Source: Paracoccaceae bacterium (GTDB lineage: Bacteria > Pseudomonadota > Alphaproteobacteria > Rhodobacterales > Rhodobacteraceae). From it: a DNA stretch of 43,634 bases. Position 1 is the first letter of the stretch. The number at the start of each line of letters is the position of its first letter. Location of the stretch: assembly GCA_007695345.1 (NCBI GenBank), contig REDZ01000077.1:1-43634 (forward strand), given 5' to 3'. Shown here piece by piece: positions 1-43,634 of the stretch. Made by a program: the position numbers and the translations under genes. The notes under the pieces are model-generated. The model was not told the DNA's origin, ran no database searches, and saw only the letters and a program-made list of their open reading frames with translations.

Positions 1-742
1 CGCCACCCACTTCGGCATATTGCGTCAGGAAGGCCAGCGCATCGGTGCCGCCCTGGATCAGCGCGACAGCATCCACATCCGACGGGAACTGCGCGATGAT
101 CGACGAGAAGTCGGTCGTGTTCAGCGGCGACCACAGCTTGGTCACTTCGCCGCCCAAGGCGCAGTATTCGTGCATGAAGCCGAAGACCTGCGCATAGGGG
201 AACGCATAGTCAGCGGCCACCAGCGCGACATGGCGCGAATCCATCTCTTCATAGGCATAGGTGCCCAGGCCTGCCATCCACTGCGTCCCTTCCGTATTGA
301 AGCGGAAGAAGTTGGACGAGGGGTCGCGCAGGGTGGTGTCCGCCGCCCCGGAAGAGCCGTTGACGATGGTCTTGCCTTCAAGCGTGCGGGAATAGTCGCG
401 CAGTGCGATGCCTTCGGCGCCCGAAAGCGGGCCGATGATGATATCGACATCGTCCTGTTCGATCAGCTTGCGTGCGCGTGCCAGTGCCACTTCGGGGGTC
501 GCGTTCGAGGATTCGCGGATCCATTCGATCTCGCGTCCGCCGATTTCGTAGTCGATGGCCTCGAACGCCATTTCCATGGCGCGGTACGCATCCTGCCCGC
601 CAGTTGCAAAGGGGCCTTCCAGCGTGGTGATCGATCCGATGCGGATCGGGCCGTCATTCTGTGCGGCGGCGCTGCTTGCGGCAAAGACAGCCGCCACAGT
701 GCCCATCGCCCAGGCCAGTGTATGTCTGCGTGAAACGGACAT
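1..742 (-). CDS. Periplasmic substrate-binding protein of a branched-chain amino acid/amide ABC transporter (partial)
   Basis: The gene runs off the left edge, so only the first 247 codons are visible. The protein starts MSVSRRHTLAWAMG with a hydrophobic stretch ending near an AAA cleavage site at about residue 27, so it is exported. It continues with the Peripla_BP_6 (LivK-like) pattern: IRIGSITTLEGPFA, then an ELARAR-like helix (VALARARKLIEQDDVDIIIGP) and a conserved N-G-S-S-G region. Family knowledge: these proteins bind amino acids, urea, amides or small carboxylates in the periplasm and deliver them to LivHM-type permeases. The ATG at 742 has a GGAGG ribosome site just upstream. It lies 105 bp downstream of livM on the same strand, so it is probably the third gene of the operon. 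The ligand cannot be told from sequence. Confidence in family is high. Confidence 0.9.
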   Translation of the reverse strand, partial: MSVSRRHTLAWAMGTVAAVFAASSAAAQNDGPIRIGSITTLEGPFATGGQDAYRAMEMAFEAIDYEIGGREIEWIRESSNATPEVALARARKLIEQDDVDIIIGPLSGAEGIALRDYSRTLEGKTIVNGSSGAADTTLRDPSSNFFRFNTEGTQWMAGLGTYAYEEMDSRHVALVAADYAFPYAQVFGFMHEYCALGGEVTKLWSPLNTTDFSSIIAQFPSDVDAVALIQGGTDALAFLTQYAEVGG

Positions 743-847
743 GAGATTTTCCTCCATGTTGTGCCGGGTATCCTCCACCCCGGCGGTGATGTCTCAGACC
801 CTTGGATCAGCAGGAAAGGCGGTCGGGTCTTTGTGCCGCCTCCGTCC

Positions 848-1855
848 TCAGAGCAGCTCCTCTTTCGGGGCAGGTTTGCCCGGCCCCTTGCCAAAGGCGT
901 TCAGCAGCCGCTTGCCTGCGCCCCAGACGCCGTCGGGCGACAAGAGGACAATGGCAAGGAACACAAGGCCGATCAGCGTGTTGAACCGGTCATGCCCGAT
1001 GATGGATGACGCGAATGTATCCATGACCACATAGATCAGCGCCCCGATGAACGCCCCCAGCGGGTGGCCCAGACCGCCGATCACGGCCATGATCAGCACA
1101 CCGACCGTGGCCCATAGCCCGATGGAACTGGGCGTGATGCCGATATTGTAGAAGGTGATCAGAACACCGCCCCATCCGGCAATGAACCCCGCCAGCGCAA
1201 AGGATGCGATCCGGTGCAGCCCGACATGAAAGCCGATGGCCGCCGTGCGCCGATCCGAGTCGCGGATCGCCTGCAGCACCAGCCCGAACGGCGTGCGCAC
1301 GACATAGAGCACGAGCAGATACATCAGCACGGCCACGATCAGCGAGATGTAGTAGAACACCATCGGCGTGCGGAAAGGCATGCCCATGATCTCGGGGCCG
1401 ACAATGTTGCGGATCCCCTCATACCCGCGGAACCAGGTGATGTTGGACTGCGCAAACAGGCTGAACCCGACCGCCAGCGCCAGCGTGATCATCAGCAGGT
1501 AGATTTCGCGCGTGTTGACCGCGATCATCCCGACAATCGCGCCTGCGATGGTCGCGGCAATCACCGCCAGCGGAATGGCTGCGCCATAGGGCATGGCCAG
1601 CGGGCCCAGCGGGATGGCCGTCGGTGCCATTATCGCGACGGTATAGCCCGCCACACCGGCCACCATGGTCTGCGCCAGCGATACAAAGCCGCCATAATGC
1701 GCCAGAAAGGTCAGCGACAATGCGACCACGCCGTAAACCAGCGCCCGCCCGAAGATATTGACCAGCCAGAAATTCGGCAGCAGCAGCGGCAGGGCCAGCA
1801 GGATCGCGATACCGGCCACCGTCATCATCCATTGGCGCGAGGTCATCATGATCAT
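848..1855 (-). CDS. livM: LivM-type inner-membrane permease
   Basis: This 335-residue protein is very hydrophobic and carries the LivM pattern: an N-terminal membrane segment, then LVYGVVALSLTFLAHYGG, the family's usual 'sleeping' region before SLAQTMVAGVAGY, and a C-terminal GGLGHPLGAFIGALI stretch matching the permease coupling loop. It is one half of the heteromeric pore that moves the ligand of the neighbouring binding protein. The frame is open further upstream, but that part is antisense-quality sequence inside livH. The chosen ATG at 1855 overlaps the livH TGA as ATGA and has GGGGAGGAAG eight bases upstream. This implies translational coupling with livH. No ATP-binding livG/livF genes are in view; they may lie beyond the left edge. 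Confidence 0.93.
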   Translation of the reverse strand: MIMMTSRQWMMTVAGIAILLALPLLLPNFWLVNIFGRALVYGVVALSLTFLAHYGGFVSLAQTMVAGVAGYTVAIMAPTAIPLGPLAMPYGAAIPLAVIAATIAGAIVGMIAVNTREIYLLMITLALAVGFSLFAQSNITWFRGYEGIRNIVGPEIMGMPFRTPMVFYYISLIVAVLMYLLVLYVVRTPFGLVLQAIRDSDRRTAAIGFHVGLHRIASFALAGFIAGWGGVLITFYNIGITPSSIGLWATVGVLIMAVIGGLGHPLGAFIGALIYVVMDTFASSIIGHDRFNTLIGLVFLAIVLLSPDGVWGAGKRLLNAFGKGPGKPAPKEELL

Positions 1856-2745
1856 GTCGGCTTCCTCCCCAGCAGGCCCTGCGGCCAGACGGCCAGCACT
1901 GCCGCCATGATCACGAAGGTCAGGATCACCGAATAGGTCGGGAACAACACCTGCCCCCATTGCTCGGCCAGCCCGATCAGCAGCGCCCCCAGCGCTGTCC
2001 CGCCGATGGACCCCATGCCCCCCACGATCACCACAACAAGTGACATCAGAAGGAAGCGCACATCGACACCCAGCGACATGGGCTGCGCTGTCGCCCCGAT
2101 CACACCGCCCAGCCCCGCAAGGGCCGCGCCAAGCGCAAAGACGGTTGCGGCAACAAGCGGCACATTGATCCCGCAGGCCGCCAACATCTGCCGGTCATCG
2201 ACCCCGGCGCGCACGATGATCCCCAGTTTGGTCTTGTTCAGCAGCAGCCACAACGCGATGCCGACAGCGATTGCCAACACGACCTGAAACAGGCGAAACG
2301 CGGGGTAGCGCCCTATGATCGGCAGCTCAACCGGGCCAAACAGCATCTGTGGCGCGAAAAAGCGGAAAGGGTTGCCGCCGAAGATGGCAAGAAGCTGGTC
2401 GGCGATGATGATGGACAGACCGATTGTCACCAGTGCCTGGCGCAATTCCTGCCCCTGCATCCAACCCAGCAGGACCACCTGCATGAACAGCCCGACAACC
2501 GCCGCAGCCAGCACCCCGGCCACGATCCCGACCAGCCAGGCCTGCGACGACCAGGTCGCCGAAGCATAGATCGGGTCATACACCGCGAAGCCGACATAGG
2601 CGCCCACCATGTAAAGTGACCCATGCGCCATGTTGACGGTCCGCATCAGACCGAAGATCAGCGAGAACCCGCTGGCAACAATAAAGTATAGCGCTGCCAG
2701 CGTCAGCCCGTTCAGGGTGACGTTCAAAAAGAACTGCAGAGACAC
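1852..2745 (-). CDS. livH: LivH-type inner-membrane permease
   Basis: The protein has 297 residues and about eight hydrophobic segments. It shows the LivH hallmark SLIFGLMRTVNMAHGSLYM near the N terminus and VVIVGGMGSIGGTALGAL near the C terminus, the loop that contacts the ATPase. It pairs with LivM to form the channel. A GTG start at 2745 is preferred over the upstream start at 2913, because GAGGAGGAAAAC precedes it and the length then fits the family (about 290). The residues upstream of it look non-homologous. It is the first gene of the minus-strand transporter operon and is divergent from the TIM-barrel regulator genes, sharing about 138 bp of control region with them. Confidence 0.93.
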   Translation of the reverse strand: MSLQFFLNVTLNGLTLAALYFIVASGFSLIFGLMRTVNMAHGSLYMVGAYVGFAVYDPIYASATWSSQAWLVGIVAGVLAAAVVGLFMQVVLLGWMQGQELRQALVTIGLSIIIADQLLAIFGGNPFRFFAPQMLFGPVELPIIGRYPAFRLFQVVLAIAVGIALWLLLNKTKLGIIVRAGVDDRQMLAACGINVPLVAATVFALGAALAGLGGVIGATAQPMSLGVDVRFLLMSLVVVIVGGMGSIGGTALGALLIGLAEQWGQVLFPTYSVILTFVIMAAVLAVWPQGLLGRKPT

Positions 2746-2883
2746 GTTTTCCTCCTCGACGCGCCCGAAAGCCTGATGCGGCTCCTCCCTCGGGACGGCG
2801 GCGATCCATTGGTCTTGTTCAGGGCATATTGACGGGTCGTGAAACGGGTTGCCACATCCAAATCGAACCGGTATTGGGTAAAA

Positions 2884-3606
2884 ATGAGTAACCCACCTGT
2901 TCCGGATCAGCACGCCCGCCAGACCGAACTTCTGATCGCCGCACAGCCTCGGGCGCAGGCCGGCACCGCCGAATCGCCAGAGCGCCAGATCCTCGCGCCG
3001 TGGATGGACCTCTTGCCTGCGAACCAGCGCGATCTGCTGTCGCTCCTGCCGGTTGCGGATGTGAACGGGGCGTTGTTTGCGGCCCTTGGCGGGCTGGAGC
3101 AGGATGTGACCGCCCCTGCCCTGCCAGATGCCGCCCGGCCCGGCACGATTGCGGGGCTGCTATGCGTCGATCCCTTTCTGCGGGTGCATGATGTCCTGCG
3201 CCTGCTCGGGGCCGCGGGCATTTCCGCGATCGCGAATTTCCCGACAATTCAGGTTGTTGATGGCGCGACCGCGCGGGTATTCGACAGCGCCGATCTTGGG
3301 GTGAAGCGCGAATTTCGCATTCTGGCGCAGTTTGCGCGTGCAGGCGTCGCGATCACCGGCTTTGCCACAACGGACGACGCAGCCGAGCGCCTGCTGGAGA
3401 TCGGCGTCAGTGACCTGGTGTTCCACCCCGGCCTCGCGTCAAGCGACTGGCGCGCGCGCGCGGTCGCCGCGCGACAGGCCGAGGACTGCCTGCGCACGCT
3501 CCGGCCCCGCTGCCAGATCCCGCTGCGCCTGTTCTGCCCCGATGCGTTCGGCACCGAGCTTGACGCGGCGCGCGCGCTTGCGGACGGGCTGGTGCGCTAT
3601 GCCTGA
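2884..3606 (+). CDS. Short TIM-barrel signal protein, PEP_hydrolase-like (PF09370) paralog
   Basis: The 240-residue protein from 2884 aligns by eye with part of the barrel of the next gene. LLCVDPFLRVHDVLRLLG matches SCFDPMTDPEQLVRQAR, IANFPTIQVVDG matches VTNFPSSIHFDG, and DLGVKREFRILAQFARAG matches GLGFAREARMLALAREAG. The family is, as I recall it, the TIM-barrel signal-transduction/PEP-hydrolase-like domain found as a sensor in some sigma-54 activators. Relative to the neighbour it lacks the first barrel strands (GGAIGVGMTAEAAVRGGAD) and the glycine-rich C-terminal strand GGPIINPDDM. It may therefore be a non-catalytic or complementing half. A GTG at 2839 is in frame; the ATG at 2884 is preferred. 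Its TGA overlaps the next ATG by eight bases. The function is inferred, not shown. Confidence 0.7.
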   Translation: MSNPPVPDQHARQTELLIAAQPRAQAGTAESPERQILAPWMDLLPANQRDLLSLLPVADVNGALFAALGGLEQDVTAPALPDAARPGTIAGLLCVDPFLRVHDVLRLLGAAGISAIANFPTIQVVDGATARVFDSADLGVKREFRILAQFARAGVAITGFATTDDAAERLLEIGVSDLVFHPGLASSDWRARAVAARQAEDCLRTLRPRCQIPLRLFCPDAFGTELDAARALADGLVRYA

Positions 3607-5395
3607 TCGCGGCCCAACACCCCAAGTGTCGGCCGTCACTGGTGCCAGAAGTCATGCGTTGCAGGAACTGGTGCAGAAACGCGCGCAGGGCAGTGCGACC
3701 CTGCTGGTGGGCGGGGCCATCGGTGTGGGCATGACCGCCGAAGCCGCTGTCCGGGGCGGTGCCGATTTCCTGCTGGCGTTGAATGCGGGCCGGTTCCGTG
3801 TGATGGGCGCGGCCTCTCTCGCGGCGCTATTGCCGCTGAACAATTCCAACCGCTTTACCGACAGTTTCGCCCGTCGCGAGATTCTGGACCGCGTGTCGGT
3901 CCCGGTTCTGTTCGGCGCAAGCTGCTTTGATCCGATGACCGATCCCGAACAGCTTGTGCGTCAGGCGCGCGCGGTCGGTTATCATGGCGTGACGAATTTC
4001 CCCTCATCCATCCATTTCGACGGCCAGTTCCGCAAACGGCTGGAGGAGGCCGGGCTGGGGTTTGCGCGCGAGGCGCGGATGCTGGCACTGGCGCGCGAGG
4101 CCGGGCTGATGACCTTCGGCTACGCCAAGACCCGCAGCGAGATTGCGCATCTGATCGAAGCGCGGGTGGACATGATCTGCCTGAATTTCGGCTGGAACGC
4201 GGGCGGGGTTCAGGCCGTGGCGCAAAGTTTCACCATTGCCGAGGCCGCAGACCGCGCGCGGCGCATCTTCTCGATCGTGCGGAGCGGCGCGCCCGACACG
4301 CTGTGCTTTGTCGAAGGCGGGCCGATCATCAACCCCGATGACATGTTCCGCGTCTGTGACGAGGCGCGCGCGGACGGCTATGTCGGCGGCTCGACGCTTG
4401 ACCGGATGCCGCTGGAAATGTCGGTCACGGAACGGACATCGGCCTTCAAGGCGTTCGGGGTATTGAAACAGGCCAACACGAAGCAGTCGCGTGAATTGGC
4501 GCGGGCCGCCCGGATTGCCGGGATCGTGGGGCAATCCGAGTTCGTGCTGGCCATCCTTGAACAGGTCACGCGGCTGGCCGCGACCGATATTGCAGCGCTG
4601 ATCAGTGGCGAGCCGGGGCTGGGGCGCGGGGCGGTGGCGCGCGCGTTGCATCCGCTGTCGGGGCGCACTGGCCCCCTGCTGACCCTGCGCGCCGCCAACC
4701 CCGAGGCCAGCCCGGAGGCAACCCTGTTCGGCGACGGTCCGCGAAAGCAGGGATTTCTGAGCAGGCCTGACAGCACGGCCGTGATCGAGAATGCCGAGAT
4801 GCTGTCGCCCGATCTGCAGGCCCGGCTGGCCGACTGGCTGGAGCAAGAGGCGCAGCGCGGCGCAGATACCAGCAAGACGGCGACAGCCCCCCCCACACGC
4901 GCGCGGCTGGTCCTTGTCTGCACCGCGGCCGCGCTGGAACGGGGCGCGCTGGTCCCTGCCCTGTCGCGCCGCCTTCAGGCAGGCCGGATCGACGTTCCGC
5001 CCCTGCGCGAACGCCCCGAAGATGTGCCCGCGCTGGCCCGTCACCGGCTGGAGGTTCTGGGGCGCGGCAAGCAGATCTCGGCGGACGGTTATCGCTTGCT
5101 GCTGGCCCATGACTGGCCGGGCAACACACCGGAACTGCGCTCTGTCATCGACCGGGCCGCGCTGAACAGCGAACAGGACACCATCGGATCGGCCCAGATA
5201 TCGGATGCGATCGGGCACGCCACCAAACCGGGCATGGCCGGGTCCGAGGCCACGCCGCAAGCTGTCGGTGAACGCGACTGGCTGGTGGATGCGCTGCGTC
5301 GGAACCGCTTTCGGCGCGGGGATACAGCCGCCTATCTGGGGATATCGCGCAAGACGCTTTACAACAAGATGCGGCGCTTCGGGCTGCTGGAATAG
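3599..5395 (+). CDS. TIM-barrel sensor fused to degenerate NtrC-type AAA+ domain and Fis-type HTH
   Basis: The protein has 598 residues and three parts. Residues about 20-285 form a complete PEP_hydrolase/TIM-barrel domain (GGAIGVGMTAEAAVRGGAD, TNFPSS, FGYAKT, NFGWNAGG, FVEGGPI). Residues about 305-530 resemble the sigma-54 activator AAA+ domain but are degraded. The Walker A region reads GEPGLGRG without the lysine, the LFG box runs straight into the Walker B region with no GAFTGA loop, and Walker B reads TAVIENAEM instead of a DE pair. The arginine-finger region is also shortened; PPLRERPEDV and WPGN remain. Residues about 572-598 form a Fis-type HTH (GDTAAYLGISRKTLYNKMRRFGLL). It is probably a DNA-binding regulator that does not remodel sigma-54 polymerase. 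The ATG at 3599 lies inside the previous gene's end, implying coupling. Confidence 0.85.
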   Translation: MPDRGPTPQVSAVTGARSHALQELVQKRAQGSATLLVGGAIGVGMTAEAAVRGGADFLLALNAGRFRVMGAASLAALLPLNNSNRFTDSFARREILDRVSVPVLFGASCFDPMTDPEQLVRQARAVGYHGVTNFPSSIHFDGQFRKRLEEAGLGFAREARMLALAREAGLMTFGYAKTRSEIAHLIEARVDMICLNFGWNAGGVQAVAQSFTIAEAADRARRIFSIVRSGAPDTLCFVEGGPIINPDDMFRVCDEARADGYVGGSTLDRMPLEMSVTERTSAFKAFGVLKQANTKQSRELARAARIAGIVGQSEFVLAILEQVTRLAATDIAALISGEPGLGRGAVARALHPLSGRTGPLLTLRAANPEASPEATLFGDGPRKQGFLSRPDSTAVIENAEMLSPDLQARLADWLEQEAQRGADTSKTATAPPTRARLVLVCTAAALERGALVPALSRRLQAGRIDVPPLRERPEDVPALARHRLEVLGRGKQISADGYRLLLAHDWPGNTPELRSVIDRAALNSEQDTIGSAQISDAIGHATKPGMAGSEATPQAVGERDWLVDALRRNRFRRGDTAAYLGISRKTLYNKMRRFGLLE

Positions 5396-5554
5396 CGCAG
5401 CCTCAGCGTGTGCAGCCTGACCTGCCCCCCGGACGTTCCCTCGCCGTGCTGTAGAGTCTGCCCAACCTGAAGGAGCAGACGGCATGAAGAAAAGCCAGCT
5501 CACCGCGGCGCAGCTCGATCGTCCGCAACCTTGCACACGCGGATCGGGCCCCTG

Positions 5555-7234
5555 CTACCGGTTCATGGCACGGCTGAGGATGATGACAGGCAGGATACCC
5601 ACGGCAACGATCAGCAGCGCCGAAGTCGAGGCTTCTTCCAGCCGCCCGTCCTGTGCCAGCCGGAAGGTGCGGATGGCAAGTGTGTCAAAGTTGAAGGGCC
5701 GCAGGATGATGGTCGCAGGCAATTCCTTCATCACATCGGCAAAGACGAAGATCGCCGCGGCCAGCACACCCCGTCGCAAGAGTGGCACATGCACGCGCAT
5801 CAGCACGCCGGATGGCCCCTCACCAAGATTGCGCGCGGCGTCGTCCATACTGGGCGGGATACGCTGAAAGGCCGTATCGACGGTTTTCAGGGCCACGGCC
5901 AGATACCGGACCACATAGGCAAATAGCAGTGCGACAATCGTGCCGCTGAGCAAGAGACCGGTCGAGATGCCGAAATGCGCCCGCATGAAACTGTCAACCG
6001 TGTTGTCGAAATAGCCCAACGGGACCAGCACGCCCACAGCGATCACGGCGCCGGGCATGGCATAGCCCATAGAGGCCGCCTGCATCGCACCGCTGATCGC
6101 CATGCCGCCTTGCTGGCGCCGCGCGTAGCTGAGGAATATGGCAAGGCAGATCAGGATGAGCGCGGCCATCCCGGCCAGGGTGACACTATTGCGGATGAAG
6201 GCAAAGAAGCGCGGCCCCCAGAACGGGTCGCCCGCGATGATCGACAGGCGCAGCAATTCGCCTGCCGGCAACAGGAAGCCCAGCAGGACCGGCACAGCGC
6301 AGATCACGGCCGCCAGCGTTGCCTGTCCGCGCGCAAGCGGCATGCGCTTGAGTGCGCGCGACCGTCCGCCGCGATTTGTGTCAAAGCGCCGGTTGCCGCG
6401 GATCACGCGCTCGATCAGAAACGCCGTGGCCACGAAACAGACCAGCAGCGCGGCAAGCTGCGAGGCTGCGACGGGAGAGCCGCGTCCGAACCAGGTGCGG
6501 AAAATCCCCGTGGTCATGGTCTGCACGCCCAGATGGACCATTGCGCCATATTCGGCCAGCGTTTCCATGGCCACGAAAGCGGCGCCTGCGGCAATCGCAG
6601 GCCAGGCCATGGGCAGCGCGACAGACCGGAACGCGCGCGCGCGGCTGTAGCCAAGTGCGCGGGCCGAATCCATCATGTCCTGCGACTGACTGAGGAAAGC
6701 CGCGCGCGAGAGCAGATAGACATACGGGTAAAGCACCAGCGCCATCAGCATGATGGCGCCGGGCAGCGAGGCCATCTGAGGGAACCAGTAGTCGCCACGC
6801 CCCCAGCCGAACATTTCGCGCAGCCATGTCTGGACCGGCCCCCAATAGCTGAGCCGGTCGAAATAGACATAGGCGATCACATAGGCGGGCATCGCCATGG
6901 GCAGCATCAGCGCCCATTCAAAAATGCGCCGACCCGGAAAATCATAGGCCGCAACCAGCCATCCTGTCGTCACCCCGATGAGTGTGGCGATGGTCAAGAC
7001 ACCTGCCACCATGATCAGCGAATTCTGCACATAAAGCGGCAGTACTGTTTCTGCGATCTGTGCCCAGATCCCGTCCGAGGACACGAAGACCCGGCTGAGC
7101 ACTGTCATGATCGGCAACAGGATCACGGCGATGATCAGGACCGCAACACTGGTCCACGGCGATGGGCGCCACCTTGCGGATCTGGTGGATGCCGGATTTA
7201 CCGGGTGCGGCTGTGGGTCCGATGTGGTGGTCAT
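5555..7234 (-). CDS. fbpB: Fe(III) ABC transporter permease, fused two-domain FbpB type
   Basis: The 559-residue protein has about twelve hydrophobic segments. Two BPD-type permease cores each carry an EAA-like loop: MDSARALGYSRARAFRSVAL in the first half and MDDAARNLGEGPSGVLMRVH in the second. That length and duplication match FbpB/SfuB, which makes the whole inner-membrane channel for Fe(III) from a periplasmic ferric-binding protein. The ATG at 7234 starts MTTTSDPQPHP. The reading frame is open to 8431, but that extension is antisense to fbpA and is rejected. The gene is divergent from fbpA and shares a 174-bp control region containing a TGA-N9-TCA palindrome. Its separation from fbpA-fbpC onto the other strand is less common than a single fbpABC operon. 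Confidence 0.93.
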   Translation of the reverse strand: MTTTSDPQPHPVNPASTRSARWRPSPWTSVAVLIIAVILLPIMTVLSRVFVSSDGIWAQIAETVLPLYVQNSLIMVAGVLTIATLIGVTTGWLVAAYDFPGRRIFEWALMLPMAMPAYVIAYVYFDRLSYWGPVQTWLREMFGWGRGDYWFPQMASLPGAIMLMALVLYPYVYLLSRAAFLSQSQDMMDSARALGYSRARAFRSVALPMAWPAIAAGAAFVAMETLAEYGAMVHLGVQTMTTGIFRTWFGRGSPVAASQLAALLVCFVATAFLIERVIRGNRRFDTNRGGRSRALKRMPLARGQATLAAVICAVPVLLGFLLPAGELLRLSIIAGDPFWGPRFFAFIRNSVTLAGMAALILICLAIFLSYARRQQGGMAISGAMQAASMGYAMPGAVIAVGVLVPLGYFDNTVDSFMRAHFGISTGLLLSGTIVALLFAYVVRYLAVALKTVDTAFQRIPPSMDDAARNLGEGPSGVLMRVHVPLLRRGVLAAAIFVFADVMKELPATIILRPFNFDTLAIRTFRLAQDGRLEEASTSALLIVAVGILPVIILSRAMNR

Positions 7235-7275
7235 GATCTGCTTTCGAAAACCGTCGGTTTTTTCCTCTACGAATT

Positions 7276-7294
7276 GTTGAGCATTCTTGTCAAC
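7276..7294. promoter_or_regulatory. Candidate iron-responsive operator (TGA-N9-TCA) between fbpB and fbpA
   Basis: A perfect inverted repeat GTTGA-N9-TCAAC sits midway between divergent fbpB and fbpA. TGA-N9-TCA is the known pattern of RirA boxes and the Iron-Rhodo-box of alphaproteobacteria. On the minus strand the site contains TTGACA, which could be the -35 element for fbpB. A second TGA-N9-TCA site sits before hemP. The assignment is inference from pattern and position. Confidence 0.55.
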
Positions 7295-7408
7295 CATTCG
7301 GAAATGCGTTAGCTCCTCCGACAGGCAGGTATCCCCTGCCCTGATAGCCAACCCAGCGGGCGTGCTGCGCCCCAGGCAGGCAAGACACACTTGAAAAGGA
7401 GTCTTCCC

Positions 7409-8419
7409 ATGTTTCGAGTCGCAGCTGTCTCGACCCTGGCGCTGAGCGTCGCGCTTCCAGCCTTTGCAGATGAGGTCAATCTGTTCTCGTCGCGCCACTA
7501 TGACACCGATTATGCCATCTTCGAGGCTTTCACCGAGGCGACAGGGATCACGGTGAACCTGATCGAAGCCTCTGGCGATGAACTTGTCGCCCGGATCGAA
7601 GCCGAGGGCGTGAACAGCCCCGCCGATGTGTTCTGGACTGTTGATGCAGGCCGCCTGCATATGGCCGTCGAGCGTGATCTGTTCCAGCCTGTGCAAAGCG
7701 ACGTGCTGGAAGAGCGGGTGCCCGCTGACATGCGCCACCCTGACGGTCTGTTCTTCGGCGTGACCACACGCGCCCGCGTGATCTATTACAATGTCGAAAA
7801 CGGACGCCCGGAAAATGTGAACACTTACGAAGATCTGGCTGATCCCGATCTGGGCCTGACCGTGTGCCTGCGTAGCTCCTCGAATATCTACAACCTGTCG
7901 CTGATGGCCGAGATGATCGAAGTGCATGGCGAAGAGGGGGCCGAGGACTGGGCGCGCGGCTTTCTTGACAATCTGGCACGTCAGCCGCAGGGCGGGGACA
8001 CGGACCAGATCCGCGGTGTTGCTGCTGGTGAATGCGATCTGGCCGTGGCCAACAGCTACTATTGGGGCCGGTTGCAAAGCTCGCAGAACCCTGCTGACCG
8101 CGAAGCGGCCGCGCGCGTGCTGCCCATCTTTCCCAATCAGGATGATCGGGGCACACATGTAAACATCTCGGGCATGGGCGTGCTGGCAAATGCGCCCAAC
8201 CCCGAGAATGCTGTGGCGCTGATCGAATTCATGACCTCGCCCACGGTTCAGTCGATCCTCGCAGATCAGAACAATGAATGGCCCGTGGTTGAGGGCGTGA
8301 CCATCACGGGTCCGATGCGCGACTGGGCCGAATTCACCCGCAGCGACACCAACAAGGCTGTCTATGGGTCCAATCAGGCCACAGCGATCAGCATCTGGGA
8401 CCGCGTCGGTTTCCCCTGA
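7409..8419 (+). CDS. fbpA: Ferric-iron-binding periplasmic protein
   Basis: The protein has 336 residues. It has a signal peptide (MFRVAAVSTLALSVALPAFA, cleavage about residue 20) followed by EVNLFSSRHYDTDYAIFEAF, the classic start of Fe(III)-binding proteins. VNSPADVFWTVDAGRL and the paired tyrosines at about 217-218 (NSYYWGRL) match the iron-coordinating region of the FbpA/FutA/SfuA family. It captures Fe(III) in the periplasm for FbpB/FbpC. The ATG at 7409 is chosen because AAAAGGAG lies seven bases upstream; an in-frame TTG at 7391 would lengthen the leader. It is followed by a strong hairpin and then fbpC. Regulation by iron is likely through the palindrome at 7276-7294. Confidence 0.94.
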   Translation: MFRVAAVSTLALSVALPAFADEVNLFSSRHYDTDYAIFEAFTEATGITVNLIEASGDELVARIEAEGVNSPADVFWTVDAGRLHMAVERDLFQPVQSDVLEERVPADMRHPDGLFFGVTTRARVIYYNVENGRPENVNTYEDLADPDLGLTVCLRSSSNIYNLSLMAEMIEVHGEEGAEDWARGFLDNLARQPQGGDTDQIRGVAAGECDLAVANSYYWGRLQSSQNPADREAAARVLPIFPNQDDRGTHVNISGMGVLANAPNPENAVALIEFMTSPTVQSILADQNNEWPVVEGVTITGPMRDWAEFTRSDTNKAVYGSNQATAISIWDRVGFP

Positions 8420-8442
8420 TCTGGGGTGCATCGCCTGACCAT

Positions 8443-8476
8443 ATCAGAGGCCAGCGCAGCCGCGCTGGCCTCTGAT
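8443..8476. terminator. Strong hairpin between fbpA and fbpC
   Basis: A perfect 15-bp stem (ATCAGAGGCCAGCGC and its complement) closes on a four-base loop AGCC, 23 bp after the fbpA stop. There is no T-run after it, so it may act as a partial terminator or an mRNA-stabilising stem that lets more FbpA than FbpC be made. A second, weaker stem (CTGACAC/GTGTCAG, 8534-8553) lies between it and fbpC. Confidence 0.6.
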
Positions 8477-8642
8477 CGAATGTAACAGGCGCTTGGGGTG
8501 GTCGTGTCACAGAGTTGGCGCATGCCACGGTCGCTGACACATGCTGGTGTCAGACCAGAGTGATCTTCTTGTGCGATCATGTGCGGCGTTGAAACGCAGA
8601 CCATGCAGCCACGGTCCAGGCGCAAGACACAAGGAGAATGCC

Positions 8643-9773
8643 ATGTCGCCCGGCACAAGTGCGGTCTTGTCTGCTGCGTTTTCCGAAAGCACCGATGCGC
8701 CCTCTGCGCAAACTGCCCTGCTGTCGGTATCCGGTTTGAGCAAGCGTTTCACGTCTGGTGGGACAGTTGCCGCTGACGCCCTGTCCTTTACACTGCAGGA
8801 CGGAGAAATGCTTGCACTGCTCGGGCCGTCCGGCTGCGGCAAGACGACCTGCCTGCGGATGCTCGGCGGGTTCGAGATGCCCGATGCAGGGCAGATCCTG
8901 CTGCAGGGGCAAGACATAACCCGCAGCCTGCCCGAAGAGCGCGGCATCGGGTTCGTGTTCCAGGATTATGCGCTGTTTCCGCATCTGAGCGTGCAGGAGA
9001 ATGTGAAATTCGGCCTGCGCCGCCGCACGAGGTCCGAGGCCGAGGCGCGCGCCCGCGAGATGCTGGAGATCGTGGGGCTTGGCGGGCTTGGCGCGCGCAA
9101 GCCGCATGAACTCTCTGGCGGTCAGCAGCAGCGCGTGGCACTGGCGCGCACGCTGGCGATAGCCCCGCCGCTGGTCTTGCTGGATGAACCCTTCTCCAAC
9201 CTCGATGCTGCGATGCGAGTCCAGACGCGGCAGGAGGTGCGGCACCTGCTGCAGGCCGCCGGTTCGGCCGCAATTCTGGTCACCCACGATCAGGAAGAGG
9301 CGATGGCCGTGGCGGACCGGGTTGCTGTCATGAATGACGGCAGGCTGATCCAGATCGGGACGCCCGATGATGTCTATCGCAATCCGGTATCCGAATTTGT
9401 GGCGTCCTTCATGGGGCGTTCCAACATTGTGCCGGGTGTGGCCAGGGACAATCAGGCGCAGACGGCGTTCGGCATATTGGATCTGTCGCGCCCCGCGCAG
9501 GGGGCTGTCAACCTGTCACTGCGGCCCGAACAGATCCTGCTGGATGCCGACCCTTCCAGCCCCGCCGAGATTGTCGCGCGCGAGTTTCGGGGCCATGATC
9601 AGCTTTACCGGGTGCAGGACGGCGCGCGCGAACTGGTTGTCCTGTCCGGGGCAGGCGTGAGTTTCGATGTGGGAACGCGTGTGCGCCTGCGCATTTGCGA
9701 TTGCGTGACGCCGCTGGAACCATCGAAAGCAGATCAGCGCGAATTGACAAAGTTGATAAATTCTGTCAGGTAA
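8643..9773 (+). CDS. fbpC: Fe(III) ABC transporter ATP-binding protein
   Basis: The 376-residue ATPase has Walker A GPSGCGKTT, the Q-loop FQDYALFP, signature LSGGQQQR, Walker B LVLLDEPF and switch histidine VTHDQEEA. The C-terminal part from about residue 260 (VNLSLRPEQILL) looks like a TOBE regulatory domain, as in FbpC/PotA-type proteins. It powers uptake through FbpB. The ATG at 8643 has AAGGAGAATGCC upstream; the frame is open earlier, but without a ribosome site. The gene follows fbpA on the same strand after 223 bp that hold two hairpins. The very end of the gene overlaps a TTGACA promoter element and the palindrome thought to control hemP. Confidence 0.94.
   Translation: MSPGTSAVLSAAFSESTDAPSAQTALLSVSGLSKRFTSGGTVAADALSFTLQDGEMLALLGPSGCGKTTCLRMLGGFEMPDAGQILLQGQDITRSLPEERGIGFVFQDYALFPHLSVQENVKFGLRRRTRSEAEARAREMLEIVGLGGLGARKPHELSGGQQQRVALARTLAIAPPLVLLDEPFSNLDAAMRVQTRQEVRHLLQAAGSAAILVTHDQEEAMAVADRVAVMNDGRLIQIGTPDDVYRNPVSEFVASFMGRSNIVPGVARDNQAQTAFGILDLSRPAQGAVNLSLRPEQILLDADPSSPAEIVAREFRGHDQLYRVQDGARELVVLSGAGVSFDVGTRVRLRICDCVTPLEPSKADQRELTKLINSVR
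9744..9772 (+). promoter_or_regulatory. Candidate hemP promoter with iron operator (TGA-N9-TCA)
   Basis: A perfect -35 hexamer TTGACA (9744-9749) is followed by TTGATAAATTCTGTCA. Within this, TGA (9754-9756) and TCA (9766-9768) are separated by nine bases, the same spacing as in the site before fbpA. Read in reverse, the two sites share TGACA and TCAAC. The -10 is not clear (about 9767-9774). The operator would lie between -35 and -10, consistent with repression under iron sufficiency. It lies in the last codons of fbpC. Confidence 0.5.
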
Positions 9774-9838
9774 TTGTCAGCGCCTAGCCAGGATCAGTCA
9801 GCCCGGCACATCCAGTTACAGATCAAGGAGCGCGCCAG

Positions 9839-9901
9839 ATGTGCAAGCCCGCAAAACTGACCAGGCTGGCGGCACCCCGCCAAGGTGGGAACCATGCGTG
9901 A
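9839..9901 (+). CDS. Candidate 20-residue leader peptide overlapping hemP
   Basis: A short ORF begins with ATG at 9839, with AAGGAG exactly eight bases upstream, the best ribosome site in this stretch. It encodes MCKPAKLTRLAAPRQ... and ends at TGA 9899-9901. It overlaps the hemP ATG (9894) by eight bases in another frame. It could be a translated leader that couples or limits hemP translation, or a tiny protein in its own right. No known leader peptide was recognised. The ribosome site and overlap are seen directly; the role is inference. Confidence 0.45.
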   Translation: MCKPAKLTRLAAPRQGGNHA

Positions 9902-10076
9902 GGAATCCCGCCGCCTGAAACCGCTTGAGCAGTGCAAGGCGCATGCAGCGCACATTATCCCGCTGCACCGCGCACAAAGCCTGACACAGGATGGCAGCAC
10001 GGCGCATATTGATCTTGATGGCCAGATCTACACGTTACGGATTACCCGCGCCGGAAAGCTGATCCTCACCAAATAA
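9894..10076 (+). CDS. hemP: Haemin uptake protein HemP
   Basis: The protein has 60 residues and ends in the family signature: IDLDGQIYTLRITRAGKLILTK, with the closing ITRAGKLILTK nearly invariant in HemP/HmuP. Members are small iron-regulated proteins; in some alphaproteobacteria they act as co-activators of haem-uptake operons rather than as transporters. The ATG at 9894 has AAGGTGGG five bases upstream; a GTG at 9885 is in frame. It follows fbpC after 120 bp that hold a candidate iron operator and a leader ORF. Its position with fbpABC and dps fits an iron stimulon. No haem receptor or hmuTUV genes are visible nearby. Confidence 0.88.
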   Translation: MREESRRLKPLEQCKAHAAHIIPLHRAQSLTQDGSTAHIDLDGQIYTLRITRAGKLILTK

Positions 10077-10097
10077 CCCAGCCGCCCTCGTGATCGC

Positions 10098-10127
10098 GGG
10101 CATGTCAGGGCATGTCAGGGCATGTCA
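10098..10127 (+). repeat. Three tandem copies of GGGCATGTCA
   Basis: The 10-bp unit GGGCATGTCA occurs three times head to tail, and the last copy runs into the ATG of the DUF1289 gene. Each unit contains an ATG, and because 10 is not a multiple of 3 the successive ATGs are in different frames. No other copy was noticed in the window. Confidence 0.85.
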
Positions 10128-10365
10128 TGAGCAAGATACCGTCCCCCTGCATCGATGTCTGCAAGTTCAAGCGCGAGGGTCATTGTATCGGCTGTTCGAT
10201 GACCAAGGCGCAGAAATCCATGTTCAAGACGCTGAAAAAGAAGAACACCAGCATGCCTTTCTGGACATGCTGGTGCATCAGCAAAGCGATCTGGGAAAAT
10301 ACAGCCACTGGGCTGACGCCTACGCGCGGCGCTGCGCCAGGAAAGGGGTCAAGTGCCCGATCTAG
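10127..10365 (+). pseudogene. DUF1289 family small cysteine-rich protein, frameshifted
   Basis: The first half reads MSKIPSPCIDVCKFKREGHC then IGCSMTKAQKSMFKTLKK, the DUF1289 pattern with C-x3-C-x7-C-x2-C cysteines that probably bind metal. The expected second half (EEHQHAFLDMLVHQQSDLG then KYSHWADAYARRCARKGVKCP) is present but in the -1 frame. The break lies at a run of five A at 10235-10239. Adding one A gives a continuous protein of about 79 residues, so either one base was lost in the genome or the sequence has a homopolymer error. No slippery heptamer of the usual X-XXY-YYZ form is present in the zero frame. The function of the family is unknown. The gene ends 15 bp before the dps stop, convergently. 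Confidence 0.75.
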
Positions 10366-10380
10366 GGCGCTGACGGGCAT

Positions 10381-10851
10381 TCAGCCCAGATGCGCGCGCA
10401 AGAGCCAGGCGAATTTTTCATGCACCTGCCCGCGCGCGATGGCCAGTTCTTGCGTCAGCAGATCGTCATGTTCTTCCGCGACTGCGGCTGTGCCAGCCAG
10501 CGTTGCGGCAACAGTCTCTTGCGCCTTGGCCAGCGTTTCGATCATAATTTCGGCTTTCGCATGGCCGTCATGCTCGCCGACTTTCGAACGCTTCAGCATG
10601 CCTGCAAGTTGTCCTTCGGCGTGACCGCCAAGCGCCTTGACGCGTTCGGCCAGATCGTCTTGCGCCGCGAAGTGATCGTGGTAAATCTTCTGGAACAGAT
10701 CGTGCAGGGCCCCAAAGGCCATACCGGTCACGTTCCGATGGAAATTCCGCGCCAGCATTGTCGCGACAGCGGTTTCTGCGACAGATTGATCGAGCGCGTC
10801 GCAGATCGCGTCCTTGGCGCTGGGCGTCAATTGCTCGGCGGTCTGGGTCAT
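10381..10851 (-). CDS. dps: Dps family ferritin-like DNA protection protein
   Basis: The 156-residue protein carries the Dps core FHRNVTGMAFGALHDLF, KIYHDHF and DDLAERVKALGG. The inter-subunit ferroxidase residues are present: H38, H50, D65 and E69, with the same spacing as E. coli H51, H63, D78 and E82. The usual tryptophan after the first histidine is an arginine here. Dps proteins oxidise Fe(II) with peroxide, store iron in a dodecamer and shield DNA in stress. The ATG at 10851 has GAGGGAGG upstream. The N terminus is short, without an obvious lysine-rich DNA-binding tail. It lies convergent to the DUF1289 gene in the iron region. Possible control sites lie upstream at 10864-10893 and 10957-10973. 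Confidence 0.9.
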   Translation of the reverse strand: MTQTAEQLTPSAKDAICDALDQSVAETAVATMLARNFHRNVTGMAFGALHDLFQKIYHDHFAAQDDLAERVKALGGHAEGQLAGMLKRSKVGEHDGHAKAEIMIETLAKAQETVAATLAGTAAVAEEHDDLLTQELAIARGQVHEKFAWLLRAHLG

Positions 10852-10863
10852 GACCCTCCCTCT

Positions 10864-10893
10864 CGTGTTACAAGCCGTGAAAATGATAACACG
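10864..10893 (-). promoter_or_regulatory. Inverted repeat in the dps leader
   Basis: CGTGTTA (10864-10870) and TAACACG (10887-10893) are perfect 7-bp arms separated by 16 bases, 13-42 bp upstream of the dps start. It could be an operator or an mRNA stem. No regulator is assigned. Confidence 0.4.
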
Positions 10894-10956
10894 GAACCGG
10901 CTGGCTATCCGCTTGACCGGGAATTGGTGCAGGCAGACAGCCAGTTCAAGAAGATT

Positions 10957-10973
10957 TTTAGAATTACTCTATT
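10957..10973 (-). promoter_or_regulatory. Irr (ICE)-like half-palindrome upstream of dps
   Basis: On the plus strand TTTAGAATTACTCTATT matches the Irr box pattern TTTAGAA-N3-TTCTAAA in one full arm, and partly in the other. It is about 106 bp upstream of dps in a notably AT-rich stretch, at the 3' end of the next gene. The call rests on a visual motif match only. Confidence 0.3.
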
Positions 10974-11355
10974 TTATATGATTTCGCTCGGTCATTGCGT
11001 CCATTCGCTGCACCAGTTCCGCGGCCAGCCAGCCCACGGGACGGCGCAGATAAAGCAGCAGTCTTGCACGCAAGAGGAAGGTCGCGCTGCAATGATCATC
11101 ATGCTGGAGGGCGCCTGAACGCGCGAGCAGCCACTCTTCATCGAAGGACCGCTCCTCTGCGCGCAGATCATGGATCAAAGGCCCTTTGGGAAGGCTCGTT
11201 CCCAGAATACGCAGCAAGGCATCGGCGTAATCCTGCACCGCTTCGCGCGGGCCATGCCACAGCAAGCGACAGGTCTCGAAGGCTTCCAGCCCCGCTTTCG
11301 CGCGGCATTGGCGCATCAGCAACCGCAACAATAACAAGGCCGGGTCCTGCGCCAA
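10969..11355 (-). CDS. Hypothetical protein, 128 residues
   Basis: The product has the composition of a real soluble helical protein: CRAKAGLEAFETCRLLWHG, DYADALLRILGTSLPKGPLI and RRPVGWLAAELVQRMD are well-formed amphipathic stretches. It resembles hypothetical proteins I have seen in Rhodobacteraceae, but no domain name can be given. No ATG starts the conserved part; the listed start is a TTG at 11355 without a clear ribosome site. The frame is open for more than 100 bases upstream, so the true start is uncertain, and an internal ATG at about residue 14 is possible. Its upstream side abuts decayed transposon DNA, so its native promoter may have been lost. Both the call and the start are tentative. 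Confidence 0.5.
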   Translation of the reverse strand: MAQDPALLLLRLLMRQCRAKAGLEAFETCRLLWHGPREAVQDYADALLRILGTSLPKGPLIHDLRAEERSFDEEWLLARSGALQHDDHCSATFLLRARLLLYLRRPVGWLAAELVQRMDAMTERNHIK

Positions 11356-11624
11356 TGCGACCGGGCCGGCATCATGAGCAGGAGCGGTATCGTGTATTGG
11401 CGCATTCTTGGAGCTTGCCGATACGGGGCAGGCCGATGCGCGATGAACCCAGTTACTTCCGACAGAAATGCTTGGGCTGTGGATCGTTCTGACATCGCTG
11501 TCGCATCATTGCGATCTCACAGGGCACAGTTCCTGAAACATCATTGAGCAGTTTCATACATCATCACCACTCTGGACAGATCTGAAACCGCAGCAGAGGC
11601 TGGAACGATACCGACAAGGACGCG

Positions 11625-11860
11625 CAACATCACCGATGCGCCAGTGAGCGTGCGATCGCCGCGTCGCTGGCGCTTGGGAATGAACGGCTTTGGACCTATC
11701 TGCACCGCGCGCGCGATGCGGGCTTGGCGTGATCATTGCCGGAAGGTCCGGATTGCGGCACATCTCGGACCATTGGCCTATCCGGGCGGCGTGCCGCAGG
11801 TCGTCATGCCCGACAACCTCAAGTCAGTCTTGGTCAAGGCAGACCAGCATGCGTCCGGTG
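11625..11860 (+). pseudogene. Decayed IS21-family transposase (istA) remnant
   Basis: Two pieces of an IstA-like protein are visible in different frames. The first (about 11640-11752) reads SERAIAASLALGNERLWTYL then HRARDAGLA, a stop TGA at 11730-11732 and SLPEG. This matches the IstA N terminus, where a tryptophan precedes x-LPEG, so the stop looks like TGG changed to TGA. The second piece (about 11773-11850) reads YPGGVPQVVMPDNLKSVLVK, matching the IstA core motif FGGVP-x2-VVPDNLK. The region between them is deleted, and the DDE core, istB and the inverted repeats are absent. The element is dead. It explains part of the gene-poor stretch between the hypothetical gene and ubiK. Confidence 0.7.
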
Positions 11861-12051
11861 TTGCGATTGGTGATCAGGGCTTTACGCTCCCAAGCGTGCG
11901 GCGGGGCCGAGATAAAGGCAACTGCCGGCGCGCCTCATTCGCCCAGCATCGCATGTCAGGCAGACAGTGAGAGCCTTGTACCAGGTGATGAACACTGGCA
12001 ACAAGACGCTTGTATTACCGCGTCCGGGCAAGGCCGCTAGCAGGGGTGCAG
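11861..12051. other. Gene-free stretch between IS remnant and palindromes
   Basis: With the remnant and the palindromes this forms the 11356-12121 gene-poor region. I see no intact ORF with a ribosome site; it is probably leftover insertion-sequence DNA. The portion 11356-11624 likewise holds no recognisable gene. Confidence 0.5.
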
Positions 12052-12118
12052 GGTGGGTTGCCACCCACCTTACGTCGCGCCTCGCTGGTATCCCGTAGGG
12101 TGGGTGTCAACCCACCCT
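12052..12118. repeat. Pair of REP-like palindromes with GGTGGGT/ACCCACC arms
   Basis: The first palindrome (12052-12069) has 7-bp arms GGTGGGT/ACCCACC around TGCC. The second (12097-12118) has 9-bp arms AGGGTGGGT/ACCCACCCT around GTCA. Both share the GTAGGGTGGGT-like core known from dispersed intergenic repeats in many bacteria. They lie just after the ubiK stop, where they could also act as a 3' stem for ubiK mRNA. Confidence 0.65.
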
Positions 12119-12121
12119 CCG

Positions 12122-12373
12122 TCAGTCGCCCTTCGGTCGGTCCTCGAGCGCAGCGATACGCGCCTTGAGCGCTTCATTCTCTTCGCGCGCCTTTTGCGCC
12201 ATGGCGCGCACGGCGTCGAATTCCTCGCGCGTGACGAAATCGCGATCGGCCAGCCAGCGGTCCAGCACGCCCTTGACGGCAGTCTCTGCTTCCGTTCGCG
12301 CGCCCTGGGCCACACCCATGGCGTTGGTCATAAGTTGCGACACATCATCGAGGAAACGGTTACGGGTCTGCAT
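12122..12373 (-). CDS. ubiK: UbiK/BMFP-type accessory protein
   Basis: The 83-residue protein begins [20 protein letters not shown] and has an amphipathic middle ([20 protein letters not shown]). It ends in a coiled coil ([17 protein letters not shown]). This is the BMFP/YqiC layout. In proteobacteria UbiK associates with membranes and assists oxygen-dependent ubiquinone biosynthesis through UbiJ; BMFP proteins can also promote membrane fusion in vitro. The ATG at 12373 is chosen with AAAGG upstream; a TTG at 12391 would add six residues. It is divergent from lgt. Two palindromes follow its stop. Confidence 0.85.
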
Positions 12374-12495
12374 GGTGGCTGCCTTTTGCAATTGCCTGTC
12401 CCTGTTATATGCGACCGGCGGGCCGGAAACTCAAGGTTGACTTCCCCTGCCCGACCGCGCCAGACAGTCGCAACCTCAAATCCGGTGCCCTGTAC

Positions 12496-13389
12496 ATGAC
12501 CCCATTTGCCATTCTGTTCCCCGATCTCGATCCTGTGATCTTCGCAATCGATATCGGCGGGTTCTCCTTTGCGTTGCGCTGGTATGCGCTGGCCTATATC
12601 GTGGGTTTTCTGGCCGGATGGTGGATCATCTACCGCATGATGGCGCGCCCCGCACTCTGGCCCGGTGACAATGCGCCCATGGCGCCTGACCGCGTTGAAA
12701 CGCTGCTGACCTATGTCATCGTCGGCGTGATCCTGGGCGGTCGGCTGGGCTTTGTGCTGTTCTATCAACCGGGCTACTATCTGGCCAACCCGACCGAGAT
12801 CCTGCGTGTCTGGGAAGGGGGCATGTCCTTTCACGGCGGCTTTGCCGGGGTGATCGTGGCAGGGCTGATCTTTTGCCGGCGCAATGGCGTGCCGCCCTGG
12901 CGGGTGGCCGATGCCATGGCACTGGTCGCGCCAATCGGGATCGGTCTGGGGCGGGTTGCCAATTTCATCAATGCCGAGCTATGGGGCCGCCCCACGACTG
13001 TGCCCTGGGGCATTGTCTTTCCCGGCCCGCAGGCGCAATCCTGTCCCTGGGACTGGGCCGAACCCGTCTGCGCGCGCCACCCCACCCAGCTATACGAGGC
13101 CGCGCTGGAAGGGGCGGTTCTGCTTGCGGTGCTGGTCTGGCTGGTCTGGCGGCGCGGCTGGCTGAAAACCCCAGGCGCCGTGACAGGCGTTTTTGTCGCA
13201 GGCTACGGGCTGGCCCGGTTCGCGGTTGAATTCTACCGCCAGCCCGATGCGCAATTCATCACGCCCGACAATCCGCTGGGCCATGTCCTGTCACTGGGGC
13301 CGCTTGGGCTGACCATGGGGCAGGTCCTGTCACTACCGATGATCGTGGCCGGGCTTGCCATCCTGATCTGGCGCAGGCGCCAGGCATGA
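12496..13389 (+). CDS. lgt: Prolipoprotein diacylglyceryl transferase
   Basis: The 297-residue membrane protein shows the Lgt signatures: [28 protein letters not shown] with the key histidine, [16 protein letters not shown] (the family fingerprint, with the catalytic-region arginine and asparagine) and HPTQLYEA. It transfers diacylglycerol from phosphatidylglycerol to the lipobox cysteine of prolipoproteins at the inner membrane. It has about seven hydrophobic segments. The ATG at 12496 gives [13 protein letters not shown]; the frame is open earlier but without homology. It overlaps the next gene as ATGA, starting a three-gene operon (lgt, midA-like, pgeF) joined by stop/start overlaps. Confidence 0.96.
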
Positions 13390-14450
13390 CAGACCTGCGC
13401 GCGGCACTTCTGCGTCAGATCCGCGCGCAAGGGCCGATCAGCGTGGCTGAGTACATGACGCAATGCCTGCTGCACCCACGCCACGGCTATTACGCCACCC
13501 GCGACCCGCTGGGGCAGGCCGGTGATTTCACCACTGCCCCCGAAATCAGCCAGGTCTTTGGCGAGCTCCTGGGCCTGCAGATAGCGCAGGTCTGGATGGA
13601 TCAGGGCGCGCCCAGCCATTTTGCGCTGGCAGAGCTTGGGCCCGGGCGCGGCACGCTGATGGCCGATATCCTGCGCGCCACAGCCCGCGTGCCAGGCTTT
13701 CATGACGCGTTGTCCCTGCATCTGGTCGAGGCATCCGCCCCTCTGCGCGCCGCGCAGGCATCGCGGCTGGCGCAATTCCAGCCGGTCTGGCATGACAGCG
13801 CCGACACATTGCCGGACCAGCCGCTTTACCTGATCGCAAACGAGTTCTTCGACGCGCTGCCCATCCGCCAGTTCCTGCGCCAGGGCAATGGCTGGGCCGA
13901 GCGGATGGTGGGCGCCGAGGGCGATACGCTCTGCTTCGGACTGTCACCCGCCGTGCCGCTCGACGCGCTGACGCACCGGCTGGATGACACGTCAGACGGC
14001 CAGATCGTCGAGACCCGCGCCCCTGCCGAGCCTGTCATGGAAGCCATCAGCACCCGCATCATGGCCCATGGCGGCTATGCACTGATCGTGGATTATGGCG
14101 ACTGGCGCAGCCGGGGCGACACGTTGCAGGCCCTGCGCGCGCATCGCTTTGACGACCCTCTCGCCCATCCCGGCGCGGCCGATCTGACCGCGCATGTCGA
14201 TTTCGAGGCCCTGGCGCAGGCCGCCCGACCCCTGCGCGCCATGGCACTGACGGTGCAGGGCGCATTGTTGGAGCGGCTGGGCATCACGGCGCGGACCCAT
14301 GCGCTTGCGCAGGGTTTGAGCGGGCAGCCCCTTGCCGATCATCTGGCCGCGCATCGGCGCTTGACGCATCCGGATGAAATGGGCCACCTGTTCAAGGCGC
14401 TGGGCCTTACCCATCCACATGCCCCCGCGCCGCCGGGATTTGACGCATGA
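13386..14450 (+). CDS. SAM-dependent methyltransferase, MidA/NDUFAF7 (DUF185) family
   Basis: The 354-residue protein opens with [20 protein letters not shown], the DUF185 N-terminal signature, then [19 protein letters not shown]. The SAM-binding loop is [16 protein letters not shown], and [12 protein letters not shown] is also characteristic. The mitochondrial relative NDUFAF7/MidA dimethylates an arginine of a complex I subunit. The bacterial role is not established and may be similar, since alphaproteobacteria have complex I. The ATG at 13386 overlaps the lgt TGA, and the stop overlaps the pgeF start, so the three genes are translationally coupled. Confidence in family is high and in substrate low. 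Confidence 0.9.
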
Positions 14451-15211
14451 CCCTCGAGATCCTGACCGCCGACTCGCTGACGCCGCTGCGCCACGGCTTT
14501 TTCACCCGGCGCGGGGGGGCATCCTCTGGCATTTTCGCGGGGCTGAATTGCGGTGCCGGATCGTCCGATCAGGCGGATACCGTGCGCATGAACCGCGCCC
14601 GCGTCGAAGGGGCGATGCAGCTGGATGCAGGCCATCTGGTCACGATCCATCAGACACATTCGGCCGATATTGTCCATCTGGACGCCCCACTCGACCCCGC
14701 TGCCCCGCGACCCAAAGGCGACGGTATGGTGACGGCCACGCCAGGCCTTGGCCTGGGCATTCTGACCGCCGATTGCCAGCCCGTGCTGTTTGCCGACACG
14801 CAGGCGCAGGTGATCGGCGCGGCCCATGCGGGCTGGCGCGGGGCGCTGGACGGGGTTCTGGAAAACACGATCGCCGCGATGGAAACGCTGGGGGCCGCGC
14901 GCGCGCGCATTCAGGCTGTCATCGGCCCCTGCATCAGTCAGGCCGCCTATGAGGTCGGGCCGGAATTTCTGGATGAATTCTTGGCCGATGATCCCGCCAA
15001 TGCCCGATTTTTCGCCAATGGTCAGGACGGAAAGTATCAATTCGACCTTGTCGGCTTCGGCCTGCACCGATTGCGCGCAGCAGGCATAGGCGACGCGGAA
15101 TGGATCGGGCAATGCACCTATCAGGACCCGGCGCGCTACTATTCCTACCGCCGCTCGGTCCATGAGGGGCGGGCCGATTACGGGCGGCTGATCTCTGTCA
15201 TCCGATTGTGA
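14447..15211 (+). CDS. pgeF: Peptidoglycan editing factor PgeF (YfiH/laccase-domain)
   Basis: The 254-residue protein has the Cu-oxidase_4 pattern: HGFFTRRGGASSG, TIHQTHSADIV, GLGLGILTADCQPVLF, AAHAGWRGALDGVL and IGPCISQAAYEVG. The cysteine and two histidines form the Zn site used for hydrolysis of misincorporated residues. In E. coli PgeF removes L-serine wrongly built into the peptidoglycan precursor; the family also shows purine nucleoside activity in other organisms. The C-terminal YYSYRR motif is conserved. It starts at ATG 14447, overlapping the previous stop, and closes the lgt operon. No terminator is evident before the next small gene. Confidence 0.93.
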   Translation: MTLEILTADSLTPLRHGFFTRRGGASSGIFAGLNCGAGSSDQADTVRMNRARVEGAMQLDAGHLVTIHQTHSADIVHLDAPLDPAAPRPKGDGMVTATPGLGLGILTADCQPVLFADTQAQVIGAAHAGWRGALDGVLENTIAAMETLGAARARIQAVIGPCISQAAYEVGPEFLDEFLADDPANARFFANGQDGKYQFDLVGFGLHRLRAAGIGDAEWIGQCTYQDPARYYSYRRSVHEGRADYGRLISVIRL

Positions 15212-15331
15212 CGGCGCGGGCCGGAAATGGCCCCGCAAACTCCGCGCCGCTGCCGCAGTTGCGCCCGATTCCGGCAGCATTCTCGGGTCAGGTTCAAAAG
15301 CAAGCCACACAGGACAACAAGGGGTGCCACG

Positions 15332-15472
15332 ATGGACATGACCACGCGCAAGAGATGGATCGCCAATCTGGTGCAAGAGACGCAGGCCGATATGCCCGCC
15401 CTGCCATGGACACGGGCCGCCAAGCGCCAGCGCAGGCTGGAACGCGCGGCGCAGACTCTGCAAAGCGCCTGA
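15332..15472 (+). CDS. Small basic protein, 46 residues
   Basis: The ORF has ATG at 15332, with AAGGGG about eight bases upstream, and reads MDMTTRKRWIANLVQETQAD, then MPALPWTRAAKRQRRLERA. The arrangement K-W-I-x-N/S-hydrophobic followed by P-W-x-R-x-A-R/K-R resembles short conserved hypothetical proteins of Rhodobacteraceae, as far as I recall. It is strongly basic at the C-terminal end and could bind nucleic acid or membrane, but nothing is known. It lies 120 bp after pgeF and 56 bp before a strong terminator, so it is probably transcribed. No function is assigned. Confidence 0.65.
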   Translation: MDMTTRKRWIANLVQETQADMPALPWTRAAKRQRRLERAAQTLQSA

Positions 15473-15528
15473 CCCGCGCATCCCACGCCGTATTATGTAG
15501 CCAGTGATGTTCAGGATTGGTTCAATGC

Positions 15529-15556
15529 AAATGGACGCCCCTCGGGGCGTCCATTT
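15529..15556. terminator. Bidirectional terminator between the small gene and hsp20
   Basis: A perfect 13-bp stem AAATGGACGCCCC/GGGGCGTCCATTT with a two-base loop is followed on the plus strand by CTTTC. It lies between convergent genes, so it can serve both; the T-rich side favours the plus strand. Confidence 0.85.
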
Positions 15557-15582
15557 CTTTCGACATCAGGCAAGATTGCCGG

Positions 15583-16062
15583 TCAGGCAGCCTGGGGCGC
15601 TTTCTCAGCATGGCCTTCGACCATGGTGCGCGGCGTCGCATCGGTCGAGATATCAATCTGCCGGGGTTTGAGCGCCTCGGGCAGTTCGCGGGCCAGCTCG
15701 ATATGCAGCATCCCATCAGCATGGCGCGCACCGGTCACGCGGACATGGTCGGCCAGATGGAACCTGCGCTCGAACGCGCGCGTGGCGATGCCACGGTGCA
15801 GGAAATGGCGCTCGCTTTCGTCATCCGTGCTGCGCCCGGACACGACAAGCGCATTATCCTTCACTTCGACCGACAGGTGTTCGGCGGCAAAACCCGCCAC
15901 GGCGATCGAGATGCGATAAGCGTTCTCATCGGTCTTTTCGATATTGTAGGGCGGATAGGTGGGGGCCTGCACATCAGCAGACATCACACGGTCGAGCATG
16001 TCGGCCATGCTGTCGAAACCGATTGCGGCACGGTAAAGGGGGGTTGGGTCAAAACGGCGCAT
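15583..16062 (-). CDS. Small heat-shock protein, Hsp20/IbpA family
   Basis: The 159-residue protein has an N-terminal MRRFDPTPLYRAAIGFDSM like IbpA (class A alphaproteobacterial sHsp). An alpha-crystallin domain follows from about residue 38 (YPPYNIEKTDENAYRISIAV, then NALVVSGR, FLHRGIATRAFERRF) and ends DGMLHIELARELPE. The C-terminal tail carries the anchoring KPRQIDI motif. It holds unfolding proteins for refolding by DnaK/ClpB. The ATG at 16062 is used because AAGGAGG lies six bases before it; an ATG two codons upstream would overlap that site. Its 5' leader has hairpins and a UCGCU next to the ribosome site, as in ROSE thermometers, and a heat-shock-like promoter further up. Confidence 0.93.
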   Translation of the reverse strand: MRRFDPTPLYRAAIGFDSMADMLDRVMSADVQAPTYPPYNIEKTDENAYRISIAVAGFAAEHLSVEVKDNALVVSGRSTDDESERHFLHRGIATRAFERRFHLADHVRVTGARHADGMLHIELARELPEALKPRQIDISTDATPRTMVEGHAEKAPQAA

Positions 16063-16160
16063 AAGCATCCTCCTTCTTGAGCGATACAGACTCTGCGCCC
16101 TCCGTCCTGGACGGGCGCGGTTCAGCGATGGGCCGGGTCCGCATTCGGCACCCGGCAAAG
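16063..16160 (-). ncRNA. Candidate ROSE-type RNA thermometer in the hsp20 leader
   Basis: The leader contains two stems (GCCGGGT/ACCCGGC at 16132-16156 and a bulged GCGCCC-GTCC/GGAC-GGGCGC at 16095-16118). Next to the start it reads UCGCU-CAAGA-AGGAG. ROSE elements use U(U/C)GCU to pair, via a G-G contact, with the AGGAG ribosome site, melting at heat shock. The match to UYGCU, the very short loop and the upstream stems fit. No folding was computed. Confidence 0.45.
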
Positions 16161-16163
16161 CAG

Positions 16164-16192
16164 AAGTGGGAATTGCCCCCTGCGCTGTCAAG
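16164..16192 (-). promoter_or_regulatory. Candidate heat-shock (RpoH-type) promoter for hsp20
   Basis: On the minus strand CTTGACA is followed after 15 bases by CCCACTT, similar to the RpoH pattern CTTGA-N-CCCCAT. TTGACA could equally be a housekeeping -35. It lies just upstream of the structured leader. Confidence 0.35.
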
Positions 16193-16255
16193 AGGGCGCG
16201 CAAGCCCATCCGCGCGGCGCGGCGCTGCGCTCACAACATCTTGAAAACAGGCGCT

Positions 16256-17080
16256 TTACGGACGCAGGAACCGCGCGCCGCCACCGCTGCTCATCTCGCG
16301 CGGGGTATCGCTGCCGGGACCGGGCGCGCGGACAAACCGCCGATCGCTGGTTTCCAGTGCGGCGCGCAATTCATCCAGACGCGTGCCCAGCGACACGCCC
16401 AGCGATATCTGACGCTGCGTACCCCCAACATTGCCGCGCCCCATGGCCGAGACAACCGACACGATAAGCGCCCGCCCCTCGCTGATCGCAAAGACCGGCG
16501 CGCCGCTGGCCCCGAAATCGACATTGCACGACATCATCAGCACGCCACTGCGGTCGCGTTCGATCACCTGACAACGCTCTTGCAGGGCCGGAACCTCGCT
16601 GCGCCCGCGCGCATAGGACACCACACCCACCTGATCGCCGCCGCGCGGTTCGGCATACACCTCGAACGGGGTCACGCCCAGATTACGAATCGGATGTGAC
16701 AGTTCCAGCAGCGCCAGATCATGGGCGACATTATCGATATCCGTGCCCTGCGCGGGCGCGTATCGCGGATGAATGGCTGATCGCTGCACCTGCCCTTCGG
16801 CCGCCGCCCGCCCGTTGCGCCAGCCCGCCCGAAAGACCAGATCATCATCGGATACGCGCGCGCCAGTTTCCTTGTCAAACAGGCAATGCGCCGCTGTCAG
16901 CACCAACCGCTGCGAGATCAGCGCGCCCGTGCAGAACCCGCTCCTGCCGACATCGATCCGCCCGACCCCCTCCCAGCCCTGCACCTGCAGGCTGCTTTCC
17001 AGCATCTGCAAGGGCGGGTCCGTGGCCAGCGCGGCCTGCGGCAGCACAAGGGCAAACAGGGCAGCAAGGCACAGGCGCAT
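16256..17080 (-). CDS. Secreted trypsin-like serine protease
   Basis: The 274-residue protein has a signal peptide (MRLCLAALFALVLPQAALA, cleavage about residue 19) and an S1 protease domain. The triad is H65 in LVLTAAHC, D121 in AHDLALLEL and S192 in DFGASGAPVF, where the usual GDSGGP is changed to GASGAP. Paired cysteines around the histidine (FCTGALIS...AAHC) are kept. It therefore acts, if active, in the periplasm or outside the cell. The replaced aspartate and glycine near the serine are seen in other bacterial trypsin-like proteins and may affect specificity. The C-terminal 40 residues are disordered in character (APGPGSDTPREMSSGGG). It follows the glc cluster in the same direction after 93 bp, but is probably independent. 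Confidence 0.88.
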   Translation of the reverse strand: MRLCLAALFALVLPQAALATDPPLQMLESSLQVQGWEGVGRIDVGRSGFCTGALISQRLVLTAAHCLFDKETGARVSDDDLVFRAGWRNGRAAAEGQVQRSAIHPRYAPAQGTDIDNVAHDLALLELSHPIRNLGVTPFEVYAEPRGGDQVGVVSYARGRSEVPALQERCQVIERDRSGVLMMSCNVDFGASGAPVFAISEGRALIVSVVSAMGRGNVGGTQRQISLGVSLGTRLDELRAALETSDRRFVRAPGPGSDTPREMSSGGGARFLRP

Positions 17081-17173
17081 CCGGGCTCTCCGACGGGGTC
17101 AACCCCGATGCCCTAGCATGAAATCGCGGCGGCTTCATGGCCGATCTGCATGGCCCTGCCCAAGAGGATGAAT

Positions 17174-18481
17174 TTACGTCAGCACCGGCACTGCATCGCC
17201 ACACAGCGCGCGGGGCTTTGGCCCGCCAGTCGCCCAGTCCAGCAGCTCGACCGTATGCACAACAGGCGTGCCGGTCCCCGATCCGATCTGCATCATGCAG
17301 CCGATATTGCCCGCCGCGATCACATCAGGGGATTTCGCCTCCAGCGTTGCGACCTTGCGCGCCTTCAACTGGCCGGAAATCTCGGGCTGCATCAGGTTAT
17401 AGGTGCCGGCAGAGCCGCAGCACAAATGCGCATCCTTCGGCTCGACCACCTCGAACCCGGCACGTTTCAGCAGGTCCTTGGGATAGGTCTTGATCTGCTG
17501 GCCGTGCTGGAGCGAACAGGCCGCGTGATACGCGACCTTCAGCCCTTGCGACTCCGCTTTGGGCACATCAAGTTTCATCAGCACCTCGCTGATATCCATT
17601 GCAATCTTGCTGACGGCCTGCGCTTGTTCGGCCAGCGGCTCGTTGCGGAACATATGCCCGTAATCCTTGACCGTGGTGCCGCAACCGCTGGTGTTGATGA
17701 CCACGGCATCCAGCCCGCCGCCCTGCATCTCCTGCCACCAGGCGCGGATGTTCCTGGCTGCCGTGGCATGGCTTTCCGCTGATTTGCCCATGTGATGGGT
17801 CAGCGCCCCGCAACAGCCCTGCCCCTCGGCGATGACGACCTCTGCCCCCAGCCGCCGCAACAGCCGGATGGTGGCATCATTGATATCGGTGTTCAGCGCC
17901 CGCTGCGCGCAACCCGTCATCAGCGCGACCCGCATCTTGCGGGGCCCCTCGGGCGCAAAGACCTGCGGATCGTCATTGCGGCTGACCGGCGGGATGCGCT
18001 TGGGCGCCATGTCCAGCATCGCGCGCAGCCGCGGGTCGGGCATCAGTGCGCGAAAGGGCCGACCCAGCCTCGCCGCGACAAGGGCCGCGCGAAACCGCGT
18101 CGGATAGGGCAGGATTTTCGCCAGCGTCCCGCGCAGCAGGCGCTCGAAGAGGGGACGCTTGTAGGTCTGTTCGATGTATTCGCGCGCATGATCGACCAGA
18201 TGCATGTAATGCACCCCCGACGGGCAGGTGGTCATGCAGGCCAGACAGGACAGGCAGCGATCGATATGCGTGACCGTCTTTTCATCCGCAGGCCGCCCCT
18301 TTTCCAACATGTCCTTGATCAGGTAGATGCGCCCGCGCGGGCTGTCCAGCTCATCACCAAGGATCGCATAGGTCGGGCAGGTCGCCGTGCAGAAACCGCA
18401 ATGCACGCAAGTGCGCAGCACCTCGTTCGAGCGGGCCGTGGCCGGGTCGCGCAACTGATCGGGGGTGAATGTCGTCTGCAT
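17174..18481 (-). CDS. glcF: Glycolate oxidase iron-sulfur subunit
   Basis: The 435-residue protein has two 4Fe-4S motifs near the N terminus, CVHCGFCTATCPTY and CLSCLACMTTCPSGV. Two cysteine-rich CCG domains follow (GCCGALTHHMG, GCGTTVKDYG, HLCCGSAGTYN), typical of GlcF/heterodisulfide-reductase-like proteins. It passes electrons from GlcD/GlcE to the quinone pool while glycolate is oxidised to glyoxylate. The order is glcD, glcE, glcF on the minus strand, with seven bases between the glcE stop and this ATG. The length agrees with the family (about 410-440). Expression is probably controlled at the glcD promoter. Confidence 0.95.
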   Translation of the reverse strand: MQTTFTPDQLRDPATARSNEVLRTCVHCGFCTATCPTYAILGDELDSPRGRIYLIKDMLEKGRPADEKTVTHIDRCLSCLACMTTCPSGVHYMHLVDHAREYIEQTYKRPLFERLLRGTLAKILPYPTRFRAALVAARLGRPFRALMPDPRLRAMLDMAPKRIPPVSRNDDPQVFAPEGPRKMRVALMTGCAQRALNTDINDATIRLLRRLGAEVVIAEGQGCCGALTHHMGKSAESHATAARNIRAWWQEMQGGGLDAVVINTSGCGTTVKDYGHMFRNEPLAEQAQAVSKIAMDISEVLMKLDVPKAESQGLKVAYHAACSLQHGQQIKTYPKDLLKRAGFEVVEPKDAHLCCGSAGTYNLMQPEISGQLKARKVATLEAKSPDVIAAGNIGCMMQIGSGTGTPVVHTVELLDWATGGPKPRALCGDAVPVLT

Positions 18482-18488
18482 GTCGTGC

Positions 18489-19589
18489 CTATCCCATCAA
18501 ACCGGGGTTCAGCACCCCGCGCGGATCAAATTTCGCCCGCAGCCCGGCGGACAGTGCTGCGACCGGCGCGGGCTCTGGCTGGAACGCGGGCAGGGCCGCG
18601 CGCGTCGCCTCGGACCCGCGGATCAGCGTGGCATGGCCACGGAATGCACCCAGATCGGCCCGCAGATCGCGCCCCGGATCGCAACAGGCCCAGAGAAGCC
18701 CGCCGCCCCAGTCCATCACGACCGGGCAATCGGCCCGCGCCACGATCTCCGGTGCGTCCGACGGCCGGACCGAGATGCGCCAGACATCGCCCGCATGCCC
18801 GGCAAAGGCGGTCACATCGCGGATGCCCTGCCACAGTTCGGCGCTCGCCGCGCCCTCTACGCGCTCCCAATCGCCGCCCAGCGCCTCCTCCAGCGCCGCC
18901 AGCCGGTAGCGCACCTGCGCGTCAAATCCCTCGATCCGCAGCGCCACGCGGCCCTCGGCATCGCGCGCCGCGCCATTGACCTCATAGGGCGTGCCCAGCG
19001 CGCGCGACATCATTGCCACGGCCTCTTGTGGGGCCATCGCGGCGCTGCGCAGACTCGCCTGCGCCTCGGGCACCGGCAGCAGCTTGAAGGAACATTCGCT
19101 CAGCACCCCCAGCGTGCCCCAGGCCCCGGCCATCAGCTTGACCAGATCATAACCGGTGACATTCTTCATCACCCGCCCGCCGTTCTTGACGATAGTGCCA
19201 GTGCCATCGACGAACCGCACCCCGATCAGGCTGTCGCGGCACGCCCCCGCCTGCACCCGCCGCGGCCCCGAGGCATTGGCCGACACCATCCCGCCCACAG
19301 TCGGCACGCCCTCGATGCCCAGAAGCGCGCGCATATCCATCGGCTCGAACGGCAGGCGCTGCCCTTCTGCGGCCAGCGCCGCCTCGACCTCGGCCAGCGC
19401 TGTGCCCGCACCGGCGACCAGCGTCAGCGCACCCGGTTCATACAGCCGTATGCCGGACAGGTCGCCTGTTTCCAGCATTTCACCCGCCACAGGCCGTCCG
19501 ACACTGCGCGTGCCCCCGCCGCGTACGACAAGCGGCCCGCGCGCCGCGCGCACCATCCCGGACAATTCTTCTTCACTCGCAGGCCGCAT
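18489..19589 (-). CDS. glcE: Glycolate oxidase FAD-binding subunit
   Basis: The 366-residue protein carries an FAD-binding_4 fold: RAARGPLVVRGGGTRSVGRP near the N terminus, then LPFEPMDMRALLGIEGVPTV, GGMVSANASGPRR and VKNGGRVMKNVTGYDLVKL. This matches GlcE rather than GlcD, which is longer and has the C-terminal FAD-oxidase domain. It forms the flavin core of glycolate oxidase with GlcD. The ATG at 19589 has AAGGGAG about eight bases upstream. It lies 82 bp after glcD, the only sizeable gap in this operon, and that gap is unusually AT-rich in the middle. The C terminus holds KFDPRGVLNPG, also typical. Confidence 0.94.
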   Translation of the reverse strand: MRPASEEELSGMVRAARGPLVVRGGGTRSVGRPVAGEMLETGDLSGIRLYEPGALTLVAGAGTALAEVEAALAAEGQRLPFEPMDMRALLGIEGVPTVGGMVSANASGPRRVQAGACRDSLIGVRFVDGTGTIVKNGGRVMKNVTGYDLVKLMAGAWGTLGVLSECSFKLLPVPEAQASLRSAAMAPQEAVAMMSRALGTPYEVNGAARDAEGRVALRIEGFDAQVRYRLAALEEALGGDWERVEGAASAELWQGIRDVTAFAGHAGDVWRISVRPSDAPEIVARADCPVVMDWGGGLLWACCDPGRDLRADLGAFRGHATLIRGSEATRAALPAFQPEPAPVAALSAGLRAKFDPRGVLNPGLMG

Positions 19590-19619
19590 GGCGCGCGCTC
19601 CCTTATCTCATCCCTTGGG

Positions 19620-19644
19620 CTTCATCTTGCCAAAAATACTCAAG
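19620..19644 (-). other. AT-rich motif between glcD and glcE
   Basis: On the minus strand the gap contains GAGTATTTTTGGCAAGATGA, an AT-rich island in a GC-rich operon. I recall similar GAGTATTTTT...AAGATGAAG strings before genes in Rhodobacterales, so it may be a dispersed element or an internal promoter/processing site. No second copy was noticed in the window. Confidence 0.3.
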
Positions 19645-19671
19645 AAAACGCTACCCCCGGCGCGCCGCCGC

Positions 19672-21105
19672 TCAGGCCGCGCGCCGCGTGGCACTTGCCT
19701 CCAGCGGGAACACCTTGGCGGGGTTCAGCAGCCAATGCGGGTCGAACACATCCTTGATGCGCATCTGCGCTTCCAGATCCTCGGGCGCGAACTGCACCGA
19801 CATCAGGTCACGCTTCTCGATTCCGACACCATGTTCGCCCGTCAGGCAGCCGCCAGCCTCGACACACAGTTTCAGGATCTCGGCACCAAAGGCCTCGCAC
19901 AGTTCCAGATCGCCGGGCTTGTTGGCATCGAACAGGATCAGCGGGTGCATGTTGCCATCGCCCGCATGGAAGACATTCGCCACATCCAGCCCGAATTCCT
20001 GGCTCATCTCGCCAATCCGGCGCAGCACGAAGGGCAGGCTGGATACCGGGATCGTCCCATCCAGGCACATGTAATCATTGATACTCCCCATCGCCCCAAA
20101 GGCTGATTTGCGCCCCAGCCAGATGCGTTTGCTTTCCTCCTCGGACTGGCTTTCGCGCAACTCCACCGGATTGTGGCGGCGCGCGATCTGCGTGATCAGG
20201 CCAAGCTGTTCGTCAATCTCGTCCTGCGATCCCTCGACCTCGACGATCAGCAGCGCCTCGCAATCGGGATAGCCCGCTTTCGCGAAATCCTCGCAGGCGC
20301 GGATGCAGGGGCGGTCCATGAATTCGATCGCCACAGGCAGCACCCCGGCCTTGATGATATCCGACACGCAGGCCCCCGCCACTTCGGAACTGTCGAACCC
20401 CATCAGCACCGGCCGCGCACCCTCGGGCTTGGGCAGAATGCGCAAGGTCGCCTCGGTCACCACACCAAGCTGGCCTTCGGACCCGCACACAAGCCCCAAC
20501 AGGTCATAGCCCGCCGCATCCATATGCGCGCCCCCCAGCTCGATCACCGTGCCATCCATCTGCACCAGCGTCACGCCCAGCAGATTATTCGTTGTCACCC
20601 CGTATTTCAGGCAATGCGCCCCGCCTGAATTCATCGCGATATTCCCGGCAATCGCGCAGGCCAGCTGGCTGGAAGGATCGGGCGCGTAGAAGAACCCGTC
20701 GCTTTCCACCTCGCCCGTGACTGCCAGATTGGTGATGCCGGTCTGTACCCGGATGATCCGGTCGGCATGATCGACCTCCAGCACATCGCGCATCCGCGCC
20801 ACACCCAGAATGATTGCGTCTTCGGTCGCCAGCGACCCGCCCGCAAGCGAGGTGCCCGCCCCGCGCGGAACGATGGGCACGCGTTCCTCATGGCAGATCC
20901 GCAGCACTGCCGCGACCTCGGCCGTCGTGCCCGGCAACACCACGGCCATGGGCAGGCAGGTATAGGCGGTCAACGCATCGCATTCATAGGCGCGGCGCTC
21001 GGCTTCATCCCGGATCAGGGCCTGCTCTGGCAAGACCTCGGCCAGCCGGGCCAGCACGCGGTCACGCTTTGCAAGCGTTGCAGGATTGGCAGCAGGCATG
21101 TCCAT
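19672..21105 (-). CDS. glcD: Glycolate oxidase catalytic FAD-linked subunit
   Basis: The 477-residue protein has the FAD-binding_4 domain with VPIVPRGAGTSLAGGSL, AIAGNIAMNSGGAHCLKYG and GSEGQLGVVTEATLRI. A C-terminal FAD-oxidase domain ends VFHAGDGNMHPLI, GEHGVGIEKRDLM and WLLNPAKVF. This is the GlcD/D-lactate dehydrogenase-like group; adjacency to glcE and glcF marks it as glycolate oxidase, which feeds photorespiration-type or C2 carbon into glyoxylate. The ATG at 21105 has GGGGGAG upstream; one slightly earlier start is in frame. A perfect inverted repeat sits 23 bp before it and probably holds the operator. Confidence 0.95.
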   Translation of the reverse strand: MDMPAANPATLAKRDRVLARLAEVLPEQALIRDEAERRAYECDALTAYTCLPMAVVLPGTTAEVAAVLRICHEERVPIVPRGAGTSLAGGSLATEDAIILGVARMRDVLEVDHADRIIRVQTGITNLAVTGEVESDGFFYAPDPSSQLACAIAGNIAMNSGGAHCLKYGVTTNNLLGVTLVQMDGTVIELGGAHMDAAGYDLLGLVCGSEGQLGVVTEATLRILPKPEGARPVLMGFDSSEVAGACVSDIIKAGVLPVAIEFMDRPCIRACEDFAKAGYPDCEALLIVEVEGSQDEIDEQLGLITQIARRHNPVELRESQSEEESKRIWLGRKSAFGAMGSINDYMCLDGTIPVSSLPFVLRRIGEMSQEFGLDVANVFHAGDGNMHPLILFDANKPGDLELCEAFGAEILKLCVEAGGCLTGEHGVGIEKRDLMSVQFAPEDLEAQMRIKDVFDPHWLLNPAKVFPLEASATRRAA

Positions 21106-21127
21106 GATATGCTCCCCCAGCACGGAT

Positions 21128-21148
21128 TTGGTAAAATAATATTACCAA
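21128..21148 (-). promoter_or_regulatory. Palindromic operator upstream of glcD
   Basis: TTGGTAA and TTACCAA are perfect 7-bp arms around seven bases, all AT-rich. TTGGT/ACCAA half-sites are typical of FadR-subfamily GntR regulators such as GlcC, PdhR and LldR, though their usual spacing is shorter. A plausible promoter on the minus strand (TTGCTT, 17 bases, TAATAT) overlaps it. No GlcC-like regulator gene is in the window. Confidence 0.55.
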
Positions 21149-21251
21149 TTCTGACAAAAGCAAGCAAAACTTCACCGAATTCCTGCTACCGTGCTCAGAT
21201 CACTGTCTGCCCTGCCCGCGCTGGTGACGCATCCGGCCGCCACGAGGACGT

Positions 21252-21839
21252 TCAATCCTGTGCAAGCGCGCGCTGACAGGCCGGGCGCGCGGCGCACCTT
21301 TCGACCCATGCGCGCACCGACGGGTGATCGGGCGTGGCATCGGGAAAGTAGAGATATGTCGAACACAGCAGGATATCCGCGGCACTGAAACGGTCATTCA
21401 CCAGCCAGTCGCGCCCCTCCAGCGCCGGGACCAGCCGCGCGGCAATCGCGTCACGGCCCCGGAACGTCGCCTGCGCCACCGGATGGTCGGCCACGCCCAG
21501 CACCTCGGCGATATAGACGGGCTCCACCACGCCACAATACCAGAACAGCCATGTCAGATAGGCGCCGCGACCGGGGGCGCCATGTGCAGTGCCCAGATCG
21601 CGGTCGGGAAACAGGTCGGTCAGGTAGAGCAGTATCGCCGCTGTCTCGGTGATCAGCGCGCCGTCATGTTCCAACGCCGGCACCTTGCCATCGGGGTGCG
21701 GGTTGCGCCGGTCGCGCGCGCCCGATCCATCCTGGCGGGGGATGTCACAACGCACGGTCTCAAACGGGACATCCAGTTCGTGCAGCAGCCACATGACGCG
21801 GCCAGAGCGGGATTGCGGGGCGTGATAGAATGTCAGCAT
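21252..21839 (-). CDS. Glutathione S-transferase family protein
   Basis: The 195-residue protein has the N-terminal thioredoxin-like GST domain: MLTFYHAPQSRSGRVMWLLH, then PDGKVPALEHDGALITETAAILLYL, where the cis-proline and the ES/ET glutathione-binding pair are visible. A helical C-terminal domain has WLVNDRFSAADILLCSTYLY, the N-capping box. The GS-activating residue is probably the serine in PQSRSGRV. The substrate cannot be told. The ATG at 21839 is used; the open frame upstream is spurious. It is divergent from a broken YafY-type regulator 70 bp away, which may once have controlled it. Confidence 0.92.
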   Translation of the reverse strand: MLTFYHAPQSRSGRVMWLLHELDVPFETVRCDIPRQDGSGARDRRNPHPDGKVPALEHDGALITETAAILLYLTDLFPDRDLGTAHGAPGRGAYLTWLFWYCGVVEPVYIAEVLGVADHPVAQATFRGRDAIAARLVPALEGRDWLVNDRFSAADILLCSTYLYFPDATPDHPSVRAWVERCAARPACQRALAQD

Positions 21840-21909
21840 GGCGGGGTTCCTTGTTGCTTGCCGAATACCTGTCGCACAGGCATCCTGACAACTCACGTCA
21901 GGAGCGCCC

Positions 21910-22087
21910 ATGCCCCGCAGTGACCGCCTGCTTCGCCTTCTCCAGCATCTTCTTACCGAGCCAGCACCTGTGACCGCGGCACGGCGTGCCAGCCTGTCCG
22001 GCGTCTCTGAGCGCGCCATCATATCGCGATATCGGGGCGCTGCGGGCGGCAGGCGCCATCGTCGACGGGCAGGCAGGCTCAGGTCAG
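21910..22087 (+). pseudogene. Truncated, frameshifted YafY/WYL-type transcriptional regulator
   Basis: The ATG at 21910 has AGGAG seven bases upstream and reads MPRSDRLLRLLQHLL, then APVTAARRASLSGVSERAI, the N-terminal winged HTH of YafY-type regulators (normally followed by YRDIDALRAAGA). A shift near 22020 moves the continuation SYRDIGALRAAGAIVDGQAG to the next frame. After about 22087 no homology remains and the WYL domain is missing; the following sequence belongs to the end of the DMT gene. So it is a dead gene with both a frameshift and a 3' truncation. It faces away from the GST gene, the usual position for its regulator. Confidence 0.8.
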
Positions 22088-22111
22088 GAGCGGGCGGGCC
22101 TGATCCGTCGA

Positions 22112-23014
22112 TCAGGACGAACGGGCTGCAGGGCCAGCCCGCCCAATCCTGCGTTTGCGCTGATCCGCCCCCCAGAGAGCAAGCGCCACACCGCCCAGAA
22201 TGCCCAGTGAGCACAGGACAAGGCGCAAGGTCAGCGGCTCGGCGATGAACAGCACACCACCGCCCGCCGCGATGGCCGGCACGGTCAATTGCACATAGGC
22301 GGCCGTGCTGCGTTCCAGTGCGGGCAGGACGCTGTACCAGACGGCATAGCCCAGCCCGGACGCCAGCGCGCCAGAGGCAATCGCATACAGCCAGCCCGCC
22401 GGGCTGATCGTCTGCTCAAACAGCCCCGGCAGGATCAGAAGAAGTGCGATGGGCAGGCAGCGCAGGAAATTGCCGCCTGTATCGACCAGCGGTGCGGCAG
22501 ATCCATGCCCGAGCAAGGTATAGGCCGCCCATGCAAGCCCGGCAAGTATCATCAAGGCTGCGCCGAGCGGGTCTGGCGCGCTCACACCCGGCAAGACCAG
22601 GAATATCAGAAACAGCACGGCCACAGTGAAACCTGCCCATTCGACAGCACCGGGCCTGTCGCCATGTCCGATGGCCCAGCCCAGCATGCCCAGTTGCACT
22701 GCGGCAAACAGCAAAAGCGCCCCTGTTCCGGCGGCAAGGTCCAGATAGGCATAGGAGAATGCAATCGCATAGAGAAAGAGCGCAAGCGCACCGCCCATGC
22801 TGCCACCCATCCGCCCCCATCGTGGCCTGCGTCCCCGCCATGCAAGGATCAGCCCCAGCATCAACGCGCCCGAGGCCAGTCGGATGCCGGTATAGCCCAG
22901 CGCATCTGCCTCGCCCCCGGCCAGCGCCACGCGGTTCAGAACCGAGTTTGCGGCAAAGGCCACCATCGCCAGTGCCGTAAGTAGCGCGATTTTCAATACT
23001 GATGATTCTGCCAT
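22112..23014 (-). CDS. EamA-type DMT transporter
   Basis: The 300-residue protein has about ten hydrophobic segments in two EamA repeats. The first includes ANSVLNRVALAGGEADALGYTGIRLASGALML, broken here as ANSVLNRVAL and GIRLASGALML; the second includes LGYAVWYSVLPALERSTAAY, PAIAAGGGVLF and EPLTLRLVL, typical of RhaT/YdcZ-like drug-metabolite exporters. It probably exports a metabolite or amino acid. The start is ambiguous: ATG at 23014 (GGGGA eight bases before it) or ATG at 23020; the longer frame to 23107 has no support. The C-terminal tail is basic. The 3' end adjoins the broken YafY gene, suggesting a local deletion joined them. Confidence 0.9.
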   Translation of the reverse strand: MAESSVLKIALLTALAMVAFAANSVLNRVALAGGEADALGYTGIRLASGALMLGLILAWRGRRPRWGRMGGSMGGALALFLYAIAFSYAYLDLAAGTGALLLFAAVQLGMLGWAIGHGDRPGAVEWAGFTVAVLFLIFLVLPGVSAPDPLGAALMILAGLAWAAYTLLGHGSAAPLVDTGGNFLRCLPIALLLILPGLFEQTISPAGWLYAIASGALASGLGYAVWYSVLPALERSTAAYVQLTVPAIAAGGGVLFIAEPLTLRLVLCSLGILGGVALALWGADQRKRRIGRAGPAARSS

Positions 23015-23499
23015 CCGCATGTTCCCCAAGGCTGTGCGCAGCCCGTCGCCCATCGGCGCTAGCAGATGCCTGTCATACCGGCAAGCAACCGTCGCGGATA
23101 TTGCCAATCAGCCGGGACCCGAAGATCGATCAACCTGTTGAACTGTTCATGGATGCCTGACGCACTCTCTCAGCTTGAAAGGTGGATCTCGGCAGGGTTC
23201 GGGCCGTCACAAGCATGAGGTGCCCCAGGGTGCAATGCTGCGTCAGAAATCAAGCGATACACGTCCCGGCCAGGGAACACGGGATGTGCGGGCGTTCCGC
23301 CCTGCACCGCGCCCGGCATGGGGCGAAACACGAAGGCGATCCCGCCAGAGATGCCCCCACTTGCCTTGCGACGATCCTGCCCATCTTGACGCGGCGGTTG
23401 AACCCGGCGCGGGGATTGCTCAAGCCCTTGCGCCGATCTTTTCCGCAGCCCACAGCGATCAGGGGGCGGCGCGGCGCCGGTTTCGGGGGCAGATACCCT
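23015..23499. other. Gene-free interval between DMT transporter and malQ
   Basis: About 485 bp hold only weak ORFs without ribosome sites or recognisable homology. No clear terminator follows malQ here. Confidence 0.5.
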
Positions 23500-25350
23500 T
23501 CAGCGCTGACGACCGCGCCCTGCCCCTGCCATCAGATGGGCGGTTTCCTGCAGCCGCGGGTCATTGTGCAGACCTGACACGGGTATTGGCAGGCGGCGGC
23601 GCCAGTTGGGATGGGTGGTGACAGTGCCGGGCAGATTGGCCTGTTCCTCGCACTCCAGCACATCTTCGGCCTGTACCGCCACCAGCCGCGCGGGCGTTGC
23701 GGCCAGCGCGCGATGCATTTCGGCCACAGCAGGGCCACCGATACCGGCTTCGAGCGCAGCACGATCCGCGCGGCGGCGGGCGCGGTGGGCATCCGCCGCT
23801 TCGCTGCACAGATTGCCGATCCGCGCCCACCAGTCGATTTCTCGCGCAGCCTGCCAGCCGCGATAGGTCGGCAGGTCATGGGTGGAAAAGCTCGCGAGAA
23901 TGGCCTCGGGCCAGTCACCGGGCGGGCGCAGATCACCGTTTTCGACCTCGAACATCATGACGCGGCAGCCCAGCACGCCGCTGGCTTCCAGATCGGTGCG
24001 CAAGCCCTCCGGGATGACACCCAGATCCTCACCCACGATATACGCCCCGGCGCGCGCAGCCTCCAGCCGGGCGACTGCCAGAAGCGCATCACGCGGCATG
24101 GTGACATAGGCGCCGGGCAGACCGGGCGGCACCCAGAAAGCCCGCGCAAAACCCAGAATATGGTCGATCCGCAAAAGCCCGCATTGGCGGAATTGCGCGC
24201 GCAGAATGGCGGCGAACGGTTCGAGATTGCGCGCAAGCAGCGCCTGCGGGTCCAGCGGGGCCAGGCCCCAGCTTTGCCCGTCCGGCGCGAATGCATCAGG
24301 CGGCGCACCAAGGCTGACCGAACGGGCATAAAGCCGAGGGTCGGCCCATGCCTCGGCCCCGTCCGGATGCGTTCCGACCGCCAGATCCAGATAGAGGCCA
24401 TGGCGCATCCCCGCGTCGCGCGCGCGCGCCTGGGCGCGGTCAAGCTGGGCCTGTGCCATCCATTGCGCCCATGCGTGGAAGCGCAAGCGCTCCGGGTTCC
24501 GGGCGGCGAAGGTCTGCACCTCGGGCGAATTGGGGTCATGACAGGCTGTGGGCCAATCCGGCCAGCGCGGGCCGAACTGGTCGGACAGCGCCTGATGGGT
24601 GGCGAAAACCTCCAGCGCCTGCCCTTCGGCCTGCCGCCATCGGGTGAAGTCCGGGTCACCATCGAATTGCGCGAAGGCCGCGCGCAGGGCCGCCATCTGC
24701 GCAGGGATTTCCGCGCGGTGGTCAATCAGCGCGCCGATGCTGCCCGCCGCGCGCGCGACAGCCACATGCCGGATATCCAGCCGCGCCCGGTGCGAGGGGG
24801 CGTAGGGGCTGATCGCGCCCGCGTCACCGGGAAAACCTGCGTGGATAGGATTGATACCAAGAAAATCCGCGCCATGCTCGCCCAGCACTGCGGCGATGTC
24901 GCCCAGCAGCGCGTAATCCCCAAGCCCCGCTGGCTGCCCCTCCCACAGCCCGTAAAGCGGCGCGGTCATCCCCCAGCCGCGCGGCGGCAGGTCCAGCCGC
25001 GCGGGCGCGCTGACCAGAGGGACGCTGCACCCCTCTGTCACGACCCGGTGCAGCCCGCGCGGCACAGGGGCCAATGGGTCGCCCTTGTCGCCGCTTTCCA
25101 GATGCAGTTCCGCACCGGCCGGCAGATCTGCGACCCTGCCCTCGGTCACCACACGGGCGCGGACCGGCGCGCGGGCCTGCAACTCGGCCATGTGGCGCGC
25201 GGCCTCATCTTCGGTCTGCGCAGGATAGCCCAGCGCGCGCAGGATCGCCGCCTTTGTCTCGGTCGGTGCCTCAACGAACCGCCCCGCACCATCATGATAG
25301 CGCCAGACGATGCCCAGATGCTCACACAGCGCGTCCAGATGGGGGGTCAT
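23500..25350 (-). CDS. malQ: 4-alpha-glucanotransferase (amylomaltase)
   Basis: The 616-residue protein is a GH77 enzyme. The order of motifs fits: GDYALLGDIAAVLGEHGADF, ISPYAPSHRARLD, then catalytic LLRIDHILGFARAFWVPPG (nucleophile Asp), IVGEDLGVIPEGL (acid/base Glu) and SFSTHDLPTYRGW (third Asp). It disproportionates maltodextrins, here probably the short chains left by GlgX and GlgP. The ATG at 25350 (MTPHLDALCEHLG) has AAGGAGG six bases upstream; the open frame before it lies inside glgX. The gap to glgX is ten bases. It is the last gene of the glycogen operon. Confidence 0.94.
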   Translation of the reverse strand: MTPHLDALCEHLGIVWRYHDGAGRFVEAPTETKAAILRALGYPAQTEDEAARHMAELQARAPVRARVVTEGRVADLPAGAELHLESGDKGDPLAPVPRGLHRVVTEGCSVPLVSAPARLDLPPRGWGMTAPLYGLWEGQPAGLGDYALLGDIAAVLGEHGADFLGINPIHAGFPGDAGAISPYAPSHRARLDIRHVAVARAAGSIGALIDHRAEIPAQMAALRAAFAQFDGDPDFTRWRQAEGQALEVFATHQALSDQFGPRWPDWPTACHDPNSPEVQTFAARNPERLRFHAWAQWMAQAQLDRAQARARDAGMRHGLYLDLAVGTHPDGAEAWADPRLYARSVSLGAPPDAFAPDGQSWGLAPLDPQALLARNLEPFAAILRAQFRQCGLLRIDHILGFARAFWVPPGLPGAYVTMPRDALLAVARLEAARAGAYIVGEDLGVIPEGLRTDLEASGVLGCRVMMFEVENGDLRPPGDWPEAILASFSTHDLPTYRGWQAAREIDWWARIGNLCSEAADAHRARRRADRAALEAGIGGPAVAEMHRALAATPARLVAVQAEDVLECEEQANLPGTVTTHPNWRRRLPIPVSGLHNDPRLQETAHLMAGAGRGRQR

Positions 25351-25360
25351 GGCGTCCTCC

Positions 25361-27436
25361 TTACCCGGCATTTTCCAGCACGAAGGCCACGACCGTTTGC
25401 GCAGCAACGGGCGTCGGACCGCCCGAAGGCGGGGCGGTCTCATCCGGCGCGCCATCCTCCGATTGCGTGTCCAGCGCGCGGGTCCAGACCAGCCCCTCTG
25501 GGGCGTCGGGCAGCGTCACATCCAGCGCCGCACCTGCGTTGAAGACCAGAAACAGCGCCGTTTCCTGCGCGGCCCAGGGCGGCGTGCCATGCGCGGTGCG
25601 TTTTTCGACACAGATCACCCGCAATTCAGGGTCTTCCCAGTCCTGCGGTTCCATCGGGCGGCCCGCCGGATGCCACCAGAACAGGTCAACGAATTCGTCT
25701 TCCTCGCGCGCGCGGCTGTGCAGGAAGCGGGTCTGGCGCAGGATGGGATGGGCCATGCGAAAGGCGATCATGCGGCGCGAGAAGGCCAGGAAATCCGTAT
25801 CCGGGTCGGCCCAGTCCACCCACCCGATGGGACCGTCCTGACAATAGGCGTTGTTGTTTCCGCCCTGGCTGTTGCCGATCTCATCGCCCGCCAGAAGCAT
25901 CGGCACACCCTGCGACAGCATCAGCGTGGCCATCAGGTTGCGCCGCGTGCGCGCCCGCGCGGCGCGGATGTCCGGGTCATCTGTTGGCCCTTCAACCCCG
26001 TGATTGGCGCTGTAGTCATTGTCATGGCCGTCACGGTTGCCTTCGCCATTATCATGGTTGTGCTTTTGCGCGTAGCTGACCACATCCATCAGCGTGAGCC
26101 CGTCATGCGCGGTCAGGAAGTTGACCGAACTGGTGGCCGCGCGGCCCGAATGATCGAATTGCAGCGCCGACCCGGTGATGCGCGCGGCCAGATCGGGCGC
26201 CGCCCCCGCATCGCCGCGCCAGAATTGCCGCGCGCCGTCGCGGAACTTGTCATTCCATTCGGCAAACGGATGCGGAAAAGCGCCAAGCTGGTAGCCGCCG
26301 GGGCCGATATCCCAGGGCTCGGCGATCAGTTTAACGCCGCGCAAAACCGGGTCCTGCCGGATCGCAGCCAGAAAGGGCGCATTGGCGTCAAACCCCGTAT
26401 TGCCACGCCGCCCCAGTGTCGCCGCAAGGTCAAACCGAAACCCGTCCACGCCAAACTCCTGCACCCAGAGGCGCAGGCTGTCCAGCACCAGCCGCAGCAC
26501 CATCGGATGATCCAGGTTCAGGGTGTTGCCGCAACCCGTATCGTCGATATTCGCGCCATCCGCGCCCAGCCGGTAATAGCTGGCATTGTCCAACCCCTTG
26601 AGGCTGAGCATCGGCCCCATCGCATCGCCTTCGCCCGTGTGGTTATAGACCACATCCACGATCACCTCGATGCCGCGCGCATGCAGGGCGTGAACGATGT
26701 CGCGAATCTCGTGCCGTGTGGCGGCATAGCGCGGGTCGGGCGCGCACCATGCGACAGGCTGGTAGCCCCAGTAATTCACCAGCCCCTTTTCCATCAGAAA
26801 GCGGTCATCGACAAAGGCTTGAAGCGGCAGGAATTCCACCGCCGTGATGCCAAGGTCAGACAGATGGTCCAGCATCTGGTCGGTGCGCAGGGCGGCAGGC
26901 GTGCCGGGGCCGGTCACGCCGGGCATCTGCATGCTCAACCCGCGCAGATGCGCCTCATAGATCACACTGTCGCGCATCGCATGGCGCGGGCCGGGGGGCG
27001 CCAGAGGCAGCGGCGGGCGGATGACGCATTTGGGCATATGCGGGGCGCTGTCGATGGGGCACGGGGCGGGGCCATCATCACCCTGCACAACGCCTTGCAT
27101 CGCCGCGTGCCATGACACGCGACCGGTCAGTTGCCGCGCATAGGGGTCGATCAGCAGTTTGGCAGGGTTGAACAGATGCCCGGCCTCAGGGGCAAAAGGC
27201 CCATGCGCGCGCAGCCCGTAATGCTGGCCCGGCCGCAGCCCGGCAATATGGCCGTGCCAGATATGGCCCGTGCGTTCGGGCAAAGGGATGCGCTGCGTCT
27301 CTGTCCCGGCATCATCGAACAGGCAGATGTCGATCTGCGTGGCATGGGCGGAAAAGACAGCGAAAGCAGTGCCGTGGTCATCGGGCACTGCGCCCAGACA
27401 GTCGGGATTGCTGGCAGAAAGATGCAGGGCGGTCAT
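25361..27436 (-). CDS. glgX: Glycogen debranching enzyme
   Basis: The 691-residue protein has an N-terminal CBM48-like domain (FAVFSAHATQIDICLFD, HGPFAPEAGHLFNPAKLL) and a GH13_11 catalytic barrel. EVIVDVVYNHT, VDGFRFDLAA (nucleophile Asp), VKLIAEPWDIGPGGYQLG (acid/base Glu) and NFLTAHDGLTL are visible. GlgX removes alpha-1,6 branches of limit dextrin after phosphorylase action. The ATG at 27436 aligns with the start of E. coli GlgX; an in-frame GTG at 27475 sits nine bases from the glgA stop and is possible. The internal stretch NGEGNRDGHDNDYSANHGVE is family-typical. It is operonic between glgA and malQ. Confidence 0.95.
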   Translation of the reverse strand: MTALHLSASNPDCLGAVPDDHGTAFAVFSAHATQIDICLFDDAGTETQRIPLPERTGHIWHGHIAGLRPGQHYGLRAHGPFAPEAGHLFNPAKLLIDPYARQLTGRVSWHAAMQGVVQGDDGPAPCPIDSAPHMPKCVIRPPLPLAPPGPRHAMRDSVIYEAHLRGLSMQMPGVTGPGTPAALRTDQMLDHLSDLGITAVEFLPLQAFVDDRFLMEKGLVNYWGYQPVAWCAPDPRYAATRHEIRDIVHALHARGIEVIVDVVYNHTGEGDAMGPMLSLKGLDNASYYRLGADGANIDDTGCGNTLNLDHPMVLRLVLDSLRLWVQEFGVDGFRFDLAATLGRRGNTGFDANAPFLAAIRQDPVLRGVKLIAEPWDIGPGGYQLGAFPHPFAEWNDKFRDGARQFWRGDAGAAPDLAARITGSALQFDHSGRAATSSVNFLTAHDGLTLMDVVSYAQKHNHDNGEGNRDGHDNDYSANHGVEGPTDDPDIRAARARTRRNLMATLMLSQGVPMLLAGDEIGNSQGGNNNAYCQDGPIGWVDWADPDTDFLAFSRRMIAFRMAHPILRQTRFLHSRAREEDEFVDLFWWHPAGRPMEPQDWEDPELRVICVEKRTAHGTPPWAAQETALFLVFNAGAALDVTLPDAPEGLVWTRALDTQSEDGAPDETAPPSGGPTPVAAQTVVAFVLENAG

Positions 27437-27484
27437 GGCGGTGCAGGCGGTCCTGTTCAGGAAATCGGGGCGCACGGGTGCTGG

Positions 27485-28921
27485 TCAGCGTGTATGTGCC
27501 AGCCCCTCGTATAGCGCGGCATATTGCCGGGCGGAAGCGTCCCAGCCGACCTCGGCGCGCATGGCGTTGCGCTGCATCCGGCCCCATGACGTGCGGTCGG
27601 AATATAATGTGCATAATCGGTCCAGCGCAAAGCCCAGCGCCGGTGCCGTAACGGGGTGGAACTGCACCCCGGTCGCCACACCTGCGCGCAATCCCGCCTC
27701 ATTGGCGGGGATGACCGTATCCGCCAGCCCGCCCGTCAACGCCACCAGCGGTATCGCGCCATAGCGCAGGGCGTAAAGCTGCGTCAGGCCGCAGGGCTCG
27801 AACCGAGAGGGCACCAGCACGGCATCCGCACCCGCATACATGCGATGGGACAGCCCCTCATCATAGCCGATTCGCACGCCCACACGGTCGAACTGGTCCG
27901 CCGCTCGGCGCCATGCAGCTTCCAGCGCCCTGTCGCCAGAGCCCAGCAGCACAAGGCTGCCGCCCCTGTCCAGCAGGCGCGGCAGAGCGTCCAGCAACAG
28001 GTCGAGCCCCTTCTGTTCGCTCAACCGCGAGACGACAGCGCAGAGCGGGCCGTCGCCCGGTTCCAGCCCGAATTCGGCGGCCAGATGGGCGCGATTGGCC
28101 GCCTTGCCGCGTGGTGTGGCAAAGGGTTGGATGGCCGGGTCGGTGGCGGGGTTCCAGACCGCCAGGTCCACCCCGTTCAGGATGCCCGACAGCGCGTCAG
28201 CGCGCGCCCGGATCACGCCATCAAGCCCCATGCCGAATTCCGGCGTGGCCAGTTCACAGGCATAGGTGGGCGAGACTGTGGATATCCGGTCCGACCAGAT
28301 CAGACCGGCTTTCAGCGCGCTGATCTGGCCGTAATATTCGAAACCTTCGGGGGAAAACCCGGCCAGCGGCAGGCGCAGGGCCGCGCGCCGGCCTGCCCCG
28401 GTCAGGCCGTGAAAGGCGATGTTGTGCACAGTCATCAGCCTGCCTGCCTGCGCGCCCATCTCCTCGCAATAGACAGCGGCCAGCCCGGCCTGCCAGTCAT
28501 GCAGATGCAGCACCTCTGGCTGCCAGTCCGGTAGCGCGCCCGCTGCAACACGCGCGGCCATCCAGCCAAGGGCAGCAAAGCGGCGGTCATTGTCAGGCCA
28601 GTCCTGCCCGTCCTCATCCAGATAGGGCGAGCCCGCGCGATCATAGAGATGCGGCGCATCCAGCACCAGCAGGTCCAGCCCGCCCGCCTGCGCAGACAGC
28701 AGACGGGCCGGGCCGCCGAACAGATCATCCTGCCGTGCCGCGACATGCGAGCCCGACAGCCGCGCCAGCAGGGCCGGATAGCCCGGCACCAGTGTGCGCA
28801 GATGCCAGCCATGCGGGCGCAGCGCAGCGGGCAATGCGCCGACCACGTCGGCCAGCCCGCCGGTCTTGACCAATGGCGCACATTCCGACGCAACGCCCAG
28901 CGCCGCCCTCATTGCCTTCAT
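27485..28921 (-). CDS. glgA: Glycogen synthase (ADP-glucose)
   Basis: The 478-residue GT5 enzyme begins [20 protein letters not shown] then [11 protein letters not shown]; the K-x-G-G-L loop at residue 19 binds ADP-glucose. The second fold has [18 protein letters not shown], a GT-B phosphate-binding region, and [18 protein letters not shown], the E-x7-E retaining-transferase motif. It elongates alpha-1,4 chains from ADP-glucose made by GlgC. Its ATG overlaps the glgC TGA as ATGA (28918-28921), so the two are coupled. The length matches bacterial GlgA (about 475-480). Confidence 0.96.
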
Positions 28922-30183
28922 TGCGCTGCCGCGCGCTTGTCCAGCATGGGCTGGGTGACAAGCGTTACTCCGCCCGGCGATACCCGGAACCAGCGCGCGT
29001 CTTCGTCCGGGTCCTCGCCTACCACCAGCCCCGGCGGGATGGTCACACCACGATCCACCACCGCACGGCTGAGCCGCGCATGGCGGCCGATGGTGACATA
29101 AGGAAGCGCCACGACGTGATCGAGCGTGGAATAGGAATTGCTGTGAACGGCGGTAAACAGCAGCGAATTGCGCACCTCGGTGCCCGAAATGATGCAGCCA
29201 CCGCAGATCAGGGACGAGATCGCCACCCCGCGGCGGGTTTCCTCGTCATGGATGAATTTCGCGGGCGGCACGCTCTCGGAATAGGTCCAGATCGGCCAGT
29301 CCGTGTCCCACAGGTCAAGCTCCGGGTCGAAATCCGTCAGGTCCAGATTGGCCTTCCAGAACGCATCAACCGTGCCCACATCGCGCCAGTAGGACGGCGC
29401 GTCCGGTCGGTGGCGCACGCAGCTTTCCTCAAAACGGTGGGCAACGGCCTTTCCGCCCCGGACCAGCGCCGGAATGAGGTCCGATCCGAAATCGCGGCTG
29501 GACCCGGGATTGGCCGCATCCTGCTGCAACAACCGCCGCAGCAGCGGCCAAGAGAACACATAGATGCCCATGGAGGCCAGCGCCTTGTCGGGATCGTCCG
29601 GCGTACCGGGCGGGTCGGCGGGCTTTTCCAGAAACTCGGTGATCCGCCCTGCCCCATCCACGGCCATGACACCAAAGGCAGTTGCATCCGCCCGTGGCAC
29701 AGTCAGGCAGCCCACAGTGACATCCGCGCCGCTTTCGACATGCTGGCGCAACATCAGTTCGTAATCCATCTTGTAGATATGATCGCCCGCCAGAATGACC
29801 ACATGATCAACATCATAACTGTCGATGATGTCGATATTCTGAAACACGGCATCTGCGGTGCCCTGATACCAGTGCATCTCGTCCACGCGCTGGCTGGCGG
29901 GCAGAATGTCCAGATACTCGTTTCGCTCGGCACGGAAAAAGCTCCAGCCGCGCTGGCAATGGCGGATCAGCGAATGGGCCTTGTATTGCGTGGCAATCGC
30001 CATCTTGCGGATGCCGGAATTCAGCGCATTGGAAAGCGCGAAATCGATGATGCGGGATTTGCCGCCGAAATAGACCGCTGGTTTCGCGCGCCGGTCCGTC
30101 AGTTCATGCAGGCGAGAGCCGCGCCCGCCCGCCAGCACGAAGGCCATGGCGCGTCGGGACAGGCGTTCGGGGGGGCGTTTCAT
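28918..30183 (-). CDS. glgC: Glucose-1-phosphate adenylyltransferase
   Basis: The 421-residue enzyme has the nucleotide-binding [20 protein letters not shown] and [20 protein letters not shown], then [30 protein letters not shown] and [11 protein letters not shown]-terminal left-handed beta-helix has the usual [18 protein letters not shown]. It makes ADP-glucose from ATP and glucose-1-phosphate and is the committed, allosterically controlled step of glycogen synthesis. In Rhodobacteraceae it is commonly activated by fructose-6-phosphate or pyruvate; the effector cannot be read from here. The ATG at 30183 overlaps the glgB TGA by one base and has GGAG upstream. Confidence 0.96.
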
Positions 30184-32399
30184 CAGCTCTCTCCGTCATC
30201 TGGGTCATGGATCAGGACGATCGCCGACAGGGGCGGCAGATACAGCTCGGCCGAATGGGGCTGGCCCTTGTGGCCCGGGCCATCAGCCGTGACCCCGCCC
30301 ATATTCCCGCCATCGCTGCCACCATAAAGCTTTGCGTCCGTGTTCAGCGCCTCGCGCCACCGCCCTGCATGCGGCAGGCCCAGCCGGTAGCCCGACTGCG
30401 CAACGGGCGTGAAATTGACCACGACGGCCACGGGCGGATCATCCGGGTCGCCGAACCGCGCCCAGGCATAGACCGACAGATCGGCAGATTCGACATCGAG
30501 CCAGGCAAACCCATCCGCCTCGGCATCCCTGACATGCAGCGCAGGAGTCGCCCGGTAGAGGGTATTCAGATCGCGTACCAGCCGCGCCACGCCTGCATGT
30601 TCAGGCCGCTGGGCTGCGTCCCAGTCAAGCTGGGCCGAATGGTTCCATTCGGCAGGCTGGGCGAATTCCTGCCCCATGAAGATCAGCTTCTTGCCCGGAT
30701 GGCCCCACATGAACCCGTAATAGGCCCGAAGCCCCGCGAATTTTTCAGACGCGGTGCCCGGCATCTTGGCCAGCATCGAGCCCTTGCCATGCACGACCTC
30801 ATCATGGCTGATCGGCAGGATGAAGTTTTCCGAAAACGCATAGACCAGCCCGAAGGTCATCTTGTCATGATGCCAGCGGCGATGCACCGGGTCCATCGCG
30901 GCATAGGACAGCGTGTCATTCATCCATCCCATGTTCCACTTGTAGCCAAAGCCCAGGCCCCCGCTATCGACGGGGTGCGACACGGCGGGAAAACTGGTGC
31001 TTTCCTCGGCTGCGGTCAGGATGCCGGGCGCTTCGCCATAGACGGTGGAATTGACCCGGCGCAGCAGGTCGATCGCTTCCAGATTCTCGCGCCCGCCATG
31101 GATGTTGGGGACCCATTCGCCATCCCTGCGCGAATAATCCCGATAGAGCATCGACGCCACAGCATCCACGCGCAGCCCGTCGAGGTGATATTCTTCCAGC
31201 CAGTAGAGCGCATTGGCGGTCAGGAAATTGGCCACTTCGACCCGGCCGAAATTGTAGATCAGCGTGTTCCAGTCGGGGTGAAACCCTTCGCGCGGGTCGG
31301 CATGTTCATAAAGCGCCGTGCCGTCGAACTGGCCCAGCCCATGCGCATCGACCGGGAAATGCCCCGGCACCCAGTCGAGGATCACGCCGAGGCCGGCCCG
31401 ATGCGCGGCATCGATCAGGTCGCGGAATTCATGCGGGGGGCCGTGGCGGATGGTGGGGGCGAACATGCCCACCGGCTGATAGCCCCATGACCCGTCGAAA
31501 GGATGCTCCGACACGGGCATGAGTTCGAGATGCGTAAAGCCCATCTCGGTGGCGTAGCTGACCAGTTCCTCGGCCAGTTCCTTGTAGGAAAGCGGGCGAT
31601 TTCCCTCAGCCGCGCGGCGGCGCCATGACCCCAGATGCACTTCGTAGATGGAGATGGGCGCCGTGCGTGCGTTGCGTGCGGCGCGGTTGTCCATCCAGTC
31701 GCTGTCATGCCAGCCGTAACCCGTTATGTCGCGCACGACGGACGCCGTTTCAGGCGGGTGCTGCGCGCCAAAGCCGACCGGATCAGCCTTGAGCGGCAGG
31801 ATCGTGCCGTCCGTGGCGCTGATCTCGAATTTATACGCCGCCCCGTCACCGATGCCGGGCAGGAAGATTTCCCACACCCCGCTCGCGCCCCGCTTGCGCA
31901 TCGGTGCGCGCCGACCGTCCCAGGCATTGAAATCCCCGACCACGGACACACGCCGCGCATTCGGGGCCCAGACGGCAAAATGCGTGCCCGCCACCCCCTC
32001 ATGCGTCATGACATGCGCGCCAAGAGCCTGCCAGTAGCGGTTATGCGTGCCTTCGCCCAGCAGGTATTCGTCCATCTCGCCCAGCACGGGGCCAAAGCGG
32101 AACGGGTCTTCATACTCCCACATGCGCCCCTGCCCGCTGGCCGACAGACGGTAGGCCGCGCCCGGTGCAACATCACCCGCGAAAACGCCCGGATGGCCTG
32201 CCACCGGCGCAAGCGGCCAGTCGGATGCACCGCGTGCCACCATCGCATCCGCATGCGGATCAAAGGCCACCAGCCGGCCTTGCGTGCCACGATGGCACGG
32301 TCCCAGAATGGCGAAAGGATCATCAAGCTTGCCAGACAGGATCGCCGCCGCATCGTCAGCGGACAACCAGGCGGGCGCGGATACATCTGATGCTGTCAT
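30183..32399 (-). CDS. glgB: 1,4-alpha-glucan branching enzyme
   Basis: The 738-residue GH13 protein has two N-terminal carbohydrate modules: [17 protein letters not shown]-type, and [19 protein letters not shown] with [20 protein letters not shown]. The catalytic barrel has [43 protein letters not shown] (nucleophile Asp), [15 protein letters not shown] (acid/base Glu) and [15 protein letters not shown]. It introduces alpha-1,6 branches in glycogen. The ATG at 32399 ([16 protein letters not shown]) is preferred over the TTG at 32435; the ribosome site is weak. It is 78 bp after glgP and overlaps glgC by one base. Confidence 0.96.
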
Positions 32400-32477
32400 G
32401 CATTCAGACTTTAACGCAGCCTTGCTGAAAAACAACAGCGCCGTGGATCGCCCGCACAGGCAGACCGAATGGCCGCG

Positions 32478-34883
32478 TCAGGCGGTTTTCCGGTCGCCTG
32501 CCGCGTCCAGGGTCAGCGATGTGACACCCCAGACCTGATCCATATAGCTGCGGATCGTCCGGTCGGATGAAAACCAGCCCGACCGCGCCGTGTTGAACGC
32601 GGCCATACGCATCCACTGGTCATGATCGTGCCATGCGGCATCGACCCGGCGCTGGGCGTCCCAGAACGCATCAAAATCCGAACAGACGACGAAAAAGTCA
32701 TGATGGCGCAGATTGTCCACCAGCCCGGCATAGCGCCCCCCGTCGCCCCCCGAAAAGACGCCTGCGGCGATCTGGTCCAGTGCCTCTGCCAGACGCGGGC
32801 TGCCCGCGATGGCCTGGCCCGCATGGCCCTCGATCTGGCGGCGCGCAACAACCTCTTCGGCGGTCATGCCGAAGAGAAAGAAATTCTCTTGCCCCACACG
32901 CTCGCGGATTTCCACATTGGCCCCGTCCAATGTGCCGATGGTCAGCGCCCCGTTCATGGCGAATTTCATGTTGCCGGTGCCCGAGGCTTCCTTGCCCGCG
33001 GTCGAGATCTGCTCCGACAGATCCGCCGCCGGGATAAGCCGTTCGGCCATCGAGACATTGTAATTGGGCGGATAGACCACCTGCAACAAATCGCGTGTGA
33101 CCGGATCGGCATTGATGACGCGGGCGACATCATTGATCAGGTGGATGATTTCCTTGGCCATCACATAGCCGGGCGCGGCCTTGCCGCCGAATATCTTGAC
33201 GCGTGGCGCCCATGCCCCGCCCGGATCGGCGCGGATCGCATTCCACAGCGCGATGGTTTCCAGAATGTTCATGTGCTGGCGCTTGTATTCGTGAATGCGC
33301 TTGATCTGGATGTCGAACATCGCCTGCGGGTTCACCGCGACGCCATGCGAGTCGCGCAGCCAGTTGGCCAGCGCCACCTTGTTGGCCTGCTTGGCAGCCG
33401 CATATTCTGCCATGAAGCCCGCATCCCCGATATGGGGTTCCAGCTCTTGCAGCCGCTCCAGATCGGCCACCCAGCGCGGCCCGATCGTTTCCCCGATCAG
33501 TTTGCGCAGTTTCGGGTTCGCGCCCACGATCCAGCGCCGGGGCGTGACGCCGTTCGTCTGGTTGACGATCCGATCAGGATGCAGCCGGTGCAATTCGGCA
33601 AAGACAGTGGATTTGACCAGATCCGTATGGAGCGCCGACACGCCATTGACCTTGTGGGCCATGATGAAACTCAGCTCGCCCATATTGACCTGCCCATCGC
33701 CCAGGATCGACACGCCGCGCTCCGGATGCGCGCGCGCATGGTTTTCATCAATCTGTCCGATGATTTCCAGATGCCGGGGCAACAGCTTGCCCATCAGCCA
33801 GTCGGGCCAGCGTTCCAGCGCCTCGGGCATCAGGGTGTGATTGGTATAGCCCAGACAGTTGCGTGCGATCTCCTCGGCCTGATCGAACGCCATTGCGTGA
33901 TCGTCATGCAGCAGCCGCACCAGTTCAGGACCGGCGATGGCCGGGTGAGTGTCATTGAGCTGAATCGCCACATGGCGGTGCAGTTGGGTCAGATCACCCT
34001 CATCGGCGATGAACTGGCGCAGGATGTCGCGCAGGCTGGCAGCGGTGAAGAAATATTCCTGGCGCAGGCGCAATTCCTTGCCTGCATCCGAGGTGTCGTC
34101 GGGATACAGCACCCGACTGATCGTGCGCGCCAGCGCCTCACCCTCGGTCGCGCCGACATAATCCCCCCGGTTGAAGGCCGCCAGATCAAAGCCAGCCACA
34201 GCCTCTGCCCCCCACAGGCGCAATGTGTTGGCCCAGTTCCCGCGCCAGCCGATGACAGGGGTGTCATAGGCCTTGGCCAGCACCTGTTCGGCTGGCTGCC
34301 ACTGGCGTGCGCCATCGACCTCCGCGACCCCACCACCGAAGCCTATGCGCAGATCGGCTTCGGGGCGCTCGAATTCCCATGCGTGGGTCTGGCGCAGCCA
34401 TTCTTCGGGGTCTTCCACCTGCTCGCCATTGTGGAACCGTTGCTGGAACAACCCGTGCTCATAACGGATACCGTAGCCCGTGCCGGGACAGCCCAGCGTG
34501 GACATCGAATCCAGAAAACAGGCCGCCAGCCGACCCAAACCGCCATTGCCGAGCGCGGCATCGGGCTCATTTGTCAGCACCTCATCGAAATCGAAACCCA
34601 GACCCTCGACCGTGCTGCGCGCTTCTTCGCCAAGGCCCAGATTGACGATCGCATCTTCCAGAAGCCGCCCGATCAGGAACTCCATCGAAAGGTAATAGAC
34701 CCGCTTGCCACGCGCAGCATGCGCTGCGCGGTCCGAGGCCAGCCATGGCGTGATGATCCGGTCCCGCACCGCCAGCGACAGGGCCATGCGCACATGGGGC
34801 ACCTGCGCCTGCGCGGGGTCCTTGCCAAGCGAGAATTCCAGATGGCGCAGGGTTGCGCTGCGCAGATCGGTTTGCATGTTCAC
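32478..34883 (-). CDS. glgP: Glycogen/maltodextrin phosphorylase
   Basis: The 801-residue GT35 protein has RVYYLSMEFLIGRLLEDA, DAALGNGGLGRLAACFLDSM, LNDTHPAIAGPELVRLL, ILGDGQVNMGELSFIMAHKV, NGVTPRRWI and the PLP-lysine loop EASGTGNMKFAMNGALTIGT. It releases glucose-1-phosphate from glycogen ends and feeds it back to glycolysis or to GlgC. It is the first gene of the operon, so the promoter should lie in 34884-35303. A GTG at 34883 with AAAGG upstream is used; the ATG two codons later (34877) is an alternative. The length fits the family (about 800). Confidence 0.96.
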   Translation of the reverse strand: MNMQTDLRSATLRHLEFSLGKDPAQAQVPHVRMALSLAVRDRIITPWLASDRAAHAARGKRVYYLSMEFLIGRLLEDAIVNLGLGEEARSTVEGLGFDFDEVLTNEPDAALGNGGLGRLAACFLDSMSTLGCPGTGYGIRYEHGLFQQRFHNGEQVEDPEEWLRQTHAWEFERPEADLRIGFGGGVAEVDGARQWQPAEQVLAKAYDTPVIGWRGNWANTLRLWGAEAVAGFDLAAFNRGDYVGATEGEALARTISRVLYPDDTSDAGKELRLRQEYFFTAASLRDILRQFIADEGDLTQLHRHVAIQLNDTHPAIAGPELVRLLHDDHAMAFDQAEEIARNCLGYTNHTLMPEALERWPDWLMGKLLPRHLEIIGQIDENHARAHPERGVSILGDGQVNMGELSFIMAHKVNGVSALHTDLVKSTVFAELHRLHPDRIVNQTNGVTPRRWIVGANPKLRKLIGETIGPRWVADLERLQELEPHIGDAGFMAEYAAAKQANKVALANWLRDSHGVAVNPQAMFDIQIKRIHEYKRQHMNILETIALWNAIRADPGGAWAPRVKIFGGKAAPGYVMAKEIIHLINDVARVINADPVTRDLLQVVYPPNYNVSMAERLIPAADLSEQISTAGKEASGTGNMKFAMNGALTIGTLDGANVEIRERVGQENFFLFGMTAEEVVARRQIEGHAGQAIAGSPRLAEALDQIAAGVFSGGDGGRYAGLVDNLRHHDFFVVCSDFDAFWDAQRRVDAAWHDHDQWMRMAAFNTARSGWFSSDRTIRSYMDQVWGVTSLTLDAAGDRKTA

Positions 34884-35303
34884 GGATTGTCACCTTTTTC
34901 GGATTCCAGGCGGGCAGCACCCGCCTTTCAAGACCGATCGCGCGTCCGATGCAAGGGGGCAAACCCGTTTGCCACCAGAAACCGCCTGCCGCGCGCGCTG
35001 TTGCCGGATGCGCGGGCCGTTGAGCCATGTTTTCAGCCTGCACTCAGCGCGCGCGTGACCGACATAGCGCAACGCCATCAGCCTGCAGGCCACAGTATTG
35101 AAACCCATGCCTCACCTCACACGGGCACGGGTTGTCGCCCGCAGCCAGGTGATGCAGATCCGCCCGGCCACGACAGGCATTGGCGTCATGCGGGCGGTGG
35201 TCGATGCGATGAAAGGGCACCTCTCGACGGCACGTCAGGCCCTGTAGGGACTGGCATGACCGTTCTCCCGATCCCGAATGTGACTGCATTGCCCGCGCCT
35301 GTC
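34884..35303. other. Control region upstream of the glycogen operon
   Basis: About 420 bp separate glgP (minus) from fkbM (also minus). Two mini-ORFs start back to back at CATG (35106-35109): a 72-codon one on the minus strand with GAGGTGAGG upstream, and a 46-codon one on the plus strand (ends 35247). Neither is recognised. The glg promoter must be here but cannot be located confidently. Confidence 0.5.
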
Positions 35304-36080
35304 TCAGATCCGTCGCGCGTAGATATCCCCTGAATTGGCGCTGTCAGGAAGCGTGCTGACCACCTCAAGCATTTCTTGCGCACAGAGCCATGGGCGATGG
35401 CGCAACCTGTGCTCTTCGCCAAGGCTGAGATTGAACTCATGGCGGCCAAGCCCTTGCAGATAGCGGATGCATGCCAGCGCGACCGAACGCTGGAGTGTCG
35501 TGATCTCAAACGACAGCAAGGGCAGCGCGCAGCTCAGCCCCTGCAGGACTGCCAGTTCATGCCCCTCGACATCGATCTTGACGAAATCGGGCTCCCCGAA
35601 TTCGGCGATCAGCGTATCGAGCGTGGTCACCGGGACCTCAATCTGTCCCTCCCAGACCTGCCCCTCCCACCCCGGCACATTCCGGGCCGCCGCGATGAAT
35701 GCGGGCGCGAGCGTGGCAACTGTCGGGTTACGGGGATTGAGATGGAGCGTGGCCGCGCCGCGCCGCTGCCCGACCGCATGGGGGCGCAAGGTCGCACAGG
35801 CATTGCGCCCATGGATCAGTCGCAACGCGCGAAACAGACGTGGCTGCGGTTCCAGCGCAACCACCGACGCGCCAAGCCGCAGGAAACTGGCAGTCCGGTC
35901 ACCGACATGCGCGCCGATGTCAAAGGCCAGCGCGCCGGGCGTGATGAAGCGTGCATGCAGGCGGTCCATTCGTGCCGTGCGCGCCCTGTCGCGGTAGTAA
36001 ACCGAAAGCGAGCGGCCGATGGCGCGCAGCGGTTCGCGGCCTTGTCCAGGCGAATGACTGGTATCCCCAACCCCATGCAT
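35304..36080 (-). CDS. FkbM family methyltransferase
   Basis: The 258-residue protein carries ALAFDIGAHVGDRTASFLRL (SAM-binding G-x-G), ASVVALEPQPRLFRAL and DFVKIDVEGHELAVLQGL, the FkbM signature with K-x-D-V-E-G-x-E. These enzymes methylate hydroxyls of sugars or polyketides; in surface-polysaccharide loci they often cap or modify glycan chains. The start is uncertain: ATG at 36080 with AGGAGAG 12 bases upstream is used; the open frame to 36146 is possible. It lies near another methyltransferase and glf, so a role in a cell-surface glycan is likely, but this is inferred from context. No glycosyltransferase is visible between them. Confidence 0.85.
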   Translation of the reverse strand: MHGVGDTSHSPGQGREPLRAIGRSLSVYYRDRARTARMDRLHARFITPGALAFDIGAHVGDRTASFLRLGASVVALEPQPRLFRALRLIHGRNACATLRPHAVGQRRGAATLHLNPRNPTVATLAPAFIAAARNVPGWEGQVWEGQIEVPVTTLDTLIAEFGEPDFVKIDVEGHELAVLQGLSCALPLLSFEITTLQRSVALACIRYLQGLGRHEFNLSLGEEHRLRHRPWLCAQEMLEVVSTLPDSANSGDIYARRI

Positions 36081-36382
36081 TTGCCTGTTCGCTCTCCTGC
36101 AGTTCCGGGCCGAAACCAGACTGACCGTCATGACACCCGTAGACAAGGGCGCAGGACCCGTTCAATGGCGCCGTCATGCGGCGCGACATGAGGCGTATTC
36201 GGAAACCCGTTTCCTGTGCGAGGTGATCGGGCAGAATGGCGCGCGCGGCGCATGGCAAGACGCTGCCGCAGGTTTGTGACGATACAGAAAATTTCCCCGC
36301 ACTGACGGTTTGACGCGTTATCCGGGGGCGGGCATATGGGGCCGATCCTGTTAATCCATTGGTGCAGGATCGAACATGCGTA
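36081..36382. other. Gene-free interval between two methyltransferase genes
   Basis: About 300 bp without a convincing ORF. A short palindrome GGAAACCCGTTTCC occurs near 36200. No promoter was identified. Confidence 0.4.
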
Positions 36383-37036
36383 TCAGGGTGTAACGCGACA
36401 AAGCGTGTGGATAACCCGGATCTCATCTGCGAACTCTTCATTGCCTGGCAAATAAGGCATCGGCGCGCTGACCTTGTCGCGCTGCCATGCCCCTTCGGCC
36501 TCCATCCTCTCTATCATCTCGTCAAAGCCGCGCTCTTCCCAGAGATCGGTGCGCTGGGTGAATGCGATCACCCCCCCGCCGCGCACGATGCGGCACAGAT
36601 CGCGCAACAATGCCTCGGCATCGGCGATATATGTCAGCACGCCCACGGTCGCGGCGATGTCATAGATGTTGTCATCGACAGGAAGCGGTGTCTCCTGCAG
36701 GTTATGCTGCATCAGCAGATCATAAATGCCGCGCTTTTGCGCCTGTTTCAGCGACGCCGCCGAAATATCCATGCCGTCAAGCGCAAGCGCGGCCCGTTGG
36801 CAAAGGGCATGCCCCAACTGACCTGTACCGCAACCCACATCCAGAACCCGCGTGCCGGATGACAGATGTGGCGATAGCAGATCGGCGGAATCCTCTGGCG
36901 CGCGATAAAGCCAGGCTTGCAGCGTCGCGTCATAGCCATCTGCCCAGTCGTCATAATATTGCTGCACGGCGCGTGCGTCCGTCGTGCCCTGCCTCAGTGA
37001 CGTGAGCGGTCCATCAACATCCGGGCGTTTCGTCAT
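36383..37036 (-). CDS. Class I SAM-dependent methyltransferase
   Basis: The 217-residue protein has YYDDWADGYDATLQ, then GTRVLDVGCGTGQLGHALC (SAM motif I), LDGMDISAASLKQAQKRG (acidic motif II) and VGVLTYIADAEALLRDLCRI followed by RGGGVIAFTQ. This is the Methyltransf_11/25 fold; substrates range from small molecules and quinones to lipids and cannot be predicted. The ATG at 37036 has GGAGG five bases upstream. It is divergent from glf, about 270 bp apart. No fused second domain is present. Confidence 0.9.
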   Translation of the reverse strand: MTKRPDVDGPLTSLRQGTTDARAVQQYYDDWADGYDATLQAWLYRAPEDSADLLSPHLSSGTRVLDVGCGTGQLGHALCQRAALALDGMDISAASLKQAQKRGIYDLLMQHNLQETPLPVDDNIYDIAATVGVLTYIADAEALLRDLCRIVRGGGVIAFTQRTDLWEERGFDEMIERMEAEGAWQRDKVSAPMPYLPGNEEFADEIRVIHTLCRVTP

Positions 37037-37303
37037 CGTGCCTCCAATGCCTGATTATTCTGCAACCAGCGCCATAATCGTGATCGCAGCGGCATCTCCA
37101 TGCCTACCGGCGAAGCCCGAGTTTTGCAAATCCCGGCGGTCCATGTTGCCTGCGCCACGCGAAACAGACAGACCGCAGAAAGATCACATCAGTGCGGGAC
37201 CGTGACGGTCTTTGCGCAATCCCCGACAGCCCCCTTAACGCCCCATACACCCCTAAGTGCCATCCTGCATACCACAGCCAACCCGCGCAGGATGGAGGGT
37301 CAG

Positions 37304-38464
37304 GTGACGCTGGAAAAGACGCTGCTTGTCGTAGGGGCCGGGTTTACCGGCGCTGTCGTTGCGCGCCACATGGCCGAAGCGGGGCATCGCGCCATCGTCA
37401 TCGATGCGCGCGATCACGTTGCCGGAAATTGCCATACCGCGCGCGACCCGCGCACCGGCATCATGGTGCATGTCCATGGGCCGCATATCTTTCACACGGA
37501 CGATTCCGGGGTGTGGGATTTCATCAACCGCCACGCCCGCATGATGCCCTATCGCCATCAGGTCAAGGCACAGGTCGGCGGGCAGGTCTATTCCATGCCG
37601 ATCAACCTGCACACGATCACCCAGTTCTTCGGACGCGCCATGTCCCCGGCGCAGGCACAGGCGCTGATCGCCGAACAGGCGCTGACAGGCCCCGCACCCC
37701 CGCGCAGTTTCGAGGATCAGGCCCTGCGCATGATGGGCCGCCCGATCTATGAGGCGTTCTTCCGGGGCTACACGCAAAAGCAATGGGGCGTGGCCCCCAA
37801 CCGGCTGCCCGCATCAATCCTCAAGCGTCTGCCCATGCGCTTTACCTATGATGACAACTACTTTTTTCACCAGTATCAGGGCATCCCGCGCGATGGCTAT
37901 ACGGCGGCCGTTGCGTCCATCCTGGATCACCCGCGCATTGCGCTGGTCCTGAACACACGGGCGGAGGATTTCGGGACCGACGGGGTGGATCACATTGTCT
38001 ATACAGGGCCACTGGATCGGTATTTCGGCCATCGGCTGGGGCGGCTGGGCTATCGCACGCTGGATTTCGAGCACCGGATCGTCAATGCCCCCTATCAGGG
38101 CATTGCGGTGATGAATTACTGCGACCCGGACATCCCGCATACACGTGTGACCGAGCATATGTATTTCGCCCCGTGGGAGGCTGGCAATCACGCGCAATCA
38201 GTCGTCACGCATGAATACAGCCGCGCGGCGGGACCCGATGACACGCCCTATTACCCGCTGCGCCTGCTGGATGACAAAGCACTCCTGCGGCAATATGAGG
38301 GGCTGGCGCGCGCGACCGCCGGCGTCACCTTTGCCGGGCGGCTGGGCAGCTACGCCTATCTGGATATGGATGTCGCGATCCGCCGCGCGATGGATGTGGC
38401 CGAGCACCTGACCCGCGCCTTCGCTCGGGGACAGGTGCCGGAGGCTTTCGTGCACCCGATATGA
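37304..38464 (+). CDS. glf: UDP-galactopyranose mutase
   Basis: The 386-residue flavoprotein starts with the Rossmann FAD motif VVGAGFTGAVVARHMAEAG and has HVAGNCHTARD, HVHGPHIFHT, YTQKQWGVAPNRLPASILKR and TYDDNYFFHQYQGIPRDGYT. These are the Glf signatures for UDP-galactopyranose/furanose interconversion, with the arginine-rich substrate pocket. The C terminus has GRLGSYAYLDMDVAIRRAMD. It supplies UDP-galactofuranose for lipopolysaccharide or exopolysaccharide. A GTG at 37304 with GGAGGG before it is used; an ATG four codons earlier (37292) is the alternative. Its stop is seven bases from the convergent M32 carboxypeptidase stop. Confidence 0.95.
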   Translation: MTLEKTLLVVGAGFTGAVVARHMAEAGHRAIVIDARDHVAGNCHTARDPRTGIMVHVHGPHIFHTDDSGVWDFINRHARMMPYRHQVKAQVGGQVYSMPINLHTITQFFGRAMSPAQAQALIAEQALTGPAPPRSFEDQALRMMGRPIYEAFFRGYTQKQWGVAPNRLPASILKRLPMRFTYDDNYFFHQYQGIPRDGYTAAVASILDHPRIALVLNTRAEDFGTDGVDHIVYTGPLDRYFGHRLGRLGYRTLDFEHRIVNAPYQGIAVMNYCDPDIPHTRVTEHMYFAPWEAGNHAQSVVTHEYSRAAGPDDTPYYPLRLLDDKALLRQYEGLARATAGVTFAGRLGSYAYLDMDVAIRRAMDVAEHLTRAFARGQVPEAFVHPI

Positions 38465-38471
38465 CGCCGCC

Positions 38472-39941
38472 TCACAGCCGGTACAGCGCGCGGAACTTGG
38501 CCTCGAGATAGTCCATCAAAGGCCCCTCATCGGGGGTGAAGCCGCAGGCATGGGCAATCGTGTCACGCGGCGCGCGCAGCGCCCCGAAACGCTGCAGTTT
38601 CTCGCGCAGCCAACCCGTCGCAGCCGATGTGTCACCCTGGGCAAGCTGCGCATCGAGATCGGGGTGATCTGCGCGCAGCGACTGGTACAGACAGCCTGCA
38701 TAGACATTGCCCAGCGCGTAGGTCGGGAAATAGCCGAACAGGCCCACGGACCAATGCACATCCTGCAACACGCCATGCGACGGGCGGTCCACCGGATAGC
38801 CGAAATCGGACATGAAGCGCGTGTTCCATGCCTCTTCCAGATCGGCGGCGTCCAGCTTGCCGCGCATCAGATCGCGCTCCAGATCGAAGCGCAGCATGAT
38901 ATGAAGGTTATACTGGATCTCATCCGCCTCGGTCCGGATATAGCCGGTCGTCACGCGATTGACGGCGGCATAGAAGCTCTCGGCATCGGCAACCGACAGC
39001 GCGCCGAATTCCTGCACCATCGCGCCATGCAGCCAGCCGGTAAAGGCGCGCGAGCGGCCAATCTGGTTCTCGTAGATCCGGCTCTGGCTCTCATGCACCC
39101 CCATCGACACACCGCGCCCGATGGGGGTCAGCAGATGCTCGGCCCCGACGCCCTGTTCATAGGCGGCATGGCCGACCTCGTGGATCGTGGAGTAGAGGCA
39201 GTTGAACGGCTCTTCAATCGCGACGCGGGTGGTGATGCGCACATCCGTCCCCGACCCGGATGAGAACGGGTGCACGGCAAGATCGATCCGCCCGCGCGTG
39301 AAATCATAGCCGAAATGTTCCGCAAGCCTGCGAGAGACGCGCAATTGCCCGTCCTGCGGGAAATGCCCGGTCAGCGCGGGCGGGCTGTCGGCGCCCAGCA
39401 CGGCCTCGCGCAGCGCGACCAGACGCGGGCGCATCCGGTCAAAGGTCGCGGCCACAGTCTCGGAATCCGTCTCGGGTTCGTAATCGGCCATCAGCGCGTC
39501 ATAAGGGTCGCCGCCTGCGGCAATCGCCTGCCCCTCTTCCCGCCGCAGCGCGATCATCTTCTCCAGCCAGGGCAGGAAACTTGCGACATCATCCGCCAGC
39601 CGCGCTTCTTCCCATGCGGCCTGCGCCAGCGGCGTCAGCCGCGCGAGTTCGGACGCCAGCCGCGCGGGCACCCGCGTGTTGCGCGCATAGTCACGGCGCA
39701 ATTCACGCAGATTGGCGGCGGCAACGTCATCCGTGGCCTCGGCCCTGTCCAGCAATTCGCCCAGCCGCGGATCCGTGCGGCGGGCATGCAGCACATCTTC
39801 CAGTGCGGCCATTTCCTCGGACCGCTGTGCGTTGGACCCGCGCGGCATCATGGTCTGCTGGTCCCAGCCCAGCCGGCCCGAAATCTGGGACAGCGCCTCG
39901 GTCTGGCGGGCATGGGCCATCAGGTCATCATAGGCGGTCAT
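38472..39941 (-). CDS. Metallocarboxypeptidase, M32 family
   Basis: The 489-residue protein begins MTAYDDLMAHARQTEAL and carries STIHEVGHAAYEQGVG with the zinc site H254-E255-x2-H258; the third zinc ligand lies in the downstream SQSRIYENQIGRS region. Also family-typical are DVRITTRVAIEEPFNCLYS and SVGLFGYFPTYALGNVYAG. M32 (thermostable carboxypeptidase 1-like) enzymes trim C-terminal residues of peptides in the cytoplasm. Its ATG overlaps the ctaA TGA (39938-39941), so it is translationally coupled to haem A synthase; no functional link is known. It is convergent to glf, seven bases apart. Confidence 0.94.
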   Translation of the reverse strand: MTAYDDLMAHARQTEALSQISGRLGWDQQTMMPRGSNAQRSEEMAALEDVLHARRTDPRLGELLDRAEATDDVAAANLRELRRDYARNTRVPARLASELARLTPLAQAAWEEARLADDVASFLPWLEKMIALRREEGQAIAAGGDPYDALMADYEPETDSETVAATFDRMRPRLVALREAVLGADSPPALTGHFPQDGQLRVSRRLAEHFGYDFTRGRIDLAVHPFSSGSGTDVRITTRVAIEEPFNCLYSTIHEVGHAAYEQGVGAEHLLTPIGRGVSMGVHESQSRIYENQIGRSRAFTGWLHGAMVQEFGALSVADAESFYAAVNRVTTGYIRTEADEIQYNLHIMLRFDLERDLMRGKLDAADLEEAWNTRFMSDFGYPVDRPSHGVLQDVHWSVGLFGYFPTYALGNVYAGCLYQSLRADHPDLDAQLAQGDTSAATGWLREKLQRFGALRAPRDTIAHACGFTPDEGPLMDYLEAKFRALYRL

Positions 39942-41092
39942 GCAGGTGTTCCTTTCCCGCGCAGTCGGTCAAATCGTGGGTATTGCGCCAGATGCCGCGC
40001 GCGAATGATCAGCACCCACAGAAGCACCGCTGTCGCCTGATGCGCAATGCCCAATTGCCAGGGCGCGCCATACATGACGGTCGCGATCCCGAGGGCGATC
40101 TGCGCGGCCATCACCACGCACATCGCATTGAACGCCGCGCGCGTGGTCGAATAGGTGGATTTGCGCCCGCGCAGCCAGACGATGACAGCAAAGATCGCCA
40201 GCAGATATCCGGCCTTGCGGTGGATGAATTGCGTCGTGGCCGGGTTTTCAAAGAAATTGGTCCACAGCGGCTGCATCGCGAACAGTTCGGGCGGGATGAA
40301 CACGCCGTTCATCAGCGGCCAGTCAGTATAGCCGCGCCCGGCATCGATGCCTGCGACCAGCGCGCCCAGCACGATCTGCAGAAAGGCGAAATGCATCAGC
40401 CCCGTGGACATCGAGAACAACCGCCCCTCGCGCGCGCGCCGCGCCGCGATCAGGTCGGATTCGGGCCGGTTGAGAAGGAACGCATACCACGCGATCATGC
40501 CCAGAATGACAAAGGCCAGCCCCAGATGCACCGCCAGCCGGTAAGAGGCGACCGCCACCATCCCCTCGGTCAGGCCAGAGGCCACCATCCACCAGCCGAT
40601 CGCGCCCTGCACGCCCCCCAGCGCGCCCAGCGCCAGCAGGCGCGGTGTCCAGCCTGTGGGGATCTGTCCGCGCAGCCAGAACCACAGGAACCCCACGCCC
40701 CAGACCAGCCCGATCACGCGACCCAGTTGCCGGTGGCCCCATTCCCACCAGTAGATGATCTTGAACTCGTCCATCGTCATGCCGCGATTGACGATGGTGT
40801 ACTGATCGATCTGGCGGTATTTCTCGAATTCCTCGGCCCACATCTCGGCCGTGTAGGGCGGGATGGCCCCGGTCACGGGGCGCCATTCGGTGATCGACAG
40901 GCCGGAATCCGTCAGCCGCGTCATGCCGCCCACGACGATCATCACGCAGACCAGCGCAAAAAGCGACATCAACCACAGGCGGATCGCGCCGCGCGCGCCA
41001 GAGCGTGCGCGGTCAATCCCGCCGGGGGACGCTGTGCGCGACGGCGGGGTGTCCTTGCCGACCTCTTCGAAGATAGCGCGATTTTTCGCCAT
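39938..41092 (-). CDS. ctaA: Haem A synthase
   Basis: The 384-residue membrane protein is of the COX15/CtaA type 2 family with eight hydrophobic segments. MIVVGGMTRLTDSGLSITEW and WEWGHRQLGRVIGL (haem ligand histidine) come in the first half; VHLGLAFVILG, FIHRKAGYLLAIF and IAHQATAVLLW supply the other three conserved histidines. It converts haem O to haem A for aa3-type cytochrome oxidases, using water-derived oxygen. The ATG at 41092 has AGGAG six bases upstream. It overlaps the carboxypeptidase gene by four bases at its end. The N terminus (about 35 residues) is basic and cytoplasmic. Confidence 0.95.
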   Translation of the reverse strand: MAKNRAIFEEVGKDTPPSRTASPGGIDRARSGARGAIRLWLMSLFALVCVMIVVGGMTRLTDSGLSITEWRPVTGAIPPYTAEMWAEEFEKYRQIDQYTIVNRGMTMDEFKIIYWWEWGHRQLGRVIGLVWGVGFLWFWLRGQIPTGWTPRLLALGALGGVQGAIGWWMVASGLTEGMVAVASYRLAVHLGLAFVILGMIAWYAFLLNRPESDLIAARRAREGRLFSMSTGLMHFAFLQIVLGALVAGIDAGRGYTDWPLMNGVFIPPELFAMQPLWTNFFENPATTQFIHRKAGYLLAIFAVIVWLRGRKSTYSTTRAAFNAMCVVMAAQIALGIATVMYGAPWQLGIAHQATAVLLWVLIIRARHLAQYPRFDRLRGKGTPA

Positions 41093-41174
41093 TCGGCGCT
41101 CCTGTTCTTATGTCGCGGCGCAAGCTAGTCGCTGCGCACGCATGGTTCAAGCGGCGGCTATGTCGCAGCGCGCC

Positions 41175-41933
41175 TCAGCGGCCACTGCCGCGCGTCAGTT
41201 GCCGCAGCATCCCGTGGAGGATCTGCACATCGGCGCGGGTCAGCGCCAGCCGCGCCCACATGTTGCGCAGCGCAAGCCGCATGGTGGGGGCCTTGGCGGG
41301 GGGAAAGAAAAAACCCGCCGATTCCAGCTTCTCCTCGACATGATCGCCCAGCTTCTCACGCTCGATCGCAGTGGCGAAATCGGTGCCGGCCATCTCCATC
41401 ACCTCGGCTGGGGCATCATGGCCAAGGCGCGCGAATTCATAGGCCACCAGCAACACGCATTGCGCCAGGTTGAGCGAATAGAAGGCCGGGTTGACCGGAA
41501 CGGTGATGATCGCATTGGCACGCGCCACATCCGGGTTTTCCAGCCCCGCGCGTTCGGGACCGAACAGCACGGCCACGCGTTTGCCCGCGCCCAGCATGGC
41601 GCGGGCCTCCTGCATGGCGCGCTCTGGCGTCAGCACGGGCTTGGTCAGCCCCCGCCCGCGCGCGGTTGTCGCATAGACATAGTCGCAATCGCCAATGGCC
41701 TCGGGCAGGGTGTCGAACACGCCCGCCCGGTCCAGCACGGGGGACGCGCCCGAGGCCATGGCCGTCGCGCGCGGATTGGGCCAGCCATCGCGCGGGGCCA
41801 CCAGCCGCATGCGCGCGCAGCCGAAATTCAGCATGGCGCGGGCGCTCGCACCGATATTCTCGCCCATCTGCGGGCGCACCAGCACCATCAGCGGCGTGGG
41901 GGCATCGAACAGGGGCGATTGCTCTGGGGTCAT
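41175..41933 (-). CDS. trmJ: tRNA (cytidine/uridine-2'-O-)-methyltransferase TrmJ
   Basis: The 252-residue SPOUT enzyme has LVRPQMGENIGASARAMLNF, ARMRLVAPRDGWPN, DYVYATTARGRGLTKPVLTP, AVLFGPERAGLENPDVARAN and VPVNPAFYSLNLAQCVLLVAYE, the knotted SAM-binding C-terminal part of the SPOUT core. It is the TrmJ/TrmH-like group that methylates ribose at position 32 of tRNA anticodon loops. The last 60 residues are helical and family-typical. The ATG at 41933 has GGAG upstream. It lies 82 bp from ctaA in the same direction and is divergent from the ThiE-like gene. Confidence 0.92.
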   Translation of the reverse strand: MTPEQSPLFDAPTPLMVLVRPQMGENIGASARAMLNFGCARMRLVAPRDGWPNPRATAMASGASPVLDRAGVFDTLPEAIGDCDYVYATTARGRGLTKPVLTPERAMQEARAMLGAGKRVAVLFGPERAGLENPDVARANAIITVPVNPAFYSLNLAQCVLLVAYEFARLGHDAPAEVMEMAGTDFATAIEREKLGDHVEEKLESAGFFFPPAKAPTMRLALRNMWARLALTRADVQILHGMLRQLTRGSGR

Positions 41934-42053
41934 GGGCGCTCCGGCGGTGGGGACGCCCTCTCCTATCGCCGGGGCCCGGTCGCGGCAAGCGCCGCTTGTC
42001 AGGGCAAGGGCCGCCCGTTAAGAGGGCCGCAGCAGACGCGCAGCGAGCAGGCC

Positions 42054-42671
42054 ATGACCGACCAGACCCCACAGATCTACCTGATCACGCCCCCGGTGAT
42101 TGACCTGCAAGCCTTTCCCGACCAGCTGGCCCGGCTATGCGATGCCCAGCCCATCGCCTGTCTGCGCCTGTCGCTTGCCACTCAGGACGAGGACACGCTG
42201 CTGCGCGCGGGCGATGCGCTGCGCGAAATTGCCCATGCCCGCGACATTCCGCTGGTGATCGCTGATCATGTGCTGCTGGTGGACCGCCTGGGGCTGGACG
42301 GGGTGCATCTGGACGGGCCAGCAGCCGCCCTGCGCAAGCTGCGCGGGACGATGGGGCCTGACGCGATCATCGGTGCGTTTTGCGGCACATCACGCCATGA
42401 CGGGATCACCGCGGGCGAGGCCGGGGCCGATTACGTCAGCTTCGGCCCGGTGGGGGCGACCAGCCTCGGGCAGGGTGCGCAGGCGCCGCATGAGCTGTTC
42501 GCCTGGTGGTCCGAGATGATCGAGATGCCCGTGGTGGCCGAAGGCGCATTGAGCCGCGATCTGATCGCGGCGCTGGCCCCGGTGAGCGATTTCTTCGCCC
42601 TTGGCACAGAGGTCTGGGACACCCCCGACCCGGTCGCCGCACTGGCCGATCTGACCGCCCCGCTGCGCTAG
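42054..42671 (+). CDS. ThiE/TenI-fold protein, divergent
   Basis: The 205-residue protein has the thiamine-phosphate synthase fold: IYLITPPVIDLQAFPDQLAR, IPLVIADHVLLVDRLGLDGV, VHLDGPAAALRKLRGTMG, IIGAFCGTSRHDG, AGADYVSFGPVGATSLGQG. However, true ThiE residues are not kept. The Q-x-R-x-K pyrophosphate strand reads CLRLSL, the N-D-R of the active site reads A-D-H, and the FGPV-x-x-T-x-T-K loop lacks the lysine. Hence it may be a TenI-like or non-thiamine relative; a role in thiamine synthesis is not supported here. The ATG at 42054 has a weak ribosome site. No other thi gene is nearby. It is divergent from trmJ. Confidence 0.75.
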   Translation: MTDQTPQIYLITPPVIDLQAFPDQLARLCDAQPIACLRLSLATQDEDTLLRAGDALREIAHARDIPLVIADHVLLVDRLGLDGVHLDGPAAALRKLRGTMGPDAIIGAFCGTSRHDGITAGEAGADYVSFGPVGATSLGQGAQAPHELFAWWSEMIEMPVVAEGALSRDLIAALAPVSDFFALGTEVWDTPDPVAALADLTAPLR

Positions 42672-42807
42672 TTGTTCGTTTACCGAAGGTCGTCCCCTCC
42701 GTCCGGGGCGTCACACATTGCCCCTGCGCATCTACCCGCGCAATTTTGCGCCTGTTGATGACGGCGCAACGCCTGCGACCAGGATTGCAGGCGCGCAGCG
42801 CCCGCGC

Positions 42808-42822
42808 CCGGCACATTGCCGG
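42808..42822. terminator. Possible hairpin between ThiE-like gene and galU
   Basis: CCGGCA and TGCCGG form a perfect 6-bp stem with a three-base loop, between convergent genes. There is no T-run, so it is only a weak terminator candidate. Confidence 0.35.
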
Positions 42823-42896
42823 ACCGGCCCCCTGAACTGCCATGCTGATGCCGGGATCAGCCTGTCGCGCTGTTGCGGGCACTGGGCAGGCCCACG

Positions 42897-43634
42897 TCAC
42901 TCAGCCGCCTGACGCTGGGCCATGATGTTGCGCAGGAACGCGTCCAGTTCATCGCCCAGATCCGGGCGGGCCAGACCAAAGGCCACCGTCGCCTGCAGGA
43001 AGCCGGCCTTGGAGCCGCAGTCATAGCGCTGCCCGTCAAAGCGGTAGCCATAGACATTCTGTTGCTCGGCAATCTCGCGTGCGATGGCATCGGTCAGCTG
43101 CACCTCGCCCCCCGCGCCGGGCGCGATCTCGCCCAGATGGCGCATGATCTGCGGCGACAGGATATACCGCCCGATGGCCGCCAGGTTCGATGGCTGCGTG
43201 CCCGGTGCCGGCTTTTCGACCATCCCGCGCATGGGCAGCACACGCCCGACCGAAGGCGGCACATCCATGATCCCGTAACTGCACGCCTTTTCGGGCGCGA
43301 CTTCCATCGCGGCGATCATGTTCCCACCGGTTTGCGCATAGGCTTCGACCATCTGCTGCAGGCAGGGTTTTTCGGCCGCGATCACGTCATCGGGCAGCAG
43401 CACGGCAAAGGGTTCATCGCCGATCAGATGGCGCGCGCACCAGACGGCATGGCCCAGCCCCAATGCCTGGTGCTGGCGGACATAGGCTATGGCGCCACTG
43501 TCCATGGTCGTATCTTCCAGCACCTCCAGCAGCGCGGTCTTGCCCTTGGCTTTCAGCGATGCCTCCAGTTCGGGGGCGCGGTCGAAATAATCCTCCAGCG
43601 CGCCCTTGCCGCGCGAGGTGACAAAGATGAATTC
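42897..43634 (-). CDS. galU: UTP-glucose-1-phosphate uridylyltransferase (partial, cut at right edge)
   Basis: The visible 245 residues run to the window edge without a start, so the N-terminal GTR-x-LPATK nucleotide motif is missing from view. EFIFVTSRGKGALEDYFDRA, QALGLGHAVWCARHLIGDEP, AVLLPDDVI, GMVEKPAPGTQPSNLAAIGR, GGEVQLTDAI and YDCGSKAGFLQATVAFGLA are all GalU signatures. It makes UDP-glucose from UTP and glucose-1-phosphate, the entry to UDP-galactose/UDP-galactofuranose and surface polysaccharides, and so links to glf in this window. The last residues (LRNIMAQRQAAE) end at TGA 42897-42899. The ATG inside (43523) is not the real start. Confidence 0.95.
   Translation of the reverse strand, partial: EFIFVTSRGKGALEDYFDRAPELEASLKAKGKTALLEVLEDTTMDSGAIAYVRQHQALGLGHAVWCARHLIGDEPFAVLLPDDVIAAEKPCLQQMVEAYAQTGGNMIAAMEVAPEKACSYGIMDVPPSVGRVLPMRGMVEKPAPGTQPSNLAAIGRYILSPQIMRHLGEIAPGAGGEVQLTDAIAREIAEQQNVYGYRFDGQRYDCGSKAGFLQATVAFGLARPDLGDELDAFLRNIMAQRQAAE

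Follow-up and report, generated by a model that had tools for sequence, protein, structure and literature searches.

The locus raises the question of whether a short gene for a trimmed TIM barrel (gene A), lying against a longer gene that joins a related barrel to a regulator core (gene B), is a working partner of that regulator or a decaying duplicate of its sensor, and what the regulator controls. Both genes lie in the 43,634-nt window (the whole stretch of DNA analyzed; Table 1), in which each is open from ATG to stop. As an initial annotation had claimed, the two genes are adjacent and overlapping (8 nt, ATGCCTGA) and their barrels are related. The HMM search that it proposed recovered PF09370 in both proteins, with 58.3 bits for gene A (A residues 78–190, profile positions 73–185 of 267) and 243.9 bits for gene B (nearly the whole profile), both exceeding the Pfam gathering cut-off of 33.8 bits. 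No Pfam domain besides PF09370 was found in gene A. A direct alignment of the two proteins (31% over 106 aa, E = 9e-11, single comparison) indicated a likeness beyond chance. The kinship therefore held, but the motifs quoted for it did so in part: the segment given as G-L-G-x-x-R-E reads D-L-G-V-K-R-E in gene A, and that given as F-G/A-x-T is F-A-T-T in gene A, with F-G-Y-A-K-T as its counterpart in gene B. Gene B has the NtrC-type AAA+/Fis-type HTH architecture, with AAA_lid_14 (46.1 bits) and HTH_8 (40.0 bits) both above cut-off and a weaker Sigma54_activat match (32.2 bits). In its AlphaFold2 model (pLDDT 87, pTM 0.61), the barrel matched 2p10 and the core matched NtrC-type activators.

Table 1 Positions of the gene pair, its domains, the proposed operator and the divergent operon in the window
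Feature	Position	Strand	Basis
Periplasmic binding protein (Peripla_BP_6), cut by window edge	2..778	-	
livM-like permease, open frame as listed; true start probably near 1855	848..1960	-	
livH-like permease, first gene of divergent operon	1852..2745	-	Start inferred from where relatives' LivH alignment begins
Direct repeat TGGGTAA-AAA-TGAGTAA, proposed operator	2875..2891	+	Genus alignment, locus scans
Gene A, trimmed PF09370-type TIM barrel, 240 aa	2884..3606	+	Open frame, PF09370 match, predicted model
Gene B, PF09370 barrel + degenerate NtrC-type AAA+ + Fis-type HTH, 598 aa	3599..5395	+	
Gene B barrel (sensor-like) domain, residues 23-285	3665..4453	+	
Gene B degenerate AAA+ and lid	4523..5227	+	
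Gene B HTH_8 (Fis-type) DNA-binding domain, residues 558-594	5270..5380	+	

Gene A was found in 8 of 37 genus genomes, with gene B beside it in each (in one, A was split over two contigs). Outside the genus, PF09370 surveys independent of A (draws of 295, 385, and 398 genomes) gave 13 genomes with an intact B, counted as such when its frame stayed open for at least about 570 aa and encoded all three domains (barrel, AAA+, HTH); A was nearby in all 13. In the class draw, A and B occurred in the same 9 of 385 genomes, our own included, and A without B was not seen among the best six or seven candidates scored per genome, a depth at which a very diverged A might escape. Two broken B copies (G321 contig 11 and G883 contig 144) had no A within the stretch read. 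When B's barrel was used as the query in named genomes, 76 of 80 loci (the best 80 of 261 confirmed) had A together with B. Three of the other four loci (L106, L143, and L145) are cut by contig ends at the expected place of A, and the fourth (L166) keeps B and the DNA element described below and has no A. A seeming absence of A from rhizobial loci was an artefact of a 5-kb limit, and a wider search found A there. Neither A nor B was present in any of 13 canonical-only loci of 14.9–19.0 kb chosen from the surveys; 29 further canonical loci (3.2–3.8 kb, two of them from pair-bearing genomes) were too short to tell and were not counted.

Gene order was far less constant than gene content. In the 76 named loci, A and B were convergent in 53, divergent in 17 (about 2–4 kb apart), and on one strand in 6. 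The occurrence of all three arrangements indicates that the association outlives changes in gene order, and the predominance of convergent loci led us to drop the overlap as a key feature; it is a local, incidental trait. The survey of relatives suggested by the initial annotation thus bore out the two-gene association but not the overlapping order.

The AlphaFold2 model of gene A (mean pLDDT 90, pTM 0.88) has eight strands, and its best PDB matches were the 2p10 chains (TM-score 0.64–0.68 on the query, 16–17% identity). In this predicted model, gene A looks trimmed in the first loop and helix and past the last strand, but not halved. A half-barrel reading (no β1, β2, or β8; profile coverage 68–237 of 286 in 2p10) was dropped in view of the eight predicted strands. 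Among 69 positions invariant in at least 95% of 40 canonical rows, B kept 36 and A kept 7 in at least 80% of rows (44 rows each), so that neither has the residue set of the canonical PF09370 PEP_hydrolase-like enzyme; the conserved enzyme positions around β1, β2, β7, and β8 are absent from gene A. Because most of the invariant enzyme positions have been lost, gene A is best read as a probably non-enzymatic barrel.

Gene A is under purifying selection, the sign of function that the initial annotation had asked for in the short gene. The dN/dS values (Nei-Gojobori) were 0.15–0.36 for A (21 pairs), 0.06–0.21 for B, and 0.05–0.09 for the canonical barrel; some A frames (272, 266, and 250 aa) start upstream of the likely start, which may inflate the values. 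In a tree of 128 barrel rows, A (44), B (44), and canonical (40) sequences each formed one clade (support 100/100, 99/94, and 97/82, respectively), with many A rows long-branched and placements inside A unsure. Gene A was the fastest evolving of the three (mean tree distance 5.8 vs. 1.8 for B and 1.0 for the enzyme). Distances of A and B were correlated (0.74; partial correlation 0.69 with the canonical barrel removed) in 37 of the 44 loci, from which three long-branch loci and loci without a canonical gene had been left out. The association beyond close kin and the purifying selection together argue that A and B form a real, old, conserved regulatory module. The proposal that the short gene is a working partner is thereby supported: its frame is open, and its association with B extends far beyond the genus through several gene orders.

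In the genus of the window, the pair is divergent from a liv/UPF0261/PEP_hydrolase operon with the order livH-livM-SBP-livG-livF-UPF0261-PEP_hydrolase. Beyond the genes seen in the window, the operon of genus relatives goes on with two ABC ATPases, UPF0261, the canonical PEP_hydrolase-like barrel, and an SRPBCC protein. In our own genome, the ATPase, UPF0261, PEP_hydrolase, and SRPBCC genes are on contig C89, consistent with this contig adjoining the left end of the window.

A direct repeat, TGGGTAA-N3-TGGGTAA, was located between the pair and this operon. Its copy in the window overlaps the start codon of gene A and precedes the inferred livH start by about 129 nt, and the genus alignment of the A–livH intergenic region has TGGGTAAAAATGGGTAA at the start of A. 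In 76 of 93 loci, a set that counts at least three genomes twice, A's strand carried 12 or more of the 14 fixed bases close to where A begins; the best of 20 shuffles per locus reached 10 to 13 of 14. The 17 loci below 12/14 included most of those in which B has an intact GAFTGA loop, where the element was mostly weak. With one mismatch allowed, a scan of the 37 genus genomes gave 14 matches: eight were at the A start, in 8 of 8 pair-bearing genomes, and six were elsewhere, and all five exact matches were at the A start. A reversed-pattern control gave 17 matches in the same genomes, more than the pattern itself, and therefore the genus evidence is the position of the matches and not their number. 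The window holds a single copy with up to two mismatches, as did 5 of 100 window shuffles.

Further copies with at least 12 of 14 bases were more frequent than expected (49 in 1.77 Mb of loci vs. about 11 under equal base frequencies). Among copies with at least 13 of 14 bases, mapped in 22 loci, many preceded a UPF0261, livH, or binding-protein gene by 13–233 bp and mostly ran on its opposite strand. A few faced a different gene, such as that for an esterase (L062) or an amidase (L158), or no gene. Among GAFTGA-intact loci, two such repeats appear, by eye, to face each other in L128 and in L134. No simple palindrome between A and livH recurred throughout the genus. A direct repeat would be an atypical site for a Fis-type HTH dimer.

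From these patterns we propose, with moderate confidence in the model as a whole, that gene B is a ligand-responsive, sigma-54-independent regulator, descended from an NtrC-type activator, with gene A as its co-sensor. Gene B would bind the repeats between A and livH through its Fis-type HTH. At the repeat, it would act on the divergent liv-UPF0261-PEP_hydrolase operon and, because the site overlaps the start of A, also on its own A–B pair. Of the two proteins, B alone was found to have a DNA-binding domain, and the element marks operon promoters, which makes B the likely binder. Its sensor barrel is a paralog of the PEP_hydrolase-like barrel encoded in the controlled operon, and for this reason its probable signal is a related metabolite. 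Gene A would be a conserved small barrel that works with B, most likely by pairing with B's barrel to supply a second sensor subunit. Such pairing is the simplest role that we infer for A, because A is tied to B in evolution and not by gene order, and its fold is kept without the enzyme positions. Binding of B to the element, the direction of control, and the A–B contact are, likewise, what we infer from comparison of sequences. Against the model stand the fast evolution of A, the variable adjacency and orientation of the two genes, L166 with its site but no A, the reversed-pattern and shuffle controls, the 17 loci below 12/14, the direct-repeat form of the site, and a scan of 2600–3000 that gave no sigma-70-like promoter.

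The main rival to the co-sensor role is that gene A acts as an antagonist or ligand buffer, which would bind the signal or B's barrel and hold B inactive. A site at or before the start of A would allow feedback on A apart from B where the genes are convergent, and the small number of enzyme positions kept by A agrees with such a role. However, sequence does not separate an antagonist from a co-sensor, and the near-constant co-occurrence of A with B fits both; we consider the antagonist unlikely, yet worth weighing.

Less probable is that the TGGGTAA repeat serves gene A as a promoter or in translation initiation and is not an operator. Its place at or before the A start on A's strand in most loci would suit that reading, as would its middle, TAAAAT, which resembles a −10 box. 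The copies away from A, however, face UPF0261, livH, and binding-protein genes, and the element persists in L166, which has no A. The 239 kb of the 13 canonical-only loci yielded a single match at 12/14, with nothing at 13/14 or better. We prefer to read the repeat as an operator and regard the promoter or start reading as improbable.

It is likewise improbable, and slightly more so, that gene A serves the UPF0261/PEP_hydrolase pathway as a metabolic accessory and merely sits beside a regulator. Gene A belongs to the superfamily of the enzyme and often directly adjoins liv or UPF0261 genes, but it was absent from all 13 canonical loci without B, was not seen without B among the best candidates scored in each of the 385 class genomes, and lacks the conserved positions around four of the barrel strands. 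That gene A arose in this lineage as a copy of B's barrel and is now decaying, the other reading of the initial annotation, is highly improbable: A is fast-evolving and trimmed, but it forms a clade separate from the B barrels, is under purifying selection, and is carried by nearly all relatives examined.

The least probable reading, to which we give next to no weight, is that gene B is still a sigma-54 activator: the NtrC-type AAA+ lid and Fis-type HTH are kept and some named relatives have GAFTGA, but gene B itself has lost the motifs and its genome gave no RpoN match. The GAFTGA loop is deleted in gene B. At the Walker A, Walker B, and arginine-finger positions, gene B reads GEPGLGRG, TAVIEN, and LVPALSRRL, and its L128 counterparts read GENGTGKE, SLMLDE, and FREDLLYRL; the Walker A lysine, the Walker B acids, and the arginine-finger stretch are all lost from gene B. 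The RpoN DNA-binding domain (PF04552) gave no match in six of the eight pair-bearing genus genomes: our own, 91% complete, and five more, of which three are 100% complete. Scored against the −24/−12 consensus, the region reached at best 6/11, under the shuffle mean of 7.6. In this genome, neither an RpoN match nor a −24/−12 promoter at the target was found, and a sigma-54 role would require RpoN to be encoded in the 9% that is missing. Because GAFTGA and both Walker motifs are lost and RpoN was not found, gene B is not a sigma-54 activator in this genome, and the initial description of the PF09370 barrel as the sensor of such an activator fails here.

Elsewhere, that description may suit a minority of loci. 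GAFTGA was intact in 8 of 56 aligned B proteins and in 9 of the 80 named loci kept as the best among 261. The intact copies came from Billgrantia, Aquisalimonas, an Ectothiorhodospiraceae MAG, Ancylobacter, and one Chelativorans, and the nine loci represent about five lineages. All nine had a −24/−12 score of at least 9/11, at a similar position facing the divergent operon. A score of at least 10/11 was reached in eight of the nine vs. 2 of the other 83 loci, and exactly 9/11 in 21 of the 83 loci without intact GAFTGA (at least 10/11 vs. intact GAFTGA, Fisher P = 4e-9, a statistic that ignores kinship among 92 loci in which some genomes are counted twice: L053/L095, L058/L093, and L060 with L096). 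Outside the genus, 20 pair-bearing genomes drawn from the 80 named ones were examined for the RpoN domain, and all 20 have it, including 14 whose B is without GAFTGA. In the tree, the GAFTGA-intact copies were nested among degraded ones inside the B clade, a pattern that requires either several independent losses or a later exchange of the AAA+ domain.

We tentatively suggest that these loci represent an apparently undescribed class of two-subunit sensors, in which a full barrel on an NtrC-type core and a separate, trimmed, non-enzymatic sister would make up a heteromeric receptor, both kin to the enzyme of the controlled operon. Such a class would have originated under sigma-54 and shifted repeatedly to sigma-54 independence, losing the activator motifs and the −24/−12 promoter together and keeping the partner. 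Our confidence in this reading, somewhat short of an even chance, was lowered slightly because the intact copies nest among degraded ones.

With a candidate DNA site, a candidate target operon, and a taxonomic range, this unnamed gene pair becomes a regulatory module open to testing. It also offers a natural series for an enhancer-binding protein leaving sigma-54, from loci with GAFTGA and a −24/−12-like promoter, through GAFTGA-less loci with RpoN (14 of 14), to a genus without an RpoN match (6 of 8). The enzyme family concerned is UPF0261 with PF09370, a combination that plant Tm-1-like proteins carry as a fusion; the portion of the open-licence PMC literature searched gave no description of its role. 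Papers on PF09370, or on phosphoenolpyruvate hydrolase with sigma-54, were not found in open-licence PMC, nor was a description of the A–B module in that part of it retrieved with the terms UPF0261, COG5564, COG5441, Mll9387, 2P10, and TIM-barrel signal transduction.

Among known systems, enhancer-binding proteins without GAFTGA that are able to work without sigma-54 are described in sections of PMC3162934 and PMC10274813. Examples (Rhodobacter capsulatus and Caulobacter NtrC, HupR, TyrR, DhaR, and VpsR) resemble gene B in having an NtrC-type AAA+ domain plus an HTH, in the loss of GAFTGA, and in control away from sigma-54 (PMC3162934, PMC10274813). Gene B differs from them in its PEP_hydrolase-like sensor barrel and in the further loss of the Walker A lysine and Walker B acids, and the A–B system differs in its constant small-barrel companion and direct-repeat DNA site. 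Within the literature portion sampled, the module looks like an apparently undescribed variant of these GAFTGA-less proteins, with an unusual sensor, companion, and DNA site.

The PF09370 PEP_hydrolase-like (TBST) barrels, such as PDB 2p10 (Mll9387) and the C-terminal half of plant Tm-1-like proteins, have the superfamily and fold common to A and B. UPF0261 is described as genomically associated with TBST proteins in a part of PMC5028733, in the main text of which the words sigma, HTH, and AAA do not occur. Compared with those barrels, one barrel here is the sensor of a regulator and the other is its trimmed companion. An enhancer-binding protein with a separately encoded sensory partner is known in NifA with NifL; 9qq6 was among the structure matches found. 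B and A resemble that pair in this division of labor between an enhancer-binding protein and a separately encoded partner, but differ from it in that A is a paralog of B's own sensor domain and both belong to the family of the enzyme encoded in the neighboring operon.

In the aligned loci, a weakly conserved second element of the CAAGATGG or CCAG type preceded the first half-site of the TGGGTAA-N3-TGGGTAA direct repeat by approximately 20 bp. This repeat, whose copy in the window lies at 2875-2891, is the proposed operator that overlaps the start of gene A (the trimmed PF09370-type barrel). The repeat also preceded SBP_bac_1 binding-protein genes in four loci from relatives (L147, L149, L161, and L133), and these upstream copies suggest that the regulon is wider in those lineages.

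One Pararhodobacter MAG carried gene A and gene B (the latter encoding the barrel, AAA+, and HTH fusion) on the same strand but separated by approximately 6 kb (L092, 3077-3799 and 9869-11740). Bradyrhizobium sp. 141 retained both the repeat and gene B (L166, 3579 and 3992), and gene A was not found on this 12.6 kb contig. No neighboring gene A was found beside the broken gene B copies of G321 (contig 11) and G883 (contig 144). Immediately to the right of gene B in the window, frames similar to an iron-type ABC transporter were present (5555-9773), recognized by eye except for the ATPase.

Broken gene B copies in relatives and iron-type ABC transporter-like frames in the window
Feature	Location	Strand	Genome and contig	Basis
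Broken gene B copy	L064 6535-7892		G321 contig 11	
Broken gene B copy	L082 4805-5937		G883 contig 144	
Permease-like frame	within window 5555-9773	-		by eye
Binding protein-like frame	window 7391-8419			by eye
ATPase-like frame	window 8541-9773			ABC ATPase profile match

Near a contig start, G407 carried a second UPF0261 and PEP_hydrolase set, accompanied by a partial PF09370 frame (L075, 246-2814). Some canonical PEP_hydrolase neighborhoods that lacked the gene A-gene B pair (L067 and L069-L071) contained genes that grouped with a flotillin-like, a molybdopterin-dehydrogenase-like, and an SRPBCC protein. These neighbors offer a hint at the pathway involved.
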